64,000 nucleotides of DNA from Actinomycetota bacterium (lineage in GTDB: Bacteria; Actinomycetota; Acidimicrobiia; Acidimicrobiales; Poriferisodalaceae): positions 1-64,000 of the forward strand of contig JABABU010000007.1 of the NCBI GenBank assembly GCA_014238065.1, written 5' to 3'. A model generated the notes under the pieces. That model was not told the DNA's origin. It was given only the letters and a program-made list of their open reading frames with translations, and searched no databases. Position numbers and translations under genes: made by a program. This document shows, in pieces, positions 1-64,000 of this stretch (the stretch's first letter is position 1; every line of letters starts with the position of its first letter).

Positions 1-248
1 CCAGGAGTCGAGCAGCGCGCCGAGGGCCGACGTAGCTAGGCGCTTCTGAACCCAGTCGACGGTGGCGGCGAACTCTGCGACATGAGCGATGGCAGATCGC
101 CAAGGTTTTTGTTGTCAATTCGCGGACCAATTAGTTGTCAATTCGCGGACCAATTAGTTGTCAATCCGCGGACCATTTACCTGTCTGCTAGCTTCTACCG
201 GCCATGAAGGGAGCATGCTCCCTTGGACCATCTTTGAGGAGTTTGCGA
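1..248. other. Left edge and leader of the liv operon, no supported gene
   Basis: No convincing gene is seen here. On the minus strand a frame is open from about position 107 leftward to the window edge and could encode the start of a protein leaving the window, but it has no good start codon and I do not recognise it. The notable content is the tandem repeat at 112-180. The stretch 181-248 is the leader of the first transporter gene, with GAGGAG at about 236-241 as its ribosome binding site. Confidence 0.4.
112..180. repeat. Three tandem 23-bp direct repeats
   Basis: Copies lie at 112-134, 135-157 and 158-180. Each begins with TTGTCAATTCGCGGACC or, in copy 3, a one-base variant, followed by AATTAG or, in copy 3, ATTTAC. 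Repeats of this kind occur as multiple end repeats of some insertion sequences, for example IS21-type elements, and also as arrays of regulator binding sites. The array ends about 70 bases upstream of the transporter operon, so either a mobile-element end lying left of the window or an operator array is possible. Confidence 0.8.
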
Positions 249-1010
249 GTGTCGTTACTTGACGTTTCATCGATCACGGTCCAATTCGGAGGAATTCGCG
301 CTCTCGACGATCTGTCATTCACTCTCGACGAGGGTCAGGTCCTCGGTTTGATCGGCCCGAACGGCGCCGGGAAAACGACGCTGTTCAATGTCGTGAGCCG
401 CATCTATGACCCGACCGCCGGTTCTGTCACCTTCGATGGCCAGGATGTACTGGCGCTCCAGCCGCATGCCATCAGCAGGATTGGTGTGTACCGGACCTTC
501 CAGAACCTGGCCCTATGGCCGGGAATGTCCGTACTCGAGAACGTGATGGTCGGGGATCACGCGAACACCAAGACGACGTTCCTCAGCGCAATGCTTCGGA
601 TCGGAACTCGAGCCGAAGAAAGAGATCTGACTCGGCGTGCTTGGGCGATCCTCGAGGAACTCGATCTCACCGAGCATGCTCATCACCCGGCAGCCGGGCT
701 GCCTTTCGGAACGCTGAAACGAATCGAGTTGGCCAGAGCAATGATCGCCAAGCCGCGGTTGCTCATGCTCGACGAGCCCGCTTCCGGACTCACTCATGCA
801 GAGGTCGACAGTCTTGCTGCCGACATCAGGGATCTTCGGGATCGACACAACTTGACGATTCTGCTCGTCGAACATCACATGCACATGGTCCTCGGCATCA
901 GCGACAAGCTGGTGGTGCTCAACTTCGGCAGCAAGATCGCCGAGGGCGACCCCAATGACGTTCGCAGCGATCCAAGGGTCGTAGAGGCCTACCTCGGGAG
1001 TTCAGCGTGA
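249..1010 (+). CDS. livG: Branched-chain amino acid ABC transporter ATP-binding protein, LivG type
   Basis: Cytoplasmic ATPase of a HAAT-family importer, 253 aa. It has Walker A GPNGAGKT, a LivG-style signature region LPFGTLKRIELARAM in place of a canonical LSGGQ, and Walker B LLMLDEPASGL followed by the H-loop region VEHHMHM. I chose the GTG at 249 because GAGGAG sits just upstream and the protein then begins directly with the ABC core; an ATG at 204 would add a 15-residue tail. It is the first gene of the operon and its stop overlaps the LivF start (GTGA). Substrate specificity cannot be read from the ATPase. Confidence 0.93.
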   Translation: MSLLDVSSITVQFGGIRALDDLSFTLDEGQVLGLIGPNGAGKTTLFNVVSRIYDPTAGSVTFDGQDVLALQPHAISRIGVYRTFQNLALWPGMSVLENVMVGDHANTKTTFLSAMLRIGTRAEERDLTRRAWAILEELDLTEHAHHPAAGLPFGTLKRIELARAMIAKPRLLMLDEPASGLTHAEVDSLAADIRDLRDRHNLTILLVEHHMHMVLGISDKLVVLNFGSKIAEGDPNDVRSDPRVVEAYLGSSA

Positions 1011-1720
1011 GCGACACGATTTTGAATGTTTCAGATCTCCATGCCTCCTACGGACCACTTTCGGTGCTTCGGGGGCTCAACTTCGAGGTGAACGAGGGTC
1101 AGGTCGTCGTGATACTCGGCGCCAACGGTGCTGGTAAGACCACCACACTTCGTTCGATTTGCCAGATGTGTGACACCGAGGGGTCAATCACTCTGAGGGG
1201 CACCGATATCTCTTCGAAGGGCACAGCTGACATCATTCGACTCGGCGTGGGACACGTACCCCAGGGTCGCGGTACCTTCGCCGAGTTGTCGGTGATCGAC
1301 AACCTGCTCATCGGCTCGTACACACGTTCCGACGACGGCGTACAGGCCGACATCGATCGATGGTTCGAGATGTTCCCGATCCTAGCTGAACGCCGGGACC
1401 AACTCGCCGGGTCGTTGTCCGGTGGGGAACAGCAGATGCTAGCGGTAGCGCGCGCGTTGATGTCGCGGCCTGAGCTACTTCTACTCGACGAACCATCGTT
1501 GGGTTTGGCACCCATCATCGTCGAGCAGTTGTTCGAAACGCTTCAACGACTCAACAAGGAAGACGGCCTCACGATGCTGCTCGTCGAACAAAACGCCAAC
1601 TTGGCGCTTTCCATGGCTGACCATGGATACGTAATCGAGAGCGGGCTCATCGCGTTGGAAGGCTCCGCTCAGGCTCTCATGACCGATCCGGCTGTACAGG
1701 CAGCCTATCTGGGCGCCTAG
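1007..1720 (+). CDS. livF: Branched-chain amino acid ABC transporter ATP-binding protein, LivF type
   Basis: Second ATPase of the importer, 237 aa, the usual LivF length. It shows Walker A GANGAGKT, signature LSGGEQQMLAVARAL and Walker B LLLLDEPSLGL, and the LivF-typical VPQGRGTFAELSV stretch after the Q-loop. The GTG start overlaps the stop of livG by 4 bases, implying translational coupling. With LivG it should form the ATPase heterodimer that powers one or both of the permease pairs encoded downstream. Confidence 0.94.
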   Translation: MSDTILNVSDLHASYGPLSVLRGLNFEVNEGQVVVILGANGAGKTTTLRSICQMCDTEGSITLRGTDISSKGTADIIRLGVGHVPQGRGTFAELSVIDNLLIGSYTRSDDGVQADIDRWFEMFPILAERRDQLAGSLSGGEQQMLAVARALMSRPELLLLDEPSLGLAPIIVEQLFETLQRLNKEDGLTMLLVEQNANLALSMADHGYVIESGLIALEGSAQALMTDPAVQAAYLGA

Positions 1721-1746
1721 CCCAGACAGGTGACCAAAGGAACTCA

Positions 1747-2691
1747 GTGACTTTCTCCACTTTCCTCACTTTCGTCTTTGCCGGCCTCCAGGACGGGGCC
1801 ATCTACGCGACGGTGGCAATTGCACTCGTCTTGATCTTCAAGGCGACCACCCTCATCAACTTCGCCCAAGGCGAACTAGCCATGTTGGGTGCATTCTTCG
1901 TGTACATCCTCAGCGTCGAGCAAGGATGGCCTGTCTGGCCTGCCATCTTCGCTGCGATGTTGTTGAGCGCAGGTCTGGGCGCGGCTGTCGAGCGAACGCT
2001 TGTCCGACCGTTCGATCCGACCGACCATCTGCCAGTAGTGCTGATAACGCTCGGGTTGTTCCTGTTCGTGAACGCTCTTGCCGGCGACATCTGGAACTAT
2101 CAGCTGCGGCCGTTCCCCGTCATCTTCGATAGGTTCCCGGACTGGATGCCTGGTATTGGTGGCGATCGTTTCATCGAGATCGGAGGCGCCAGGTTGTTCT
2201 ACGACACGATCGGTGTCTGGTTCACGCTCGGCTGCATGCTCTTGTTCCTCAACGTGTTGCTCACCCGTACGCAGGTCGGGCTTGCGTTCCGTGCTGTTTC
2301 CTCAAACGTTGAATCGGCGAGACTTGCCGGAGTCAACACCGGAAGAACGTTGGGTTTTGGCTGGGCTCTTGCTGCAGCTTTCGGAGCTCTCGGCGCCACG
2401 CTCGTTGCTCCGTCGCTTGGCGGAATCCAGCCGAACCTGATGGTAGCTATTTTGATCTACGCCCTTGCCGGCGCCGCTCTTGGCGGGCTCGACAGTCTCG
2501 GTGGTGCGGTAATGGGGGGCCTGATCGTCGGGCTCATCCAATCGGTCGTCGTATCCTGGTTCTTCGTCACAGTGCTCGAGCAGCGTTGGATGAGTGTGCT
2601 CCAGCTCGGGTTTGCCTTCGCCGTGATCCTCGGCGTGCTCGTGTTCCGGCCTTCGGGACTGTTCGGCACCAGGATCATCGAACGAGTATGA
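1747..2691 (+). CDS. livH: Branched-chain amino acid ABC transporter permease 1, LivH type
   Basis: Integral membrane permease, 314 aa, with about eight hydrophobic segments. The LivH landmark INFAQGELAML lies near residues 37-47 and the conserved ALGGLDSLGGAVMGGL block, contacting the ATPase, lies in the second half. The GTG start follows AAAGGA at 1736-1741. It is 26 bases after livF and 34 bases before the first LivM. A homologous second copy lies at 3877. Confidence 0.92.
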   Translation: MTFSTFLTFVFAGLQDGAIYATVAIALVLIFKATTLINFAQGELAMLGAFFVYILSVEQGWPVWPAIFAAMLLSAGLGAAVERTLVRPFDPTDHLPVVLITLGLFLFVNALAGDIWNYQLRPFPVIFDRFPDWMPGIGGDRFIEIGGARLFYDTIGVWFTLGCMLLFLNVLLTRTQVGLAFRAVSSNVESARLAGVNTGRTLGFGWALAAAFGALGATLVAPSLGGIQPNLMVAILIYALAGAALGGLDSLGGAVMGGLIVGLIQSVVVSWFFVTVLEQRWMSVLQLGFAFAVILGVLVFRPSGLFGTRIIERV

Positions 2692-2725
2692 GTCATACCA
2701 TGGCGAGATTTTTGAAAGGAAGACG

Positions 2726-3802
2726 ATGAAGAGTTCGTCACTGTTGGTCGTTGATGAAGGAAGTCGACACCACCGGCTGTGGCAGGGCGGGATGTGGGGG
2801 ATCTTTGGTCTCGCCATACTGCTCGTCCCGGTTGTTCTTGCGCCTTTTCAGGTCGGCAACATGAACCGCGCCGTGATCCTGGGGGTGGCGATTCTTGGGC
2901 TGAATCTGGTCATCGGCTACGGCGGTCAGCTTGCGTTGGGACACAGCGCATTCATGGGACTCGGTGCATTTGTGACCGCGACCATGGTTCAGGACGAACT
3001 GTGGGACTACTGGATGATCATCCCTGTGGTCATCGTGCTCGGGTTCGTTGTCGGCCTCTTAGTCGGGCTGCCTGCACTTCGCGTCAGAGGTTTGTATCTG
3101 GCTCTCGTCACCATCGCGATGGCCACTGTGTTCCCGACGTTGGCGGCCATCGACAAGTGGGGCATCACCGAACGAACAGGCGGCCCAAACGGTCGGAAGG
3201 TCGTCGAACTGGTTGAGGCTCCTGACTTCCTCGGTTGGCTTCCTGGCGTCGGCGGGGCTCGCGGTGGGAACGCCTACCGATACTGGATCATTGTTGTGGT
3301 GGCCATCGCCGTCTGGGTGTTGGTGCGGAACCTGATGAACAGCAGGGCTGGACGCGCCGTCATAGCGATCCGCGACAACGAGACAGGAGCCGCGGTCTAT
3401 GGCGTAAATCTTCCGCTCTACAAGACCGTGACTTTCGGCGTCAGCGCCGCTATCGGATGTGTTGCCGGCCTGCTGTTCACGCTTCAGACGGCGTTCGTGG
3501 CTCCCCAGGACTTCACGTTCCTGTTGGCAGTCGATCTCCTCATCGGCTTGGTCATCGGCGGAGTTGGCACGATGCAAGGTGGCCTCGTCGGAGGACTCTT
3601 CGTCGTGTGGGTTCGTGACTGGACCAAGAAGGTGACGATACCGCTTGGCTTCTATGAACTCGATGGTGGAGGACCTCTCAGCCAGGCCACCTTCGGCATC
3701 ATCCTGATTCTCTTCACTTTCTTCGCTCCCGGCGGGCTCGTGTCACTCGGAAGACTTCTTCGCAGCAAGATCATCACTGTTGTTCCAAAGGGATCTACGT
3801 GA
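2726..3802 (+). CDS. livM: Branched-chain amino acid ABC transporter permease 1, LivM type
   Basis: Partner permease, 358 aa, strongly hydrophobic after a short polar N-terminus. LivM landmarks are YGGQLALGHSAFMGLGAF near residues 65-82, GLPALRVRGLYLALVTIAMA, and the cytoplasmic loop AVIAIRDNETGAAVYGVN that docks on the ATPase. It starts with ATG after an AAAGGAAG ribosome binding site. It forms the first permease heterodimer with the LivH at 1747. Confidence 0.92.
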   Translation: MKSSSLLVVDEGSRHHRLWQGGMWGIFGLAILLVPVVLAPFQVGNMNRAVILGVAILGLNLVIGYGGQLALGHSAFMGLGAFVTATMVQDELWDYWMIIPVVIVLGFVVGLLVGLPALRVRGLYLALVTIAMATVFPTLAAIDKWGITERTGGPNGRKVVELVEAPDFLGWLPGVGGARGGNAYRYWIIVVVAIAVWVLVRNLMNSRAGRAVIAIRDNETGAAVYGVNLPLYKTVTFGVSAAIGCVAGLLFTLQTAFVAPQDFTFLLAVDLLIGLVIGGVGTMQGGLVGGLFVVWVRDWTKKVTIPLGFYELDGGGPLSQATFGIILILFTFFAPGGLVSLGRLLRSKIITVVPKGST

Positions 3803-3876
3803 TCTGGGCGAGCGCGTCCACCAGCTAAGCAGGGTCATCAGGACCCACCACTCGTCGAACGTCTAGGGGACGGCAC

Positions 3877-4824
3877 GTGGATCTCACTCTGCTTCTTCAG
3901 CGCCTCTTCGATGCGGTGTTCAACGGTGGCATCTACGCGTCGCTGGCGCTGGCGCTCGTCATCATCTACCGCGCCACAGGGCGTTTCAACTTCGCGCAGG
4001 GTGAGATGGCCACATTCGCGGCCTTCGTCTCATTCCTCCTGCTGACAGGACCACGGCCGTTTCTGAGAGGCGGCAGTGTCGTAGGGCTGATCCCTGGAGT
4101 GCCGTGGCCGATCCCGTTGGCGGTTCTGGGTGCGGTGTTGTTCGGAATAGTCAGTGGCGCTGCTACCGAGCGAATCCTGATTCGTCGACTCGAACGCAAG
4201 CCTGATATTGCCTCGGTGAACGTCACCATTGGCCTCTTACTGACATTGAACGCTCTCACTGCCGAATTGTGGGGCACGGGCGGGAGGTTCTTTCCAGCAG
4301 TTTTTCCCGCAGGACCTGACGATCATCTGCTCATCGGAGGGGCCCGTTTGCGATTCACCTCGATCGGCGTCTGGCTCACCCTCCTCATCCTCGTGCTCCT
4401 TCTCGTTCTGTTGATGCAGCGCACGAAACCAGGGCTCGCATTCCGAGCGATGTCGACCAATCGAGCGTCCGCCGAGTTGCATGGGATCAACATTGGGCGC
4501 ACGTTGGCAGCCGGTTGGGCGCTCGCTGCCGGCATCGGTGCCCTCGCTGCAACTCTCAGCGCAAACTCGGTACTTCTCGAGCCGAGCATGATGCTTCGGG
4601 TGCTCATCTTCTCGCTCGCTGCCGCGACTCTTGGCGGGCTCGACAGCCCCAAGGGTGCTGTCGTCGGCGGAATGATCGTTGCGCTGAGCCAAACTCTCGT
4701 ACCGGCGTACGTGCCGTTCGTCGGCAACGAGTTAAGCCTTCTCCCGGCCGTGATCATGATGTTGTTGGTATTGCTCATCCGGCCTGCTGGGCTGTTCGGG
4801 ACCGAACAGGTCGAGCGGGTATGA
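3877..4824 (+). CDS. livH: Branched-chain amino acid ABC transporter permease 2, LivH type
   Basis: Second LivH-type permease, 315 aa. It is clearly homologous to the copy at 1747 (FNFAQGEMATF, ATLGGLDSPKGAVVGGM, IRPAGLFGTEQVERV at the C-terminus) but diverged, so the duplication is old or the pairs were assembled from different sources. GTG start at 3877 with AGGGGAC just upstream. It overlaps the next permease by 4 bases (ATGA). The 74-base gap after the first LivM is the largest inside this transporter cluster before the binding protein. Confidence 0.92.
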   Translation: MDLTLLLQRLFDAVFNGGIYASLALALVIIYRATGRFNFAQGEMATFAAFVSFLLLTGPRPFLRGGSVVGLIPGVPWPIPLAVLGAVLFGIVSGAATERILIRRLERKPDIASVNVTIGLLLTLNALTAELWGTGGRFFPAVFPAGPDDHLLIGGARLRFTSIGVWLTLLILVLLLVLLMQRTKPGLAFRAMSTNRASAELHGINIGRTLAAGWALAAGIGALAATLSANSVLLEPSMMLRVLIFSLAAATLGGLDSPKGAVVGGMIVALSQTLVPAYVPFVGNELSLLPAVIMMLLVLLIRPAGLFGTEQVERV

Positions 4825-5912
4825 CGGACGCGCTCGACGTCGACGCACCTCAGCGATCATGGCCCGGCCAACGGCATGTGTCAGGAGCCGTCTGCGTCGG
4901 TCTCATCCTGCTTTCGCTGCCGATCTTCTTGGATTCGATCCAGTTGCAGCGGCTGGCAATGAGTCTCGCTTTGTTCCTGGCGATCCTCGGGGTCAATCTC
5001 TCAACGGGCTACTGCGGGCTCATCAGCCTCGGCCATGGTGCCTTCGTGGGTATCGGTGCCTTCGGAACCGCGTGGTTCCTCGACGCGGAACACCTGCCCT
5101 GGCCGGCAGCCATCGCAGGAGGTGTGCTCACCGCTGGCGTGGCTGGCCTGCTCATCGGTGCTCCTGCTCTGAGACTTCGCGGGATTCACTTGGCCCTGGT
5201 GACCCTTGCGATCGCGGTGATGTTTCAGCCGCTGGCAAGACAGTTTCCGCAATTTTCGGGTGGTGTGAGCGGCAAAGCTGTCGCGGCGCGCATCGTGGCA
5301 CCAGGTTGGCTGGGTGACGGGAGGCTCGCCGACACCATGTGGCAGCTGTGCATCGTCATCTTCTCGTGCCTCGTCGGCCTACTCGTCGTTCACAACCTGG
5401 TGAACTCACAGTGGGGGCGCTCGATGAGAGCCGTTCGCGACGACGAGCGCGCCGCGGCTGTCTACGGCATCAACCTCACCATTGTTCGCACCGGTGCCTT
5501 TGCCATGAGCGCTGCGCTCGCTGGTTTAGCGGGAGCCATGCAAGTCGTGCTTTTCCCGTGGGTGAGTCCCGATGCGTACACCACATTCGACTCGCTGACC
5601 ATTTACGCAGTTGCTGTCATCGGAGGGCTCGGCACGCTGCGAGGCTCGGTCCTTGGTGTTGCGGCTCTCATCGTCGTGCCGCGGTTCCAGTCGCTCCTCT
5701 CATCGAGCGTCGACGGTGTTTCGAGTCCATGGCTTGATCTGCTCGGAAGCGACGCTCTGGTCTTCGGGGGTGCACTCACCGCGCTCGCGCTCGTTTTTCC
5801 CGGTGGGCTTGCCGCTGTCGACACCGCGCCAATCACCAAGTTCGGTCGTCGTTTCTTCGGCCTGTTCTTCGTCATCGGACGGTTTCTGAAGCGGCGCTAT
5901 TCAACGTTCTAG
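4821..5912 (+). CDS. livM: Branched-chain amino acid ABC transporter permease 2, LivM type
   Basis: Second LivM-type permease, 363 aa. Landmarks are YCGLISLGHGAFVGIGAFG, PALRLRGIHLALVTLAI and the loop SMRAVRDDERAAAVYGIN. I start it at the ATG at 4821, which overlaps the LivH stop; the frame is open further upstream, but that part lies inside livH and reads as non-membrane Arg-rich sequence. It completes the second permease pair. The Phe/Arg-rich C-terminus ending near GRFLKRRYSTF is unusual but within family variation. Confidence 0.91.
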   Translation: MTDALDVDAPQRSWPGQRHVSGAVCVGLILLSLPIFLDSIQLQRLAMSLALFLAILGVNLSTGYCGLISLGHGAFVGIGAFGTAWFLDAEHLPWPAAIAGGVLTAGVAGLLIGAPALRLRGIHLALVTLAIAVMFQPLARQFPQFSGGVSGKAVAARIVAPGWLGDGRLADTMWQLCIVIFSCLVGLLVVHNLVNSQWGRSMRAVRDDERAAAVYGINLTIVRTGAFAMSAALAGLAGAMQVVLFPWVSPDAYTTFDSLTIYAVAVIGGLGTLRGSVLGVAALIVVPRFQSLLSSSVDGVSSPWLDLLGSDALVFGGALTALALVFPGGLAAVDTAPITKFGRRFFGLFFVIGRFLKRRYSTF

Positions 5913-5941
5913 TCACGCTGACGACTCATCGCGCTAAGGTT

Positions 5942-5990
5942 CCTCCACGTCCCTTCACATCTCCGTGGAGGGTGAGGGAAGAGGGACCCA
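5942..5990 (+). promoter_or_regulatory. Structured leader with alternative hairpins before the binding-protein gene
   Basis: An 8-bp perfect stem pairs CCTCCACG (5942-5949) with CGTGGAGG (5964-5971) around a 14-base loop. The loop segment TCCCTTCAC (5950-5958) can instead pair with GTGAGGGA (5972-5979). GTCCCT (5949-5954) can pair with AGGGAC (5982-5987), which covers the ribosome binding site GAGGGA of the gene at 5991. These pairings exclude one another. Seen directly: the complementarity. Inferred: translational or stability control that tunes binding-protein output relative to the membrane genes. Confidence 0.4.
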
Positions 5991-7616
5991 ATGATCAGAA
6001 GTCGCATCTGGCGTTTGTTTGCACTGCTTGCAGTGTTTTCACTCGTCGCAGTTGCTTGTGGTGACAGCGGTGACGTTGACGACGTCGTCGCCGGCGATGA
6101 CGCAGTAACCACAGCACCTCCCGATACAGCTGGAGGGTTGAGCGAGGACGACGTAAAGGACGCGTTCGACTCAACGACCACAACTGAGGAAGCCACGGAG
6201 ACCACCGAGGCCGCCGCCGAAGAGGACGCAGTCGTTCTCGAGGGCATGGATGCCCTGGAAGCCGAATGGGCTGAGAACCGCGCTGCGATCGTTGCCGATC
6301 TGACGGCGAAGATCGAATCGGGCGAATACGGGATAGACGCAAACAACGTTCTGCGTGGTCCCGGCGGGTATTCGGCAGATCTGAACAACTGTCCGGATGA
6401 CTGGTCGGACACGAATGGTCTGACAGGAGACGAAATTCGCATCGGGCACACGACAGCGAAATCAGGCACACTCGCGGCTTACGGCAACATCAGCGTCGGT
6501 AGCCAGGTGTACTTCGACTATGTCAGTGACAATGATCCGGTCATTCCTGGCGCGCGGGTGAACTACATCATTCGCGACGATGCCTACGTTGCAGCGCAGA
6601 CGATCCAGTTCATCGACGAGCTCGTCGAGTCCGAGAACGTCTTCGCACTCACGACGCTGGGTTCGCCGAACACCCTTGCGGTGTACACCACGATCAACAA
6701 CGAGTGCATTCCGCACCCATTTGTGCTCTCCGGTCACCCGGCATGGGGCGACCCCGAGTTCCATCCGTGGACAACCGGCTATCAGCTGTCGTACTTCACA
6801 GAGGCAGTGCTCTGGGGCGGTTGGATCAAAGCCAACCTTGCTGACGAGCTTCCGTTGAAGGTCGCAGGCCTGGTTGCTGACAACGACTTCGGTCTGGCCT
6901 ATGAGGCCGGGTTCCAGACGTTCGCCGAGAACAACCCGGACGTTGTCTCGGAGTTCGTCGCGATTCGCCACGATCCAGCAGCACCAACGGTCAGCAACGA
7001 AGTGACAACGCTTGCCGCTGGCGATCCCGACGTCTTCATTTCGATGACAGCGGGCAACGCATGCCCACAGGCGATTCAGGACGTTGAACGAGTCGGCTTG
7101 CTCGAAACGACACTCGTGCAGTTCACACCGTCGGTGTGCAAGGGCATCGAGGCGTTCTTGAAGCCTGCAGGCGACGCAGCACACAACTGGTGGGTTGTCG
7201 GCGGCGGAACCATCGATACCTCTGACCCGAGCCATGCCGATGATCCGTTCGTTGAGTTCGCCAATGAGCTGATCACCGAGGCTGGGCTCGATCCGGCGAT
7301 CTCGCTGTACGGAATCGGCTTCAGCTATGCCTGGCCATACGTCGAGGTCCTCAAGATCGGGGCGGCGCTTCCGGGAGGCTTGTCCCGTACCAACCTGATG
7401 CTCGCGACATGGAGCTTCTCGGGTAAGCACCCGCTTCTGTTGGACGGCATCACGTTCGCCATGAATGGGCTCGCGGATCCGTACTTCATCGAAGGTTCTG
7501 ACTTCTCGCAGTACGATTCCAGCGACGCCTCTTGGAGCGTCGTAGGTGCGATCGTCGACCTCGACGGTGCCTCCGGCGCATGCGCGTGGAACATCGACGA
7601 GGGTGGCTGCGGCTGA
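5991..7616 (+). CDS. ABC transporter substrate-binding lipoprotein (Peripla_BP_6 / Liv type)
   Basis: Extracytoplasmic receptor of the importer, 541 aa. Residues 1-23 form a lipoprotein signal (RSRIWRLFALLAVFSL then VAVAC, Cys23 predicted to be lipidated). Residues 24 to about 80 are an acidic, Thr-rich low-complexity linker. A Leu/Ile/Val-binding type fold follows from about residue 145 (GDEIRIGHTTAKSG, later VAGLVADNDFGLAYEAGF). At 541 aa it is longer than classical LivJ proteins (about 370 aa), mainly through the linker and an extra N-terminal segment. It lies 78 bases after the second LivM and is followed by a strong terminator. Confidence 0.88.
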   Translation: MIRSRIWRLFALLAVFSLVAVACGDSGDVDDVVAGDDAVTTAPPDTAGGLSEDDVKDAFDSTTTTEEATETTEAAAEEDAVVLEGMDALEAEWAENRAAIVADLTAKIESGEYGIDANNVLRGPGGYSADLNNCPDDWSDTNGLTGDEIRIGHTTAKSGTLAAYGNISVGSQVYFDYVSDNDPVIPGARVNYIIRDDAYVAAQTIQFIDELVESENVFALTTLGSPNTLAVYTTINNECIPHPFVLSGHPAWGDPEFHPWTTGYQLSYFTEAVLWGGWIKANLADELPLKVAGLVADNDFGLAYEAGFQTFAENNPDVVSEFVAIRHDPAAPTVSNEVTTLAAGDPDVFISMTAGNACPQAIQDVERVGLLETTLVQFTPSVCKGIEAFLKPAGDAAHNWWVVGGGTIDTSDPSHADDPFVEFANELITEAGLDPAISLYGIGFSYAWPYVEVLKIGAALPGGLSRTNLMLATWSFSGKHPLLLDGITFAMNGLADPYFIEGSDFSQYDSSDASWSVVGAIVDLDGASGACAWNIDEGGCG

Positions 7617-7644
7617 TTCGACCTAAGCGACTCAGATCATGATC

Positions 7645-7675
7645 GAGCCGGCGGGCGAAAGCCCGCCGGCTCTTT
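7645..7675 (+). terminator. Rho-independent terminator of the liv operon
   Basis: A 12-bp perfect stem, GAGCCGGCGGGC (7645-7656), closes a GAAA tetraloop (7657-7660) with GCCCGCCGGCTC (7661-7672), followed by TTTC. It lies 28 bases after the binding-protein stop codon. This is the clearest terminator in the window. Confidence 0.9.
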
Positions 7676-7722
7676 CATGTCATGGGGACGGAACGACACC
7701 GCGTTCTCACCGAACTGTCGAG

Positions 7723-9378
7723 GTGATCGCTTCGCTCATCGTCGGGATTTTCAGGACTTCATCGGGCAGGTGCACTGGGTGCTCGTCCGGGTCTGCCTCC
7801 CACTCCTGGTTCGTTTCACTTGAGGCTCACCAGCTCTCATGGCCGTTCAAGCATCTCTCTCGGAGACAATGCCTCCGATCTGGTCCTCGCTGGCGCGCCT
7901 CCCTGCTCGCGCCGCTCCTCGTTGTCGGCGTCATCGCAACCTCGTGCGGATCATCGGAGCCAGAAGCGTCGGGGAATGATGAGCAGGTGGACACCGACAT
8001 AGCGATCACTCCTGCGAACGAGACGGCCCCCAGCACGGTGGAGTTCGTGCCGGAGACATCGGACGGCACGCCATTTCTCGACCTCGACCTCGACGGGAAG
8101 ACAGCGTCCTTTCTCGACACGCCAAACACGATCTTCGCGGCCATCATCGCTTCTGAGATGGGCCTGTCAGGTGAGGTCAGATGGGCACCGTGGCTACTCG
8201 ACATCGTCCTCGTCGGCGGTGCCGTAGAGACCTCTAACCAGGGCCTCCGTGCGCTGTCCACGTTGACCGGCATCAGCGAGACCGGAGACGTCATCATCGA
8301 TTTCGCCACGTTCGGAGCTTGGACACGCACAGAGGACATCGATCCAGGCATCGGGTACGAAGAGTGGAAGACGCGCCTGTACGGATGGATCATCGGAGAC
8401 GAATACGAGGCGCTGCTGTCTGACATCGATGACCGTCTTGTCCTTGCCGCGATCCAGTTCGGAGGGGTGCGCAGGGGCGACATCCCCGAACTCAACGAGC
8501 CGCGCCGGATCTCGGCCGAAGAGGCGACATTCATGACACCTGAGGAACTTGTGCTCGGCGTCTTCGTCGACAACGTTCCCGTCGCCTACCAGGTGCGCTT
8601 CTTGGCCCGTCACGAGCTGGCCAACGATCACATCGCTGGCAAGCCCGTCTCGTTGGTGTACTGCACGCTGTGTCGCAGCGCGATTCTGTTCGACAGAAAG
8701 GTCGGTGACCTTGTACTCAGGTTCGAAACTTCGGGGCTGCTGCTCGACTCGAACAAGGTGATGGTCGACGCCGAGACAGATTCGCTGTGGCATCACCTGA
8801 GCGGAGAAGCGATCTCTGGTCAAATGAAAGGCACTGAACTCGTGCGGTTCCCAGTCGAGACGACGACGTGGGCCGATTGGCTTGAGCGGCACCCGGACAC
8901 TGAAACTCTCGACACGCCGCCTCCCACGATCTTTCAGGACAATCCAGAGCGTGCTCCTCTTGTCTATGACTATTCACCTGACTCTGCTTACGCGGCCTAT
9001 TACGGGGTGGACGAACTCTGGTTTCCAGCAGTAGACCCGCCCGATGTCTACGAGCCCAAAGAAGAGGTAATCACCGTCGCACTTGATGGTGAAGCGGTGG
9101 CGTTCTCCGTCGAGGACATCGCCCGGTCGGGAGATTCGGTGCTCGAACTCGGTCGCAACCTCGTTCTCGTCGTCCCATCGAATGGGGGAGCGCGGGTGTA
9201 CGACGCGTCCGGAACCGGGCTGCAACCCGGAAGCGCTTTCGACGTCGAGTCGAGTTCACCGCACGAAGCCGTTCTCGATGATGGCTCGGTTCTACCAAGG
9301 ATCGTGAGTGGCCAGTCGTTTTGGTTCGCCTGGTATGGACTCCACCCGGAAACAGCGACGTGGCAACCAGACCGCTGA
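7723..9378 (+). CDS. DUF3179 domain lipoprotein, start uncertain
   Basis: Exported protein with a DUF3179 domain of unknown function. The family core is plain: LVYCTLCRSAILFDRKV, then LLLDSNKVMVDAETDSLW and HHLSGEAISG. A lipoprotein signal (SLLAPLLVVGVIATSC) lies at about 7885-7947, but no normal start codon precedes it in frame: the only in-frame candidates are a GTG at 7723 and an ATG at 7640 inside the terminator. An ATG at 7869 with GGAG upstream lies in another frame and would give a neat short signal peptide if a frame change occurred between it and the hydrophobic segment. A sequencing or real frameshift is therefore possible. The coordinates use the GTG. Confidence 0.75.
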   Translation: MIASLIVGIFRTSSGRCTGCSSGSASHSWFVSLEAHQLSWPFKHLSRRQCLRSGPRWRASLLAPLLVVGVIATSCGSSEPEASGNDEQVDTDIAITPANETAPSTVEFVPETSDGTPFLDLDLDGKTASFLDTPNTIFAAIIASEMGLSGEVRWAPWLLDIVLVGGAVETSNQGLRALSTLTGISETGDVIIDFATFGAWTRTEDIDPGIGYEEWKTRLYGWIIGDEYEALLSDIDDRLVLAAIQFGGVRRGDIPELNEPRRISAEEATFMTPEELVLGVFVDNVPVAYQVRFLARHELANDHIAGKPVSLVYCTLCRSAILFDRKVGDLVLRFETSGLLLDSNKVMVDAETDSLWHHLSGEAISGQMKGTELVRFPVETTTWADWLERHPDTETLDTPPPTIFQDNPERAPLVYDYSPDSAYAAYYGVDELWFPAVDPPDVYEPKEEVITVALDGEAVAFSVEDIARSGDSVLELGRNLVLVVPSNGGARVYDASGTGLQPGSAFDVESSSPHEAVLDDGSVLPRIVSGQSFWFAWYGLHPETATWQPDR

Positions 9379-9405
9379 CGAATTCGAGTCACCCACTCGG
9401 ATCCA

Positions 9406-10740
9406 TCAGGCGAGAACCTCAGCCAGTCTGAGTAGTTCGCGCTCCATCCCTTGCCGTGCAGAGAGCTGGACGCCGATTGGAATGCCGCTCTTGGTGTCCC
9501 CTGCGGGAATGCTGAGCGAGGGCCACCCCGCGACATTGAATGGGTAGCTGAACGGGAACAACGCGTTGTTCATCTCGAGGTAGTCCTCCATCGAATCGAC
9601 GTCGCCGGCGATGGTTCCGAGCGGTATCTCCGGACGACCGAGGGTCGGAGTGATGAGAACATCGATACCGCAGAGACTCTCATCGAGTGAGTGCGTCAGT
9701 TCGCCTTGGAGAATCTGCGACTCAGTCACATCGGCGACGGACAACTCGGAGAAGGCCTCGAGCGCCACCAACGTCAGGGGTTCAAGCGTTGTGGAATCGA
9801 TCGGACGACCGCTGTCGGCCGCGACACTGACAACATCGGCAGCAACGAATCTCGTGAACAGGCCATGCCAGGTCGACATCCACGACTCGTTGTCGACAGG
9901 CGGACCGCCGATATCGATGACCGAATGGCCTGCGAGTCGAAACTGTTCCGCAATTGCCTCGGTCGCCGTCACCACCTCGGGATCAGTGGTCGAGTTGGCC
10001 CAGTGCTTCGTCGAAACCCCGAAGCGAATCGAGTTTCGCTCGACTGCGTAGGAACCTCGTCCGAGCACATCCAGGAACAGTCGTGCATCGCGAACGGAAC
10101 GGGTCAGAACGAACTCCTCGGCAATACCGCCCCAACCGCCACCCTCCCACGGGACTCGTCTCCGTCCTGGCTTGAGACCGACGAGGCCGCACGCAGCAGC
10201 CGGTATTCGAATCGAACCGGCACAGTCACTGGCCGAAGCAGCCGGCACGACCCCAGCAGCAACGGCCGCTCCTGAACCACCAGATGAACCGCCTGCCGAC
10301 AGGTCGAGTCGGTGCGGGTTTCGCGTGGCCCCGAACAACGTCGTCTCAGTCGATCCATGCTGGATCAGCTCCGGTACCGCTGACCTGCCGACGACGACCG
10401 CCCCAGCCGCCTTGAGCGTCGAGAAAAACCACGACGTCTGCGTGGCCACGTTGCCGACAGCGAGTCGGCTCCCCATCTCGACCAGCCGACCCTCTTCGGT
10501 GCTGCCATAGTCCTTTCGCAGGAAGGGGACGCCGGCAAGCGGTCCGTCGACGTTCGCGCAGAGATCGGGTTCGTCGTACCACTCGACGACGGCATTGATG
10601 TCGGCGTGGGTCTCTCGGTGCCGTGCGCACGCAAGCTCCACCAGTTCTGTTGGCCTGACAACGCGCCGCCGCACCAGGTCTGAGAGCGCGGTTGCATCGA
10701 GTGCCACGTACTCGTCGATACGCATCGCAGGGCCAGTCAT
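9406..10740 (-). CDS. Amidase signature enzyme, candidate indoleacetamide hydrolase
   Basis: Amidase-signature hydrolase, 444 aa. The Ser-cisSer-Lys triad is visible: Lys76 in FLRKDYG, the Gly/Ser loop AGGSSGGSGAAVAAG near 149-163, and the nucleophile Ser176 in DCAGSIRIPAAACG. The family cleaves small amides. The specific suggestion of indole-3-acetamide as substrate comes only from its 4-base overlap with the IaaM-like gene upstream, since IaaM and IaaH form a two-step pathway. It is the last gene of a six-gene minus-strand operon. Other aryl or peptide-like amides remain possible. Confidence 0.85.
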   Translation of the reverse strand: MTGPAMRIDEYVALDATALSDLVRRRVVRPTELVELACARHRETHADINAVVEWYDEPDLCANVDGPLAGVPFLRKDYGSTEEGRLVEMGSRLAVGNVATQTSWFFSTLKAAGAVVVGRSAVPELIQHGSTETTLFGATRNPHRLDLSAGGSSGGSGAAVAAGVVPAASASDCAGSIRIPAAACGLVGLKPGRRRVPWEGGGWGGIAEEFVLTRSVRDARLFLDVLGRGSYAVERNSIRFGVSTKHWANSTTDPEVVTATEAIAEQFRLAGHSVIDIGGPPVDNESWMSTWHGLFTRFVAADVVSVAADSGRPIDSTTLEPLTLVALEAFSELSVADVTESQILQGELTHSLDESLCGIDVLITPTLGRPEIPLGTIAGDVDSMEDYLEMNNALFPFSYPFNVAGWPSLSIPAGDTKSGIPIGVQLSARQGMERELLRLAEVLA

Positions 10741-12476
10741 TCCGGCAACACCACCGGTCCGAAATCGTCGTACACGTCACCAGGGCCAGGATTGCCAGGG
10801 GCGCTCTCGCCTCCGAGGTGGTTGACGATCCCCCAGATGGCATTCAACGCAGTCTGCACAGCGCCTTCAGCCCACCCAGGTGTCCAGCTCACATCGTCGC
10901 CGGCGAGAAAGACCCCGCGCTGACTGGCCGGAAAGTCCTCCTGCATGAAGTGCGAGTACATCCTCCTCGTGTAGCGATAGTGGCCAGGCAGTGCTCCCTT
11001 GAACGCTCCGAGGAAGTGCGGATCGGCCTCCCACGAGACGGTGATCGGCTGGCCGATGATGTGGCTCCTGATGCTCGTGTTCGGATAGATCTTCTCGAGG
11101 GTGTCGAGCGCCAACTCGGCCCGCTCCTCGGCCGACATCGGAAGGACCTTCATAGCGTCACTCATCCACGCATACGAAAGACAGATGACGCCTGGGCGAT
11201 CGGGACCGAGATCGAAGAGGTAGGTGCCCCTGGTGTTGCGATCGGTCAGCGTCATGCTCAGCTTCGGGCGGCCAGTGACTTCGTCGATCTCGTTCCAGAA
11301 CGGTCGATCCACCATCACGAACGTCTTCGACGACTGCATGTAGCGAGTTCTGTCGAGCGCCATCCAGTGCTTCTGGCTGAACAGGCTCTCGTCGACCTCG
11401 ATGCTGGTCGTCAGCAACCAACTCTGCAGTGCGACGAGGACGACGGGGTAGGTGTGCGTCACGCCCCACTGGTCGGTGACCGTGATGTCACCGCTCTCGT
11501 CGCGCTGCAGCCTCGTCACGCCAGGCCGTGGAGCTCCCGAGTGCAACGACGCCAGCGATGTTCCGCTCGGCCAGTGGCGGGTGTCGTCTGGCTCGTGGGC
11601 CCACAGTCGTCTCGGCAGCTGTTCGGCGCCACCGACGACGAACCGCTGATGTTCCTCGAACTGGCATGCGACGACCCTGAGGATCTCGAGCATCGAGTTG
11701 GGGAAGTCGGAGTCCCAACCCCCTGTGCCGAACCCGACCTGGCCGAACACTTCTCTGTGACGGAACGACAGCTGACGAAAGGCGTCGGACGATGCCACGA
11801 AGTCATAGAACGTCCGGTCATCCCACATCCTGACGATCGGATCCCACAGCTCCTTGACCCGCGCTGGATTCCGGTCAGCGATCGCATCTTGCAATGCCGC
11901 GAGGTTGGCTCCCTTGGCGAGCGCGTCGCCCCACGCATGGGCGACTTCGCGAAACATCTCTGGCAGATCGTCGAGCGTGCTGGCGAAGTGTGCGGTGCCT
12001 TCGAGGTCTACGACCGTCGTCGGTGCCGCCTCGGTCAGCGGGTTGGGAAACGGTCTCGTCTCGAGCCCGCACAGATCGAAGTAGTGGTAGAGCGTCGCTC
12101 CGGAAACCGGGAAGCGCATCCCGCCGAGCTCAGCCACCACATCGGAGGCCGCGTCGAACCGCTCCGATCGAAGCCGCCCGCCAAGGCGCCCGGCCTCATA
12201 GACGACGGGGCGTAGGCCGAGACGCATCAGCTCATAGGCCGCCACGACTCCTGCGATGCCAGCCCCGACAATCGCGACCTCCTGGCCAACGCAATCGTCC
12301 GGCACCGAGCCGAGGCCGGCCGCGTGCCCAATCCACGCGTCGTGGCCAAACGGAAAATCGGGTCCGAACGCAGTGATGTCAGGCCTGTGTCGCTGCTCCT
12401 CCACATGCCGAAGGTAACGAAGTACGGGCATCGGGGCCACAGGCTGCGGTGAGCGAGGAGTAATCGGTGTGCCCAC
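10737..12476 (-). CDS. iaaM: Tryptophan 2-monooxygenase-like flavoenzyme (IaaM family)
   Basis: Flavin amine oxidase, 579 aa. Dinucleotide-binding motif AIVGAGIAG at about 68-76, Glu94 and LGGRLRSERF at 98-107. By recall it follows Pseudomonas IaaM over most of its length: ELGGMRFP early, SMLEILRVVACQFEEHQRFV, SSKTFVMVDRPFW, ICLSYAWMSDAMKVL, and PGWAEGAVQTALNAIWGI at the C-terminus. Its length fits IaaM (about 560 aa) better than ordinary L-amino acid oxidases. IaaM converts tryptophan to indole-3-acetamide with O2. No signal peptide, so cytosolic. It overlaps the amidase by 4 bases and starts 12 bases after the dioxygenase gene upstream. Another L-amino-acid monooxygenase is the main alternative. 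Confidence 0.8.
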   Translation of the reverse strand: MGTPITPRSPQPVAPMPVLRYLRHVEEQRHRPDITAFGPDFPFGHDAWIGHAAGLGSVPDDCVGQEVAIVGAGIAGVVAAYELMRLGLRPVVYEAGRLGGRLRSERFDAASDVVAELGGMRFPVSGATLYHYFDLCGLETRPFPNPLTEAAPTTVVDLEGTAHFASTLDDLPEMFREVAHAWGDALAKGANLAALQDAIADRNPARVKELWDPIVRMWDDRTFYDFVASSDAFRQLSFRHREVFGQVGFGTGGWDSDFPNSMLEILRVVACQFEEHQRFVVGGAEQLPRRLWAHEPDDTRHWPSGTSLASLHSGAPRPGVTRLQRDESGDITVTDQWGVTHTYPVVLVALQSWLLTTSIEVDESLFSQKHWMALDRTRYMQSSKTFVMVDRPFWNEIDEVTGRPKLSMTLTDRNTRGTYLFDLGPDRPGVICLSYAWMSDAMKVLPMSAEERAELALDTLEKIYPNTSIRSHIIGQPITVSWEADPHFLGAFKGALPGHYRYTRRMYSHFMQEDFPASQRGVFLAGDDVSWTPGWAEGAVQTALNAIWGIVNHLGGESAPGNPGPGDVYDDFGPVVLPE

Positions 12477-12488
12477 ACCCCGGTCTCC

Positions 12489-13274
12489 TCAGATGAAGGG
12501 GAACCAGTCGTCGCGCAGGGGGTCACCTGTCTTCATGTCGTGGCCGTGGAAGGGCGGTGAGGTAGGGCCAGAGCGCTGGACGAAGCGAGCGTCGTCGCCG
12601 ACGAACCTGAGCGAAAGCGCTCTCCGACGCGTCCGGGCGTAGTTTCCCCGAGCGCCGTGTACCGACCGATAGTTGAAGGCGACGGCGTCGCCAGGTTCCA
12701 TCGGCCACTCGAGCACCCTGAACGCGTCAGGGTCTGCATCCGGATCGGGGACGGGGAGGTACTCGTCGGCAGCGGGGTAGAAGTCGGCTTCCGACAGCCA
12801 CCGCGTCGGAAGGACGTCCTTGTTCCACAAATGCGATCCGGAGATGAGGCGGAGGGTTGCATCTCGCACCGCGTCGATCGGGATCCAGAAGCTCACGTTC
12901 TGCATACCCGACACGAAGTAGTACGGACTGTCTGAGTGCCAGGGAGTCGCCTTCGGCGTTCCCGGTTCCTTGACGAGCACATGGTCGTGGAACAACTGGA
13001 CCCGTTCCGATCGCATAAGCGCAGCGGCGGTGTCCCTGATCCCCGATTCACGGATGACCTGCTCGAACTCGGGGATTCGTTGCCAGTTGCAATAATCGTC
13101 GAAGAAGCTGCCAGCGCCGCCCTCCTCGACGTTCTCTGCTCCGAACTCGCTCGGCTCGGCCATGTTGCGGGCGATCCCGGCGTCGATGACATCGACCCAG
13201 TTGGCGAAGAGGCCCGGCAGGTACACGGCGCCTTGCTTGGCGAAAGCGTCCACGTGTGTGTCAGAGACCGTCAT
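12489..13274 (-). CDS. Phytanoyl-CoA dioxygenase (PhyH) family protein
   Basis: Fe(II)/2-oxoglutarate-type oxygenase, 261 aa. Iron ligands are the HxD pair His113/Asp115 (TPWHSDSPYYF) and the distal His206 (RSVHGARGN), with a 2-oxoglutarate-binding Arg just after (RTRRRALSLRF). The ATG at 13274 overlaps the stop of the flavoenzyme gene upstream; the frame extends further 5' only through Arg-rich antisense sequence. It sits in the middle of the operon with the IaaM-like gene and presumably hydroxylates an intermediate or product of that pathway. The substrate is unknown. Confidence 0.88.
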   Translation of the reverse strand: MTVSDTHVDAFAKQGAVYLPGLFANWVDVIDAGIARNMAEPSEFGAENVEEGGAGSFFDDYCNWQRIPEFEQVIRESGIRDTAAALMRSERVQLFHDHVLVKEPGTPKATPWHSDSPYYFVSGMQNVSFWIPIDAVRDATLRLISGSHLWNKDVLPTRWLSEADFYPAADEYLPVPDPDADPDAFRVLEWPMEPGDAVAFNYRSVHGARGNYARTRRRALSLRFVGDDARFVQRSGPTSPPFHGHDMKTGDPLRDDWFPFI

Positions 13275-14413
13275 CCGAACTGAGGGATGAAGATCGAGGG
13301 GTCGAGCGTGTCGGTCCACTCGCCGGCGGCGACCAGCGAGGCGCCGAGTCGGCCGAGTTCGTCGGACGACTTGGCAGCTGACCCGTTGCCGGCTATCGCC
13401 ACTGCGATCCCGTCGTCGACGAAACCGATGTACGGGTGCCCGCTCGGTGTACCGGTGACGACGCACGGTGCTGTGGTGATCGACGCGATGTCGATTTCTG
13501 GCAGCAGAGCTCGGAGGCTGTTCTCGAGTGCCTCCATCTCCGCCGGCTCGCCGTCGGTGTGGAACCAGTCGACGAGTTCATCTGGCTTCAGCACGCGGGT
13601 GTTCACCATATTTCCTCCGATCTTCAGACACGTCTTGGCGAACGGATACGGCACGGGAGGGCAGAAGTAGATCTCGTGAAGTCGCTCGTCGGGGGCAACC
13701 GAGATGAGGTTCGGCAGCGAGGGCATCAGCTGAGTCTCTGCCATCAGCATCGTCCTGGCACGCCTCTCGACGTCGAGCTGCACACCGAGCAGTTCACTTC
13801 CGAACGCTCCCGTCGTCACCAGGACACGATCAGCCGTGATCGAACCCCAGTCGCCACCCACCTCGTATCCAGCTGGGACACGACTGATTCGCGAGGCGGC
13901 CTCCACCACGTGGTGAGCGCCTGCGAGATGAGCGAGCTTGGCTTGCGCCGCGACGAGCCGCCGGGGATTGATGTGACCGGCAGGAGACGACTCGAATGCG
14001 ATCTCGTTTCCTGGTGGCGCGACGATGCCGGTGTGTTCGAGGAGCCACTCGTCGCTGACCATCTCGGCGTCGAGGTCGTACCCGGCCGCTGCGTCGATCC
14101 ACGTGCTCGCGTCGGGGAACACGGCTGCACACCCACTTCGCACATAGAACTCGATACCGGATCGCGATGCGATGTCGTCGTATCGAGCCAATGAAGCTGC
14201 TGCAAGCGCAGCCCACACCGGGGTTCTCCCGAAGATCCGCGTGATCCTGCCTTCGTCAGGATGGCTCGAGAAAGGACCTTGCGAGTTCTTGCGCTCGGCC
14301 GGTTCGAGCGGGCCGACGAGAGCCGTGCTCGTCCCGCTCTCCGCCAGGTGCCTCGCTGCCGCAGATCCGATCATTCCCCGGCCGATCACGGCGACGTTCA
14401 CGTGCATTCGCAC
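13271..14413 (-). CDS. FAD-dependent oxidoreductase (DAO / monomeric sarcosine oxidase-like)
   Basis: Flavoenzyme of the D-amino acid oxidase superfamily, 380 aa. The N-terminal Rossmann motif is VAVIGRGMIGSAAARHL, followed by HPDEGRITRIFG, which resembles the conserved early block of monomeric sarcosine and N-methyltryptophan oxidases. The C-terminus has the usual substrate and FAD region (YIGFVDDGIAVAIAGNGSAAKSS). The GTG at 14413 is chosen because GAGGTGAG lies 5 bases upstream; an ATG two codons later is possible. The second G of the GxGxxG motif is kept but the third is Ile-Gly, within family variation. Likely oxidises an amine or N-methyl amino acid. Confidence 0.85.
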   Translation of the reverse strand: MRMHVNVAVIGRGMIGSAAARHLAESGTSTALVGPLEPAERKNSQGPFSSHPDEGRITRIFGRTPVWAALAAASLARYDDIASRSGIEFYVRSGCAAVFPDASTWIDAAAGYDLDAEMVSDEWLLEHTGIVAPPGNEIAFESSPAGHINPRRLVAAQAKLAHLAGAHHVVEAASRISRVPAGYEVGGDWGSITADRVLVTTGAFGSELLGVQLDVERRARTMLMAETQLMPSLPNLISVAPDERLHEIYFCPPVPYPFAKTCLKIGGNMVNTRVLKPDELVDWFHTDGEPAEMEALENSLRALLPEIDIASITTAPCVVTGTPSGHPYIGFVDDGIAVAIAGNGSAAKSSDELGRLGASLVAAGEWTDTLDPSIFIPQFG

Positions 14414-14440
14414 AGTTTCTCACCTCGAGAGCGAACTCAC

Positions 14441-15241
14441 TCAAGCGAGTTGCGGGTACCCCATTGCAACAGCCTCGGCCAGGCGCTGCTCGATCACGTC
14501 GTAGTCAGAGTCGAGACGCGGTACGTAACCATGAATGTGCAGCGCCCGCTTCGCCTCTTGCGACAGCGCCGTGGTCGCTTCATGGATCGCGGCGTTCAGT
14601 TCTTCGCGATCAGCAAGCCTGGTGCGGCTGGTGATGAGGGGAAGTCCAGGAGTGCAGGCGGTCGAACCTACAACCTCGAGTGCATCAGTCGCTGGCTCGC
14701 CATCGAGGGCAAGCAGCCACGAGACGACGTCGACGGCAGCCACGTCGGCGGAACCATCGGCAACCATCTGCATCGATCGCCGGTGCGCTCCGGACTCGAT
14801 GGTCTCGGCGAAGAACTTTCGATCTCGGACGAGGGGCGCGACCGTCGCCACGAGAGCAGCGTGTCCCGACTGCGAGTCGCGGCCGTTGAAGGCAACTCGG
14901 GTGCCCTCGAAGTCGGGAAGTGGGCGGCTCTCGCCTCGCCGACACACGATCACCGATCGATAGTCACCGGGGTCGCACCCTTCGATCCCGTAGTCGAACG
15001 TTCCGAGCACCGCTGCCTTCTGACGAACACCTCTGACGAACGGTAGGCCACACGTCTGGCCGATAAGGAGGTCTGGCGAGAGCCACGCCGTCTCGCGTAC
15101 GACCTCACGGTCGATCGCGGGCGGCGCATCGAAGCCCCGCCGAAGCAGCGCTTCGTGAATGAGCCGCCAGAGTTCGTCGTTGTACGGCATGACCTCCGGC
15201 CAGTCGTACATCGGAAGCACGGCAACAGGTTCAGAGATCAA
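14441..15241 (-). CDS. PhnD-like (phosphate/phosphonate-type) binding protein without signal peptide
   Basis: 266 aa, with the fold signature of PhnD/SsuA-like binding proteins: LLIGQTCGLPFV near 58-69, a hinge region around RVAFNGRDSQSGH, and DVAAVDVVSWLLALD. Unlike transported binding proteins it has no signal peptide or lipobox, and no permease or ATPase gene is adjacent. It may be a cytosolic ligand-binding or enzymatic relative, or the true N-terminus is obscured by the overlap with the gene upstream. The start is uncertain: TTG at 15241 overlaps serBA by 11 bases; GTG at 15220 and ATG at 15211 are alternatives. Confidence 0.7.
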   Translation of the reverse strand: MISEPVAVLPMYDWPEVMPYNDELWRLIHEALLRRGFDAPPAIDREVVRETAWLSPDLLIGQTCGLPFVRGVRQKAAVLGTFDYGIEGCDPGDYRSVIVCRRGESRPLPDFEGTRVAFNGRDSQSGHAALVATVAPLVRDRKFFAETIESGAHRRSMQMVADGSADVAAVDVVSWLLALDGEPATDALEVVGSTACTPGLPLITSRTRLADREELNAAIHEATTALSQEAKRALHIHGYVPRLDSDYDVIEQRLAEAVAMGYPQLA

Positions 15242-17693
15242 CGATCTCGGCTTTCGTCACGGCGGGAACGGCCCGGAGCGCCTCGAGCACCTCGCTCTCG
15301 GGTCGCCCGTCGAGGTTGATGAACGAGAGGGCGAGGCCACCTGCCACGTTCCTGCCCAGCCGCCACTCGGCGATGTTCACGCCGAAGCCACCGAGCAACG
15401 TCCCGACGTCGCCGATGACACCTGGGGTGTCTTTGTTCAGCATGAGCAGGACAAGACCTTCAGGCCGAGCATCGAGGTGATAGTCGCTGATCTGGACAAT
15501 TCTCGGCTCCTTGCCCCCGAACACGACGCCTGACATCGTCCGTGCACCTCCGTTCCAACTGACCCTGCAGCTGATCAGGTTCGGATAATCGAGGAGCCCG
15601 ATCCCATGACCTTGAGTGACGCTGATGCCACGTTCAGCAGCAAGACTCGGTGCACTGACGAAGTTCACCGACGTCTCGCTGCTGTCGCCGATGAGCCCGG
15701 CCAGGAATCCGGCAGCGACCGTCGCGAGTAGATCGTCCGAGCTGTCCGAGACATCGACTTCGACTCGCGTGACAGATGCATCGGCCATCACTCGCTGGAG
15801 TCGGCCCATTGCTGACGCCAACGTCAACTGGGCCTCGGTCTCGACATCGAAGGCGAACGGCACGTTCACGCAGTTTTCGACACGCTCGTCACGAAGAGCA
15901 GCGACGACCTGCTCGACGATCTGGATCGAAACGTCGCGCTGCGCTTCGACGGTGCTCGCCCCGAGATGTGGTGTGTGCACGACACCAGGATGTCCGATGA
16001 GCGGATTGTCGGCGCCTGGCGGTTCGCTGTCGTACACGTCGACAGCGAGCGCACGAAGTCGGCCCGAGTCCAACGCGTCGACCGCGGCAGCCGCGTCCAG
16101 CAACTGCCCGCGGGCCGCGTTGACGATGATCGCGCCGTCACGCATCATCGCCAGCTCCTCTGCTCCGAGGAGCGCTGTGCCGTCGGTTGGCGGAACAGCA
16201 TGAAGGGTCACGACATCGGAGCGCGAAAGCACGTCGTCGAGTTCGCAGAGAAAAACACCGTGTTCTCGGCCGACGAGCTCGCTCACGAACGGGTCGTACG
16301 CGATTACGTCCATCCCGAACGCCTTCGCCAGCGCAGCAACTGCACGTCCGATCCTGCCGAACCCGACGACGCCGAGCGTCTTGGCCTTCAGCTCCGAGCC
16401 TGTGAACTTCGAGCGATCCCACCGACCGTCCTTGAGCGACTGGTGAGCTGCTGGAAGATGGCGAACAGCAGCAAGCATGAGCGCCATCGCCTGTTCGGCA
16501 GTTGCGGTGGTGTTCGCGAACGGCGTGTTCGTGACCATGACCCCGCGTGCCGTTGCTGCTTCGACATCGATGTTGTCGGTGCCGACGCCAGCCCGACCGA
16601 TGACTTTGAGTCGACCGGCCAGCGAGATGACCTCGGCGTCGATCGTCGTCGCGCTCCTGACGATGATTGCGTCGACATCGTCCACCGCATCGAGCAGTTC
16701 GGCTCTCGACATGTCGGTTGCGACCGTCACATCGACGTCGTCGTTCGACTCGAGCAAATCGGTACCCGACTGACCGAGCGAGTCACACACCAGAATGCGA
16801 GGCCGGAGCTCATGCTCGTGTTCCAACTCGGATCCACCCACTGCCACTCCTTCCAAGGAGATCTCGAATGCCTCGGCGAATCGTGACGCCAAGGTCTCGT
16901 GTTTGAAGCTGACCGCACCAGAGCCGACATCGGACAGACCGATGGCCAGGGATCGTGCGCCTTCGGAACCCTGATCGAGGAGTTCCAGCGCCGGTGTACC
17001 ACCGGCGAGCGCGAGAACGGCGTCGAGGCGTCCTCCCATGATGAACACATCCGCGCCGGCCGCTACAACCGGTCGACTCGTGACTCCACCGAAGCCGACG
17101 AAGAGATCGACGGCGGAACGGGCGATCAGGTCAGTCAGACCGTCTCCGACCAACATCGAGCTTCCGTTGTCGTCTCCGAGCAACTCGTCGATGATCGCGG
17201 CCTTCCCGTTCGTCGAGGTGAGCGGAGTCTCGACGTGGCCAGAGTACGAGTGGGTGGCTCCTTCGCCGTTCCACCACCGCCCCGACAAACGATCGTGTGT
17301 GGACTCAACGGCTCTGACGTTGGAAGGATCGATTCCCAGGCTCGCCGCGAACTCGCGCACCGGGTCGGCGAGGCCCCCACTCACCACGTAGACCTCGTGG
17401 CCGAGTTCGAGCAAGCCGGTCACGACTTCGCTGGCACCCGACACGATGTTCCTTCGATAGGACGAGACGACGGCAGCGACCTCGGCCCGGGTCGGCTTCA
17501 ACATGTCGAGTCGGGTCGTGTACACCGACTCGAGCGGCACCGCGCCAGACATCGCTCTGTCGGTGAGGCTGGTGATGTCGGCCCTCTGCTCGGCGGTTCG
17601 CGCGAGGGTGTCGATGCCTTCGATCGCGGAAAGCGTCGCGTCACAGTCGAAGATGACGTGGCGATATCCGGGCCAACGGACGGAAGTCTGCAC
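15231..17693 (-). CDS. serA: SerB-SerA fusion: HAD phosphoserine phosphatase-like plus phosphoglycerate dehydrogenase
   Basis: One uninterrupted 820-aa protein. Residues about 10-230 are a HAD phosphatase of SerB type: motif I FDCDATLSAIEGID with Asp16 and Asp18, motif II VVSGGL, motif III GDGLTDLIARS. From about residue 298 to the end it is a type-I D-3-phosphoglycerate dehydrogenase: VVGFGRIGRAVAALAKAFGM for NAD, VNAARGQLLD, DVYDSEPP and the catalytic-His block HTPHLGAST, then an intervening domain and a C-terminal ACT domain (LMLNKDTPGVIGDVGTLL). It would carry two of the three steps of serine synthesis (serC product between them), or act on analogues. It leads the six-gene operon. GTG start. 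Confidence 0.88.
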   Translation of the reverse strand: MQTSVRWPGYRHVIFDCDATLSAIEGIDTLARTAEQRADITSLTDRAMSGAVPLESVYTTRLDMLKPTRAEVAAVVSSYRRNIVSGASEVVTGLLELGHEVYVVSGGLADPVREFAASLGIDPSNVRAVESTHDRLSGRWWNGEGATHSYSGHVETPLTSTNGKAAIIDELLGDDNGSSMLVGDGLTDLIARSAVDLFVGFGGVTSRPVVAAGADVFIMGGRLDAVLALAGGTPALELLDQGSEGARSLAIGLSDVGSGAVSFKHETLASRFAEAFEISLEGVAVGGSELEHEHELRPRILVCDSLGQSGTDLLESNDDVDVTVATDMSRAELLDAVDDVDAIIVRSATTIDAEVISLAGRLKVIGRAGVGTDNIDVEAATARGVMVTNTPFANTTATAEQAMALMLAAVRHLPAAHQSLKDGRWDRSKFTGSELKAKTLGVVGFGRIGRAVAALAKAFGMDVIAYDPFVSELVGREHGVFLCELDDVLSRSDVVTLHAVPPTDGTALLGAEELAMMRDGAIIVNAARGQLLDAAAAVDALDSGRLRALAVDVYDSEPPGADNPLIGHPGVVHTPHLGASTVEAQRDVSIQIVEQVVAALRDERVENCVNVPFAFDVETEAQLTLASAMGRLQRVMADASVTRVEVDVSDSSDDLLATVAAGFLAGLIGDSSETSVNFVSAPSLAAERGISVTQGHGIGLLDYPNLISCRVSWNGGARTMSGVVFGGKEPRIVQISDYHLDARPEGLVLLMLNKDTPGVIGDVGTLLGGFGVNIAEWRLGRNVAGGLALSFINLDGRPESEVLEALRAVPAVTKAEIVDL

Positions 17694-17807
17694 TTCGATC
17701 GACTCTATCGACGCGCCTGTTTTCTGCTCGGTGGAATAGATGAACCGCGTGTGAACTGGTGACGACCGGCACCACCACGATCTACTATCCGCAGCCGGAG
17801 AGCTTTC

Positions 17808-18608
17808 GTGTCAGAACTGTCAGCACCCCAGGTCACGATCACCAGGATCTCCAGCGCGCTCGGCGCAGAGGTCACCGGCGTCGAACTCGCCGGTTGCGAC
17901 GAAACGACAACCGAACTGATCCGCAATCTGCTCGCAGAGCACCTCGTCCTCGTCTTCCCGAACCAGCCTCTCAGCTCAGGAGATCACGTCGAGTTCGCCT
18001 CTCACTTCGGTGAGCCGTACGTCCACCCTTTTCTCGATGCCGTGCCGGAAAACCCGGCGATTCTCCAAGTTCTGAAGGAACCTGAAGACGACGCCACCTT
18101 CGGCGGCGAGTACTGGCACTGCGACATCTCGTTCGAGAGTCCGCCGGCTGCCGTGTCGCTCCTGCACGCGAAGGAGATACCACCGATCGGCGGCGACACC
18201 CTCTTCGCGAACCAGGAACTGGCCTTCTCACACCTATCGAGCGGCTTCAAGGAGATGCTGAGAGGTCTCTCGGCGCACCACACGTACCCCGACATGACAG
18301 AGGACGATGAGCGTGCTTCCGCTCTTCATCCTGTGGTACGTGTCCATCCTCATACGGGTCGCGAATCGTTGTTCGTGAACGCGGCGTTCGTGTCCAGGTT
18401 CGACGGGATGACTGCCGCCGAGAGCGAGCCGATCCTGAACTTCATCTTCCGGCATCAGGTACAGCCCGAGTTCCAGGCCCGCGTGAGTTGGCGGAACGAC
18501 GCTTTGGTCATGTGGGACAACCGAGCGACGCTTCACTACGCGATGAACGACCATTCGGGTGTTCGCCGGCGACTCGAGCGGGTGACGGCCATGGAGCAGA
18601 GCGCCTGA
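17808..18608 (+). CDS. TauD/TfdA family dioxygenase
   Basis: Fe(II)/2-oxoglutarate-dependent oxygenase, 266 aa. Ligands are His104 and Asp106 (EYWHCDISF) and a distal His in ATLHYAMND, followed by RRRLERVT with the 2-oxoglutarate-binding Arg. Enzymes of this type hydroxylate taurine, phenoxyacetates, alkylsulfates and others; the substrate here is not evident. GTG start at 17808. It is transcribed divergently from the SerB-SerA operon across a 114-bp gap, so the two may share control. Confidence 0.9.
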   Translation: MSELSAPQVTITRISSALGAEVTGVELAGCDETTTELIRNLLAEHLVLVFPNQPLSSGDHVEFASHFGEPYVHPFLDAVPENPAILQVLKEPEDDATFGGEYWHCDISFESPPAAVSLLHAKEIPPIGGDTLFANQELAFSHLSSGFKEMLRGLSAHHTYPDMTEDDERASALHPVVRVHPHTGRESLFVNAAFVSRFDGMTAAESEPILNFIFRHQVQPEFQARVSWRNDALVMWDNRATLHYAMNDHSGVRRRLERVTAMEQSA

Positions 18609-18868
18609 CGCCACGGGATCACCACGTCGAGGATGGTCGGTAGATGTGTGCCGTGAGCGCATTGCCGTCGCACGGCGGTCGTTCAACCATCCAACCTGGG
18701 AGCGGCCAGATAGGAGCGGGCCGCATCGGGTGGCCGAGAGCCCCGGCCCTTCCCGAGTCGAGATCATCATCACCGGTGTAGCCACGAGAACATGCCACGC
18801 AACATCTCCTGTCCAGACAGGGGATTTCTATGTAGTCGGGTCGGCGTTCCGCCACACTGGTCAGAGTT
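18609..18868. other. Intergenic leader before the molybdenum hydroxylase genes
   Basis: 260 bases without a supported gene. It holds the near-palindrome at 18804-18825. I looked for a molybdenum-cofactor or purine riboswitch, which would suit the downstream genes, and could not recognise one. Confidence 0.5.
18804..18825. promoter_or_regulatory. Near-palindromic operator candidate
   Basis: ATCTCCTGTC (18804-18813), spacer CA, then GACAGGGGAT (18816-18825): two 10-base arms with one mismatch, centred about 54 bases upstream of the molybdenum hydroxylase start. The two-base spacer is too short for an RNA hairpin, so a dimeric DNA-binding regulator site is the better reading; the TGTC-N2-GACA core resembles GntR/FCD-type operators. 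Confidence 0.5.
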
Positions 18869-20323
18869 ATGAGTTCACTCCACCCGGTTCAAGAGCAGAC
18901 TCCAACAGTCGACCGGGTCATCACGCCCAGAACGATCCACGACGCGCTCGTCGCGCTATCCGACCACGGCCAACGAGCGCGCCCGATTGCGGGGGGCACC
19001 GATCTGCTGCTTGAACTCGGCAGGAACTCACAGCATGGCGTCGAAGTGATGATCGATCTCTCGCGCATCGACAACACCAGGTCGATCAGCGTCGACGCCG
19101 CATCGATCACACTCGGCATGGGCGTGACGCACGCCGACGTCATAGCGTCGGTCGAGGTCGCTCAGCGAGCGTTGCCACTTGTCCAGGCCTGCCTCGAAAT
19201 CGGCTCGCCACAACTCCGCAATCGGGCCACCGTTGCCGGGAACGTGGTCACGGCGAGCCCCGCCAACGACACCATCTCTGCGTTGATGGCACTCGACGCC
19301 TCGGTCACGCTGACCACGCTCGAAGGGCAACGAACCGTTCGACTCGCCGAGTTCTACGACGGTTTCAGATCCACCGTGCTTGGCCACGCCGAATTGCTGA
19401 CCTCCATCAGTATCCCTGCTCTGGGCAGGCACCAACGTGGAGTCTTCGTCAAGCTGGGCAACCGCGCCGCCCAGGCCATCTCTGTTGTGCACGCCGCGAT
19501 GGTCGTCACCTTCGATCAGAACGACCCGGCAGTCATTGCCGACATCACCGTTGCGCTTGGCAGTGTCGCTCCGACCGTCGTCTTGGTCGAAGGCCTACGG
19601 CAGCTCGCTCGCGGAAACTCGCTCGGCGACGTGGCCGCCACCGTTGCTGCTGCCGCCGCCGCGTCGATCTCACCGATAGACGACATCAGGGCCAGTGCCG
19701 AGTATCGGGCGAACACCATCGCGGTTGTCGTCGAGCGGGGCCTGATGGCCATCGCCGACGGCTCCGAACGCAGCCAACTCCCTCAGACCCCTCCCCTTCT
19801 ACGCGTCCGAGGCGAAACCACCCCATCTCGGCGCGCCACCGACATCGGCGACGGCGATCGCGTGTCGTGCACGATCAACGGGACCAGGCGTGCAGCCACC
19901 TCGGCTGCGTCGTCAACGCTGCTCGAGTGGCTGCGCGACCAGCACGGGCTCACCGGGACGAAGGAAGGCTGCGCAGAAGGCGAATGTGGCGCGTGCACAG
20001 TCCATCTCGACGGCCAAGCCGTGCTGGCGTGCATGGTTCCGGCCGCGAGCGCTGAGGACTGCGACATCACCACCGTCGAGGGCCTCGGCAACGGCGACCA
20101 TCTGGATCCGATCCAGGCGTCGTTCGCACGGACCGGTGGAGTTCAATGTGGGTTCTGCACTCCTGGCTTCATCATGAGCGCCTCGATGTTGCTCGCAGAG
20201 TGCTCGGCTCCAGACCGTTCACATATCGAGCAGGGTCTCGCAGGAAACCTGTGCCGTTGCACCGGCTACTACTCGATCATCGCCGCGGTCCGCGAAGCCA
20301 CTCCGGTCGGAGACGGCCAATGA
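18869..20323 (+). CDS. Molybdenum hydroxylase FAD subunit fused to 2Fe-2S subunit
   Basis: 484 aa combining two subunits of a xanthine dehydrogenase / CO dehydrogenase family enzyme. Residues 1 to about 295 are the FAD-binding CoxM-type domain (PIAGGTDLLLELGR, RNRATVAGNVVTASPANDT). Residues about 325-480 are the two-cluster iron-sulfur CoxS-type domain: KEGCAEGECGACTVHL and CGFCTPGF ... NLCRCTGYY supply the cysteines for both 2Fe-2S clusters. This order (FAD first, Fe-S second) is the reverse of XdhA-type fusions. Its stop overlaps the start of the molybdopterin subunit gene (ATGA). Confidence 0.9.
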   Translation: MSSLHPVQEQTPTVDRVITPRTIHDALVALSDHGQRARPIAGGTDLLLELGRNSQHGVEVMIDLSRIDNTRSISVDAASITLGMGVTHADVIASVEVAQRALPLVQACLEIGSPQLRNRATVAGNVVTASPANDTISALMALDASVTLTTLEGQRTVRLAEFYDGFRSTVLGHAELLTSISIPALGRHQRGVFVKLGNRAAQAISVVHAAMVVTFDQNDPAVIADITVALGSVAPTVVLVEGLRQLARGNSLGDVAATVAAAAAASISPIDDIRASAEYRANTIAVVVERGLMAIADGSERSQLPQTPPLLRVRGETTPSRRATDIGDGDRVSCTINGTRRAATSAASSTLLEWLRDQHGLTGTKEGCAEGECGACTVHLDGQAVLACMVPAASAEDCDITTVEGLGNGDHLDPIQASFARTGGVQCGFCTPGFIMSASMLLAECSAPDRSHIEQGLAGNLCRCTGYYSIIAAVREATPVGDGQ

Positions 20324-22548
20324 GCATCGGCGAGTCACCGATTCGCGTCGACGCAACGGCAAAACTCGCGGGCACGGCTCGCTATCCGGCCGATCGAGTG
20401 CCCACAGACGCTCTGCACGCCGCAACAGTGTTCACCAACCAACCGCACGCCAGACTGGTCGCTATCGATCTCGAGGCCGCCCGCGCTGTTCCCGGCGTGG
20501 TGGCCGTGTACGGATCTGCCGACATCCCCGTCAACGAGTATGGGCTCACCCTGTTCGACCAGCCCGTGTTCGTCGGAATCGAACACACCAATCGGAGCCA
20601 CATTCCGTGCGACGTCTCGCGATGGGAAGCCGATCACGTCGCACTCGTCGTCGCCGAGACCGTCGAAGCCGCCTATCGCGGCGCCGCAGCCATCACCACT
20701 GAGTGGGAACAACTCGCCATCGTCACCGACCTCGACGACGCCCTGTCCGATGAGACTCTGATCCACCCCGAGAACGGACTCAAGTCAAACAGTTACCACT
20801 CGTACAAGATCCGCAAAGGCGACATGGATGCCGCCTGGGCCGCAGCCGACGTCGTGGTCGAGAGCATCTATGAGTTCCCTTACCAAGAGCATGCGTACCT
20901 GCAGCCAGAGGCCGCTGTCAGCTACGTCGACGAAGCTGGACGCATCACTGTCGAGATCGGTGGACAGTGGACTCATGAAGACCGCGAACAGATGGCCCAC
21001 GCACTCGACCTTCCAGAAGACCGGGTCCGCGTCATCTACCCACCCATCGGAGGTGCGTTCGGCGGCCGCGAGGACACGTCGATGCAGATCGTCCTCGGGC
21101 TGGCGTCGCTCCGACTGCACGAGCAGGGCATCCACCGGCCCATCGCGTGCCGGTGGAGTCGCGAAGAATCGATAGTCGGCCACCACAAACGTCACCGCGG
21201 ACGCATTCACGCCAAGTGGGGTGCCACATGTGACGGCAAGATCATCGCTGTCCAGAGCGAGGCGTGGCTCGACGCCGGCTCGTACAACTACACGTCGAAC
21301 AAGGTCCTCGGGAATTGCCATATCGGCCAAGCAGGGCCCTACGAGGTCGAGAACGCGCACATCGACAGTCACGCCGTCTACACGAACAGCACCCCCGGCG
21401 GTGCGTTCCGCGGCTTCGGAGGGCCACAAGCCGCTTTCGCAGCCGAAAGCCAGATGAACAAACTCGCCGTTGCGCTCGACATGGACCCCATCGAGCTTCG
21501 CAGGCGAAACGTGCTGAAGGACGGGAGCATCGGGATCACCCAGACCGTCATGCCGGCCGGCGTCACGATGCCGACGGTGCTCGAGAAATGTGCAGCGGCA
21601 GCAGAGGTGTCAGCTGACGTCGGCAACTTCAGCCCCTTCGCTTCACTGCCAAGCTCGCCGCCGGCGCTGCGATCAGGAACCGGATACGCGAGCGCGTTCA
21701 AGAACATCGGATTCTCGTTCGGCTTCCCCGAACGCTGCGAAGCCACGGTAACGCTGCACGGCGAGGACGATGAGCCCACGTGGGCCGAACTCCGTCACGC
21801 AGGCGCAGAAGTCGGCCAAGGTGCCCACACGGCATTCCTGCAGATGGCTTCGGAAGCAACCGGACTCCCCCTCGCAGCAGTACGGGGTGAGTTCTCCGAC
21901 ACAGGCACCAGCGGAGACTCGGGATCGGCATCAGCATCGAGGCTCACTTGGATGGCGGGCAACTCGATCCTCGGCGCAGCCGAGGAGGCCGACAAGGCTT
22001 GGCGCGACGGCGACCGGCCTGCTGTCGGACACTTCCGGTTCGTCCCGCCGCCAACGGAAGCCCTCGACCCGGAAGATGGTCACTGCACGCCGAACTTCTC
22101 ATACGGCTACGTCGTCCAGGCGGTGGATCTCACCGTCGACATCGAGACCGGACACATCAAGGTCGATCGGGTCATCAGCTGTCACGATGTCGGCAAGGCG
22201 ATCAATCCTGACATGGTCATCGGCCAGATCGAGGGTGGCGTGGTTCAGGCCCACGGCTACGCCTTGACCGAGAACCTGCAGTCGGCGGACGGTCGGATTC
22301 TGAACCCGAGACTCAGCACGTACCTCATTCCTGGGATCGGCGACATCCCCACCAGGGTCGAATCGGTCGTTCTGGAACTCGCCGATCCTCTTGGTCCGTG
22401 GGGTGCCAGGGGCATGGCGGAGATGCCGCTCATGACGTACGCCCCCGCGGTGACTGCTGCAGTGCACGACGCGACCGGCGTATGGTTCGACAGCTTCCCG
22501 CTCACCCCAGACCGCGTGCTCGCCGGTCTCAGAGCAGCCTCTAGTTGA
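20320..22548 (+). CDS. Molybdenum hydroxylase large (molybdopterin-binding) subunit
   Basis: 742 aa, CoxL/XdhB-type catalytic subunit. Cofactor-contact segments visible are IGGAFGGREDTSMQIV, GGAFRGFGGPQAAFAAES and the C-terminal GARGMAEMP, in which the Glu is the likely catalytic base. I chose the ATG at 20320, which overlaps the previous stop; the frame is open farther upstream only inside the iron-sulfur region. With the fused subunit it should form a complete cytosolic hydroxylase acting on an N-heterocycle, purine or aldehyde. The active-site Arg/Glu set does not let me name the substrate. Confidence 0.9.
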   Translation: MSIGESPIRVDATAKLAGTARYPADRVPTDALHAATVFTNQPHARLVAIDLEAARAVPGVVAVYGSADIPVNEYGLTLFDQPVFVGIEHTNRSHIPCDVSRWEADHVALVVAETVEAAYRGAAAITTEWEQLAIVTDLDDALSDETLIHPENGLKSNSYHSYKIRKGDMDAAWAAADVVVESIYEFPYQEHAYLQPEAAVSYVDEAGRITVEIGGQWTHEDREQMAHALDLPEDRVRVIYPPIGGAFGGREDTSMQIVLGLASLRLHEQGIHRPIACRWSREESIVGHHKRHRGRIHAKWGATCDGKIIAVQSEAWLDAGSYNYTSNKVLGNCHIGQAGPYEVENAHIDSHAVYTNSTPGGAFRGFGGPQAAFAAESQMNKLAVALDMDPIELRRRNVLKDGSIGITQTVMPAGVTMPTVLEKCAAAAEVSADVGNFSPFASLPSSPPALRSGTGYASAFKNIGFSFGFPERCEATVTLHGEDDEPTWAELRHAGAEVGQGAHTAFLQMASEATGLPLAAVRGEFSDTGTSGDSGSASASRLTWMAGNSILGAAEEADKAWRDGDRPAVGHFRFVPPPTEALDPEDGHCTPNFSYGYVVQAVDLTVDIETGHIKVDRVISCHDVGKAINPDMVIGQIEGGVVQAHGYALTENLQSADGRILNPRLSTYLIPGIGDIPTRVESVVLELADPLGPWGARGMAEMPLMTYAPAVTAAVHDATGVWFDSFPLTPDRVLAGLRAASS

Positions 22549-23683
22549 TCCCGAACTCGGACCGAATCGCCGGCCCGTGTTCGTCAAGCGCAGGAACTGG
22601 GCCGAAGGCCTCCCAGTCTGCGGTGAACGGCGGCGCCGGCAGCTCGAACGACCCCAGTTCGTGAACGATCTCGACGCGACGAAGTTGCGGATGATCGGAC
22701 AAGCGGGCGACGTCACTGACAACGGCGTGGGCAATGCGGGCATCGGTGAGACGGGTCATCAACTCGTCGCTCGGCATCGACCGAAACACCGACGCCACGT
22801 GCCCGTCGGTCTCGCTACGGCGTTCGACCCGATCGTGGTTGGTCATGAACCTGGCATCAGTGGCCAATTCTGGTGCTTCCAGGACCAGTTCACAGAGAGC
22901 AATCCACTCTCGGTCGGCCTGAACCGATATCAGCACGACAATGCCGTCGGCGGTCTCGAAGCCGCCGTAGGGAGCAATCGATGGGTGAGCGAGCCCGACG
23001 CGTTCTGGCGCAGCCCCCAGATAGTCGTGATGCATGAGCGGGACTGTCATCCACTCGGCCATGGTCTGAAACAACGATGTCGTGATGTGTGCGCCCTCAC
23101 CGGTGACGACCTTCCTGAGCAGCGCTGTGGTGATCGCGAGCGCAGCATTTGTACCGGTGGCGATGTCGACGACGCTGACACCGATCCTTCCGAGCGGTCC
23201 GGGCGCTCCCGACACCGAGAGCAGCCCGCTCTCGGCTTGGACGAGCAGGTCGTATGCCTTCATGTTGGCGTACGGACCTTCGGGGCCGTAGCCGGAAAGA
23301 TCGCAGACGACAAGTTCAGGTCGCCTCGCCATCAGCGTCGCTGCGTCGAGACCGAGGCGACCCGTTGCTCCGACGGCCAGGTTCTGGATGAACACGTCGG
23401 CGCGGTCGATCAACGTCGACATCACCTTGGCGTCAGCCCCGTCGCGCAGATCGAGTGCGATCGACTCCTTGCCCCTGTTGGCCCATCCGAAGTAGCTCGA
23501 CACACCGTTGGCTGCCTTGTCGTAGCCTCTCGCGAAATCGCCGACGCCAGGCCGTTCGACCTTGATGACCCGTGCCCCTGCGTCGGCGAGGCGACACGTC
23601 GCAATTGGCGCTGCCACAGCCTGCTCGAGCGCCACCACGGTGACGCCTTCGAGAGGTGGTGCTCCCTTCGACGAACCGCTCAT
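22541..23683 (-). CDS. CaiB/BaiF (family III) CoA transferase
   Basis: 380 aa. Moves CoA between carboxylic acids through an aspartyl intermediate; the probable catalytic residue is Asp145 in MKAYDLLVQAESGLLS. Other family marks are DAGARVIKVERPG near 34-46, FGWANRGKESIALDLR and CDLSGYGPEGPY. It runs convergently with the molybdenum hydroxylase, overlapping its 3' end by 8 bases, and lies directly upstream of the PPOX gene (start and stop codons abut). Confidence 0.91.
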   Translation of the reverse strand: MSGSSKGAPPLEGVTVVALEQAVAAPIATCRLADAGARVIKVERPGVGDFARGYDKAANGVSSYFGWANRGKESIALDLRDGADAKVMSTLIDRADVFIQNLAVGATGRLGLDAATLMARRPELVVCDLSGYGPEGPYANMKAYDLLVQAESGLLSVSGAPGPLGRIGVSVVDIATGTNAALAITTALLRKVVTGEGAHITTSLFQTMAEWMTVPLMHHDYLGAAPERVGLAHPSIAPYGGFETADGIVVLISVQADREWIALCELVLEAPELATDARFMTNHDRVERRSETDGHVASVFRSMPSDELMTRLTDARIAHAVVSDVARLSDHPQLRRVEIVHELGSFELPAPPFTADWEAFGPVPALDEHGPAIRSEFGIN

Positions 23684-24103
23684 TCAGCGAATCTGGCCGA
23701 CGACCGATGCTGGCGTGAACAGCGCAAGCAGGCGTCTCTCATCGATCATGGCCTGGCGATATTCGTGCCAATCCGGGTGCGACTTCCCCGCCACCCGTTC
23801 GAAGTAGTCGACCAAGGCGTCCGAGGTCGCGTCGCCCGGATCGGTCGTCGGATCGGTCAGTTCAACAGTCCCGTCAAAGCTCAGGTACGACCACGCGTCT
23901 CGGTCACTGAGATGCAATACAACACGGGGATCTCGGCGCATGTTGTGCGCCTTTGCCGTGCGGGTCGTCAGCGAAATGCGAAACAGGCCGTGCTTCAGGT
24001 CGTACGTAATATCGGAGGACTGTGCCCTGCCGTCCTTCCTGAGAGTGATGAACACTGCGTGCGAGCGTGCGCCGGCCCAATCGATCGCGGTCTGAAGGTC
24101 CAT
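23684..24103 (-). CDS. PPOX-class F420-dependent oxidoreductase (pyridoxamine oxidase fold)
   Basis: 139 aa, a small split-barrel flavin/F420-binding protein. The start VFITLRKDGRAQSSDITYDL, the central RDPRVVLHLSDRDAWSYLSFDGTVEL and the ending DERRLLALFTP fit the Rv1155-like group of actinobacterial PPOX proteins, which use F420. It precedes the CoA-transferase gene on the same strand, with its stop codon adjoining that gene's ATG in reverse order, so the two are probably co-transcribed. Confidence 0.85.
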   Translation of the reverse strand: MDLQTAIDWAGARSHAVFITLRKDGRAQSSDITYDLKHGLFRISLTTRTAKAHNMRRDPRVVLHLSDRDAWSYLSFDGTVELTDPTTDPGDATSDALVDYFERVAGKSHPDWHEYRQAMIDERRLLALFTPASVVGQIR

Positions 24104-24399
24104 ACCACGAGCCTAGTGATGGCAATCCCCGCGACAGTGCCTGCCGATACGGACCGCGGCTGGGTGTGTTGTTGGTCGAGCGTTCCAGCGGTCCGCGAAG
24201 GTGGGCGACGCCCGAATCGGTCGCCTCGCCGAGAGCGGATGTCTCTGGGAGCCAACTCGACCCATCGTGGTGGTACCTGCCACAGCACTCGATCGCTGAG
24301 ACGGCGATACACGCCGGCGATGAGCTCGTCCATCACGGCGTCGAAATCGGCTGGCTCCAGAAAATCTACCGATCGTCGTGAACCTGATCCGGAGCACAA
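23995..24399 (-). pseudogene. Possible coding remnant in the 24104-24464 gap
   Basis: The 361-base gap between the PPOX gene and the aminotransferase has no convincing gene. In one minus-strand frame, about 24200-24375 reads like real protein (VDFLEPADFDAVMDELIAGV, then WQVPPRWVELAP) with high-GC third positions, after which it degenerates into Arg-rich sequence and runs antisense into the PPOX start. It could be a frameshifted remnant of a small gene or chance. I recognise no family. The remainder of the gap contains the aminotransferase leader with GAGGA at 24452-24456. Confidence 0.25.
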
Positions 24400-24464
24400 C
24401 GTTTAGGCTCGGGTGGCAGCCACGCCGAGTCGCCGTGCTTCAGATCGATACGAGGACATGACCC

Positions 24465-25373
24465 ATGAAGGGAACCCACGTCGCAGTTCCCGACTCGCGC
24501 AACGAGGACGTGTTGATCTACATCAACGGCGAATTCGTCCATCGATCCGAGGCCAAGATCTCAGTGTTCGATTCGGCGTTCCTCGTCGGTGACGGCATCT
24601 GGGAAGGACTCCGGCTGCACCATGGGCAGTTCAGCTTTCTCGATCGTCACCTCGACCGATTGCTTGCCTCTGCCGATGAGTTCGGTTTCGACATCGGTCT
24701 CAGTCGAGATGACCTGACGTCGATCCTTCGCGCCACGGTCGACGCCAACGGCATGCACGACGGAGCACACGTCCGCTTGATGATCTCGAGAGGAACGAAG
24801 AAGACTCCGTCACAAGACCCTCGACTTCTCGTCAGCGGCCCCACCATCGTGTGCATCGCCGAGCACAAACTCGCCGACCCGGAAGTCACCGACGAGGGGA
24901 TCAGCCTGTTCACCTCCAGCGTGCGCCGACCTCCACCCGACACACTCGACCAACGGTTCAACAGCCACTCGAAGCTTCACGAGGTCGTCGCCCTTCTGCA
25001 GGCGATCGAGGCAAGAGCCGACGAGGCGCTGATGCTCGACACGAACGGCAACGTGGCCACCTGCAACGCTACGAACTTCTTCATCATCAAAGACAGCGAA
25101 CTCTGGACGTCGACTGGAGAGCACTGCTTGAAAGGCATCACCCGCGGCTTGGTCGTCGAACTCGGGCGCGCCGCAGGCATCGTTGTACGCGAAGAAGATT
25201 TCGGGGTCGATCTCGTTCACGATGCCGATGAGGCTTTCGTCACCGGCACGTTTGGTGCCCTGACCCCGGTGGCCTCGATCGATGGCCACCGAATCGGTGA
25301 TGGACGACGCGGACCCGTCACTGCGAAGCTTGCAGCGTTGTACCGAGAAGCGATCGAAAGCTGGGTTCCGTGA
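24465..25373 (+). CDS. Class IV PLP-dependent aminotransferase
   Basis: 302 aa, fold type IV like branched-chain and D-amino acid aminotransferases. The N-terminal block LIYINGEFVHRSEAKISVFD and GDGIWEGLRLHHG fit the family; the PLP-binding lysine is probably Lys170 in FNSHSKLHEV; the downstream ALMLDTNGNVATCNATNFF is the usual cofactor-side segment. The variant lysine context makes a branched-chain, D-alanine or aminodeoxychorismate role undecidable. It overlaps the sulfotransferase-like gene by 4 bases, a pairing that matters (see findings). Confidence 0.87.
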   Translation: MKGTHVAVPDSRNEDVLIYINGEFVHRSEAKISVFDSAFLVGDGIWEGLRLHHGQFSFLDRHLDRLLASADEFGFDIGLSRDDLTSILRATVDANGMHDGAHVRLMISRGTKKTPSQDPRLLVSGPTIVCIAEHKLADPEVTDEGISLFTSSVRRPPPDTLDQRFNSHSKLHEVVALLQAIEARADEALMLDTNGNVATCNATNFFIIKDSELWTSTGEHCLKGITRGLVVELGRAAGIVVREEDFGVDLVHDADEAFVTGTFGALTPVASIDGHRIGDGRRGPVTAKLAALYREAIESWVP

Positions 25374-26095
25374 CTCCCATCGTCATCAACATGTGGAGTG
25401 GCCCACGGAACGTCTCGACGGCGATGATGTACTCGTGGCGTGAGCGCTCGGACACCGTCGTCTTCGACGAACCGTTCTACGGGCTGTACCTGCAGCAGTT
25501 CGACCCCGGCCATCCCGGTCGCGACGAGACCATCGCTTCGATGCCGTTGTCCTATGACGAGACCATCGCGGCGATCAATGCTGCCACGGGTCCTCCCGTC
25601 CGCTACATCAAGAACATAGGTCATCACCTCGACGTGCTCGATCATTCCGTGCTCGACCTGTTCACGAACGTCTTGATGATCCGCGAACCCGACTTCGTAA
25701 TCGCCTCACTCGCCAGGACGATGGGGCTCGACATCGACATCTCGATCACAGGATTGCGTCAGCAGGTGGAGGTCCTCGATCACGAGCTGGCGGCGGAGCG
25801 TACCCCGATCGTCTTCGACAGCCGCCAACTCCTCCACGATCCGACCGCCTGTCTCACGTCAATCTGTGAACATGTCGGCATCGAGTTCGACCCAGGCATG
25901 TTGTCGTGGCCCCCAGGGCCGAAACCCGAAGACGGGGTCTGGGCCAAGTACTGGTATGAGAACACCCACGCATCAACCGCCTTCGGTGAGTACCGAAGGC
26001 CGCACGTTCCCGACGAGATCCTCGCCCATCCGATCCTCTCTGAGGCCCGCGCCATGTACGACCGACTCGCCGAGCACTGCTTCGGGTCCGGGTAG
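25370..26095 (+). CDS. Sulfotransferase-like P-loop protein
   Basis: 241 aa. The N-terminal INMWSGPRNVSTAMMYSW is a sulfotransferase-type PAPS loop, and LMIREPDFVIASLARTMGL resembles the 3'-phosphate-binding region. GTG start overlapping the aminotransferase stop. Short for a sulfotransferase but complete by these blocks. I recall plant proteins in which the same two domain types are fused, which suggests a shared pathway for the pair. Confidence 0.8.
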   Translation: MTPIVINMWSGPRNVSTAMMYSWRERSDTVVFDEPFYGLYLQQFDPGHPGRDETIASMPLSYDETIAAINAATGPPVRYIKNIGHHLDVLDHSVLDLFTNVLMIREPDFVIASLARTMGLDIDISITGLRQQVEVLDHELAAERTPIVFDSRQLLHDPTACLTSICEHVGIEFDPGMLSWPPGPKPEDGVWAKYWYENTHASTAFGEYRRPHVPDEILAHPILSEARAMYDRLAEHCFGSG

Positions 26096-26107
26096 AACAA
26101 CTCGTGG

Positions 26108-27577
26108 TCAGGGCCGAGAGCTGCGGTACCACGAAGGGTCGAGACCGAGGTAGGTCGCTGCATCGATGAGACCGCGACTCAAGTCACGGACGTCGATCTC
26201 AGCGAGGCTGATCTCCGATGGGTGATCCACACCCATCGCCGCCGACAGGTGCCGGAGGTCATCTGACAACCCATCCAGGTAGTTCGCCAAACGGACCGCC
26301 TTGTCGGTCGGGTCAAGTCCACGCTGCAGCCACTTGCCCTGCGTCGCGACACCGGTCGGGCAGTGGCCGGTGTGACATCGCTGAGCCTGGATGCAGCCAA
26401 TGGCCATCATGGCTTCGCGACCGACGCTGATCATGTCAACGCCTGCAGCGAGAGCGAGGGCTGCATCGGCGCCGAAGCCGAGCTTGCCCGCTCCCATGAA
26501 CACGACGTCGTGGTGCAAACCGGCGCGCGCAAATGCTCCGAACACGACGGGGAATCCGCTCCTGAACGGCAGGGCGACGTGATCGGAGAACAACAGGGGC
26601 GCAGCGCCCGTGCCACCTTCTCCCCCATCGACGCTGATGAAATCGGGGCCACGGCGCGTCGCGGCCATGTGCTGTGCGAGGTCGTCCCAGAAGTCGCGAT
26701 CGCCGACGGCCGATTTCATGCCGACCGGAAGCCCCGTGGCCTCAGCGATGGATTCAACGAACTCGACCAGACCAGCGACGTCGTCGAACTCAGAGTGATA
26801 TGAGGGACTGGCGACCGTGATCCCGACAGGGACGCCCCGCGCCTTCGCGATGTCCTTGGTGACTTTCGCAGCCGGAAGGACCCCACCCAGCCCAGGCTTC
26901 GCTCCCTGGCTCAGCTTCACTTCGATGGCCCTGACTTTCGCTGATGCTGCGCTGGCCACGAGCGCATCCAATGAGAACGCTCCGTCTGCTCCTCTGGCGC
27001 CGAAGTATCCGGTGCCGATCTGGAAGATGAGTTCGCCACCGTGCCGGTGGTGTTCGGAGATCCCTCCCTCGCCGGTGTTCTGGAGAGAACCGGTGAGCGC
27101 GGCACCACGGTTCATGGCCTCGACAGCCGGGCCGGAGAGTGCCCCAAAGCTCATGGCTGATGTGTTGATCAGTGAACTCGGTCGGAACGAGTGCTCGCGT
27201 TCACGCCACCCGCCGAGCACCTTTGCACACGGAATGGGGCCTTCGCCTAGTCCTGCTGCCGGAAACGCTGAGTGTCGAAAGAACAGGTACCCGTCGTCGT
27301 CGAAGCTGTTGTCGGTTCCGAATCCGAAATACGAGTTCTCCTTCTTCGACGTGGCGTAAACCCACCGTCGTTGATCGCGCGAGAACGGTCGCTCCTCGTC
27401 ATTGCCCGCGACGATGTATTGCCGGAGTTCCGGACCGAATGCTTCGAGAATGAACCTCAGGTGGCCGATGATCGGAAAATTCCGGAGGATGGCGTGCCTG
27501 GTCTGAAACACGTCGTGGACCGCGACGACGGCAAGCAACACGACCAGTGCGACCACGATCCACATCCACACACCCAT
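26108..27577 (-). CDS. FMN-binding glutamate synthase-family protein, membrane-anchored
   Basis: 489 aa with only the central FMN/iron-sulfur part of glutamate synthase. Residues 1-22 form one membrane helix (MWIVVALVVLLAVVAVHDVF). The TIM-barrel region has INTSAMSFGALSG, GGEGGTGAAPLLFSDH and CIQAQRCHTGHCPTG, whose cysteines suit a 3Fe-4S cluster. It lacks the glutamine amidotransferase domain, so it is not a classical GltB. I start at the ATG at 27577; upstream in-frame sequence is Arg/Ser-rich and overlaps the divergent LigA gene. Role unknown; lone members often accompany catabolic genes. Confidence 0.87.
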   Translation of the reverse strand: MGVWMWIVVALVVLLAVVAVHDVFQTRHAILRNFPIIGHLRFILEAFGPELRQYIVAGNDEERPFSRDQRRWVYATSKKENSYFGFGTDNSFDDDGYLFFRHSAFPAAGLGEGPIPCAKVLGGWREREHSFRPSSLINTSAMSFGALSGPAVEAMNRGAALTGSLQNTGEGGISEHHRHGGELIFQIGTGYFGARGADGAFSLDALVASAASAKVRAIEVKLSQGAKPGLGGVLPAAKVTKDIAKARGVPVGITVASPSYHSEFDDVAGLVEFVESIAEATGLPVGMKSAVGDRDFWDDLAQHMAATRRGPDFISVDGGEGGTGAAPLLFSDHVALPFRSGFPVVFGAFARAGLHHDVVFMGAGKLGFGADAALALAAGVDMISVGREAMMAIGCIQAQRCHTGHCPTGVATQGKWLQRGLDPTDKAVRLANYLDGLSDDLRHLSAAMGVDHPSEISLAEIDVRDLSRGLIDAATYLGLDPSWYRSSRP

Positions 27578-27609
27578 GACGCGGAACCTACTGGATCTAG
27601 GCTCGGAGC

Positions 27610-27969
27610 ATGAGCCTCTACTACGTGCAGAAGTTCCTGTACGAGCTGAACCGCGACGAGACACGTCAGGACGAATACAGCGCCGACCGCCGGGCCACGC
27701 TCGAACCGTACGAACTCACCGACGAAGAACGGGAGGCCCTCATCAAGCCAGACATCGGGCTGCTGTTTCATCTCGGCGTCAACGGCCAGATCCTCATGCA
27801 CTTCGCGGCGCTGCACCAGATCGAGTGGCAGGACTACTTGCAGCGGATGCGAGACGGGATCACAGAACACGGACCGGTCCGTGAGGGCGTGTACGCGATG
27901 ACCGGTTACGTCGGCGTCGACGCTCACTCCCACAGCCTCGGGCTCCAGAGCAACGTGGAGGGGATCTGA
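27610..27969 (+). CDS. ligA: LigA-type small subunit of extradiol ring-cleavage dioxygenase
   Basis: 119 aa, all-helical small subunit of the protocatechuate 4,5-dioxygenase class. It has YYVQKFLYELNRDETRQDEY at the N-terminus, LTDEEREALIKPDIGLLFHLG and GVNGQILMHFAALH, all typical of LigA. It overlaps the LigB gene by one base (TGATG), so the two are coupled. In the known enzyme the small subunit caps the active site of LigB. Name given by family; the true substrate could be gallate, protocatechuate or another catechol. Confidence 0.85.
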   Translation: MSLYYVQKFLYELNRDETRQDEYSADRRATLEPYELTDEEREALIKPDIGLLFHLGVNGQILMHFAALHQIEWQDYLQRMRDGITEHGPVREGVYAMTGYVGVDAHSHSLGLQSNVEGI

Positions 27970-28787
27970 TGCCGCTCGTATTCGCGGGTGTCTGCAGCCA
28001 CGCGCCAGGAATCACCGGTCGAGCTGACCAAGCCGACCCACAGTTACGTGATGAGTTCTATTCCGCGTTCGACCAGATGCGGGTCGCACTCGAGGCGAGT
28101 CGACCAGATGCCGTCGTCGTCATCGCCGCAGAGCACTTCGCCAACTTCTTCATGAACAACATGCCCGCATACGCCATCGGCATGGCCGAGTCCTACGACG
28201 GACCGATCGAGGACTCGGCTTGGCTCGGCATAGACAAGGTTCGCGTACCGGGGAGCCGCGACATCTCGGAACGGTTCATCAAAGAGGTCATGCACGGAAC
28301 CGACGTCGCCTACGCAGAGGAATGGAAGTTCGACCACGGAATCATGGTTCCGCTGCACTTCTTGACCCCCCGCTACGACCTGCCGATCATCCCGGCAAAC
28401 ATCAACTGCCAGGGTCCCCCGCTCACGCCGCTGGAGCGTGCATGGACATTCGGCGAATCGATCAGAGCCGCAGCCGATGTATTGCCCGAACGCATCGCCG
28501 TGGTCGGAACCGGTGGCATCTCGCATTGGCCGGCCACACCGGACAGCGGGAAGATCAACGTCGAGTGGGACAACGATTTCATGGGCCGCTGGTGCCGCAA
28601 CGACAAAGCGGCCCTCCTCGACTACGACGACCTCTCGGTGTATGCCGAAGCCGGCCAGGGCGGATTCGAGATCAGGACCTTTCTCGCGGTGAGCGCAGCC
28701 GCAGACGGAGCGCAGGGCACGGTCCACTTCTACGCCCCCATCCCCATCTTCAGCGTCGGCTGCACCGTGGCCACCTACGCGGTGTAG
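27969..28787 (+). CDS. ligB: LigB-type catalytic subunit of extradiol ring-cleavage dioxygenase
   Basis: 272 aa, class III extradiol dioxygenase. Iron ligands expected from the family are His11 (GVCSHAPG), a His near 57 (IAAEHFANFF) and a Glu toward the C-terminus; the catalytic-region segment VVGTGGISHWP is also present. Uses O2 and Fe(II) to open catechol-type rings. It could act on protocatechuate made by the PobA encoded 4 kb downstream; that link is inference. The gene ends 94 bases from the convergent carotenoid-oxygenase gene. Confidence 0.88.
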   Translation: MPLVFAGVCSHAPGITGRADQADPQLRDEFYSAFDQMRVALEASRPDAVVVIAAEHFANFFMNNMPAYAIGMAESYDGPIEDSAWLGIDKVRVPGSRDISERFIKEVMHGTDVAYAEEWKFDHGIMVPLHFLTPRYDLPIIPANINCQGPPLTPLERAWTFGESIRAAADVLPERIAVVGTGGISHWPATPDSGKINVEWDNDFMGRWCRNDKAALLDYDDLSVYAEAGQGGFEIRTFLAVSAAADGAQGTVHFYAPIPIFSVGCTVATYAV

Positions 28788-28881
28788 CCGCAGGCGAAGT
28801 TCTTGTTGAACGGCGTTCGTGGCCAGATGAACGCTGGCCAGCCAGGACGGAGCGAACCGTGCCACAAAGGTCGCACCCTTC

Positions 28882-30348
28882 TTACAGGCCTCCCAAAGGG
28901 GCCCAGGTGCTGTGGGTGCCGCTGCAGATCCGTTCGGGGAGGCGAATCTTGGCGACAGGACCTGTCGTTGGGTCAGCTGCGTCGAACACCTCGCAGTGTG
29001 AGAGGTCGTTGACCAGGTCGCTGCTGAACGTCACCAGATAGCCGTCGTCTTCGGCTGTCGATCCGTCGCGGGGTGCCATCACGGTCTCGCTGATGAACAC
29101 TCCATCGGACATGTCGTAAACGGCTTCGGTGCCCTCGTCGAGATCGTGTTTGATGAGCGCGTCGAACGCGAACAAGCCTGGCGTGCACCGGGCGTTGTAC
29201 GAATAGCGATGCCGCTTTCCGCCGTGACGGCCATTGATCATCGGGAACTCGCAACACGTGTCGCTCATCTGCTGCTCACGGCATTCGCCTGTCTTGACAT
29301 TGAAGCGCCAGCGATGAGCCCTGGCTTCGAGCACGTTCATGTCGAGCGTCTCGAAGCCTTTGTGCTGCGAGTCGGTTCGAGGCACGCCTCGCGCCGTCGG
29401 GTTATGTTGGAAAAAGCCGTCGAGCACGACCTCGTCACCATCTTCGTACGCGTTTGTCCAGTGCAGAACGAAGGTCGGGTCGGCCTCGAACCAGAGGATC
29501 TCGTCACTCGTGCCGTGGCGCGGAATGAGCGCGAAACGGCTCGGCATGTCCCGACGGAACTTGTTCGAGTAGTACCCGGCCTCAAGCGCTTCGGCGTCCC
29601 AGAACAGCGGCAGGTCGTTCAGGATCGACCAGTTTTCGGTGAACGCCATGTCGTGTGGCAACCGTGGACCGGGCAGTGGAATGTCGACGTAGGTGACGAG
29701 TTCCCCTTCGGGGCTGACGACGCCGTAGTGCATGTAGGGCGCATCAGTGCCGTAGTTGAAGAACAGCAGTTCACCGGTGTGTTCGTCGAGCTTCGGGTGA
29801 GCCGAAACCCCCTCGGCAGGGAAGGCGCCGTTCCAGTCAGTCGTGCCGAGATCGGCAAGGGTCCGTGGGTCAAGTCGATACAGCTCGCCACATTGGTAGA
29901 AGCTGGCGAGAGCGACCCCGCCGTGAACGATGACGTCAGTGCTCGCGTTGTCCTTCATCATCGTCCGAGCACCCCAGCCATGGTCCGCCAGCGCGTTTGA
30001 CGGGTGTTCGGTGATGCCGGCCCACAAACTCTGTTTGGCCTCCTGCTCGGCCAGGAACGCCTCGGTCCGCACGAACCGGTTCGCGTATCTGGCTTCGCCG
30101 TTGCCGAACGAGATGGCGTGCAGCATCGCGTCTCCATCAAAGGGGTGATAGCGCTTGATGGGTTCGAACAGGGCGTTCTCGGTGTTACGGAGGTAGACCC
30201 CTGACAGGTCCTCGGGAATCTCGCCCTCGACCTCCATGTCCCAGGCGTCATATTCGTTGACTTGGGGGCGCCACACGCCAGAGCGATACGGGTGATCGTC
30301 GTCCGGTGGTAGAGCGCTGTCGGCGGTTCCTCGCAACTGGACCTGCAT
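28882..30348 (-). CDS. Carotenoid oxygenase family protein (RPE65 / lignostilbene dioxygenase type)
   Basis: 488 aa, seven-bladed propeller with four iron-binding histidines, seen in [32 protein letters not shown] and the C-terminal ICSGTHSTW. The early [16 protein letters not shown] and [14 protein letters not shown] are classic. The family cleaves C=C bonds of carotenoids or of stilbenes such as lignostilbene. Its placement beside LigAB makes a stilbene or lignin-type aromatic substrate plausible; apocarotenoid cleavage is equally allowed by sequence. It is divergent from the dehalogenase gene over 123 bp. Confidence 0.88.
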
Positions 30349-30471
30349 GAGTCGTCCCCGTTCATTCCTCGCTACGCCCTAGTGTGGCTGATCGACCATG
30401 AGATGGCGAAGCCGGTTGGTCCCAAGTGCACTAAATCTGCTCGACTGAGACCATCACCGAAGGAGCCGAAG

Positions 30472-31356
30472 ATGAGCGAAACGCTGGACAGCACCCCACT
30501 AACGAAGCAGTACCTCACCGTCAACGGCAAGCAGATGGCGTACAACGAGCAGGGTGAGGGTGACGCTGTGGTCTTCCTGCATGGGAACCCGACGTCGTCC
30601 TATTTGTGGCGCAACATCATCCCGCACGTCTCAGGCAAGGCACGTTGCATCGCGCCCGATCTCATCGGCCAGGGCGACTCGGACAAGCTCGATGACACCG
30701 GACCCGATTCGTACCGATTCGTCGAGCACCGCGAGTACCTCGATGGTCTGCTCGACCAGCTCGATCTCGGTGACCACGTCACGTTCGTCATTCACGATTG
30801 GGGCTCTGCGCTCGGCTTCGACTGGGCCAACCGGCATCGTGACCGGATCGCCGGCATCGCCTTCATGGAGGCGCTCGTCCGCCCTGTGACCTGGGACGAG
30901 TGGCCCGAAGCTGCGACGCCGATCTTCCAAGGCTTCCGCTCCGAAGCCGGCGAGCAGATGGTGATGGAGAAGAATTTGTTCGTCGAAGCCGTGCTCCCAG
31001 GTTCGATCATCCGCGACCTCAGTGACGAGGAGATGAACGAATACCGCCGCCCCTTCGTCGAGCCGGAGCACCGCCGCCCGACGTTGACGTGGCCGCGTCA
31101 GATTCCACTCGGAGGCGAGCCGGCCGATGTCGTTGCCATCGCCCAGCACTACTCGGAGTGGCTTTCGGAGTCCGACATCCCGAAGCTCTTCGTGAACGCA
31201 GAGCCAGGCGCCATCCTGACAGGACCGGTCCGCGACTGGGTACGCAGCTCGTGGCCCAACCTCACCGAGGTCACCGTCGCGGGAAACCACTTCCTGCAGG
31301 AAGACAGCCCTCACGAGATCGGCCAAGCCGTGGCCGCCTGGCTTCCCTCCCGCTGA
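30472..31356 (+). CDS. dhaA: Haloalkane dehalogenase (HLD-II, DhaA/LinB type)
   Basis: 294 aa alpha/beta-hydrolase that hydrolyses carbon-halogen bonds. All active-site residues are present: nucleophile Asp109 and halide-binding Trp110 ([12 protein letters not shown]), halide-binding Asn39 ([12 protein letters not shown]), acid Glu133 (FMEAL) and base His273 (AGNHFLQED). [20 protein letters not shown] matches the LinB/DhaA cap. By recall, similarity to LinB is high throughout. The ATG at 30472 follows AAGGAG at 30460-30465. Cytosolic. It makes an alcohol, halide ion and proton; likely natural substrates are brominated or chlorinated alkanes. Confidence 0.93.
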
Positions 31357-31427
31357 TCCAGGGTCACGGCTCGTCCCTGTCCCACCTCTCAACTGCTCGG
31401 ACTGGCTGACATTCCTACGTCAAACGA

Positions 31428-32936
31428 TTACGGGAATCCGTTCCTCGGAAGTCCGGCCCCGCGCGCTGCTCCTTCGCCCGCCCTTCGACCGAACACCGCT
31501 CCCGACGTGAGGCCACTCCCTCCCGGGTAACCGCCGAGGAAGACGCCGCCGACAAGCTCGCCGCAGGCGAACAGACCGCCGATCGCCGTTCCGTCACCGC
31601 GGAGCACCTCGCCTTCTCCACCGACATGGAGACCGCCATAGGTGAACGTGATGCCGCCCGTCACCGGGAAGGCGCGAAACGGCGGCATGTCGATCGTCTG
31701 GGCCCAGTTGCTCTTTGGCGGAGTGACACTTCGGGCCGCCTTGCCGTCTTTGATCGAAGGATCGAAACTCACGTCCCGATCGACGGCGCGGTTGAACTCG
31801 CGAACAGTGTGGAGGGCGCGATCCTGGTCGACACCGTCCAACCTGACGACCAGTTCCTCCAGGCTGTCGGCCTCGATGAAGCTCGCGTCGTGGAATCGGT
31901 ACTCCTCATACAGGTATGGCTCGATCTTCGAGTCGAACACCTGCCACGCGAAACCTCCCGGCTGTTCCAGCACCGCAGCACCAAACTGGGCGTAGGTGTA
32001 GTTCCTGAAGTCGCGGCCCTCATCGACGAACCGGTCACCGTCGGCGTTCAGCATCACACCAAGGAAGTAGCAGATCTTTCGATAGTTCTTTCGCTCGACA
32101 TGGGGCAGGTCGAGGTTGCCGAAGTCAGCCATGTGCAGGTCCATGGGCGTTGCGTGGCACGCGTCATAGCGGCCATGAGCAGCCGCCCCTGCGTCGCGAG
32201 CGAGCCGGAGCCCTGTGCCGGTGTTGTGCGGCGTCCCTCTGACCTTCGCCTCTTTCCAGTGCTCGCCGAGGTGCGCGACGCGCTGATCAGGATCGGCCTC
32301 GAACCCACCACAGGCGAGCACAACGGCTGAGCTGCTGAGGGCATGCGATCCGGCTGCGTCGGAGACTTGAACGCCAACGACCGACCCGCCATCGATCACG
32401 AGGCCGGTCACCTCAGTCTCGAGCAATATCGATCCGCCGGCGGCAACAACCGCTGACATCTCGGAGTCGACGAGGCCGGAGCCTTCCCCGTCGGCGGCAA
32501 GTGCCAGTCCGCCCCAGAACACGTGTCGGCCATCGACGATGTAGGCCTGACGGTCCCAGATGGGCTCGAACGTGACGTCGTGTGCCGCGAGCCAGCGCAC
32601 CGTGTCGAATGACTCGTCAACGAGGACTCGCTGCTCGGCGGTGGCAGGTGCACCTTCGTTGAAACTCACGAGATCGGCAAGGAACATCGTCTCGTCGTAC
32701 GAGCCGAACTCGGCGTCGACCAGTCTCGGATCATCGGGATCAGTGAGCAACCCAACGAGGTCATCGCGGCCCGAATAGGCGAATCGCATGGCGCCGGCTG
32801 TGTACCTGCTATTGCCACCAGCGAGCGCAGCGTCGGCCTTGTCGACGAGCAAAACCGATGCCCCAGAGTCGAGAGCAGCGAGCGCGGCGCACAACGCAGC
32901 GTTACCGCTGCCGACGACGATGACATCAGCGTCCAT
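31428..32936 (-). CDS. tcuA: FAD-dependent flavoprotein, TcuA-like (tricarballylate dehydrogenase family)
   Basis: 502 aa, fumarate reductase/succinate dehydrogenase flavoprotein fold. The N-terminal DVIVVGSGNAALCAALAALD binds FAD; GGNSRYTAGAMRFAY, HNTGTGLRLARDAGAAAHGR and the C-terminal GLFACGELVGGVFLGGYPGG follow TcuA. TcuA oxidises tricarballylate to cis-aconitate; related enzymes act on 3-ketosteroids, so the substrate is not certain. The ATG at 32936 is used; in-frame sequence upstream is antisense to pobA. It is divergent from pobA over 76 bp that hold overlapping palindromes. Confidence 0.83.
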   Translation of the reverse strand: MDADVIVVGSGNAALCAALAALDSGASVLLVDKADAALAGGNSRYTAGAMRFAYSGRDDLVGLLTDPDDPRLVDAEFGSYDETMFLADLVSFNEGAPATAEQRVLVDESFDTVRWLAAHDVTFEPIWDRQAYIVDGRHVFWGGLALAADGEGSGLVDSEMSAVVAAGGSILLETEVTGLVIDGGSVVGVQVSDAAGSHALSSSAVVLACGGFEADPDQRVAHLGEHWKEAKVRGTPHNTGTGLRLARDAGAAAHGRYDACHATPMDLHMADFGNLDLPHVERKNYRKICYFLGVMLNADGDRFVDEGRDFRNYTYAQFGAAVLEQPGGFAWQVFDSKIEPYLYEEYRFHDASFIEADSLEELVVRLDGVDQDRALHTVREFNRAVDRDVSFDPSIKDGKAARSVTPPKSNWAQTIDMPPFRAFPVTGGITFTYGGLHVGGEGEVLRGDGTAIGGLFACGELVGGVFLGGYPGGSGLTSGAVFGRRAGEGAARGAGLPRNGFP

Positions 32937-32966
32937 CTCGACGAGAATATGCCGTCGGGTCTTCAC

Positions 32967-32983
32967 ACAATATTGTCCACAAT
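32967..32983. promoter_or_regulatory. Overlapping palindromes in the tcuA-pobA divergent promoter
   Basis: ACAATATTGT (32967-32976) is a perfect 10-bp palindrome. It overlaps ATTGTCCACAAT (32972-32983), two perfect ATTGT/ACAAT arms around CC. A further partial half-site ACAAT lies at 32991-32995. The TTGT-N2-ACAA pattern is typical of GntR/FCD and some IclR regulators. The position between two divergent catabolic genes fits joint control; no regulator gene is next to it. Confidence 0.5.
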
Positions 32984-33012
32984 GTCCACGACAATCGACC
33001 AGCGAGATCCAG

Positions 33013-34182
33013 ATGCATACACAGGTCGCCATCATCGGAGCAGGGCCGGCGGGGATGCTGCTGTCGCACCTACTCAACCGAGCTGGGGTCGAGCACGTCG
33101 TGATCGAGCGGGTGAGTCGCGAATACGTTCTCTCTCGAATCAGAGCAGGCGTACTCGAATGGGGAACAGTCGAGACGCTTCGCGAGTGCGGCCTCGGCGA
33201 TCGAATGGATCGCGAAGGCCACGTGCACGAGACGATCAACATCGCGTGGCGCGGCGAAGAAGTGCTCACCGTCGACACCGGCGAAATGGTCGGCAAGCTG
33301 ATGATGGGCTACGGCCAGACGAACATCCAGGAAGACCTCTACAACGCGGCCGACACCGCCGGCACCACGATCTTCTTCGAATCCAGCGACGTCGAACTCC
33401 ACGACATCGCCACCGAGTCCCCGTCGGTCACCTTCATCTGCAACGGGGTCGGTGAGCGAATCGACTGCGACTTCATCGCGGGTTGCGACGGTTTCCATGG
33501 CGTCAGTCGTGTTTCGATCCCGGCATCGGTCACCACCGAGTACGAGAAGGAGTATCCATTCGGTTGGCTCGGAATCCTGTCTGAGACACCGCCACTGCCG
33601 CACCTTCTGTACGCCAACTCGAGCAGAGGGTTCGCGTTGTGTTCGATGCGTAATCAGATGCTCAGCCGGTACTACGTGCAGTGCCCGTTGACCGACAGCG
33701 TCGACGAGTGGAGCGATGACCGCTTCTGGGCCGAGCTGTTCGACCGCCTTCCGCACGACATGGCAACCCAGATCCAGACCGGTCCTTCGATCGAGAAATC
33801 GATCGCCCCGCTGAGGAGCTACGTCGCAGAACCGATGAGTTACGGCCGCTTGTATCTCGCCGGCGACGCGGCGCACATCGTTCCTCCGACAGGGGCGAAG
33901 GGACTCAACCTCGCCGTTTCCGACGTTCGCTACCTGTCTAGAGCAATCGTCGATCACTACGCCGGCGAGGACGACTACCTTGAGTCGTACAGCGCTATGG
34001 CGCTCCGCAGAGTATGGGGTGCGGTTCGTTTCTCGTGGTGGCTCACGAGTCTGTTACATCGATTCCCCGACCAGACTGCGTTCGACCAGCGAGCCCAGGA
34101 ACAGGAACTCGGGTACCTTTCGACGTCGCGTGCTGCCCAAACCGCTCTCTCCGAGCAGTATGTCGGCCTCCCCTACGAGTAG
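33013..34182 (+). CDS. pobA: 4-hydroxybenzoate 3-monooxygenase
   Basis: 389 aa flavoprotein hydroxylase that converts 4-hydroxybenzoate, O2 and NAD(P)H to protocatechuate. FAD motif GAGPAG at 9-14, the substrate-side block SRIRAGVLEWGTVETLRECG, SRYYVQCPL with the Tyr that polarises the phenol, GDAAHIVPPTGAKGLNLAV, and the diagnostic C-terminus EQYVGLPYE all fit PobA (about 394 aa). ATG at 33013. It feeds the protocatechuate that LigAB-type enzymes open. It sits between tcuA and the convergent reductive dehalogenase. Confidence 0.93.
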   Translation: MHTQVAIIGAGPAGMLLSHLLNRAGVEHVVIERVSREYVLSRIRAGVLEWGTVETLRECGLGDRMDREGHVHETINIAWRGEEVLTVDTGEMVGKLMMGYGQTNIQEDLYNAADTAGTTIFFESSDVELHDIATESPSVTFICNGVGERIDCDFIAGCDGFHGVSRVSIPASVTTEYEKEYPFGWLGILSETPPLPHLLYANSSRGFALCSMRNQMLSRYYVQCPLTDSVDEWSDDRFWAELFDRLPHDMATQIQTGPSIEKSIAPLRSYVAEPMSYGRLYLAGDAAHIVPPTGAKGLNLAVSDVRYLSRAIVDHYAGEDDYLESYSAMALRRVWGAVRFSWWLTSLLHRFPDQTAFDQRAQEQELGYLSTSRAAQTALSEQYVGLPYE

Positions 34183-34378
34183 TCGGGAGCATTCAGGTAC
34201 GGGAAGCGGCAAATTTCGAGAACGCGACCATCTTCAAGATGTCGCGGCACGTCAGACCGATGATGGGACTCGTCGAACAGCACGAGGGCTTTGGTGTCGG
34301 AGTCAACCAACTGTTGACATCGTTGCCCTCGAGATCCTCACCGGGCGATCTCGGGGAACTGGGTTCGATTGTCGAGCA
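34183..34378. other. Convergent gap between pobA and the reductive dehalogenase gene
   Basis: 196 bases. No terminator recognised. In the plus strand a frame (about 34199-34380) reads like protein, for example MSRHVRPMMGLVEQHEGFG, then continues only as antisense to the dehalogenase gene. It may be a relic of a gene end or chance. Confidence 0.3.
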
Positions 34379-36487
34379 TCATTTCTTCCCAGCTGCTGCC
34401 ACTCTTCGGCGCGCAGCCTCCGGTGATTCTGCATGGTCCCTACGCGCTACTGCTTCTTTGCGGATCAGCTTCACCGGAACGCCTATGGCATCACCTGGCG
34501 GGTTGAACCCAGCCTGGTACAGCGCCACCTTCTGCTTGCTGGCAATGCGGCCACCGTTCATATCGAGCTCACGGGCGTTCGTACCCTTGGATGGCTCGAT
34601 GGCTCGGCCATCCTTCCACTCGAGATCCCACCACCACTTCTTGATCGGGTTGATAGATCCGTTGCCGACCTTGTCATCCAGCATCGCGATCCACCGTCGG
34701 GTAAACGGCAGGTTGATGGCCGACCACAGAACCGATCGCTCAGCGAGCACACCTTCGATGTTGAATGGGCACGTCTTCATACACCGGCCGCAGGCCGCGC
34801 CCTTGAGGTTGCCGAGTCGGTATTTCGTGCACTTCTCCATGTCCGGCTTCCACATCTCGTAGCCGTTGAACATGATCTTGTCGCCGAACTCGATGGCTCC
34901 GCACGGGCACTCGCGGGCGCATTTCGTGCACTTGTTGCAGAAGTCCTGGAGGCCGAAATCGATGTGCTTGTCGGGCGTGATCGGCATGTCGGTGGTGACC
35001 ACGACCGACTTGAATCGCGGGCCGACGAACGGGTTGAGGACGAGCTCACCTATGCGACTCAGTTCGCCGAGGCCTGCGTGGAGCACGAGTGGGATGTGCA
35101 GCACGTCGCTCGACGCGTTCGTCTGACTGCGCGCGCCATATCCGAGCGAGCGGATGTGCTCCGCGATGATGCCCGCTATCTGAGCGCTGCGCATATACGC
35201 ACGCATCGACTGGGCCCCACTCACCCAGTCGTCTCCGCTGGCTCCTTCCATCGTTTCGTATCCCTGATCGAGCAGGATCACGATCGCGTTCCGGTGGTAC
35301 GGATCGATGACACTGCCGTCACCCCGATGCGAGTACCAGGCGTATTCGGGGACTTCACACACACCAACCATGTCGCTACCGAGGTGATGAGCCAGCGCCT
35401 TGAGAGCGTCACTGTTTCGGCTGGGGTCGGTGGTCGAAGGATGAACCTCCGGCGCGACGTCGCCGTCCTGGAATGGCACCATGCTGCGAATCTGCTGGAT
35501 GTAGGACTGTGCCTGCGGGGTCTTGTATGCAAAGACCTTCACGTCCTCTGCGAATTTCGGGCCCATGTCGCCGTTCGCAGCCCGTGGGAACCCGCCCGCC
35601 CGCACCGGTACACGCGGTACCTCGTCCTCGATGATCAACGTGGTCGGCTCGTCGACCCGTTTGATCTTCTCCATGGGGTAGCGACCCTTGTGCAACGGAC
35701 GATGATCCCCATTGAGTCGACCGATTCGGGCTCGCGTGCCGCCGCGGCCCAACAGCCAGCCGAACCCGTCGGTCGACCGCAGTCGGTCGACGATTCCCCG
35801 TCGAGCCAGCGGTGCATCGGGAGCGACGGGCGCGTTCGTGGTGACGACTGAAAGACCGAAACCAGTTCCGAGGTACGGCGCCAGAAGCTCACCGTCGACA
35901 ACTTCGACCAGGCCCACCTGAAGAGCGACCCGACCCAGATCGACGTCGGACGTCATCGCCGTGTGAGCGGTCGCGTCGAACCCGAGGTTTCGCAGGTACG
36001 AGGCAGTGATCGTCGACAGCTCGGCCGCCCTGATGTCGGCATTGGCCTGCCGAGTCCCGTCGATCCACTCGTCGCCAGGTTGAGGCTTGCGATTCTTCCG
36101 ACTGAAGGCGACAAGTGTCACGACCGCGTTCCGGTGAGGTGCCTTCCCCCCTGTCCATGCTTCGTCAGGAACGAGGCCACAGCCGACCATGTCTGCGTCG
36201 AGGAAGTAGAGACCCGACTTCAGGTTCTTCGCAACCTCGACCGGGTCGGTGGTGACAGGAGCCTCAGGTGCGATCTCGCCAGTCCTGCGTTGGTCGAAGA
36301 GGTCGAAGTACGTCGCAAAGGCACTGTCGACCGCGAGTTCGCCAGGCTCCGCGTTCTCGCGTGGCGACTCCGGCACTGCCCCGTTCAGCCCCGGCGGCTG
36401 GGAGCCGGGATCGCCGATCCGCTTCAATCGTTCGAGCGGATATGGACCGAGGTGCACAGGCCGCTTCTTGTGAGAGAACAACTTCAT
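34379..36487 (-). CDS. Reductive dehalogenase, cytosolic NpRdhA/BhbA-like, with internal duplication
   Basis: 702 aa. The C-terminal half is a RdhA catalytic domain: a cobalamin-type region around MRAYMRSAQIAGIIAEHIRS and HAGLGELSRIGELVLNPFVG, then two 4Fe-4S sets: Cys517, 520, 523 and 527 (FCNKCTKCARECP) and Cys553, 566, 569 and 573 (ACGRCMKTCPFN). The N-terminal half repeats the fold without clusters: GPYPLERLKR matches GRYPMEKIKR, and DADMVGCGLVPDEAW matches SDMVGVCEVPEYAW. No twin-arginine signal and no RdhB anchor gene, so it is cytosolic like the aerobic catabolic enzymes that debrominate 3,5-dibromo-4-hydroxybenzoate. Neighbouring pobA suits that product. The electron donor is not encoded nearby. 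Confidence 0.88.
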   Translation of the reverse strand: MKLFSHKKRPVHLGPYPLERLKRIGDPGSQPPGLNGAVPESPRENAEPGELAVDSAFATYFDLFDQRRTGEIAPEAPVTTDPVEVAKNLKSGLYFLDADMVGCGLVPDEAWTGGKAPHRNAVVTLVAFSRKNRKPQPGDEWIDGTRQANADIRAAELSTITASYLRNLGFDATAHTAMTSDVDLGRVALQVGLVEVVDGELLAPYLGTGFGLSVVTTNAPVAPDAPLARRGIVDRLRSTDGFGWLLGRGGTRARIGRLNGDHRPLHKGRYPMEKIKRVDEPTTLIIEDEVPRVPVRAGGFPRAANGDMGPKFAEDVKVFAYKTPQAQSYIQQIRSMVPFQDGDVAPEVHPSTTDPSRNSDALKALAHHLGSDMVGVCEVPEYAWYSHRGDGSVIDPYHRNAIVILLDQGYETMEGASGDDWVSGAQSMRAYMRSAQIAGIIAEHIRSLGYGARSQTNASSDVLHIPLVLHAGLGELSRIGELVLNPFVGPRFKSVVVTTDMPITPDKHIDFGLQDFCNKCTKCARECPCGAIEFGDKIMFNGYEMWKPDMEKCTKYRLGNLKGAACGRCMKTCPFNIEGVLAERSVLWSAINLPFTRRWIAMLDDKVGNGSINPIKKWWWDLEWKDGRAIEPSKGTNARELDMNGGRIASKQKVALYQAGFNPPGDAIGVPVKLIRKEAVARRDHAESPEAARRRVAAAGKK

Positions 36488-36641
36488 CTCAGGTCATGAC
36501 CCTCCCCCACGCTCCCGAACTGGCGCGCCACCGCACCGTATCGGTACGCCGGCACACCAATCCACCATGTGTCGACCACCATCCCGGCAACAGCGCGGGA
36601 TACTGGCGCGACCTCGACCGGCCACCTGGAACACTGGGGAG

Positions 36642-38198
36642 ATGCCTCGCCCGAACGTACTCCTGATCATGACCGATCAACATCGTCCAGACCACACGGG
36701 CTTCGGCGGCAACTCGACCGTCCAGACACCGACGCTCGACGATTTGGCAGCGCGGAGCATGGTATTCAGCCACGCGTTCGTGTCGAATCCGCTCTGCCAG
36801 CCCAATCGCTGCTCGATCATGACCGGCCGATACCCATCGGTCCACGGCACACGCCACAACGGGATCGCCCTTGACTGGCGCGCCAACACCTTCGTGAAGC
36901 GGCTCAGGAGCGACGGATACAGAACCGGTCTGGTGGGCAAGGGCCACCTTCAGAACTTCGGACTGGCGCCAGACCTCGCCAAGAAGATGTTCGACCAACG
37001 GTTCTCCGAACAGGCCATCGACGACGGCATGCCTCCTGGCTGGGATCACCTCGAACACATCGACCGGCACCTCCGCGAAGAGGTCGAGTATCCGGACGAC
37101 TACTACGGCTTCGACCACGTCGAGATCGTGGTTGACCATGGCGACCGATGCAGCGGCCACTACATCGGTTGGCTTCGGGACAACGGCTGTGACTGGCGCA
37201 ACATCAGAGGTTCTGAGAACGCGGCCGAGGTGTACTCCGGCTGGGGTGAAGTCCGGAAACCATCGATGCCAGAAGAGCTTTACCCGACGAGTTACGTCAC
37301 CGAGCGATCTGTTTCGTGGATCGAGCAGAGGTCCGGCGACGAAGAGCCGTGGTTCCTCCAGTGCTCGTACCCGGATCCGCACCATCCGTTCACGCCGCCA
37401 GGCAGGTACTGGGATATGTATGACCCTGCCGACATGGACATACCTGTGACGTTCAACGACCCACACACGGCGTCGGCGCCGCACCTTCAGCGACTGATGG
37501 AGGTCCGCGGTCAACTCGACGAGTCGCCGAAACTCAAGTCGCTCAACGAAGACCAGTTCCGCCATGCGTGCGCCGCCCAGTTCGGCGCCATCACCATGGT
37601 CGACGACGGCATCGCCAAGGTACTGGCCTCTCTCGAGGCTTCTGGCCAAGCCGACAACACGGTGGTCATCTTCACGTCGGACCATGGCGACATGTTCGGT
37701 GACCACGGCCTCATCTTGAAGATGTTCGCCCACTACGACGGCTGCATCAGGGTGCCGTTCACGATCTCCGGCCCTGGCATCGATGCCGGGAAGAGCAACT
37801 CTCTCATCTGCTCGCTGGACCTCGGCGACACGATTCTCGACCTGTGCGACGTCGACGGCTACTACGGCTCGCAGGGGAAGAGCCTCGTACCGGTGCTCGA
37901 TGATCCGACAATCGAGTTACGTGACGACATCCTCATCGAGGAGGACCAGATTCGCGACGGCTTGAACGCCGGCGTCCAGCCACGCATGCGGACGCTGATC
38001 ACGAAGGACGCCAGGATCACCAGATACCAGAACCTCGATCGCCACGATCTCTACGACCTCGACAACGACCCAGACGAGTGCGAGAACAAGTGGCTCGACA
38101 GCGACGCCACTTCACTGCGGCGCGAGATGAGCGACCGCCTCACCGAATCGATGATCGCCCACGCCAGCCCGAGCTTCCGCCCCACCTACATCGCGTAA
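36642..38198 (+). CDS. Type I sulfatase
   Basis: 518 aa alkaline-phosphatase-superfamily hydrolase. The formylglycine site is Cys52 in LCQPNRCSIMTGRYPSVHGT (CxPxR). The metal-binding N-terminus NVLLIMTDQHRPD and the second metal block VVIFTSDHGDMFGDHGL are intact. No signal peptide, so cytoplasmic. ATG at 36642 with GGGGAG just before it. Divergent from the reductive dehalogenase over 154 bp containing an ATCCCG/CGGGAT inverted repeat (36581-36586, 36596-36601). Substrate unknown: sulfated phenols or sugars, choline sulfate and phosphonates are all possible for the group. Confidence 0.9.
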   Translation: MPRPNVLLIMTDQHRPDHTGFGGNSTVQTPTLDDLAARSMVFSHAFVSNPLCQPNRCSIMTGRYPSVHGTRHNGIALDWRANTFVKRLRSDGYRTGLVGKGHLQNFGLAPDLAKKMFDQRFSEQAIDDGMPPGWDHLEHIDRHLREEVEYPDDYYGFDHVEIVVDHGDRCSGHYIGWLRDNGCDWRNIRGSENAAEVYSGWGEVRKPSMPEELYPTSYVTERSVSWIEQRSGDEEPWFLQCSYPDPHHPFTPPGRYWDMYDPADMDIPVTFNDPHTASAPHLQRLMEVRGQLDESPKLKSLNEDQFRHACAAQFGAITMVDDGIAKVLASLEASGQADNTVVIFTSDHGDMFGDHGLILKMFAHYDGCIRVPFTISGPGIDAGKSNSLICSLDLGDTILDLCDVDGYYGSQGKSLVPVLDDPTIELRDDILIEEDQIRDGLNAGVQPRMRTLITKDARITRYQNLDRHDLYDLDNDPDECENKWLDSDATSLRREMSDRLTESMIAHASPSFRPTYIA

Positions 38199-38248
38199 AA
38201 GACCAAACACTCGATCGAGGCCCTGGCGGTGACAACGGCCGGCCCTTG

Positions 38249-39100
38249 TTACTTCCGATGCGCTTCGTAGACGATCGGGTAGCGACGACTCGTCAAGGGG
38301 GCGCCGATTTCGAAAGGTTGGTCCTCTTCGGGGAGCAGGGCCGGGTCTTGGAACACACCCCGTCGCAGCACGAGGCGGGCATCGTCACCGACGTACCTGG
38401 CTGAGTACGCGACCCGCCGATCGGTCAGCGATCGGTTCCCACCCGACGAGTGCACGATCCTCGTGCTGAACAGCACGGCATCGCCTGCCTCGTAGCTGAA
38501 CTCGATCACGCCGTGTTGCTCGGGATTTTCGTGAAACGGCGGGGCCTGATGTTCATGAAACAGATCGCGAACGTCGATGGCATGGGAGGCAAGTTCACCC
38601 AGGTCGCCAACCATCGGTGAGCCGTCGAATCCGAGAGGCGGATAGAAGCGCTGCTCGGTATGGGTGCCGCGCACAAACTTGAGGGCAGATGACTCCGGTG
38701 TGCAGTCGACGAGGCTGAGCCAGATCGACACGACATGCTGACCGTCGACCGGCCAGAAGGGCAGGTCTTGATGCCAGTAGTGGTCGTCGACGGGCGTGTT
38801 GGGCTCGAAGACGAACATGTGGTCGAAGAAGAATCGTGCGCTCGAAGATCCCATGGCCCGCGCCACGTTCTCACCCAACACCGGGTCGAGCAGATAGTCA
38901 CGCAGCTCTGGGACACCGAGGCCGAAGGCACGGTCAGAGTGATAGTGCGACTTCGTCACCCATCGTCCCGGGTTGGCGACCTGCTCGTCGAGCGCCACCA
39001 GCATCGCCGCCACCTGCTCCGCGTCGATGAAGCCGGGAAGCTTCGCCACACCGTCTGCTCGGTATCTGGCAAGTTCGTCGTTGGTGATATGGCGAATCAC
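38249..39100 (-). CDS. Phytanoyl-CoA dioxygenase (PhyH) family protein
   Basis: 283 aa. Iron site His110/Asp112 (HYWHQDLPF) plus a distal His near 222 (RIVHSSGGNRS) and the following RRVAYSARYVG Arg for 2-oxoglutarate. The full-length family core is present. The ATG at 39100 overlaps by 4 bases the stop of the small sulfatase relic upstream, so it may be translated from that relic's transcript. Convergent with the intact sulfatase gene. Substrate unknown. Confidence 0.89.
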   Translation of the reverse strand: MIRHITNDELARYRADGVAKLPGFIDAEQVAAMLVALDEQVANPGRWVTKSHYHSDRAFGLGVPELRDYLLDPVLGENVARAMGSSSARFFFDHMFVFEPNTPVDDHYWHQDLPFWPVDGQHVVSIWLSLVDCTPESSALKFVRGTHTEQRFYPPLGFDGSPMVGDLGELASHAIDVRDLFHEHQAPPFHENPEQHGVIEFSYEAGDAVLFSTRIVHSSGGNRSLTDRRVAYSARYVGDDARLVLRRGVFQDPALLPEEDQPFEIGAPLTSRRYPIVYEAHRK

Positions 39101-39321
39101 GATCCAACTCCTACGCGAGCAATCTCGATCATCTCCTCACTCGGCACCGAATACCCGCCGAGCATGTCGCCGAGTTCGTTGGAGAGGATCGCGATGGTGT
39201 CTTCGACCATACCGGTTGTTGCAAGCGCATCGATATTCGGTCTCCGCGCATGATCATCCCCACCACACCCGAGCACGAACATGTTGTGTTGATCCGAGGT
39301 GATGACAGGAACGTTCCCCAT
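39097..39321 (-). pseudogene. Sulfatase relic with a large internal in-frame deletion
   Basis: 74 codons. Residues 1-40 match the N-terminus of type I sulfatases (VITSDQHNMFVLGCGGD, then RPNIDALATTGM; compare LIMTDQHRPDHTGFGGN in the intact gene at 36642). Residue 41 onward (EDTIAILSNELGDMLGGYS) matches the second metal block far downstream in sulfatases (NTVVIFTSDHGDMFGDHG). The formylglycine cysteine and several hundred residues between are missing, so it cannot be an active sulfatase. The reading frame is kept and couples to the PhyH gene downstream. Confidence 0.65.
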
Positions 39322-39389
39322 GAGCTCAAACTAGAGGTCGATGTGCTCGGACTGGAAGACTGGTGAATCACACACAGGAGGTGATGCCA

Positions 39390-40541
39390 ATGCCCTATGC
39401 GCAGGGCAGGACGTACTTCGACGCCGATAGTCACATCATGGAGCGACCCGACTTCATCCGCGACTACGCGGACGACGAACTGAAGACCAAGCTGGCGCCG
39501 ATCGTCGGCGGAAATCAGGGCAAGACATCGACTGGCTTCACTGAGATCATTCGACGAGAAGGCCACGCCGAAGACAAGGTCGCCCAGATGGTCGCCCTTG
39601 GCGACCAGCTCATCTCAGGACCGAAGGGCTACCAGGCGCTCGGAGCCTTCAACCGTGAAGAGCGAACGATGGCCCTCGATCAGCTCGGCTTTCACAAGCA
39701 GCTGGTCTTCACGACGTTCAGCCCAGGGCACGCACTGCATCATCCCGACACCGATGTCATGTACGGAGCGGCCGAGGCTCACAACAGAGCCATGTCCGAC
39801 TTCTGTGAGAACGACGACCGCCTCATGGGCGTCGGCATGCTCCCGCTCGAGGACCCCGCCTGTGCCCTGACCGCTGCCGCACAGATCATCGACCTCGGCC
39901 TGGCCGCGGCCTGGGTCGCACATCGCGACTGCGGAGGTCGGTCGCCCGGCCACGACGATCTCGATCCCGTGTGGGCCCTACTTGCAGACGCCCAGGTCCC
40001 CTTCGTTCTACATGTCGGAGGCCACCCGCTGCAGTTGCCCACGGCATGGATGAACACCGGTCGGCCCACTCCCGCCGACTGGCAGGGCGGCGGCGAGAAC
40101 GTGCGCGGCAAGGACATGATCGCCCTGCACCACAACGTCGAACTCTTTCTCGGCGCCATGATCTTCGACGGCGTGTTCGAACGGCACCGCGCGCTGAGAG
40201 GCGCTGCAGTCGAACTCGGAGCCGGGTGGGTTCCGAGCTGGTTACGCCGCCTCGAATGGTCGGCAGCGATCTGGAAAAAGGAACCTGAACTCGGCTCGCT
40301 GAGCAGGACACCGACCGCGATCGTCAGCGAGCACCTCGCATTTACGCCCTATGTGTACGAGGACGTCGGCGAACTCATCCGCGAGTCGCACGCAGGGCTG
40401 TATCTCTTCTCGAGTGACTACCCGCACCACGAGGGAAGCAAGAACCCGATCGAGCGCTTCGAGGGCTTCCTAGATGGCGCATCGGACGACGACAAGTCAA
40501 AGTTCTACAGTGAGAACTTCGAGCGAATCTTTGGGGACTGA
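39390..40541 (+). CDS. Amidohydrolase family protein (ACMSD-like TIM barrel)
   Basis: 383 aa. The metal-binding start FDADSHIME, the barrel strand FVLHVGGHPLQLP and the C-terminal FSSDYPHHEGSKNPIERFEG are the marks of amidohydrolase-2 proteins, which decarboxylate or hydrolyse aromatic and ring-opened acids. The ATG at 39390 lies 5 bases after AGGAGGTGA (39376-39384), the best ribosome binding site in the region. It is first in a compact run: 1 base before the deiodinase-like selenoprotein and then the TauD gene. A role on the deiodinated or ring-opened product is inference. Confidence 0.88.
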   Translation: MPYAQGRTYFDADSHIMERPDFIRDYADDELKTKLAPIVGGNQGKTSTGFTEIIRREGHAEDKVAQMVALGDQLISGPKGYQALGAFNREERTMALDQLGFHKQLVFTTFSPGHALHHPDTDVMYGAAEAHNRAMSDFCENDDRLMGVGMLPLEDPACALTAAAQIIDLGLAAAWVAHRDCGGRSPGHDDLDPVWALLADAQVPFVLHVGGHPLQLPTAWMNTGRPTPADWQGGGENVRGKDMIALHHNVELFLGAMIFDGVFERHRALRGAAVELGAGWVPSWLRRLEWSAAIWKKEPELGSLSRTPTAIVSEHLAFTPYVYEDVGELIRESHAGLYLFSSDYPHHEGSKNPIERFEGFLDGASDDDKSKFYSENFERIFGD

Positions 40542-40542
40542 C

Positions 40543-41229
40543 GTGACCGACACCGAACCGAAGGCCACCGCCTCAGGCCCCGATCCAGCGGACATCGAGG
40601 CGATGGTCGCGCAGTTCACGCCGGCCGACTCGGCCATGACCTACACCGAGGTCCATGCACTCGAGCGAACCAGGCAACTACGGACTGCCGACGTTGAAGC
40701 CGGCGACGAGGCTCCCGACTTCGAGCTGCCGGTGTTCGATTTCTCAACAGGAGCCAGAGTCGAGACCGATGAGGTCTTCCACCTTCAGAGCGTCGCCGCG
40801 AACACCCCCGTCGCTCTGATATTCGGTAGCTACACCTGACCTCCTTTCCGGCGCCAGTTGGGCGCCCTCCACGACATGGCCGCCAAGTACGACGGTCAGA
40901 TCCGATTCCTCGTCGTCTACATCTGCGAAGCCCATCCCACAGATGGATGGCAGGTCGACATGAACATCGACGACAACGTACTGTTCGCCGATCCCACGTC
41001 CGATGAAGAGCGGGTCGAAGTCGCCACAGCATGCGCGTTGCGTCTGAACATCGACATGCCCGTCGTCATCGATCCGATCGACGACCGCCTGGCCTCCGCG
41101 TACGGTGCGCTGCCCGATCGCTTGTACCTCGTAGGCACCGATGGCCGGATCACGTTCCAGGGCGACGAAGGGCCGTGGGGATTCAATCCACAGGACCTCG
41201 AAGCCGCCATCGCGTCAGCGATCGGCTGA
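40543..41229 (+). CDS. Iodothyronine deiodinase-like selenoprotein (in-frame UGA at 40837-40839)
   Basis: 228 aa with selenocysteine at position 99. Two open segments, 40543-40836 and 40840-41229, lie in the same frame, split by a single TGA. Read through, they give IFGSYTUPPFRRQLGALHD and FLVVYICEAHPTDGW, which parallel the vertebrate deiodinase active site (FGSCTUP) and the following EAHxxDGW block; Glu129 and His131 are kept. The fold is thioredoxin-like. No membrane segment at the N-terminus, unlike animal enzymes, so cytosolic. GTG start 1 base after the amidohydrolase; TauD follows after 4 bases. Family role: reductive removal of iodine from aromatic rings. A frameshift-free sequencing artefact or pseudogene is the alternative, judged unlikely. 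Confidence 0.85.
40850..40866 (+). promoter_or_regulatory. Candidate bacterial SECIS hairpin
   Basis: GGCGCC (40850-40855), loop AGTTG (40856-40860), GGCGCC (40861-40866): a 6-bp perfect stem whose apical loop begins 16 bases after the UGA. The loop has G in its second position followed by U. Known bacterial SECIS elements need a short upper stem, a G in the first two loop positions and a UGA-to-loop distance of about 16-37 bases, so this fits at the lower limit. It lies inside the coding sequence, as bacterial SECIS elements do. Confidence 0.6.
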
Positions 41230-41233
41230 CGTC

Positions 41234-42163
41234 GTGAAGGCGGTCCGTATCGGACCAGTTCTCGGAGCCAGCGTCACCGACGTCGATCTGTCAGATCTCT
41301 CCGACGCCGGGGCTCGTGAGATCGAAACGCTGCTGGCCGAACACGAGGTGCTCGTGTTTCCCCACCAACCGATCTCGGCAGAGGCCCAGCTCCGCTTCGG
41401 ACGGTTGTTCGGGGCGTTGGCGGTGTCGCCGTTTTCCCCGACCGCAGCCGAGGCGCCGGAACTTATCGTTCTCGACTACTCGAAGGACACGTCTCCTCCA
41501 CTCACCGACATCTGGCATGCCGATGAGACCTATAGACCAGCTCCGCCGAAGTTCACGATTCTGAAGGCGATCATCACACCCGAGCTCGGCGGCGACACGA
41601 TGTTCTGCTCGATGCGAGCCGCGTACGAGGGCCTGAGCGACCGGCTGCAACGTCTCATCGCTGGCCTGACCGCACACCACGGGTTCGGACGGTTCGCCAA
41701 AATGTTCGCCGGCGACTCGGAAGGGATGAAGCGCCTCCACGCCGTCGAGGAGGAGTTCCCCCACCCGAGCCATCCTGTGGTGTCGGTCCATCCGTTCACC
41801 GGCAAACGAGTCCTGTACGTCAACCGACACTTCACCGAACACATCAACGAGTTACCAGACGACGAGGGTCGAGCCATCCTCGAACTGCTGATCCAGCAGA
41901 CCACGCGACCCGAACATCAGCTACGCGTGTCGTGGGACCCTGGGACCCTCGTCATGTGGGACAACCGATCGGTGCAACATTACGCACCGCACGACTACTG
42001 GCCGCAGCGCCGCCGCATGGAACGCGTGACCGTCGAGGGCAACCCACCCATTCCTGACGGCGAAGACGGAGCCGTCACCTGGAGCCCCGTTCGAGTCGAG
42101 GACGTCACCCAACCCGACCGGCCCGACCTCGAAACCCCGCGCCGTCCCCACGAACGCCCTTAG
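41234..42163 (+). CDS. TauD/TfdA family dioxygenase
   Basis: 309 aa. Iron ligands His95/Asp97 (DIWHADETYR), a distal His in SVQHYAPHDYW and the 2-oxoglutarate Arg in RRRMERVT. The GTG at 41234 is used, 4 bases after the selenoprotein stop; the frame is open upstream only as a shadow of that gene. The organisation suggests co-transcription with the amidohydrolase and the deiodinase-like gene. The C-terminus carries a Pro/Asp-rich extension of about 30 residues. Substrate unknown. Confidence 0.89.
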   Translation: MKAVRIGPVLGASVTDVDLSDLSDAGAREIETLLAEHEVLVFPHQPISAEAQLRFGRLFGALAVSPFSPTAAEAPELIVLDYSKDTSPPLTDIWHADETYRPAPPKFTILKAIITPELGGDTMFCSMRAAYEGLSDRLQRLIAGLTAHHGFGRFAKMFAGDSEGMKRLHAVEEEFPHPSHPVVSVHPFTGKRVLYVNRHFTEHINELPDDEGRAILELLIQQTTRPEHQLRVSWDPGTLVMWDNRSVQHYAPHDYWPQRRRMERVTVEGNPPIPDGEDGAVTWSPVRVEDVTQPDRPDLETPRRPHERP

Positions 42164-42190
42164 CGCAATCGGTGTCAGAGCCAGATTGCG
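42164..42190 (+). terminator. Hairpin just after the TauD stop codon
   Basis: CGCAATC (42164-42170) and GATTGCG (42184-42190) form a 7-bp perfect stem with a 13-base loop starting directly after the stop codon. No U-run follows, so intrinsic termination is uncertain. The rest of the gap to 42343 shows nothing I can name. Confidence 0.35.
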
Positions 42191-42343
42191 TTCACGCTGG
42201 CCGACTACGGCCCGACATGTGCGCGATGGCCGTCAGCCGACTGGGCGTCCACTCCGCAGAGGCCGAACGTACGAAGTGAGGACGAGGGGTCAGACCAGAA
42301 GTCCCATTGCGACCTGCGCCCGCCCTCGGCTCCTGTGGCTCGA

Positions 42344-45300
42344 CTAGAGGCCGAGCTGAGACTTGAGACGGGCCTGTTCTGACTTGTAGTGCTCGACGTT
42401 GTTGAGCTTGATGTCTTCGTAGCCGCGGACACCGTCGGGAAGACTCATCAACTCGGTGGCGAGCTTCGCGTTGTCGGCGCTGACCGTCGGCGAAAGACGG
42501 GCGATGAGATCGAGGTAGTCGGCCATCAGCTCGCGTTCTACCTTTCGGACCTTCGCCCTACCGAACGGATCGAACGGGGTGCCGCGCAGACGCTTGGCCG
42601 GTTTCAGAGACGCCAGTGCCGGCGTGAACCACTTGCCGAGCAACATCTTCTTGTCGCGGCCCATGGCTCGCAGCATCGGCGGATGGAGGTTCCACTTCAC
42701 CTTCATGTTGTCGCCAACAGCGTTCGACACGTTCAGCTTGGCCGAATCCTCGAGCAGAAGACGGGCAACCTCGTACTCGTCCTTGTAGGCCATCAGCTTG
42801 TAGGCGTAGCGGGCCACCGCCTCGGTGTAGGCATCGTGGCCTGCCGCGGCGGCTGTCTCGACGGCGTCGACGTAGGTCCTTGCGTACTTCTCGTTCTGGT
42901 ACTCGGTGAGATCGGCCGCACGCAGCTTCACCAGCCGCCCAACCTCGCCTTGAGCGATACCTGCAGCCTCGATAGCGGCTTCAAGTGCCTTCGACAGCTT
43001 CGGCAAATGATCTTCGGCGGTGATCGATGCGTCGCGAACGACCTGTGGATCGATGACCCACTGACGACCCCAGTGGAACGCAGCCTTGTTCGCAACAACG
43101 GCCGCTCCGTTGAGCTCGATCGCCTGGTCGAGTGCTCCCTGCGAAATCGGAATAGCACCCAGCTGAAACGCTACTCCGAGAAGGAACGTGTTGGCCGTTG
43201 TCGACTCGCCAAAGAGTCCCTCAGTGACGGCAATGGCGTCGAAATACCGGTTGTGCTCGGCGCGGGTCTCCCCGTCGAGCTGTTCCATCAGCGGCCCGAG
43301 ATCTGGGAACTCGGCGTGAACGTCACGCACCATCTCACCAGTCGGGGTCTTCGACGTCGAGATCACCGCGACCGTGCGGTCGGCAGAGACGCCTGACAGG
43401 TTCTGCGGAGCGAGCCCGACCAGCAAGTCGAACACCAGGTAGACATCGGCGGACCCGGCCGTCACCTTGTTCGTGCCCTCTACCGGTTCGATCGTGATCC
43501 TGAGGTCCGACACCACAGGACCGGCCTTCTGCGAAAGACCGGTCTGATCAAGGCCTCCGACGTACTTACCGTCGAGTGTCGCAGCGGTTCCGAGCATCTG
43601 CGAGGTCGTGACCACCCCAGTTCCACCGACACCAGGCATGCGGATCGTGCAATCGTCAGTGGGAACCAACATCGTCGGCTCTGGCAGCTTCGACACGTCG
43701 AGCTGCGGCACCCGTCGGGCGCCGCCCTTGTCACGCGAAGCCTTGTCGGCCTTCTTCTTCGGTACCACCGTCATGAACGACGGACAGTCGCCGGCGACAC
43801 ACGAATAGTCCTTGTTGCACGACGATTGATGAATCTGGGTCTTGCGGCCGAACTCTGTCTCGATCGGCTGGACCGACAGGCAGTTCGACTGCACTCCGCA
43901 GTCGCCGCAACCTTCGCACACACGCTCGTTGATGACGATGCGCTCAGGTGGATCGGCCACCAGACCGCGCTTTCGATCACGACGCTTCTCGGCAGCACAT
44001 GCCTGGTCATGAACGAGAACGGTGACGCCTTTCTCCTCGCGGAGAATCTCCTGCGCTTCGATGATCTTCTCGCGGTCCCAGACATCGACCCCGGCCGGCA
44101 TGTCGACCCCTCGGTAGGTGCTGAGATCGTCGGTGGTGACGATGACACGGGTGACGCCTTCGGCCTGCAGCGCCTTGCACAGGTTCGGCACACTCATTGC
44201 ACCAGGAGCGTCCTGGCCACCAGTCATGGCGACGGCACCGTTGTAAAGGACCTTGAACGTGATGTGTGAATCGGCGGCGACGGCAGCGCGAATAGCCAGC
44301 GAGCCCGAGTGGGCGAAGGTCCCGTCGCCGAGGTTCTGAATGAAATGGTCCACGTCGACGAATGGCTCGATGCCGATCCAGTGCACACCCTCGCCGCCCA
44401 TCTGGGTGTTGCCCATAACGGTACCGACGCGCTCCGGCGTCATGAGGCCGACGAGGCCGTGACAACCAATGCCACCCCCAACGAGTGAATCAGCGGGCGC
44501 CTTGGTGCCGGTGGAATGTGGGCATCCCGAGCAGTAGTACGGCGTCCTGGTCGGCAACATGTTGAGCATCTTGCGACCGCCACTGACGGAGATACGAGGC
44601 TCCTCGCTCGATCGCAGCTTCGAACGGTCGAGCTTCGTCAGCAGCGTCCTACGGAGTGGCTCGACGAGAGAGTCGGCATCGAGAGCGCCATGACTCTTGA
44701 CCAGAAGCCTGTCATCACGGTCGCGCTTACCGAAGATCTGTGGCTGGGTCGATGTGCCGTACAGCGCCTCGCGCAGTTGGCTCTCGATGAACGGTCGCTT
44801 CTCCTCGACGACGAGGATCTGCTCGAGGCCTTTGGCGAAGTGGCGAACGAGCGATCGATCGAACGGGAACGGCATCGACATCTGCAGCAAGCGAATGCCG
44901 TTGTCGGCAAGACCGCGTTCGGAAAGACCGAGCACGTGGGCAGCTTCTAGGATCTCGTGATAACAGCGACCAGACGCGACAATGCCCAGCCAGGCGTCGC
45001 CAGTGGGGATCGTGATGCGATTCAGATCGTTGTCCTGGCCGTACCGAAGTGCGAGCGGCAGCCTCGCTTCGTAGATCTCTTCCTCGATACGAAGCGCAGG
45101 GCCTCCAGCCAGATTCCCATTCGGTCGAGGACGATACGGCTTGCCGTTCCACTCGAACTCGGGCACCAGTGCCTTTACTCGATCGGTGCCGATCTCGGCG
45201 GTGCCGGACGCGTCGGCGACCGATGTGACGATCTTGATCGAGGTCCACAGACCTGCAGTCCGTGACAGGTGAATGCCGTGTCGCCCGAGGTCGATGACCT

Positions 45301-45841
45301 CCTGCACGTTGCCTGGCTGCAAAATCGGCATGTGCAGGTCGGCGATCGTTGCCTCTGAGGCTGAAGGAAGTGTCGAGGACTTGTTCGCAGGATCATCGCC
45401 GGTCAAGGCCAACACCCCGCCATGCTCGCTGGTACCCGCGTACTGGGCGTGGCGGATGGCGTCACCAGCTCTGTCAAGCCCTGGCGCCTTGCCGTACCAA
45501 ATACCGAGAACGCCGTCGAACTTCTGTCCAGGGAATGTTGCAGAGGCCTGGCTGCCCATGACCGCCGTGGCGCCAAGCTCTTCGTTGAGACCTGGCTTGT
45601 GGATGATGTTGAGAGCATCCATGATCGCCTTGTGGCTGATGAGCTCTTTGTCGAAACCACCCAGCGGCGAACCCTGATACCCGGAGATGAACGTGGCGGT
45701 GTTGAGGCCTTCACGACGGTCCGCGATCATCTGGTCGATCGGCACCCGCACGAGTGCGTGGATACCGGTGTAGAAGAAGCTGCCACTCTCCTCCCGATAT
45801 TTCGCGTCGAGCGCGTACTCGGCTGGCATCAGGTCGGTCAT
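42344..45841 (-). CDS. Indolepyruvate:ferredoxin oxidoreductase, fused IorA-IorB
   Basis: 1165 aa, the usual size of the bacterial single-chain enzyme. N-terminal pyrimidine-binding domain (TGIHALVRVPIDQM, ATFISGYQGSPLGGFD), TPP-binding domain (GGGIGCHGLVGLMTPERVG), a cysteine-rich 4Fe-4S region near residues 640-690 (CEGCGDCGVQSNCLSVQP) and the C-terminal gamma-type domain (MPGVGGTGVVTTSQMLGTAA). Oxidatively decarboxylates aryl pyruvates to acyl-CoA with ferredoxin. I start at the ATG at 45841; upstream in-frame sequence overlaps the divergent promoter region. It could process the transamination products of Trp, Phe or Tyr. Confidence 0.92.
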   Translation of the reverse strand: MTDLMPAEYALDAKYREESGSFFYTGIHALVRVPIDQMIADRREGLNTATFISGYQGSPLGGFDKELISHKAIMDALNIIHKPGLNEELGATAVMGSQASATFPGQKFDGVLGIWYGKAPGLDRAGDAIRHAQYAGTSEHGGVLALTGDDPANKSSTLPSASEATIADLHMPILQPGNVQEVIDLGRHGIHLSRTAGLWTSIKIVTSVADASGTAEIGTDRVKALVPEFEWNGKPYRPRPNGNLAGGPALRIEEEIYEARLPLALRYGQDNDLNRITIPTGDAWLGIVASGRCYHEILEAAHVLGLSERGLADNGIRLLQMSMPFPFDRSLVRHFAKGLEQILVVEEKRPFIESQLREALYGTSTQPQIFGKRDRDDRLLVKSHGALDADSLVEPLRRTLLTKLDRSKLRSSEEPRISVSGGRKMLNMLPTRTPYYCSGCPHSTGTKAPADSLVGGGIGCHGLVGLMTPERVGTVMGNTQMGGEGVHWIGIEPFVDVDHFIQNLGDGTFAHSGSLAIRAAVAADSHITFKVLYNGAVAMTGGQDAPGAMSVPNLCKALQAEGVTRVIVTTDDLSTYRGVDMPAGVDVWDREKIIEAQEILREEKGVTVLVHDQACAAEKRRDRKRGLVADPPERIVINERVCEGCGDCGVQSNCLSVQPIETEFGRKTQIHQSSCNKDYSCVAGDCPSFMTVVPKKKADKASRDKGGARRVPQLDVSKLPEPTMLVPTDDCTIRMPGVGGTGVVTTSQMLGTAATLDGKYVGGLDQTGLSQKAGPVVSDLRITIEPVEGTNKVTAGSADVYLVFDLLVGLAPQNLSGVSADRTVAVISTSKTPTGEMVRDVHAEFPDLGPLMEQLDGETRAEHNRYFDAIAVTEGLFGESTTANTFLLGVAFQLGAIPISQGALDQAIELNGAAVVANKAAFHWGRQWVIDPQVVRDASITAEDHLPKLSKALEAAIEAAGIAQGEVGRLVKLRAADLTEYQNEKYARTYVDAVETAAAAGHDAYTEAVARYAYKLMAYKDEYEVARLLLEDSAKLNVSNAVGDNMKVKWNLHPPMLRAMGRDKKMLLGKWFTPALASLKPAKRLRGTPFDPFGRAKVRKVERELMADYLDLIARLSPTVSADNAKLATELMSLPDGVRGYEDIKLNNVEHYKSEQARLKSQLGL

Positions 45842-45968
45842 CTCGTCCCCCGATTGACGATGGATCACTACAAAGTACTTGGGTTCGCTCGGAAGTGACC
45901 CATTCACCGGAGTCACACCGGAAGTGGGAGAACCCATAGAGTCGGTCCGGTCGAACCTGGAGGGACTC

Positions 45969-46997
45969 GTGGAAATCGATCTCATGACTGGCTCTGCGTC
46001 GTGGAGTGAAGCGGCCGAACTCGCTCGCACAGCTCAGGCGGCCGGATTTTCCGGACTCTGCTTCACCGAGACCAGCCAAGTTCCGTGGATGCAGATTGCG
46101 GCCGCAGCAATGGCCGCCGACGAGCTCTACTTCACCACCGGCATCGCTGTCGCCTTTCCCCGCAGCCCGATGGTGGCAGCAGCAGTTGCTCACGAGCTGG
46201 CCGCCAACACCAGCGGGCGTTTCCGGCTTGGCCTCGGAAGCCAGGTCAAAGCGCACATCGAGCGACGCTACTCATCGGAGTTCGATCGGCCGGCCGCGAG
46301 GTTGCGCGACTACGTGCTTGCTGTGAAGGCATGTTTCAGAGCGTTCAATCGAGAAGAACGGCTCTCGCACGACGGCGACTTCTACGCCATGTCGCTCCTG
46401 CCGACCAACTGGTCGCCAGCACCACACGACCATGAGATGAAGGTCGACATCTCGGCGGTTGGCCCTGTGATGACACGGGTCGCAGGCGAGGTCGCCGACG
46501 GCATCCATGTTCATCCGCTGCATTCGATGCACTACATCGAGAACCGGCTGCTGCCCGGTTTGACGGCAGGGGCAGCCAGGGTCGGAAGAGATGGGTCAAA
46601 GATCGATCTGCTCATTCCGGTATTCGCCTGCCCGGGAGATACGCCTGAAGAACGGGCGCCGTACATCGCGAGGACCAAGACACAGATCGCGTTCTACGGA
46701 AGCACGAAAAACTACGCGTTCCAGTTCGACGATCTCGGGTTCGAGGGCGTCTCGGCAACGCTGAACGAGAAGCTGAAGGCAGGCGACATCCAGGGAATGA
46801 CCGACACGATCACCGATGAGATGCTCGATCACTACGCCGTCATCGCTACGTGGGACGAGCTGCCGAACGCACTCGTTTCGAGATACAGCGGTGCGGCGTC
46901 GAGGCTCATCATGTACATGGGCCGAGACGAGATCTTGCGCGACGAGCACCAACGTGCGAGATGGGCCGAAGTCGCGGGGGCGGTGGCCGCAGCATGA
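45969..46997 (+). CDS. LLM-class F420-dependent oxidoreductase
   Basis: 342 aa luciferase-like TIM barrel. AAELARTAQAAGFSGLCFTE, TGIAVAFPRSPMVAAAVAHEL and SGRFRLGLGSQVKAHIERRY are standard; the group resembles the MSMEG_2256-like F420 enzymes of actinobacteria by recall. The GTG at 45969 follows GGAGG at 45959-45963. It overlaps the SDR gene by 4 bases and faces the indolepyruvate oxidoreductase across a 127-bp divergent region. Substrate not predictable. Confidence 0.87.
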   Translation: MEIDLMTGSASWSEAAELARTAQAAGFSGLCFTETSQVPWMQIAAAAMAADELYFTTGIAVAFPRSPMVAAAVAHELAANTSGRFRLGLGSQVKAHIERRYSSEFDRPAARLRDYVLAVKACFRAFNREERLSHDGDFYAMSLLPTNWSPAPHDHEMKVDISAVGPVMTRVAGEVADGIHVHPLHSMHYIENRLLPGLTAGAARVGRDGSKIDLLIPVFACPGDTPEERAPYIARTKTQIAFYGSTKNYAFQFDDLGFEGVSATLNEKLKAGDIQGMTDTITDEMLDHYAVIATWDELPNALVSRYSGAASRLIMYMGRDEILRDEHQRARWAEVAGAVAAA

Positions 46998-47749
46998 GCG
47001 GACGGATCGCGCTTGTCACCGGAGGCGGGAGCGGGATCGGGCGCGAAATCTGCATGGCGCTCGCCGGCGACGGTCGCCGAATCGCGGTCGCCGACATCAA
47101 TTTCGCCGGCGCGCTTGCCACCGCTGAGGCCATCAACGCCGGCGGTGGGATCGCCGTTGCCGTCGCCATGGACATCACAAGTACCGACTCGGTCACGTCG
47201 GGACACATCGAGGTAGTCGACGAGCTCGGCCCAATAGAGATCCTCGTCAACTGCGCGGGCTGGGACGAACTCATGCCGTTCCTCGAAACCGACGAGGCCT
47301 TCTGGGACAGGGTCATCGACATCAACTTCAAGGGGATGCTCCGCACCACTCACGCCTGTCTTCCGGCGATGATCGAAGCTGGCTGGGGACGCATGGTGAA
47401 CATCAGCTCCGACGCAGCGAGGGTCGGGTCGTCGCTCGAGGCTGTGTACTCGGGGGCAAAGGGCGGCGTCATCTCGTTCACCAAGACAATGGCGAGAGAG
47501 GTGGCCAGGCGCGGCATCACCGCGAACATCGTTTGCCCCGGCCCGACCGACACGCCACTGCTCGACGGCATCGTCGAGGCAAGCGACGGCGGCGAGAGAG
47601 TCATTGGAGCAATGGCGAGAGCGGTACCGATGAAGCGCATCGGCCAACCGGCAGAGATCGCGTCCGCCGTCTCCTACTTGACATCCGAAGCAGCAGGCTT
47701 CGTCACCGGCCAGACACTGTCGGTGTCCGGCGGTTTGACGATGTCTTGA
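46994..47749 (+). CDS. Short-chain dehydrogenase/reductase
   Basis: 251 aa classical SDR. Cofactor motif TGGGSGIG at 9-16, NCAG near 86-89, catalytic Ser139, Tyr152 and Lys156 ([10 protein letters not shown]). Asp at 34 after the second strand favours NAD(H). The overall pattern, ending [13 protein letters not shown], resembles BadH-type 2-hydroxyacyl-CoA dehydrogenases, a weak lead supported by the crotonase gene 26 bases downstream. ATG overlaps the LLM stop. Confidence 0.91.
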
Positions 47750-47775
47750 TCAACCCGATCCACGAGGAGCACGAC

Positions 47776-48588
47776 ATGATCGAGCGTTACCAAGAAGAAT
47801 TCCCCAGCCTCACGTTCTCGAACCCCGAGCCAGGCGTGCTGATGATGACGCTCGAGGGGCCCGGTCTGAACGCCGTCGATCCTGAAAAGCACCGCGAACT
47901 CGGCGAGGTCTGGCTCGCGATCGACCGCGACCCCGAAGTTCGCGTCGCGCTTCTGGCAGGATCCGGCAAGGGGTTCAGTGCCGGCGGCAGCTTCGACCTC
48001 ATCGACGACATCAGACAGAACTACGACACCGGCCTACGGGTGCTGCGCGAAGCGCGCGACCTGGTCCTGAACATCATCAACTGCTCGAAGCCGATCGTAT
48101 CGGCGATCTGGGGACCTGCGGTTGGTGCCGGACTCGTTGCCGGTCTCCTCGCCGATGTTTCGGTGGTTGGCAAGAACGCGAGGATCATCGACGGGCACAC
48201 ACGGCTCGGCGTTGCGGCCGGGGACCACGCAGCCATCTGTTGGCCACTGCTGTGCGGCATGGCGAAGGCCAAGTACTACCTGTTGACATGTCGCGACATG
48301 ACCGGCGAGGAAGCCGATCGGATCGGGCTCGTATCGTTGTGCGTCGAGGACGACGTCGTGCTCGACGAGGCGCTGCAGGTGGCCCGCGAGCTCTCGAACG
48401 GAGCGCAGCAAGCCATCAGGTGGACGAAGCGCACCTTGAATCACGCCTATCGCATGTTCGAGCCTGCGTTCGATGCCTCGCTGGCCTATGAGTTTCTCGG
48501 GTTCCAAGGGCCCGACTCCGCCGAGGGCGTCGCCAGCCACCGCGAGCGCAGGGCTCCCGACTTCAGTGGTGGTCCGACCTCTGAATGA
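47776..48588 (+). CDS. Enoyl-CoA hydratase/isomerase (crotonase) family protein
   Basis: 270 aa. The oxyanion-hole blocks are [17 protein letters not shown] and [20 protein letters not shown]. The usual Glu pair of hydratases in the second block is replaced in part ([19 protein letters not shown]), so it may be an isomerase or ring-opening hydrolase rather than a plain hydratase. ATG at 47776 after GAGGAGCACGAC. Last gene of the LLM-SDR-crotonase run. Confidence 0.87.
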
Positions 48589-48613
48589 CGCCAGCTCGAC
48601 CAGGGAGCTGTGT

Positions 48614-49702
48614 TCAGTCGAAGACGATCACCGATCGAGCTTCGGTGCCCTTGCGCATGCGATCGTACGCTTCGTTGATTCCGTCGAGTCCGATGCGTGC
48701 TGCTATCAGCTCGTCGAGCAGCAGCCGACCCTGGAGATACAGGTTCGCCAACATCGGGATGTCGCGTTTGAACGAGTTGGATCCCATGTTCAGGCCCTGC
48801 ACCCCTTTCGCCACGCGGGCGATCGGCGACGCCGGGATCTCGAGCGTCGTGCCCTCAGGTGCGATACCGATCATGTACGCCGTCCTGCCCATACCGAGCA
48901 TCCCGTAGGCTTGGGCCATGGTCTTCGTATTCCCGATGGCCTCGAACGAGTAGTCAACTCCTCCGGATGTCATCTCGACGACCGTTCCGACCGGATCGAC
49001 TTCTGAAGCGTTCACCGTTTCGGTCGCTCCGAATACGCGTGCCAACCCGAGTTTCTCGGCGTGAATGTCGACCGCGATGACACGTTCGGCTCCTGCGAGC
49101 ACAGCGCCCTGGATGACGTTCAATCCGATCCCACCGCAACCGATGACGGCGACGGTCGACCCTGGCTCGACCTTTGCGCCGTTGAACACCGAGCCGACAC
49201 CAGTCATCACCGCACATCCGAGCAATGCGCCCCGGTCGAGAGGAAGCTCGTCTGGGACCTTCACTATCGAGTTGCGATGGACCAGCATCTCTTCGGCAAA
49301 GCCACCGAGCCCAGCCATCTGCATGATCTTCTCGCCATTGCGCGTCAGTCGCGGTGCCCGAGTCGGAGCGAGGTTCAGCGCTCCCCGACGCACGCAGGCC
49401 CACGTTCGGCCAACATGACACTCGAGGCATGTGCCGCAAAACGTCGACAAACAGCCAACCACCCTGTCACCGACGGCGAACTCGGTGACGTTCGGGCCAA
49501 CAGCCTGCACAGTTCCGGCAGCCTCGTGCCCGGCAATCGCAGGTAGCGGAAACGCCATCGTGCCGTCGATGATGTGCAGATCGCTATGACACAGCCCGCA
49601 GGCCATGGTCTGGATGAGCACCTCGTCGTCGATGGGTCTGTCGACTGAGACCGTGTCGACGACCAGTTCACCCGGTGCTTCTTCGAGAATTGCAGCCTGC
49701 AT
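48614..49702 (-). CDS. Zinc-dependent alcohol dehydrogenase (class III-like, actinobacterial)
   Basis: 362 aa medium-chain dehydrogenase. Catalytic zinc ligands Cys35 (ACGLCHSD) and His59/Glu60 (AGHEAAG); structural zinc cysteines in CGTCLECHVGRTWAC; NAD fold at VAVIGCGGIGLNVIQGAVLAGA followed by VDIHAEKL. The pattern resembles mycothiol/NDMA-type dehydrogenases of actinobacteria. It closes a minus-strand series and is 39 bases after the sulfatase gene. Confidence 0.9.
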   Translation of the reverse strand: MQAAILEEAPGELVVDTVSVDRPIDDEVLIQTMACGLCHSDLHIIDGTMAFPLPAIAGHEAAGTVQAVGPNVTEFAVGDRVVGCLSTFCGTCLECHVGRTWACVRRGALNLAPTRAPRLTRNGEKIMQMAGLGGFAEEMLVHRNSIVKVPDELPLDRGALLGCAVMTGVGSVFNGAKVEPGSTVAVIGCGGIGLNVIQGAVLAGAERVIAVDIHAEKLGLARVFGATETVNASEVDPVGTVVEMTSGGVDYSFEAIGNTKTMAQAYGMLGMGRTAYMIGIAPEGTTLEIPASPIARVAKGVQGLNMGSNSFKRDIPMLANLYLQGRLLLDELIAARIGLDGINEAYDRMRKGTEARSVIVFD

Positions 49703-49741
49703 GACTGGCTCCTGTGTGGTGTGATCTGCCAGGGATCGGGA

Positions 49742-51079
49742 CTACGGACAATACGGATCAGGTGTGCCAGGAGTGATGATCGGGTGGCTGGCGAGCGAAC
49801 TCTGAAAGTCGGCAACGACTTCCATGGCCGGCTTCCGCACCCAGGTGTTGGCGGGCAAGAAGATGTCATGGCGTTCGCGAGGGTCGTCGTAGAGATTGAA
49901 CGCCCTCGGCACGCTGAGTTTCACGGGAGGATCGAGCATGTATTCCTGCCAGATCAGGTGAAGCTTCCAGTTACGCCACTTCACGGCGTGAAGGTCGTCG
50001 CCGACGAAACACAAGACGGATTCTCGACCGGACTCTGTGCGCTCACCGGTGAGGAACGGCACCAGATCGACCCCATCGATCGGCCGATCATCGGGGACAG
50101 TCGCTCCCCCCATCGACGCGAACGTCGTGAACAGGTCTACGGCATGACAGATCTCATTGCTGGTCAGGCCGGGTGCAATCCGTCCCGGCCACCTGACGAT
50201 GAATGGGACGCGAAGCGATCCCTCCATCGCGGTGAAGTACGACCCACCCCATGGCCCCGTCCAGCCCCGCCACGGCAGCGTGTCCTCTGCACCGTTGTCG
50301 CTGGTGAGGACGAAAACCGTGTCGTCGGCGATTCCGAGTTCGTCGATGTGGTCGAGCAGCAGGCCGACCCGCGTGTCGATCTCGACAAACGAATCCGCGA
50401 AGTCCCCGTTACCGGTGATCCCTGCGAAGTCGGGATGAGGAAGCGAGGGGAAATGAGGAAACGCGACCGGCATGTACGCAAAGAACGGTCGCCCATCGGC
50501 AACGGCCCTGTCGATGAAGGCGGTGGTTCTCGCGAACATGTCCGCGTCGAAGTGACGGCGCTCTTCGGTTCCGTATGGACCGAGCGACACGCTTGGAGAG
50601 CCAGCCGCGCCCTCCCACAGATGCTCCTCTTCGACCCCTGCCGAGTCGAAACCAGGCGACTGATGCCAGAGAGACGAATCGTGAGTCTCGAGCAGGCCAC
50701 ACCACTCATCGAACCCACGAGCATGCGGTTGACGGGCTGGGGCGTCTCCGAGATGCCACTTCCCGAAGTGCGCGGTCGCGTAGCCCTGCCTCGACAGCAA
50801 CTCGGCAATGGTCACTTCCCAGGCCACGAGTCCGCTCAGTTGCCCCGGTTGGGGAATGCGAGTCGTCCCTGACCGCACCGGGATGCGGCCCGTCATCACC
50901 GCAGAACGAGACGGCGTGCACTGCGCCTCCATGTTCATGTTCGTCGATCGGAAACCCTGGGCCGCCAACGCGTCGATACGCGGCGTCGGCGCACCACGCA
51001 CTACTCCCCCGCCGTAGCAACCCAACTCGCCGTAGCCGAGGTTGTCGAGAAACAGAAAGACGATGTTGGGTGTGGTCAC
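49742..51079 (-). CDS. Arylsulfatase-type sulfatase
   Basis: 445 aa. Formylglycine site Cys54 in EAQCTPSRSAVMTGRIPVRS (CxPSR, the best-studied variant). Metal-binding blocks IVFLFLDNLGYGELGCYG and VFVLTSDNGAEDTLPW, and HFGKWHLGD with the catalytic Lys/His, are intact, closer to arylsulfatase A than the sulfatase at 36642. GTG start at 51079 overlaps the hydrolase stop upstream. No signal peptide. No formylglycine-generating enzyme gene is present in the window. Confidence 0.91.
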   Translation of the reverse strand: MTTPNIVFLFLDNLGYGELGCYGGGVVRGAPTPRIDALAAQGFRSTNMNMEAQCTPSRSAVMTGRIPVRSGTTRIPQPGQLSGLVAWEVTIAELLSRQGYATAHFGKWHLGDAPARQPHARGFDEWCGLLETHDSSLWHQSPGFDSAGVEEEHLWEGAAGSPSVSLGPYGTEERRHFDADMFARTTAFIDRAVADGRPFFAYMPVAFPHFPSLPHPDFAGITGNGDFADSFVEIDTRVGLLLDHIDELGIADDTVFVLTSDNGAEDTLPWRGWTGPWGGSYFTAMEGSLRVPFIVRWPGRIAPGLTSNEICHAVDLFTTFASMGGATVPDDRPIDGVDLVPFLTGERTESGRESVLCFVGDDLHAVKWRNWKLHLIWQEYMLDPPVKLSVPRAFNLYDDPRERHDIFLPANTWVRKPAMEVVADFQSSLASHPIITPGTPDPYCP

Positions 51080-51960
51080 GCGTGTCCGATCCAGTCGAGG
51101 AGCAGTTCGTTGACTCTGTCGGGCTTCTCGAGTTGCACGAAATGACCGGCACCCTCGATGCGTTCGACGCGCATCCCAGCGGGAAAGTCGTCGTCGAACA
51201 TCCCCTTGTCGAACATCCGAGTGTCGATGCACCCGTCGTCGGACCCGGTGATGGCCAGCGTTCTGACCGGAACCGAGGTGAGGCGCATCGCTTCGGTCTT
51301 GCGAAGTCCGAGCAAGATTCCCGGCGTCGCGTTCTGACGGTAGTACGCCAGCATCGCAGAGCGAACGCCGGGCGCACCGAAGGTCGTCATGAGCTCTCGC
51401 CAGTGATCGTCGTCGATCTCATAGGCGGGAGACCACCACCGCCACAGCCTTCGGAGCAACGCCCAGTGGTTTCGTGAAACAACATGGTCGGCCAGCCAAC
51501 GAAGCTGGAAGAACGTCATGTACCACGACTTCACAAGTTGGAGCGGTACTCGCCTGACCGACTGCGGGATGCGCGCGAGATGAGGAACGGCGATCGTGGC
51601 AATCGAGACAAAGGATTCCGGAGACGACGCAGCCGCTACATAGGCGATAGCTGCTCCCCAGTCATGACCGATGAGATGGACTTCTTCAGCTTCGAGTTGT
51701 GCGGCCATCGCCGTCACGTCGCCAGCGAGAGCGATCAAGCTGTAGTCGCCATCTGATGGCTGTGAAGACGGTTCATAGCCGCGTAGTCGGGGGGCGATGA
51801 CGAAGAAACCAGCCTCCGCGATCGCCTCCATCTGCGACGAGAACGTCGTGTGATCGTCAGGAAAACCGTGCAGCACAATCACCGCTGCTCGCGAATCCTG
51901 GGGGCCGGCTGTGAGCACCGAGAATTCGAGATCTCCGAGTTCGATGGTCGAGAGGTCCAC
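51076..51960 (-). CDS. Alpha/beta hydrolase, epoxide hydrolase-like
   Basis: 294 aa. Oxyanion motif LHGFPDD at 30-36, nucleophile Asp100 (IGHDWGAAIAYV) and catalytic His in GAGHFVQLEKPD. The Asp nucleophile points to epoxide hydrolase or haloacetate dehalogenase chemistry rather than esterase. The halide-stabilising Asn/Trp pair of haloalkane dehalogenases is only half present (Trp101 but Phe33 where HLDs have Asn), so epoxide hydrolysis is preferred. It overlaps the sulfatase gene by 4 bases (GTGA). Confidence 0.88.
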   Translation of the reverse strand: MDLSTIELGDLEFSVLTAGPQDSRAAVIVLHGFPDDHTTFSSQMEAIAEAGFFVIAPRLRGYEPSSQPSDGDYSLIALAGDVTAMAAQLEAEEVHLIGHDWGAAIAYVAAASSPESFVSIATIAVPHLARIPQSVRRVPLQLVKSWYMTFFQLRWLADHVVSRNHWALLRRLWRWWSPAYEIDDDHWRELMTTFGAPGVRSAMLAYYRQNATPGILLGLRKTEAMRLTSVPVRTLAITGSDDGCIDTRMFDKGMFDDDFPAGMRVERIEGAGHFVQLEKPDRVNELLLDWIGHA

Positions 51961-51969
51961 TGGTTCGAC

Positions 51970-52794
51970 TCAGGCCGCGAGCGCGTCGTATTTCGCCAGC
52001 GCCGCTGCGACTGACGCCGGGGTGTCGATCTTCTTCGGGTCATACCACGGTGGGGTGGCCTTGAGCACTCGCTGCACCAGCCCCGATTGCCAGTGAGCCT
52101 TCAGAACCTTTCGCTTCGTCCCCCAGGGGTTGTGCTCGTGGTCGTGGCGGTTCGGATCGTCGCTGAGCTCTTGCCAGAGGATGTGGGCAAACCGAAACGC
52201 GTATCCGAGATAGTGACTCTGGGCCCACGACCCGACACGAAGCCGGTAGAGATAGCTACCGAAGATCTTGTCGTACACATCGAAAGTGACACTCCGGTGC
52301 TCGATCTCCTCAGCGAGGTGCCACTCGACGAGCCTCGCCCAAGCCGAGTCGTAGTGATCGAAGCCTTCCTCGAACAGCATCAGCGCCAGGCCGAGTGTCA
52401 TGGTCTCGAAGCCCTGGCCGTACGCAAGATTGAACTTGAGATCCTGTTCCTCGCTGAATTCGTGGTATTCCGCAGACAGGGCGGCTTCCGTTCGTTCCAA
52501 AGCCTCTGTCGTCTTCGAGTTCAGCTTCGACTTGATGAGCGCATTGACCTGCGAATGATTCCTGTGATGGTGAGCCTCTTGACCCGAGAAGTTCTTCAGG
52601 TCCGAGCGGAGCGTTTCGTCGCGGGTCACCATGGCCGCCATCCGCATCGTACGAATGAGGTACGGCTCCAGATAGGGCAACGTCATCGAGATGCCGAGCA
52701 GTTCGCACGACCGAATCAGGTCCGACGGAATCGGGAGCACGCCCAAGTCGTCCGGCCACTCGAATGTCATCTTGCGCACGGTGATATCAGCCAT
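51970..52794 (-). CDS. Predicted metal-dependent hydrolase (PF10118-like)
   Basis: 274 aa, predicted all-helical. Metal-ligand-rich segments are FSGQEAHHHRNHSQVN near 69-84 and WHLAEEIEHRSVTFDVYDKI, the family signature; two Glu-x-x-His type pairs suggest a di-iron ferritin-like site. Function of the family is not established. Nine bases separate it from the alpha/beta hydrolase downstream, so they are co-transcribed. Confidence 0.82.
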   Translation of the reverse strand: MADITVRKMTFEWPDDLGVLPIPSDLIRSCELLGISMTLPYLEPYLIRTMRMAAMVTRDETLRSDLKNFSGQEAHHHRNHSQVNALIKSKLNSKTTEALERTEAALSAEYHEFSEEQDLKFNLAYGQGFETMTLGLALMLFEEGFDHYDSAWARLVEWHLAEEIEHRSVTFDVYDKIFGSYLYRLRVGSWAQSHYLGYAFRFAHILWQELSDDPNRHDHEHNPWGTKRKVLKAHWQSGLVQRVLKATPPWYDPKKIDTPASVAAALAKYDALAA

Positions 52795-52826
52795 GACCGG
52801 TTCCCCCCGGCGACACGAGGTCGCGG

Positions 52827-53852
52827 TCAGAAACGTATCCGCGCTTCGGTCTCGTCGTCGACGATTTCGCCGGTTGGTTCAAATCCGTAGCGCTCGTAGA
52901 ACAGCCGTGGCGAGCCCTTGCCCTCCCCCCAACTGGTGACCAGCGAGGGCCATCCCTGTGCCCTGCAGTGTCCGACGACCTGGTCGAGGATCGTTTTGCC
53001 GACACCTCTTCGCTGGTGACGGCGATCAACCAGCAGCCGCCAAAGATATGGCTCGTGATGATGCTCGGTGACGACCGCCAACATCACGAAGCCGACGTAC
53101 TCGCCGTCGGCAACGACACCACGCATCCATGGAACGACCGGTGCACCGTCGATGACTTCCGGAAAGAGCGCATCGGAGAACGAGTGAAGCATCGGCGCGA
53201 CAAACCGCTCTTGCGACTTGTGGGTGATGAGACGGCCGACGTCGCGCCCGTTGTTGGTGTCGACTTCGACGAGTTCGACCGTCGCCGGGTGCTCCTGCGG
53301 ACGGGTGATCCAGTCGGTCCAGTCGGTGCGCGTCATGCCGTAGATCAGATCGTCAGAGTTCTCGTCGCCAACCCAACACGAGAGTCTGGCCCTTCCCTCA
53401 TAGAGGAATCCGGTGCGTTCGAGAACCATCGCAGAAGCAACGTTGTCAGGATGCACCGTGCCGTGCACTCGACTCACCCCGTGCTCGTCGAACAGCCACG
53501 TGATCAACCCTCTCAGGGCTTCGGTCGCGTAGCCGTTACCCCAATACCGGCTCGCTAGCGTGTAGCCGATTTCGACGCACCGGCCCTCCGATGTCAGATG
53601 GAGCGCGAGGTCACCGATGATCTCTGTTCCTGATCGATCGGCGACGGTGACCATCCACCATTCATCGCTCTGAGAGCCACCCATGTCGATGACTCCATCG
53701 ATGAGTTCGACAGCTCTCTCGCGGGCGTATGGGCTCATCCATGCCCGGTAGTCGGCGAGCAGGGACTCGTTGCGCCGTTCGTGAAGTGCGTCCACATCTG
53801 ACGCAATCGGCGCTCTGAGTAGGAGGCGATCCGTGAGAAGAGGTTCGAACAT
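52827..53852 (-). CDS. Tandem GNAT acetyltransferase (two domains in one protein)
   Basis: 341 aa. Residues about 5-175 are a RimJ/RimL-type GNAT (LLTDRLLLRAPIASDVDALH, GYTLASRYWGNGYATEALR with the acetyl-CoA loop, VHPDNVASAMVLERTGF). Residues about 190-341 are a second GNAT (LWRLLVDRRHQRRGVGKTIL as its acetyl-CoA loop, RLFYERYGFEPTGE). No stop or linker break between them. Both acetyl-CoA sites look intact, so both may act. Target unknown. Confidence 0.88.
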   Translation of the reverse strand: MFEPLLTDRLLLRAPIASDVDALHERRNESLLADYRAWMSPYARERAVELIDGVIDMGGSQSDEWWMVTVADRSGTEIIGDLALHLTSEGRCVEIGYTLASRYWGNGYATEALRGLITWLFDEHGVSRVHGTVHPDNVASAMVLERTGFLYEGRARLSCWVGDENSDDLIYGMTRTDWTDWITRPQEHPATVELVEVDTNNGRDVGRLITHKSQERFVAPMLHSFSDALFPEVIDGAPVVPWMRGVVADGEYVGFVMLAVVTEHHHEPYLWRLLVDRRHQRRGVGKTILDQVVGHCRAQGWPSLVTSWGEGKGSPRLFYERYGFEPTGEIVDDETEARIRF

Positions 53853-53901
53853 GGTGACAATTCAAACACTCTGCGCTGGCTCGGGTCAGTACGTTTCAGT
53901 C

Positions 53902-54450
53902 ATGGCTGCCACCGACTCGACTTTCACCGACGACATCGTCCGCATGTACCACGGCGAGTTCAGGGGAGAAGCACTCTTCTCGACCATCGCCGCGAACACT
54001 GCCGAAGCCAAGCTGGCATCCAGGATGTCGCTGCTCGCGAGGCTCGAACACGCCATGCAGATCGCCATCGGCGATTGGCTGTCGGCCCGCGGCATCCCGC
54101 ATCAGCCACGGGACTACGACCACGCCGACTTGGTGGATCATTACGGCGACATGATCGATCTACCCGCTGGCGAGTTCATCGTTCAGTATCGTCCGATCAT
54201 GACCGACGCCTGCGAGCGGTTGGCGGAGTGGGAACGCGGAGTCCCGACCGATGCCGCCACGCTGGCCAGGGCCATCATCGAGCACGACGAGGTCATCCTC
54301 GAACTGATCGACCTCGTCATCGCAGGCGCGGTCGACCAATCAGCCGCACCCGTCGTCGCGCTTCTCGACCGCCTCGCCACACCCAAGTCCTGTGAGGAGC
54401 CAGTGCATGGTCATCATCCAGACGCTCCTTGGTCACTGTGGAACCAATAG
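53902..54450 (+). CDS. Conserved-looking protein of unknown function
   Basis: 182 aa. I do not recognise a family. It is mainly helical by composition, with AEAKLASRMSLLARLEHAMQIAIGDWLSARG and IIEHDEVILELIDLVIAGAV as amphipathic stretches, and no membrane segment or signal peptide. The start is uncertain: ATG 53902 leaves 49 bp to the divergent GNAT gene, while an ATG at 53851 overlaps that gene's first codon. It is followed after 90 bases by an F420 enzyme gene. Confidence 0.65.
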   Translation: MAATDSTFTDDIVRMYHGEFRGEALFSTIAANTAEAKLASRMSLLARLEHAMQIAIGDWLSARGIPHQPRDYDHADLVDHYGDMIDLPAGEFIVQYRPIMTDACERLAEWERGVPTDAATLARAIIEHDEVILELIDLVIAGAVDQSAAPVVALLDRLATPKSCEEPVHGHHPDAPWSLWNQ

Positions 54451-54540
54451 GCCACTCTCCATGAGTTCGCAGAATTTCTCGGTTCGAGCCACGGACCAGG
54501 GCAACGCTACATTCGCAACACCTCCCGTAAAGGACCCAAC

Positions 54541-55578
54541 ATGAAACTCAGCACCACCATCGGCTTCAACGGTGACCCTGAACGCCTGGCGCGCCAGGCC
54601 CAAGATCTCGAATCAGCAGGGATCGACCTTGTCTGGGGTGGCGAGATCTACGGGTTCGACCTGGTGTCGGTCCTCGCCTACTTGGCAGCCAAAACCGAAC
54701 GGCTCCAACTGATGACCGGCATCTTGCCCGTGTACTCGCGAAGCCCAGCGCTGATAGCGCAGACGGCAATGACCATCGACACGCTCTCGGGTGGCCGCTT
54801 CGTCCTTGGCCTCGGCACCTCGGGGCCGCAGGTCATCGAGGGCTGGCATGGCGTGCCATTCGAGAAGCCCATCGCCAGAACCCGCGACACCATCGAGATC
54901 TGCAGAAAGGTCTGGAGCGGAGACAAGGTCACCCACGACGGAAAGGCCTTCACGCTGCCGCTGCCCGAAGACCAGGGAACCGGACTCGGCAAACCGCTCA
55001 AGCTGATGAGTCGCCCCCTGCGGACTGACATCCCCATCGTCATTGCATCGATCGGGCCAAAGAACGTCGAGATGACCGCCGAACTCGCCAACGGCTGGCA
55101 GCCGATCCACTTCGTTCCCGACCGATTCGAGCACGTGTGGGGAGAGAGCCTTGCCGCCGGGGCCGCCAAGCGCTCGGCCGACCTCCCTCCGCTCGAGATC
55201 ATCGCCGGTGGAACCGTCGCGCTCGGCGATGGCCCCCACGTCCAGGAAGCCCGAGACGCCGTTCGCAACAACATCGGCTTCTATGTCGGCGGCATGGGCG
55301 CCAAGTCGAAGAACTTCTACAACGACCTCTTCAAGCGGTACGGCTGGGAAGAAGAAGCCGAGAAGATTCAAGACCTCTTCCTTTCAGGTCACCGAGCCGA
55401 AGCCATGGCCGCGGTGCCAGAGGAATATATGGATTTGGCGATGTTGTGCGGAGACGAGGGCTACGTCCGCGAACGCCTTCAGGTCTTCAAGGACGTCGGA
55501 GTGACCCATCTCAACATCACTCCCGTCGGCGACGATCCGCTCGAAACGATCGCCAAGGTCAAGGCCTGGGTCGAGTAG
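54541..55578 (+). CDS. LLM-class F420-dependent oxidoreductase (Rv3520c-like)
   Basis: 345 aa luciferase-like monooxygenase. QAQDLESAGIDLVWGGEIYGFD, SRSPALIAQTAMTIDTLSGGRFVLGLGTSGPQV and IPIVIASIGPKNVEMTAELANGWQPIHF match the Rv3520c-type actinobacterial group by recall. ATG at 54541 after AAAGGAC. Standing between an unknown gene and a small ORF, it gives no operon clue to its substrate. Confidence 0.9.
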   Translation: MKLSTTIGFNGDPERLARQAQDLESAGIDLVWGGEIYGFDLVSVLAYLAAKTERLQLMTGILPVYSRSPALIAQTAMTIDTLSGGRFVLGLGTSGPQVIEGWHGVPFEKPIARTRDTIEICRKVWSGDKVTHDGKAFTLPLPEDQGTGLGKPLKLMSRPLRTDIPIVIASIGPKNVEMTAELANGWQPIHFVPDRFEHVWGESLAAGAAKRSADLPPLEIIAGGTVALGDGPHVQEARDAVRNNIGFYVGGMGAKSKNFYNDLFKRYGWEEEAEKIQDLFLSGHRAEAMAAVPEEYMDLAMLCGDEGYVRERLQVFKDVGVTHLNITPVGDDPLETIAKVKAWVE

Positions 55579-55607
55579 CCCTTCACAGTTGCCGCCTCAG
55601 CTGAGGC

Positions 55608-55772
55608 ATGACGCCACTCGAGTATCTCGAGTTAGCGGCTCTGAACGGCGGCCAATCGGTGTCACTCGAGTTCTGGTCCGGTCAACTCATCTATAAATCC
55701 GATCTCGACGGACCCGTCGTCTTCGACGAATCCCAAGCCACAGGATCGCCAAGAAATTCGACCCCGGCCTAA
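55608..55772 (+). CDS. Small ORF, 54 aa, unknown
   Basis: Starts ATG after TGAGG, 30 bases past the LLM gene. It begins MTPLEYLELAALNGGQSVSL and continues as a soluble, acidic-then-polar peptide with normal codon use for the window over the first 40 residues; the last 14 are Ser/Pro-rich and less convincing. No family recognised. It may be a real small gene or the 5' remnant of a longer one. Confidence 0.35.
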   Translation: MTPLEYLELAALNGGQSVSLEFWSGQLIYKSDLDGPVVFDESQATGSPRNSTPA

Positions 55773-55798
55773 CCGACCAGAGCAGAACTCTGGTCAGA

Positions 55799-57247
55799 AT
55801 GGGTGGTGTGACCGCCTTCGACGACCATCTCGCGACAGTGCTCACGCGTTGTGTGCCCGGTTTCAGCGAGTTGGTGAGTGCCGAACGTCTCTCCGCTGGT
55901 GCCAGCCAGGAGACCTATCGGATCACCATCGTGGCCGACGGCATCAGGTCGGTCCTCGCCATGAGACGGGCAGCCGGTGGGGTGAGCGAGAAGCCGGACG
56001 ACACCCGACCAGGCTTGCCGGTCGAGGCCGAACTGATGCGCGTCGCTAAAGCCGCAGGGGTGCCAGAGCCGACGATCATCGAGGTCCTCGATCCAGCCGA
56101 TGGTCTCGGTCTCGGTTTCATCATGGAGTGGCTCGACGGCGAGACTCTCGGCTCACGCATCCTCCGCTCAGACGAGCTGGCGCAGATTCGTCCGAAACTT
56201 GCGTTCCAATGCGGTGAAATTCTTGCCAAGATCCACGCCATCGACCCTCACGAAACCGGTCTCGTCGAGCACCTCACGGTCGTCCCGACGGAGGATTTCG
56301 TTCGCAGGATGTGGGAGCAGTACCACGAGTTTGCCTCCCCGCAGCCGATGATCGATTTCACAGCACGATGGCTGCTCGATCACCTTCCACCCGCCGACGA
56401 ACCCCAACTCGTCCACAACGACTTCCGTAACGGCAACTTCATGGTCACACCAGACGGAATCAACGCAGTACTCGACTGGGAGGTCGCGCACCTCGGTGAT
56501 CCGATCCGAGACCTCGGCTGGATCTGCACGAACTCATGGCGATTCGGTCGCCGTGATCTGCCGGTCGGTGGGTTCGGCGAGCGGGGAGACCTTCTCGACG
56601 GCTACGAGTCAGTGTCCGGGATCCGAGTTTCCGAGGAGCACGTCCATTTCTGGGAGGTGTTCGGTTCGTTCTGGTGGGCGATTGGGTGCATCAACATGGC
56701 GCACCACTGGCGCACCGGACCCGACCAGACCGTTGAGCGCCCAGGAATCGCAAGGCGTTCGTCGGAGTGTCAGGTCGACTGCGTGAACCTGCTCGTTCCC
56801 GGTCCAGTCACGGTCGTTGAGTCGACGACACCGGCGTCGTCGACCGACACACCGAGCGTCGAAGAGTTGCTCACCAGCGTGAGCGACTTCCTTCGCAACG
56901 ATCTCAGGCCCTCGATCGAAGGCCGAAACGGGTTCTTGTCGCTCGTTGCCTCGAACTCACTGGAGATCGCCAAGCGCGAACTCACCCTCGGACCGGCACA
57001 CCTTGCCGCAGAACACGCTCGACTCGAGGCGTTGCTGTCGACGCGTGCCGATCTCGACTCACTGCGATGGCAGCTGACGAACGGCCTTCGCAGCGGAGAG
57101 ATCGATGTGGACATGCCAGGCCTTCACAGCCACCTGAGGGCAACGGTGGTCAACCAGGTAGCCATAGACCAGCCCAAGTACTCGGGCCTCACCGCAGCAC
57201 TTGCTGCCAATCACTCCGACTCCCGGGAACCCCTGCCGCCACTCTGA
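55799..57247 (+). CDS. Phosphotransferase (APH/kinase fold) fused to DUF6285
   Basis: 482 aa. N-terminal ATP-binding lobe ERLSAGASQETYRITIVAD, catalytic loop LVHNDFRNGNFMV near 205-217 and metal site AVLDWEVAHLGDP near 222-234 define an aminoglycoside-phosphotransferase-like kinase; the group is close to the kinase part of ACAD10/11, which act on hydroxyacyl substrates. From about residue 350 a second domain (VEELLTSVSDFLRNDLRPSI, SLEIAKREL) fits DUF6285, usually a separate neighbouring gene. ATG at 55799, or GTG three codons later. Not an antibiotic-resistance call. Confidence 0.85.
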   Translation: MGGVTAFDDHLATVLTRCVPGFSELVSAERLSAGASQETYRITIVADGIRSVLAMRRAAGGVSEKPDDTRPGLPVEAELMRVAKAAGVPEPTIIEVLDPADGLGLGFIMEWLDGETLGSRILRSDELAQIRPKLAFQCGEILAKIHAIDPHETGLVEHLTVVPTEDFVRRMWEQYHEFASPQPMIDFTARWLLDHLPPADEPQLVHNDFRNGNFMVTPDGINAVLDWEVAHLGDPIRDLGWICTNSWRFGRRDLPVGGFGERGDLLDGYESVSGIRVSEEHVHFWEVFGSFWWAIGCINMAHHWRTGPDQTVERPGIARRSSECQVDCVNLLVPGPVTVVESTTPASSTDTPSVEELLTSVSDFLRNDLRPSIEGRNGFLSLVASNSLEIAKRELTLGPAHLAAEHARLEALLSTRADLDSLRWQLTNGLRSGEIDVDMPGLHSHLRATVVNQVAIDQPKYSGLTAALAANHSDSREPLPPL

Positions 57248-57253
57248 CCGGGA

Positions 57254-57346
57254 ATTCGCGGCGCGGCGCTCTCGACAAATCACGATGGCACAACCGCACG
57301 CGGTCTCTCCTCGAGCAGTTGCAAGACGCTTCCTCCGTGCCGTGGC
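57254..57346 (+). repeat. 93-bp imperfect direct repeat, copy A
   Basis: Aligns without gaps to 59468-59560. Shared blocks are ATTCGCG, GATGGCACAACC, GGTCTCTCCT and GAGCAGTT. In one frame both encode WHNxxxSLLEQL, with differences at third codon positions. It lies in the 153-base gap between the phosphotransferase and the GGDEF-EAL gene, which otherwise contains nothing I recognise. Confidence 0.6.
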
Positions 57347-57400
57347 GAATTCGGGGCGTTAACAACTGTCAGCATCTCCGCTCCGAGTTGAACGAAGCGT

Positions 57401-59302
57401 TCAGTCCCGCTGGATCTTAAACCCCTTCTCGAGAAACGCCCAGATTTCGGCTGCCGGCATCGGTTTGGCCAACAGGTAACCCTGGCCGCAATCAACCCCC
57501 AGCCCTTCCACTATCTCAAGCTGTTCATGCGTTTCGATCCCCTCGGCGACGAGAGTGACGTCCATCGCCTCGGCCAGAGCGACCAACAACTTAACCAGCG
57601 ACAGCGACACATCGGACACCCCCAGACCGGCTGTAAAGCTCTTGTCGATCTTGATGACATCGCAGGGGAGGAGCTGGAGGTAACTCAGCGACGAGTACCC
57701 GATGCCGAAGTCATCGATGAAGACCCTGACACCTCGTGATCGGAGTTCGGCGAGTGTCAACACTGCCGCATCCATGTCGGCAATGACCGACCGTTCGGTC
57801 ACTTCGACATTCAACCCCTTGGTGAAGTTTGCACCAGTCGGCCCATCGAGCCAGTCAGGGCGAGACAGGAGGCTTGCAGAGACGTTCACGTTGATCGAGA
57901 GGTCTTCTCTTCCACCCCTGCGAAGCTCGTCAAGACACTGCCTGGATTGTTGCAATACGCGGATGTCGATGGCACGAATCTGTCCGGATCGTTCGGCGAA
58001 GTCGATGAACTGCATCGGAGATACCAGGCCCACCTCCGGATGGCGCCACCGGACCAGCGATTCGAATCCAATGACGTCTTCTGTCACCAGGTCAACCAGC
58101 GGTTGTAAATAGATCTCGAACTCGTTGTTCAGCAGCCCTTCATTTATGGCCGCTTCAAGGTTCAGATCCGACAGCAGAGGTGTCTCGCCAAGCACACTGC
58201 CCAACACCGCATGGCCCCGACCGTCTGCCTTTGCCTTGTACATCGCACTATCGGCAAGTTTCATCAGTGACGTCGCATCACAATGCCAGTAGGTCGACGA
58301 CATGGTGTTCGACGCAGCCGTCAGCACCTCAGGTAATGGCTTGTGGATCGCAATACCAATCGACGCCGAGATCTTCACGTCGGCGGCCTTCAGCGAAATC
58401 GGGGATTCGATCGATGCAAGCAACAACTCGCCGACAGCTACTGCATCCACCGAAGATTCATCGGTCACCAACGCGGCGAACTCGTCGCCGGACAGACGCG
58501 ACACAAGCACTGACTCCGGCAGAGCATCTCTGAATCTCTCGCTCACTCGACGGATCAGCTCATCACCAGTGGCGTGGCCGTACGTGTCGTTGATGAGCTT
58601 GAAGCGGTCCAGGTCCAGAATGAGAACGGCGACACTTGTGACTTCGCCATCGTCAAATCGCCGAGCGGCCTGCTCCAGTGAGGTGATGAAATGGTGGCGA
58701 TTAGGAAGCTCGGACAGTGAGTCGAAGTGGGCAAGGTGATGGAGCCTTGCCTGACTTTTTTCAAGCTGGCGTAGGGCCTTACTGCTCTCGTACCTGGTTG
58801 TGATGATTGAACTCAGCGCCTCCAAGGTCATGACATGCTGCGCCGTGTAGAAATTTTTGGAGGAGTGCTCGGAGTCGATCACACCGATGATCTCCCCGCC
58901 GCTGAGGATCGGTACCGCGAGTTCGGATAGCCGGGCCATGTCATCGAGCACGTAGGACGAGTCATTCGACAGATCGTTCACGAGTATCGGCTGCCGTTCT
59001 GCCGCACAGCGCCCGGTGAGTCCCTCGCCAATTTCCAGCTCTATGGGGTTGAGGATTTCTGTAACGCCAGCTTTCTTGTTTCCGTAAGCGGCTCTTTGCA
59101 CCAGCTTCTGACGAGTCTCATCCACCAGGTAGACGACACAATCCTCAAAGCCCAGATCCGCGATCACGTCGTCGGTGAGAAGCCACAGCACTTCCTCGAC
59201 AGTCTCGGTGTCCATCACAGCGGTGGTGAAGCTGATGACGGCACGAGCGTAGATCAAGGGCTGTTCGTGTTCGCTCATCGGGGACGCTTCGTGTTCGGTC
59301 AT
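57401..59302 (-). CDS. GAF-GGDEF-EAL cyclic-di-GMP signalling protein
   Basis: 633 aa, cytosolic (no membrane segment). Residues about 15-175 are a GAF sensor (DCVVYLVDETRQKLVQRAAY). A GGDEF domain follows to about 350, with the active-site motif as RLSGDEFAAL near 268-277, Ser replacing the first Gly. The EAL domain (about 365-630) has FESLVRWRHPE in place of EAL, EVTERSV, DDFGIGYSSLSYL and KIDKSF, so metal and catalytic residues are largely intact. It probably breaks down cyclic-di-GMP; cyclase activity is uncertain. Alternative start: ATG at 59278. Confidence 0.91.
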   Translation of the reverse strand: MTEHEASPMSEHEQPLIYARAVISFTTAVMDTETVEEVLWLLTDDVIADLGFEDCVVYLVDETRQKLVQRAAYGNKKAGVTEILNPIELEIGEGLTGRCAAERQPILVNDLSNDSSYVLDDMARLSELAVPILSGGEIIGVIDSEHSSKNFYTAQHVMTLEALSSIITTRYESSKALRQLEKSQARLHHLAHFDSLSELPNRHHFITSLEQAARRFDDGEVTSVAVLILDLDRFKLINDTYGHATGDELIRRVSERFRDALPESVLVSRLSGDEFAALVTDESSVDAVAVGELLLASIESPISLKAADVKISASIGIAIHKPLPEVLTAASNTMSSTYWHCDATSLMKLADSAMYKAKADGRGHAVLGSVLGETPLLSDLNLEAAINEGLLNNEFEIYLQPLVDLVTEDVIGFESLVRWRHPEVGLVSPMQFIDFAERSGQIRAIDIRVLQQSRQCLDELRRGGREDLSINVNVSASLLSRPDWLDGPTGANFTKGLNVEVTERSVIADMDAAVLTLAELRSRGVRVFIDDFGIGYSSLSYLQLLPCDVIKIDKSFTAGLGVSDVSLSLVKLLVALAEAMDVTLVAEGIETHEQLEIVEGLGVDCGQGYLLAKPMPAAEIWAFLEKGFKIQRD

Positions 59303-59321
59303 CGGAGACGCTTCGTGTTCG
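59264..59321. repeat. 24-bp tandem repeat at the start of the GGDEF-EAL gene
   Basis: Two full copies (59264-59287, 59288-59311) and 10 bases of a third. In the gene it encodes EHEASPM repeated before each candidate start codon, so every unit carries its own ATG and a slippage change would shift the start by 8 codons. Confidence 0.7.
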
Positions 59322-59784
59322 CCAAGGGACTATATGTGTGCTCTATCACATAGGTCACGGCACTTTCCGCTGGTCCATCTGAACCACGGAGCGGGGCCAG
59401 CACATAATGGCCGTGAATCACATCCACCGGCGTCTGACGGGGAACCCTGCCAAACCTCTAGCCGGACATTCGCGACGCTGCGACCACGATGAGTCATGAT
59501 GGCACAACCTTAAGTGGTCTCTCCTTGAGCAGTTACACAACGCGGGTTCTGCGCTCTGGCCAGGCCCGAGCATGACCGTCGCCGTGCACGTGGCGATCGG
59601 CGCGTCTTCGTCACCGTGATGGGTCCACCGTGGATGACACCGGGATCCGAGTCACCGACGAGATGGTTCGAGCAGGGGCCGGCGAGATCGCTGACATCGA
59701 CATCATGGCCGAGGTGCAGCATGCCGATCGCAACCGGATGGTGAATGAGCAACCGATGTTCGACTGGGTTGTGCCGCTCTACCG
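59303..59784. other. 482-base gap between the signalling gene and the PanE-like gene
   Basis: No supported gene. It contains repeat copy B (59468-59560) and, from 59630, a plus-strand frame that reads like protein (TDEMVRAGAGEIADIDIMAEV, then NEQPMFDWVVPLYRYG) but runs into the 3' end of the PanE-like gene as antisense. I take this as a possible gene remnant, not a gene. Confidence 0.4.
59468..59560 (+). repeat. 93-bp imperfect direct repeat, copy B
   Basis: Same orientation as copy A at 57254-57346 and ungapped with it. This copy has a TGA just before the shared WHN codons and a longer open stretch after (WHNLKWSLLEQLHNAGSALW). The two copies bracket the GGDEF-EAL gene. Confidence 0.6.
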
Positions 59785-60687
59785 TTATGGAGCACCGTCC
59801 TCGATCGGCTCTCCAAGGCGGATCAAGGTGGTGATCATCTTGTTGATCGGAACGTCGATGCCATGCCGTGAAGCGATTCGGTTGATCACAGCGTTTCGTG
59901 CATCCCACTCGGTCGGCGCACCTGCCAGGCGGTCGGCAACGATCGATGCCACGTGACGGCCGGCATTCTCGAGGAGCCCATCGAGCATGAGTTCGGCCAA
60001 CTCATCGGGGAGATCAGCGCCCTCGGCCCTGGCCACCATGGCGACCTCGAGCATGAGCTCGAGCGTCAGTTGACGACCATCGGGATCGGCGGCGAGAACA
60101 CGGTTGTCGCTCCTGCTCAACGTCCCGATTCCGCCAGATGCTGCATTCGTGAGCAGCTTCCGCCATGCAGCGGTGATCCAGTCGTCGACGGCCTCGGCCA
60201 CGATGAACGAATCGACAAAGAGTTCCTCCAGCAGCTTCCCCCCAAGCGAGTTCGGCACACTGAGCAAGCCCTGCCTCTCGGTCCTCACGACACCAGGAGC
60301 GCTCCTGACCGCCGGAAGAGCGATGACCACCGGAACAATGTCGACGCCGGCGGGCACCAAGGGTGCCAATCGCTCGATGTGCTCGACGCCGTTCTGCAGC
60401 ACGAACAACGTGGTCCCGGCGTGAACAATCGCGTCGAGGAACGGTCGCGCTGCCTCAGTGTGGTGGGCCTTGACCGCCAACATCACCGTGTCGCTGATAG
60501 TTGCCGCCGCCGGATCAGAGACACAGTCGATCTCTTGCAGCACCCGCCCATCAGGATGGGTGACGTCGAGAACCTCAAAGGGCGTCCGTGATGCAAAGGA
60601 GACATCGTGACCCGAGTCGATCAACGACGCGCCGACCGCTGCGCCAATGGCTCCTGGGCCGATAATGGTGACGCTTCGTGCGACCAT
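59785..60687 (-). CDS. panE: 2-dehydropantoate 2-reductase family protein
   Basis: 300 aa, ApbA/PanE fold. NADPH motif SVTIIGPGAIGAAVGASL at the N-terminus, VKAHHTEAA and LQNGVEH blocks, and the catalytic Lys in AWRKLLTNAASGGIGTL. The ATG at 60687 is chosen so that the Rossmann motif begins at residue 5; the frame is open 19 codons upstream. Makes pantoate for coenzyme A if a true PanE; many paralogues act on other 2-keto acids. Divergent from the PhyH gene over 83 bp. Confidence 0.86.
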   Translation of the reverse strand: MVARSVTIIGPGAIGAAVGASLIDSGHDVSFASRTPFEVLDVTHPDGRVLQEIDCVSDPAAATISDTVMLAVKAHHTEAARPFLDAIVHAGTTLFVLQNGVEHIERLAPLVPAGVDIVPVVIALPAVRSAPGVVRTERQGLLSVPNSLGGKLLEELFVDSFIVAEAVDDWITAAWRKLLTNAASGGIGTLSRSDNRVLAADPDGRQLTLELMLEVAMVARAEGADLPDELAELMLDGLLENAGRHVASIVADRLAGAPTEWDARNAVINRIASRHGIDVPINKMITTLIRLGEPIEDGAP

Positions 60688-60770
60688 CTGACGAGCGTAT
60701 GGCCAACGGGGCCCAGTTTCGTGCTCCACCCGAGTAGCCAGCATCCATTTCCCGCGACAAGGATGCCGTT

Positions 60771-61820
60771 ATGACGAATCCGACGTTCCCCTCCGATCCG
60801 GCAGCAATGCAGACCGCCCTCGACGATCTTGGCTGGGTCGATGCTGATCCGACCGATCCCGAGATCGAAACACTGCGCCGGCATCTTGCAGCGAACAACG
60901 GCATTCGCGGCCTCGACGTCGTGGATCCTGACGAAGTCGAACGAGCCGTCCGTATCTTCAACCGCGATGGCTTCGTCATCGTTCGCGACGTCCTCACTCG
61001 CGATCAACTCGACTTTCTCAAGGGCGGCTGCGACCGGGTGATCCACGAGATCACGTCGCTCGACAAGCACCGAGAAGGAAACCGCGGCTCTCACCGCTAT
61101 TCGTTCGGCGCTTCCAGCATCACCGGTCAACAACTTCACCAACCCGAGTGGCAGATGCTGATCGATCTCGACACGGTGACGCCGATCTTGATGGCACTGT
61201 TCGGCTCGCCGCAATACGCTCTCCGCGGGAGCGGAGGCGACTTCTGTCTTCCTGGCGCCTACCGCTACCAACCGCTGCACTCCGACATGGGCGATCGCCG
61301 AACGCTCGATGACGGATCCGAACACGGCTCGTTCAAGGACCATCGTCGGCTGCTGACGACACGCGATCTCCCCACCCCGTACGTCTGCTGCAACTTTCTC
61401 ACTGTCGATTTCACGCGAACCAACGGTCCGACCCGTCAGATTCCAGGCACTCAGCACTCGCGCGAACTGCCACCAGGCCTGGAGGACGAGCCCGAATGGA
61501 TGAAGTTGAGCACGGTGTGCCCGGCCCCGGCCGGGTCCGTGCTCGTCCGCGACGTCAGAGCTTGGCATGGCGGGACTCCGAACGTCTCGGATCACGTCAG
61601 AGCCATCCCGAATGTCGAGTACTTCGCGCCCTGGTATCGAGAGCAGGCGCCGCCGGCGATCAGCTACGCCGACTGGGCGAAGCTGTCGGAGCATGCCCAG
61701 CGGATCTCGAGGCTGGTCGTGGCGGACTCTTCCGCGAAACTCCGCACCGGCGCCCAGATCGGTGCAACGCCGCGCGGCCTCGAAACCCCGGGGGAAAGCC
61801 CGAGTACGAACATTCGTTGA
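60771..61820 (+). CDS. Phytanoyl-CoA dioxygenase (PhyH) family protein
   Basis: 349 aa, longer than the other two PhyH proteins here because of an N-terminal 60-residue region and a C-terminal tail. Iron ligands His170/Asp172 (PLHSDMGD) and distal His in RAWHGGTPNVSDH with a following Arg. RIFNRDGFVIVRDVLTRDQL is the typical entry. Standalone gene; the 157-base gap after it shows no clear terminator. Confidence 0.88.
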   Translation: MTNPTFPSDPAAMQTALDDLGWVDADPTDPEIETLRRHLAANNGIRGLDVVDPDEVERAVRIFNRDGFVIVRDVLTRDQLDFLKGGCDRVIHEITSLDKHREGNRGSHRYSFGASSITGQQLHQPEWQMLIDLDTVTPILMALFGSPQYALRGSGGDFCLPGAYRYQPLHSDMGDRRTLDDGSEHGSFKDHRRLLTTRDLPTPYVCCNFLTVDFTRTNGPTRQIPGTQHSRELPPGLEDEPEWMKLSTVCPAPAGSVLVRDVRAWHGGTPNVSDHVRAIPNVEYFAPWYREQAPPAISYADWAKLSEHAQRISRLVVADSSAKLRTGAQIGATPRGLETPGESPSTNIR

Positions 61821-61977
61821 TTTTCACTACCCTGTCCGACCGCGGTCAGCTCAAACCTTCCAATTGTCATCGACGAGGCGGGTCCAGCCGAACGAGCGGA
61901 CCGGTGGACATCGGACTCGGTATGGAGAACGATCTCGAAGGTTTCAAGGTTTCCTGACCGGCTGGGTCGGCGACCAG

Positions 61978-63504
61978 TCAGGCCAGCCGGCACCCCGAAG
62001 CCACGATGGCCTCGTCGACCTCATCTCCCAGCAAGAGAGCTTCGACATCGGAGAGCTCAGGCGCCAGGAAACGATCGGGTCCGACTCCGTCGACGCTCTC
62101 GCGTACAACTCGGAGCATCGCGGCAGCCGTCGGGCCCGGTTGCAGCGGGGCGCGGAGCTCGACTGCCCGACACCCTATGGTCAGCTCGACAGCCAAGATT
62201 CGCCGGACATTGTCGATGAGCACGCGAAGCTTTCGCACAGCGCCCCATGCCATCGAGACGTGGTCCTCCTGCATGGCGCTGGTCGGCAACGAATCAACCG
62301 AGGCAGGGGCCGCCAGCCGTTTGTTCTCCGACGCCATCGCTGCGGCCGTGTAGTGGCCGATCATCAGTCCGCTGTCGACGCCGACCTCACCAGCCACGAA
62401 CGGCGGGAGACCATGGCTGCGCGTCGGGTCGAGCATGCGATCCATCCTTCGCTCTGAGATCGCACCCACCTCGGCCAGGGCAATGGCCATGAAGTCGGCC
62501 ACGAAACCGAGCGGAGCTCCATGAAAGTTGCCACAGCTCTCGACCCGGCCATCGCTCAACACCATCGGATTGTCGATCGCGGATGCGAGCTCGACTTCAG
62601 CAACACGTGCTGCATGCTCGACCGTGTCGCGGGCCGCACCGTGCACCGATGGAGTACACCGAATGGAATATGCGTCCTGCACACGAGGGTCGTCCTCGAC
62701 ATGGCTGGCCACGATCGTCGACTGATCGACCGCCATCCTGAGATTGGCTGCACTCAGCGCCTGGCCGAGATGCGGCCGAAGCGCCTGCAAATCAGCAGCA
62801 AAAGGGGCGGCGGTCGCCAGCAGACCCTCGATGGTCATGGCCGTGATGGCGTCGGCCTGGCGCAGCAGTCGCCGCGCGTCGAGGACTGCCAAACACAGCA
62901 TTCCCAGAATGGCATCAGTGCCGTTGGTGACGGAGAGGCCCTCCTTCTCCTTGAGGACTACCGGTTCGATGTCTTCGGCGCGAAGAGCTTCGATTGCCGG
63001 CTTACGAGCGCCCCGGTGCATCACCTCACCCTCGCCGAGCATCGCCAGAGCACCGTGGGCGAGCGGTGCGAGATCGCCACTCGCTCCCAGCGACCCGTAC
63101 TCCGGAACCACGGGCACGATGTCAGCGTTGAGCAGATCGATCATGCGTTGGGCAACAACGGGACGCGCGCCGCTGGCGCCGAGCGCGAGCGTCCTCGCTC
63201 GAAGGAACATCATCGCCCTGACGACCTCTTGTTCGACCGGAGGGCCCATACCGGCGGCGTGGCTCCTCACGAGCGCCATCTGCAGTGCTGTTCTCCGGTT
63301 CTCGGGAATCGGGACCGTGGCGAGTGCGCCGAAGCCAGTCGAGATCCCATATTTCGCCTCCCCTGCGGCAAGACGCTCGACGACGTCTCTGGCCGCCTCC
63401 ATCCGAGCTGTTGCCTGGCTCGTGAGTTCGACTGCCTCTCCGTTTCGTGCAACGGCCGCAACGTCCTCGATCCGGACACCCGGACCGTCAAGCAGGTAGG
63501 TCAT
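61978..63504 (-). CDS. hutH: Histidine ammonia-lyase family (MIO enzyme)
   Basis: 508 aa, the length of HutH. The Ala141-Ser142-Gly143 triad (YGSLGASGDLAPLAH) forms the MIO cofactor. Tyr53 in YGISTGFGAL, NGTDAILGML and QEDHVSMAW agree with HutH more than with phenylalanine or tyrosine ammonia-lyases, though those are the alternatives. Deaminates histidine to urocanate. ATG at 63504 overlaps the 3' end of the IclR gene by 17 bases; no other hut gene is visible in the window. Confidence 0.88.
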   Translation of the reverse strand: MTYLLDGPGVRIEDVAAVARNGEAVELTSQATARMEAARDVVERLAAGEAKYGISTGFGALATVPIPENRRTALQMALVRSHAAGMGPPVEQEVVRAMMFLRARTLALGASGARPVVAQRMIDLLNADIVPVVPEYGSLGASGDLAPLAHGALAMLGEGEVMHRGARKPAIEALRAEDIEPVVLKEKEGLSVTNGTDAILGMLCLAVLDARRLLRQADAITAMTIEGLLATAAPFAADLQALRPHLGQALSAANLRMAVDQSTIVASHVEDDPRVQDAYSIRCTPSVHGAARDTVEHAARVAEVELASAIDNPMVLSDGRVESCGNFHGAPLGFVADFMAIALAEVGAISERRMDRMLDPTRSHGLPPFVAGEVGVDSGLMIGHYTAAAMASENKRLAAPASVDSLPTSAMQEDHVSMAWGAVRKLRVLIDNVRRILAVELTIGCRAVELRAPLQPGPTAAAMLRVVRESVDGVGPDRFLAPELSDVEALLLGDEVDEAIVASGCRLA

Positions 63505-64000
63505 GGCGATGCTCCTGTTCCAAGCCGAGGTCGGCGATGAGCCCGCCGACCTCGATGAGGAGGTGATTTTCGATGTTGGAGATGGTGGGACGGTCGAGTC
63601 GGTGGTCGGGGCCGACCACCGAGATCGCGACACCGAAGTCCCAGGTCGTCGCGATGGCAAGCGACACCGCGGTGATGTCCGGTTCGACGGCACCTGTTCT
63701 TGTCGCGATCGACCCAACCTCGGTCAACGCAGCTCCGACAGCGGTGCCTGCCAACGGCAGGTTCTGGCCAACCCAGCCGACATGACGTATTGCCCGGGGA
63801 CTCTCGACCGTTGCGACATAAGTGGCGACCCGGCCATCGCTCACCGCAAGATATGACGACTCACCGGTCGACTCCACCAGCGCCTCGAGTCGCGGCTTGG
63901 TCAGTGCGATGAGCCACTCGAGTTGACCCTCGTCGCGGAGCGATGTCGCCAATCGCACCATGGTAGGACCGGCACTGAACTGACCAGCATCGTCACGATC
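63488..64000 (-). CDS. IclR family transcriptional regulator (5' end outside the window)
   Basis: At least 170 codons; the frame stays open to the window edge, so the winged-helix DNA-binding part lies beyond it. What is present is the IclR effector domain: AGPTMVRLATSLRDEGQLEW entry helix, ESSYLAVSDGRVATYVATVE, LPLAGTAVGAAL and ISVVGPDHRLD. Overlap with hutH makes it the likely regulator of that gene. An internal ATG at 63961 is not the true start. Confidence 0.88.
   Translation of the reverse strand, partial: DRDDAGQFSAGPTMVRLATSLRDEGQLEWLIALTKPRLEALVESTGESSYLAVSDGRVATYVATVESPRAIRHVGWVGQNLPLAGTAVGAALTEVGSIATRTGAVEPDITAVSLAIATTWDFGVAISVVGPDHRLDRPTISNIENHLLIEVGGLIADLGLEQEHRHDLPA

Follow-up and report, generated by a model that had tools for sequence, protein, structure and literature searches.

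Does a bacterial gene that is interrupted by a single TGA at the very position at which animal iodothyronine deiodinases carry selenocysteine (Sec) encode an intact selenoprotein and, if so, what might the protein do? Such a gene is located in the window, i.e. the 64,000-nucleotide stretch of DNA analyzed here (Table 1). An earlier note on this DNA had pointed to the coincidence and claimed that both halves of the frame form one thioredoxin-like domain. Indeed, the frame starting with GTG at 40543 continues to its stop codon when this one TGA is read through. The TGA is embedded in FGSYT-U-PPFRRQ and is followed by YICEAHPTDGW. The Pfam family PF00837 (iodothyronine deiodinase) aligned to the read-through product across the TGA (E = 1.2e-29, 103.7 bits against a cut-off of 27), and the modelled fold most closely matched those of mouse Dio2 and Dio3. 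AhpC-TSA was a secondary Pfam match (9.2e-06). A six-frame search of the 3.94-Mb genome (94.7% complete) with PF00837 returned this gene, with its one internal TGA, as the sole match. Upon inspection of the translated N-terminus neither a signal peptide nor a membrane anchor was evident.

Table 1. Features of the window discussed in the text (nucleotide positions in the window).
Feature	Position	Strand	Basis and remarks
Haloalkane dehalogenase	30472..31356	+	NF002938, 450 bits vs 241; no other above cut-off in this genome
4-Hydroxybenzoate 3-monooxygenase PobA	33013..34182	+	TIGR02360, 593 bits vs cut-off 539; adjoins the reductive dehalogenase
Catabolic reductive dehalogenase, NpRdhA type	34379..36487	-	TIGR02486, 189 bits vs cut-off 160; 4ras, E 6e-198, full length
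Sulfatase	36642..38198	+	PF00884; between dehalogenase and operon
Amidohydro_2 family protein	39363..40541	+	PF04909, 1.1e-10; PDB relatives; first gene of the apparent operon
Deiodinase-like selenoprotein gene	40543..41229	+	228 aa, GTG start, TGA stop; translation with TGA as Sec, PF00837, AlphaFold2 model and PDB matches
In-frame TGA, selenocysteine 99	40837..40839	+	TGA or Cys at the same codon in homologues; Sec genes in the genome
Bacterial SECIS-type hairpin, GGCGCC(AGUUG)GGCGCC	40850..40866	+	Comparative and covariation analysis
Codon of Cys164, candidate resolving cysteine	41032..41034	+	Alignment: 24/24 Sec forms, 3/8 Cys forms
TauD/TfdA-family alpha-ketoglutarate dioxygenase	41234..42163	+	PF02668, 1.5e-61; PDB relatives TauD and RdpA; GTG start; third operon gene

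Automatic annotation would call two fragments here, and the TGA could be a nonsense codon in a decayed gene or a sequencing error. The frame is split by it, and other genes of the window as well as the deiodinase gene itself end at TGA. The codon was examined in homologues. From 84,980 species genomes, 54 loci were retrieved. At least 30 non-identical bacterial homologues had TGA at the same codon and the others examined had Cys; among deiodinase-like homologues no codon other than TGA, TGC or TGT was seen at this site. Most loci with recognizable deiodinase motifs were of the TGA form. These were found in Actinomycetota, Chloroflexota, Acidobacteriota, Planctomycetota, Latescibacterota, Myxococcota, Neomarinimicrobiota, a deltaproteobacterial MAG, a Rhodospirillaceae MAG and others; TGC or TGT forms were present, e.g., in Opitutaceae, Marimonas, some Planctomycetota and a Bdellovibrionales MAG. 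Compared with the homologue L023, amino-acid identity was 56% upstream and 58% downstream of the TGA. On both sides third codon positions were the most variable, and GC content by codon position was nearly equal. Selection is alike on both sides of the TGA.

In bacteria a SECIS hairpin would be expected just downstream of the UGA, and the earlier note had described one of six base pairs starting 11 bases after it. This hairpin was found as described; its loop begins 16 nt past the UGA and carries G at position 2. On its own it was unimpressive. Folded as a single sequence, it did not outperform dinucleotide-shuffled versions (z = -0.33), and against synonymous-codon resampling p was about 0.024. 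The hairpin alone was therefore rejected as proof, and it became convincing only because of the comparative data. A SECIS-type hairpin was present in 30/30 TGA homologues and in 0/17 Cys homologues, whereas codon resampling expects 6.2/30. We required at least four contiguous pairs (score threshold 12), a loop of 3–6 nt located 16–22 nt from the UGA, and G in one of the first two loop positions; the loop and stem limits were fixed after a first look, and the counted sequences are related to each other. Stem pairing was register-specific: in the two register groups 50/55 and 65/65 cells were paired, compared with at most 30/55 and 35/65 when the register was slid, and two-sided changes occurred in 5/5 and 3/5 stem pairs. 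This is good evidence for an RNA structure under selection, the stems being in conserved coding sequence.

The genome also has the means to use such an element. The search for Sec genes suggested by the earlier note recovered tRNA-Sec (anticodon UCA, 67 bits against a gathering score of 47) and selD (366 bits, cut-off 125) as well as selA (383 bits, cut-off 268) and selB (296 bits, cut-off 242), which adjoin each other on contig 10 with selA immediately upstream. In selD the catalytic position itself is an in-frame TGA (GAG-U-GCK); the gene, on the minus strand of contig 53 at 88268–89185, is thus a second selenoprotein gene of this genome. SelB was above cut-off across the taxonomic family of the window. 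A genome-wide reassignment of UGA is not supported: the neighboring genes and the deiodinase gene end at TGA, and the tRNA with the UCA anticodon is tRNA-Sec. A lack of Sec genes, or relatives with random codons at the site and an eroded downstream part, had been named beforehand as evidence against a selenoprotein; both were looked for and neither was found. With TGA at this codon in 30 or more genes from many phyla, conserved protein sequence on both flanks, a covarying SECIS and a complete Sec machinery, decay or sequencing error is highly improbable and was rejected. We are almost certain that the UGA at 40837 is decoded as Sec. SelB and tRNA-Sec would accomplish this at position 99, directed by the hairpin at 40850–40866.

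What kind of protein is made? An AlphaFold2 model based on 32 homologues had a mean pLDDT of 94.6 and a pTM of 0.89. The top two Foldseek matches in the PDB were mouse Dio2 (TM 0.80) and Dio3 (TM 0.74, both by target length), followed by ResA/DsbE-type proteins and peroxiredoxins. Similarly, a profile search of PDB sequences returned Dio3 (4tr3, 8.9e-27) and Dio2 (9h48, 2.1e-24), the next match being at 1.7e-4. In the alignment the Dio3 residues S167, T169, U170, Y197, E200, H202, W207 and R260 correspond to S96, T98, U99, Y126, E129, H131, W136 and R193. Proton-relay and substrate-binding roles have been proposed for these residues of Dio2 and Dio3 (PMC11592359). S96, T98, Y126, E129 and H131 were invariant in 32/32 aligned proteins, and Trp136 and Arg193 were kept in most of them. 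Deiodinase fold and active site can hardly be doubted. Two features of Dio3 are missing: in place of His219, for which a part in the proton relay has been proposed, the window protein and most Sec forms have Pro, and the carboxylate clamp Arg275/Lys is not kept, the R275 position being variable. Therefore, binding of a thyronine is unlikely.

A further difference concerns the cysteine that would take part in the re-reduction step. In human DIO1 the proximal C124 forms a selenenyl sulfide with Sec (PMC9141512). The equivalent position, -2 relative to Sec, is Tyr97 in the window protein and Y, F, W or I in all aligned Sec forms; Dio2, too, is devoid of a proximal Cys and has Ala. Instead, Cys164 is located on the helix 154–167. 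From its conservation pattern Cys164 is a candidate resolving residue, a role for and against which the chances appear about equal.

How is the gene distributed? Within the taxonomic class, 4/395 genomes had a match that exceeded the family cut-off and contained a TGA. The three class genomes other than the present one have the same TGA, twice in FGSYT-U-PPFR and once in FGSYT-U-PHFR. Among the 36 other genomes of the family none had a Sec deiodinase, and one (G417) had only a weak, TGA-free match. Because of this rarity in family and class, the Sec deiodinase gene is sporadic and was probably acquired by a lineage already decoding Sec. Relatives on plasmids or in viruses were absent from PLSDB and IMG/VR at the sensitivity used. 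In a phylogenetic tree the window protein grouped with L022, L023 and L052 (support 99/92), and Sec and Cys forms were intermixed. Mouse Dio2 and Dio3, represented by catalytic-core fragments on a long branch whose exact place is uncertain, fell among the bacterial UPPF/EAHP forms and were separated with 98/91 from a second bacterial clade, which includes EAHPG forms. That animal thyroid-hormone deiodinases were recruited from the bacterial UPPF lineage, and that the UPPF Sec forms are reductive dehalogenases of natural iodo- and bromophenols with a distal resolving Cys, is a rather unlikely extension of these data.

A second bacterial PF00837-like clade (L096 and L117; related L089, L091, L111 and L116) has Sec in U-P-Y-C or U-P-[IL]-T and an EAHPGE or QAHPG loop, with SECIS-like hairpins in those loci that were checked. 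It probably represents the UxxC type of a 2026 review. In the Planctomycetota loci L058, L060, L068 and L072 and in the Cys forms L080, L081 and L083 the deiodinase domain is located C-terminally in longer frames of about 390–480 aa (longer still in L068). Marimonas lutisalis, a cultured and named species, has two Cys-form homologues, L077 and L078 (FGSYTCP[IV]F), and is a convenient source for enzyme work.

Next, the genomic surroundings were considered. The GTG of the deiodinase gene is 1 nt past the stop of the amidohydrolase gene, and the TauD gene starts 4 nt past the deiodinase stop. Judging from this spacing, all three genes appear to be transcribed together, the TGA-containing one being second. 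The coupling to an amidohydrolase and a TauD oxygenase, as claimed earlier, is a real gene arrangement; however, it is specific to this genome and not shared by any other Sec locus fetched. A reductive dehalogenase gene of the NpRdhA type, one of two over cut-off in the genome, is 4 kb away. Together with PobA it would point to the breakdown of ortho-halophenols or halo-4-hydroxybenzoates. In an alignment to 4ras, identified as NpRdhA from PMC7565698, its product keeps S422, Y426, K488 and R552. The block of reductive dehalogenase, PobA and sulfatase is also adjacent in another family member (G430). Enzymes encoded across the region include two sulfatases, a PhyH dioxygenase and a protein of the carotenoid-oxygenase family besides further catabolic ones. 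Further away, a DUF3179 protein is encoded at 7639–9378 near branched-chain amino acid ABC transporter genes.

The association is not a general one. NpRdhA-type genes occurred in about half of the genomes of the family, which have no Sec deiodinase; these relatives had 52–76% identity and often no PobA alongside. No conserved partner genes emerged among 532 ORFs compared from the window and the deiodinase loci, and relatives of RdhA, PobA, the amidohydrolase or TauD were not found beside the other Sec-deiodinase loci that were fetched. The amidohydrolase belongs to a paralogous family common in relatives, with no deiodinase or TauD nearby. The argument from the dehalogenase neighborhood is drawn from a single genome and arose post hoc; co-location of the deiodinase gene with RdhA/PobA is suggestive.

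Because thyroid hormones are themselves ortho-iodophenols, a deiodinase-type active site and an RdhA/PobA pathway would fit one chemical class. The catabolic RdhAs characterized so far are reported to use ortho-halophenols as substrates; for one of them, 3,5-diiodo-4-hydroxybenzoate and iodophenols are reported as well (PMC10463259). We favor, by a little more than even chances, the explanation that the protein is a soluble Sec deiodinase of the thioredoxin fold which acts as a reductive dehalogenase and feeds the RdhA-PobA route. Of its parts, reductive dehalogenation activity is an evenly balanced proposition, and the link to the RdhA/PobA pathway, which is drawn from gene location, is slightly more doubtful than that. 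Mechanistically, the selenolate of Sec99 would take iodine, or perhaps bromine, as X+ from the carbon ortho to a phenolic OH, and a proton would be provided by the network of Ser96, Thr98, Tyr126, Glu129 and His131, as proposed for Dio3. Resolution of the selenenyl halide by Cys164 would then yield a selenenyl sulfide, to be reduced by thioredoxin or a cellular thiol. The role would be to strip iodine or bromine from natural halophenols such that the ring enters the neighboring RdhA-PobA (4-hydroxybenzoate) route; the amidohydrolase and TauD enzymes may act on the same substrate family.

Two other functions have to be weighed. The protein might be a Sec-dependent antioxidant, similar to a peroxiredoxin or thiol peroxidase, which shares the deiodinase fold and has its present neighbors by coincidence. 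The secondary AhpC-TSA match, the peroxiredoxins and ResA/DsbE proteins which follow Dio2 and Dio3 in Foldseek and the lack of common neighbors among other Sec homologues are compatible with this, and a redox role has been suggested for bacterial members, as bacteria were expected to be without thyroid hormone (PMC1088965). Yet the peroxiredoxin motif PxxxT/SxxC is absent, with Leu at -7 and Ser at -3 (-7 is L, V or I in all aligned forms), the deiodinase-specific insertion EAHPxDGW is nearly invariant, and the dehalogenase-rich neighborhood is left unexplained. We consider an antioxidant a serious, though the less probable, candidate. A Sec-containing thiol-disulfide oxidoreductase of the ResA/thioredoxin kind for protein or small-thiol targets would agree with the same ResA/DsbE-type structures and with the UPYC (UxxC) motif in the distant clade of L096 and L117. 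The window protein and its clade, however, have U-P-P-F and neither CxxC nor UxxC, and the N-terminus has no evident export signal or anchor. This makes an oxidoreductase improbable.

The question of what bacterial deiodinase homologues do dates from 2005. The window gene encodes an intact, small and soluble candidate enzyme, and its neighborhood suggests ortho-halogenated phenols and hydroxybenzoates as candidate substrates. If it dehalogenates, reductive dehalogenation could proceed with selenium and without cobalamin, and the enzyme would serve as a soluble model of the thyroid deiodinases, which are membrane-anchored; it would also have a bearing on the origin of the animal enzymes.

Bacterial deiodinase-like selenoproteins as such are not new. 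Four Sec and six Cys sequences from the Sargasso Sea were reported in 2005 (Zhang, Fomenko and Gladyshev, PMC1088965), and 22 Sec and 21 Cys sequences followed from GOS in 2008 (PMC2398784). No functional study or measured activity of any bacterial member was found in the open-access literature searched. The window protein shares with the earlier sequences PF00837, Sec at the deiodinase position, a bacterial SECIS and the existence of Cys homologues. The earlier examples were mostly metagenome fragments, whereas here a whole genome, its Sec genes, SECIS covariation, the pattern of C164 and the neighboring dehalogenase genes are documented. The 2026 review lists the motif UxxC (PMC13188914), which does not fit the animal-like UPPF of the window protein and its clade and is met only in the distant L096 and L117. 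NCBIfam NF038285, 'deiodinase family protein', matched residues 52–224 (E = 5.3e-52); as an equivalog it was rejected because 177 bits are below the cut-off of 250 and the N-terminal half of the 347-residue model was unmatched. NpRdhA, BhbA and JtRdhA would share the chemical class of ortho-halophenols, yet they are cobalamin/Fe-S enzymes unrelated to the thioredoxin fold. With animal Dio1-3 (4tr3, 9h48) the protein has in common the fold, GSxTUPPF, the EAHPxDGW loop, the Ser/Thr/Tyr/Glu/His relay and an Arg at the position of Dio3-R260. It differs by having no evident N-terminal membrane anchor, Tyr at -2, neither His219 nor Arg275, an additional C164 that none of the aligned Sec forms lacks, and a SECIS within the coding region rather than in the 3'UTR. 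Re-reduction would accordingly differ from the animal enzymes, with the candidate distal C164 in place of the proximal C124. New here are the absence of the proximal Cys combined with C164 in 24/24 aligned Sec forms, and an NpRdhA-type reductive dehalogenase with PobA at a distance of 4 kb.
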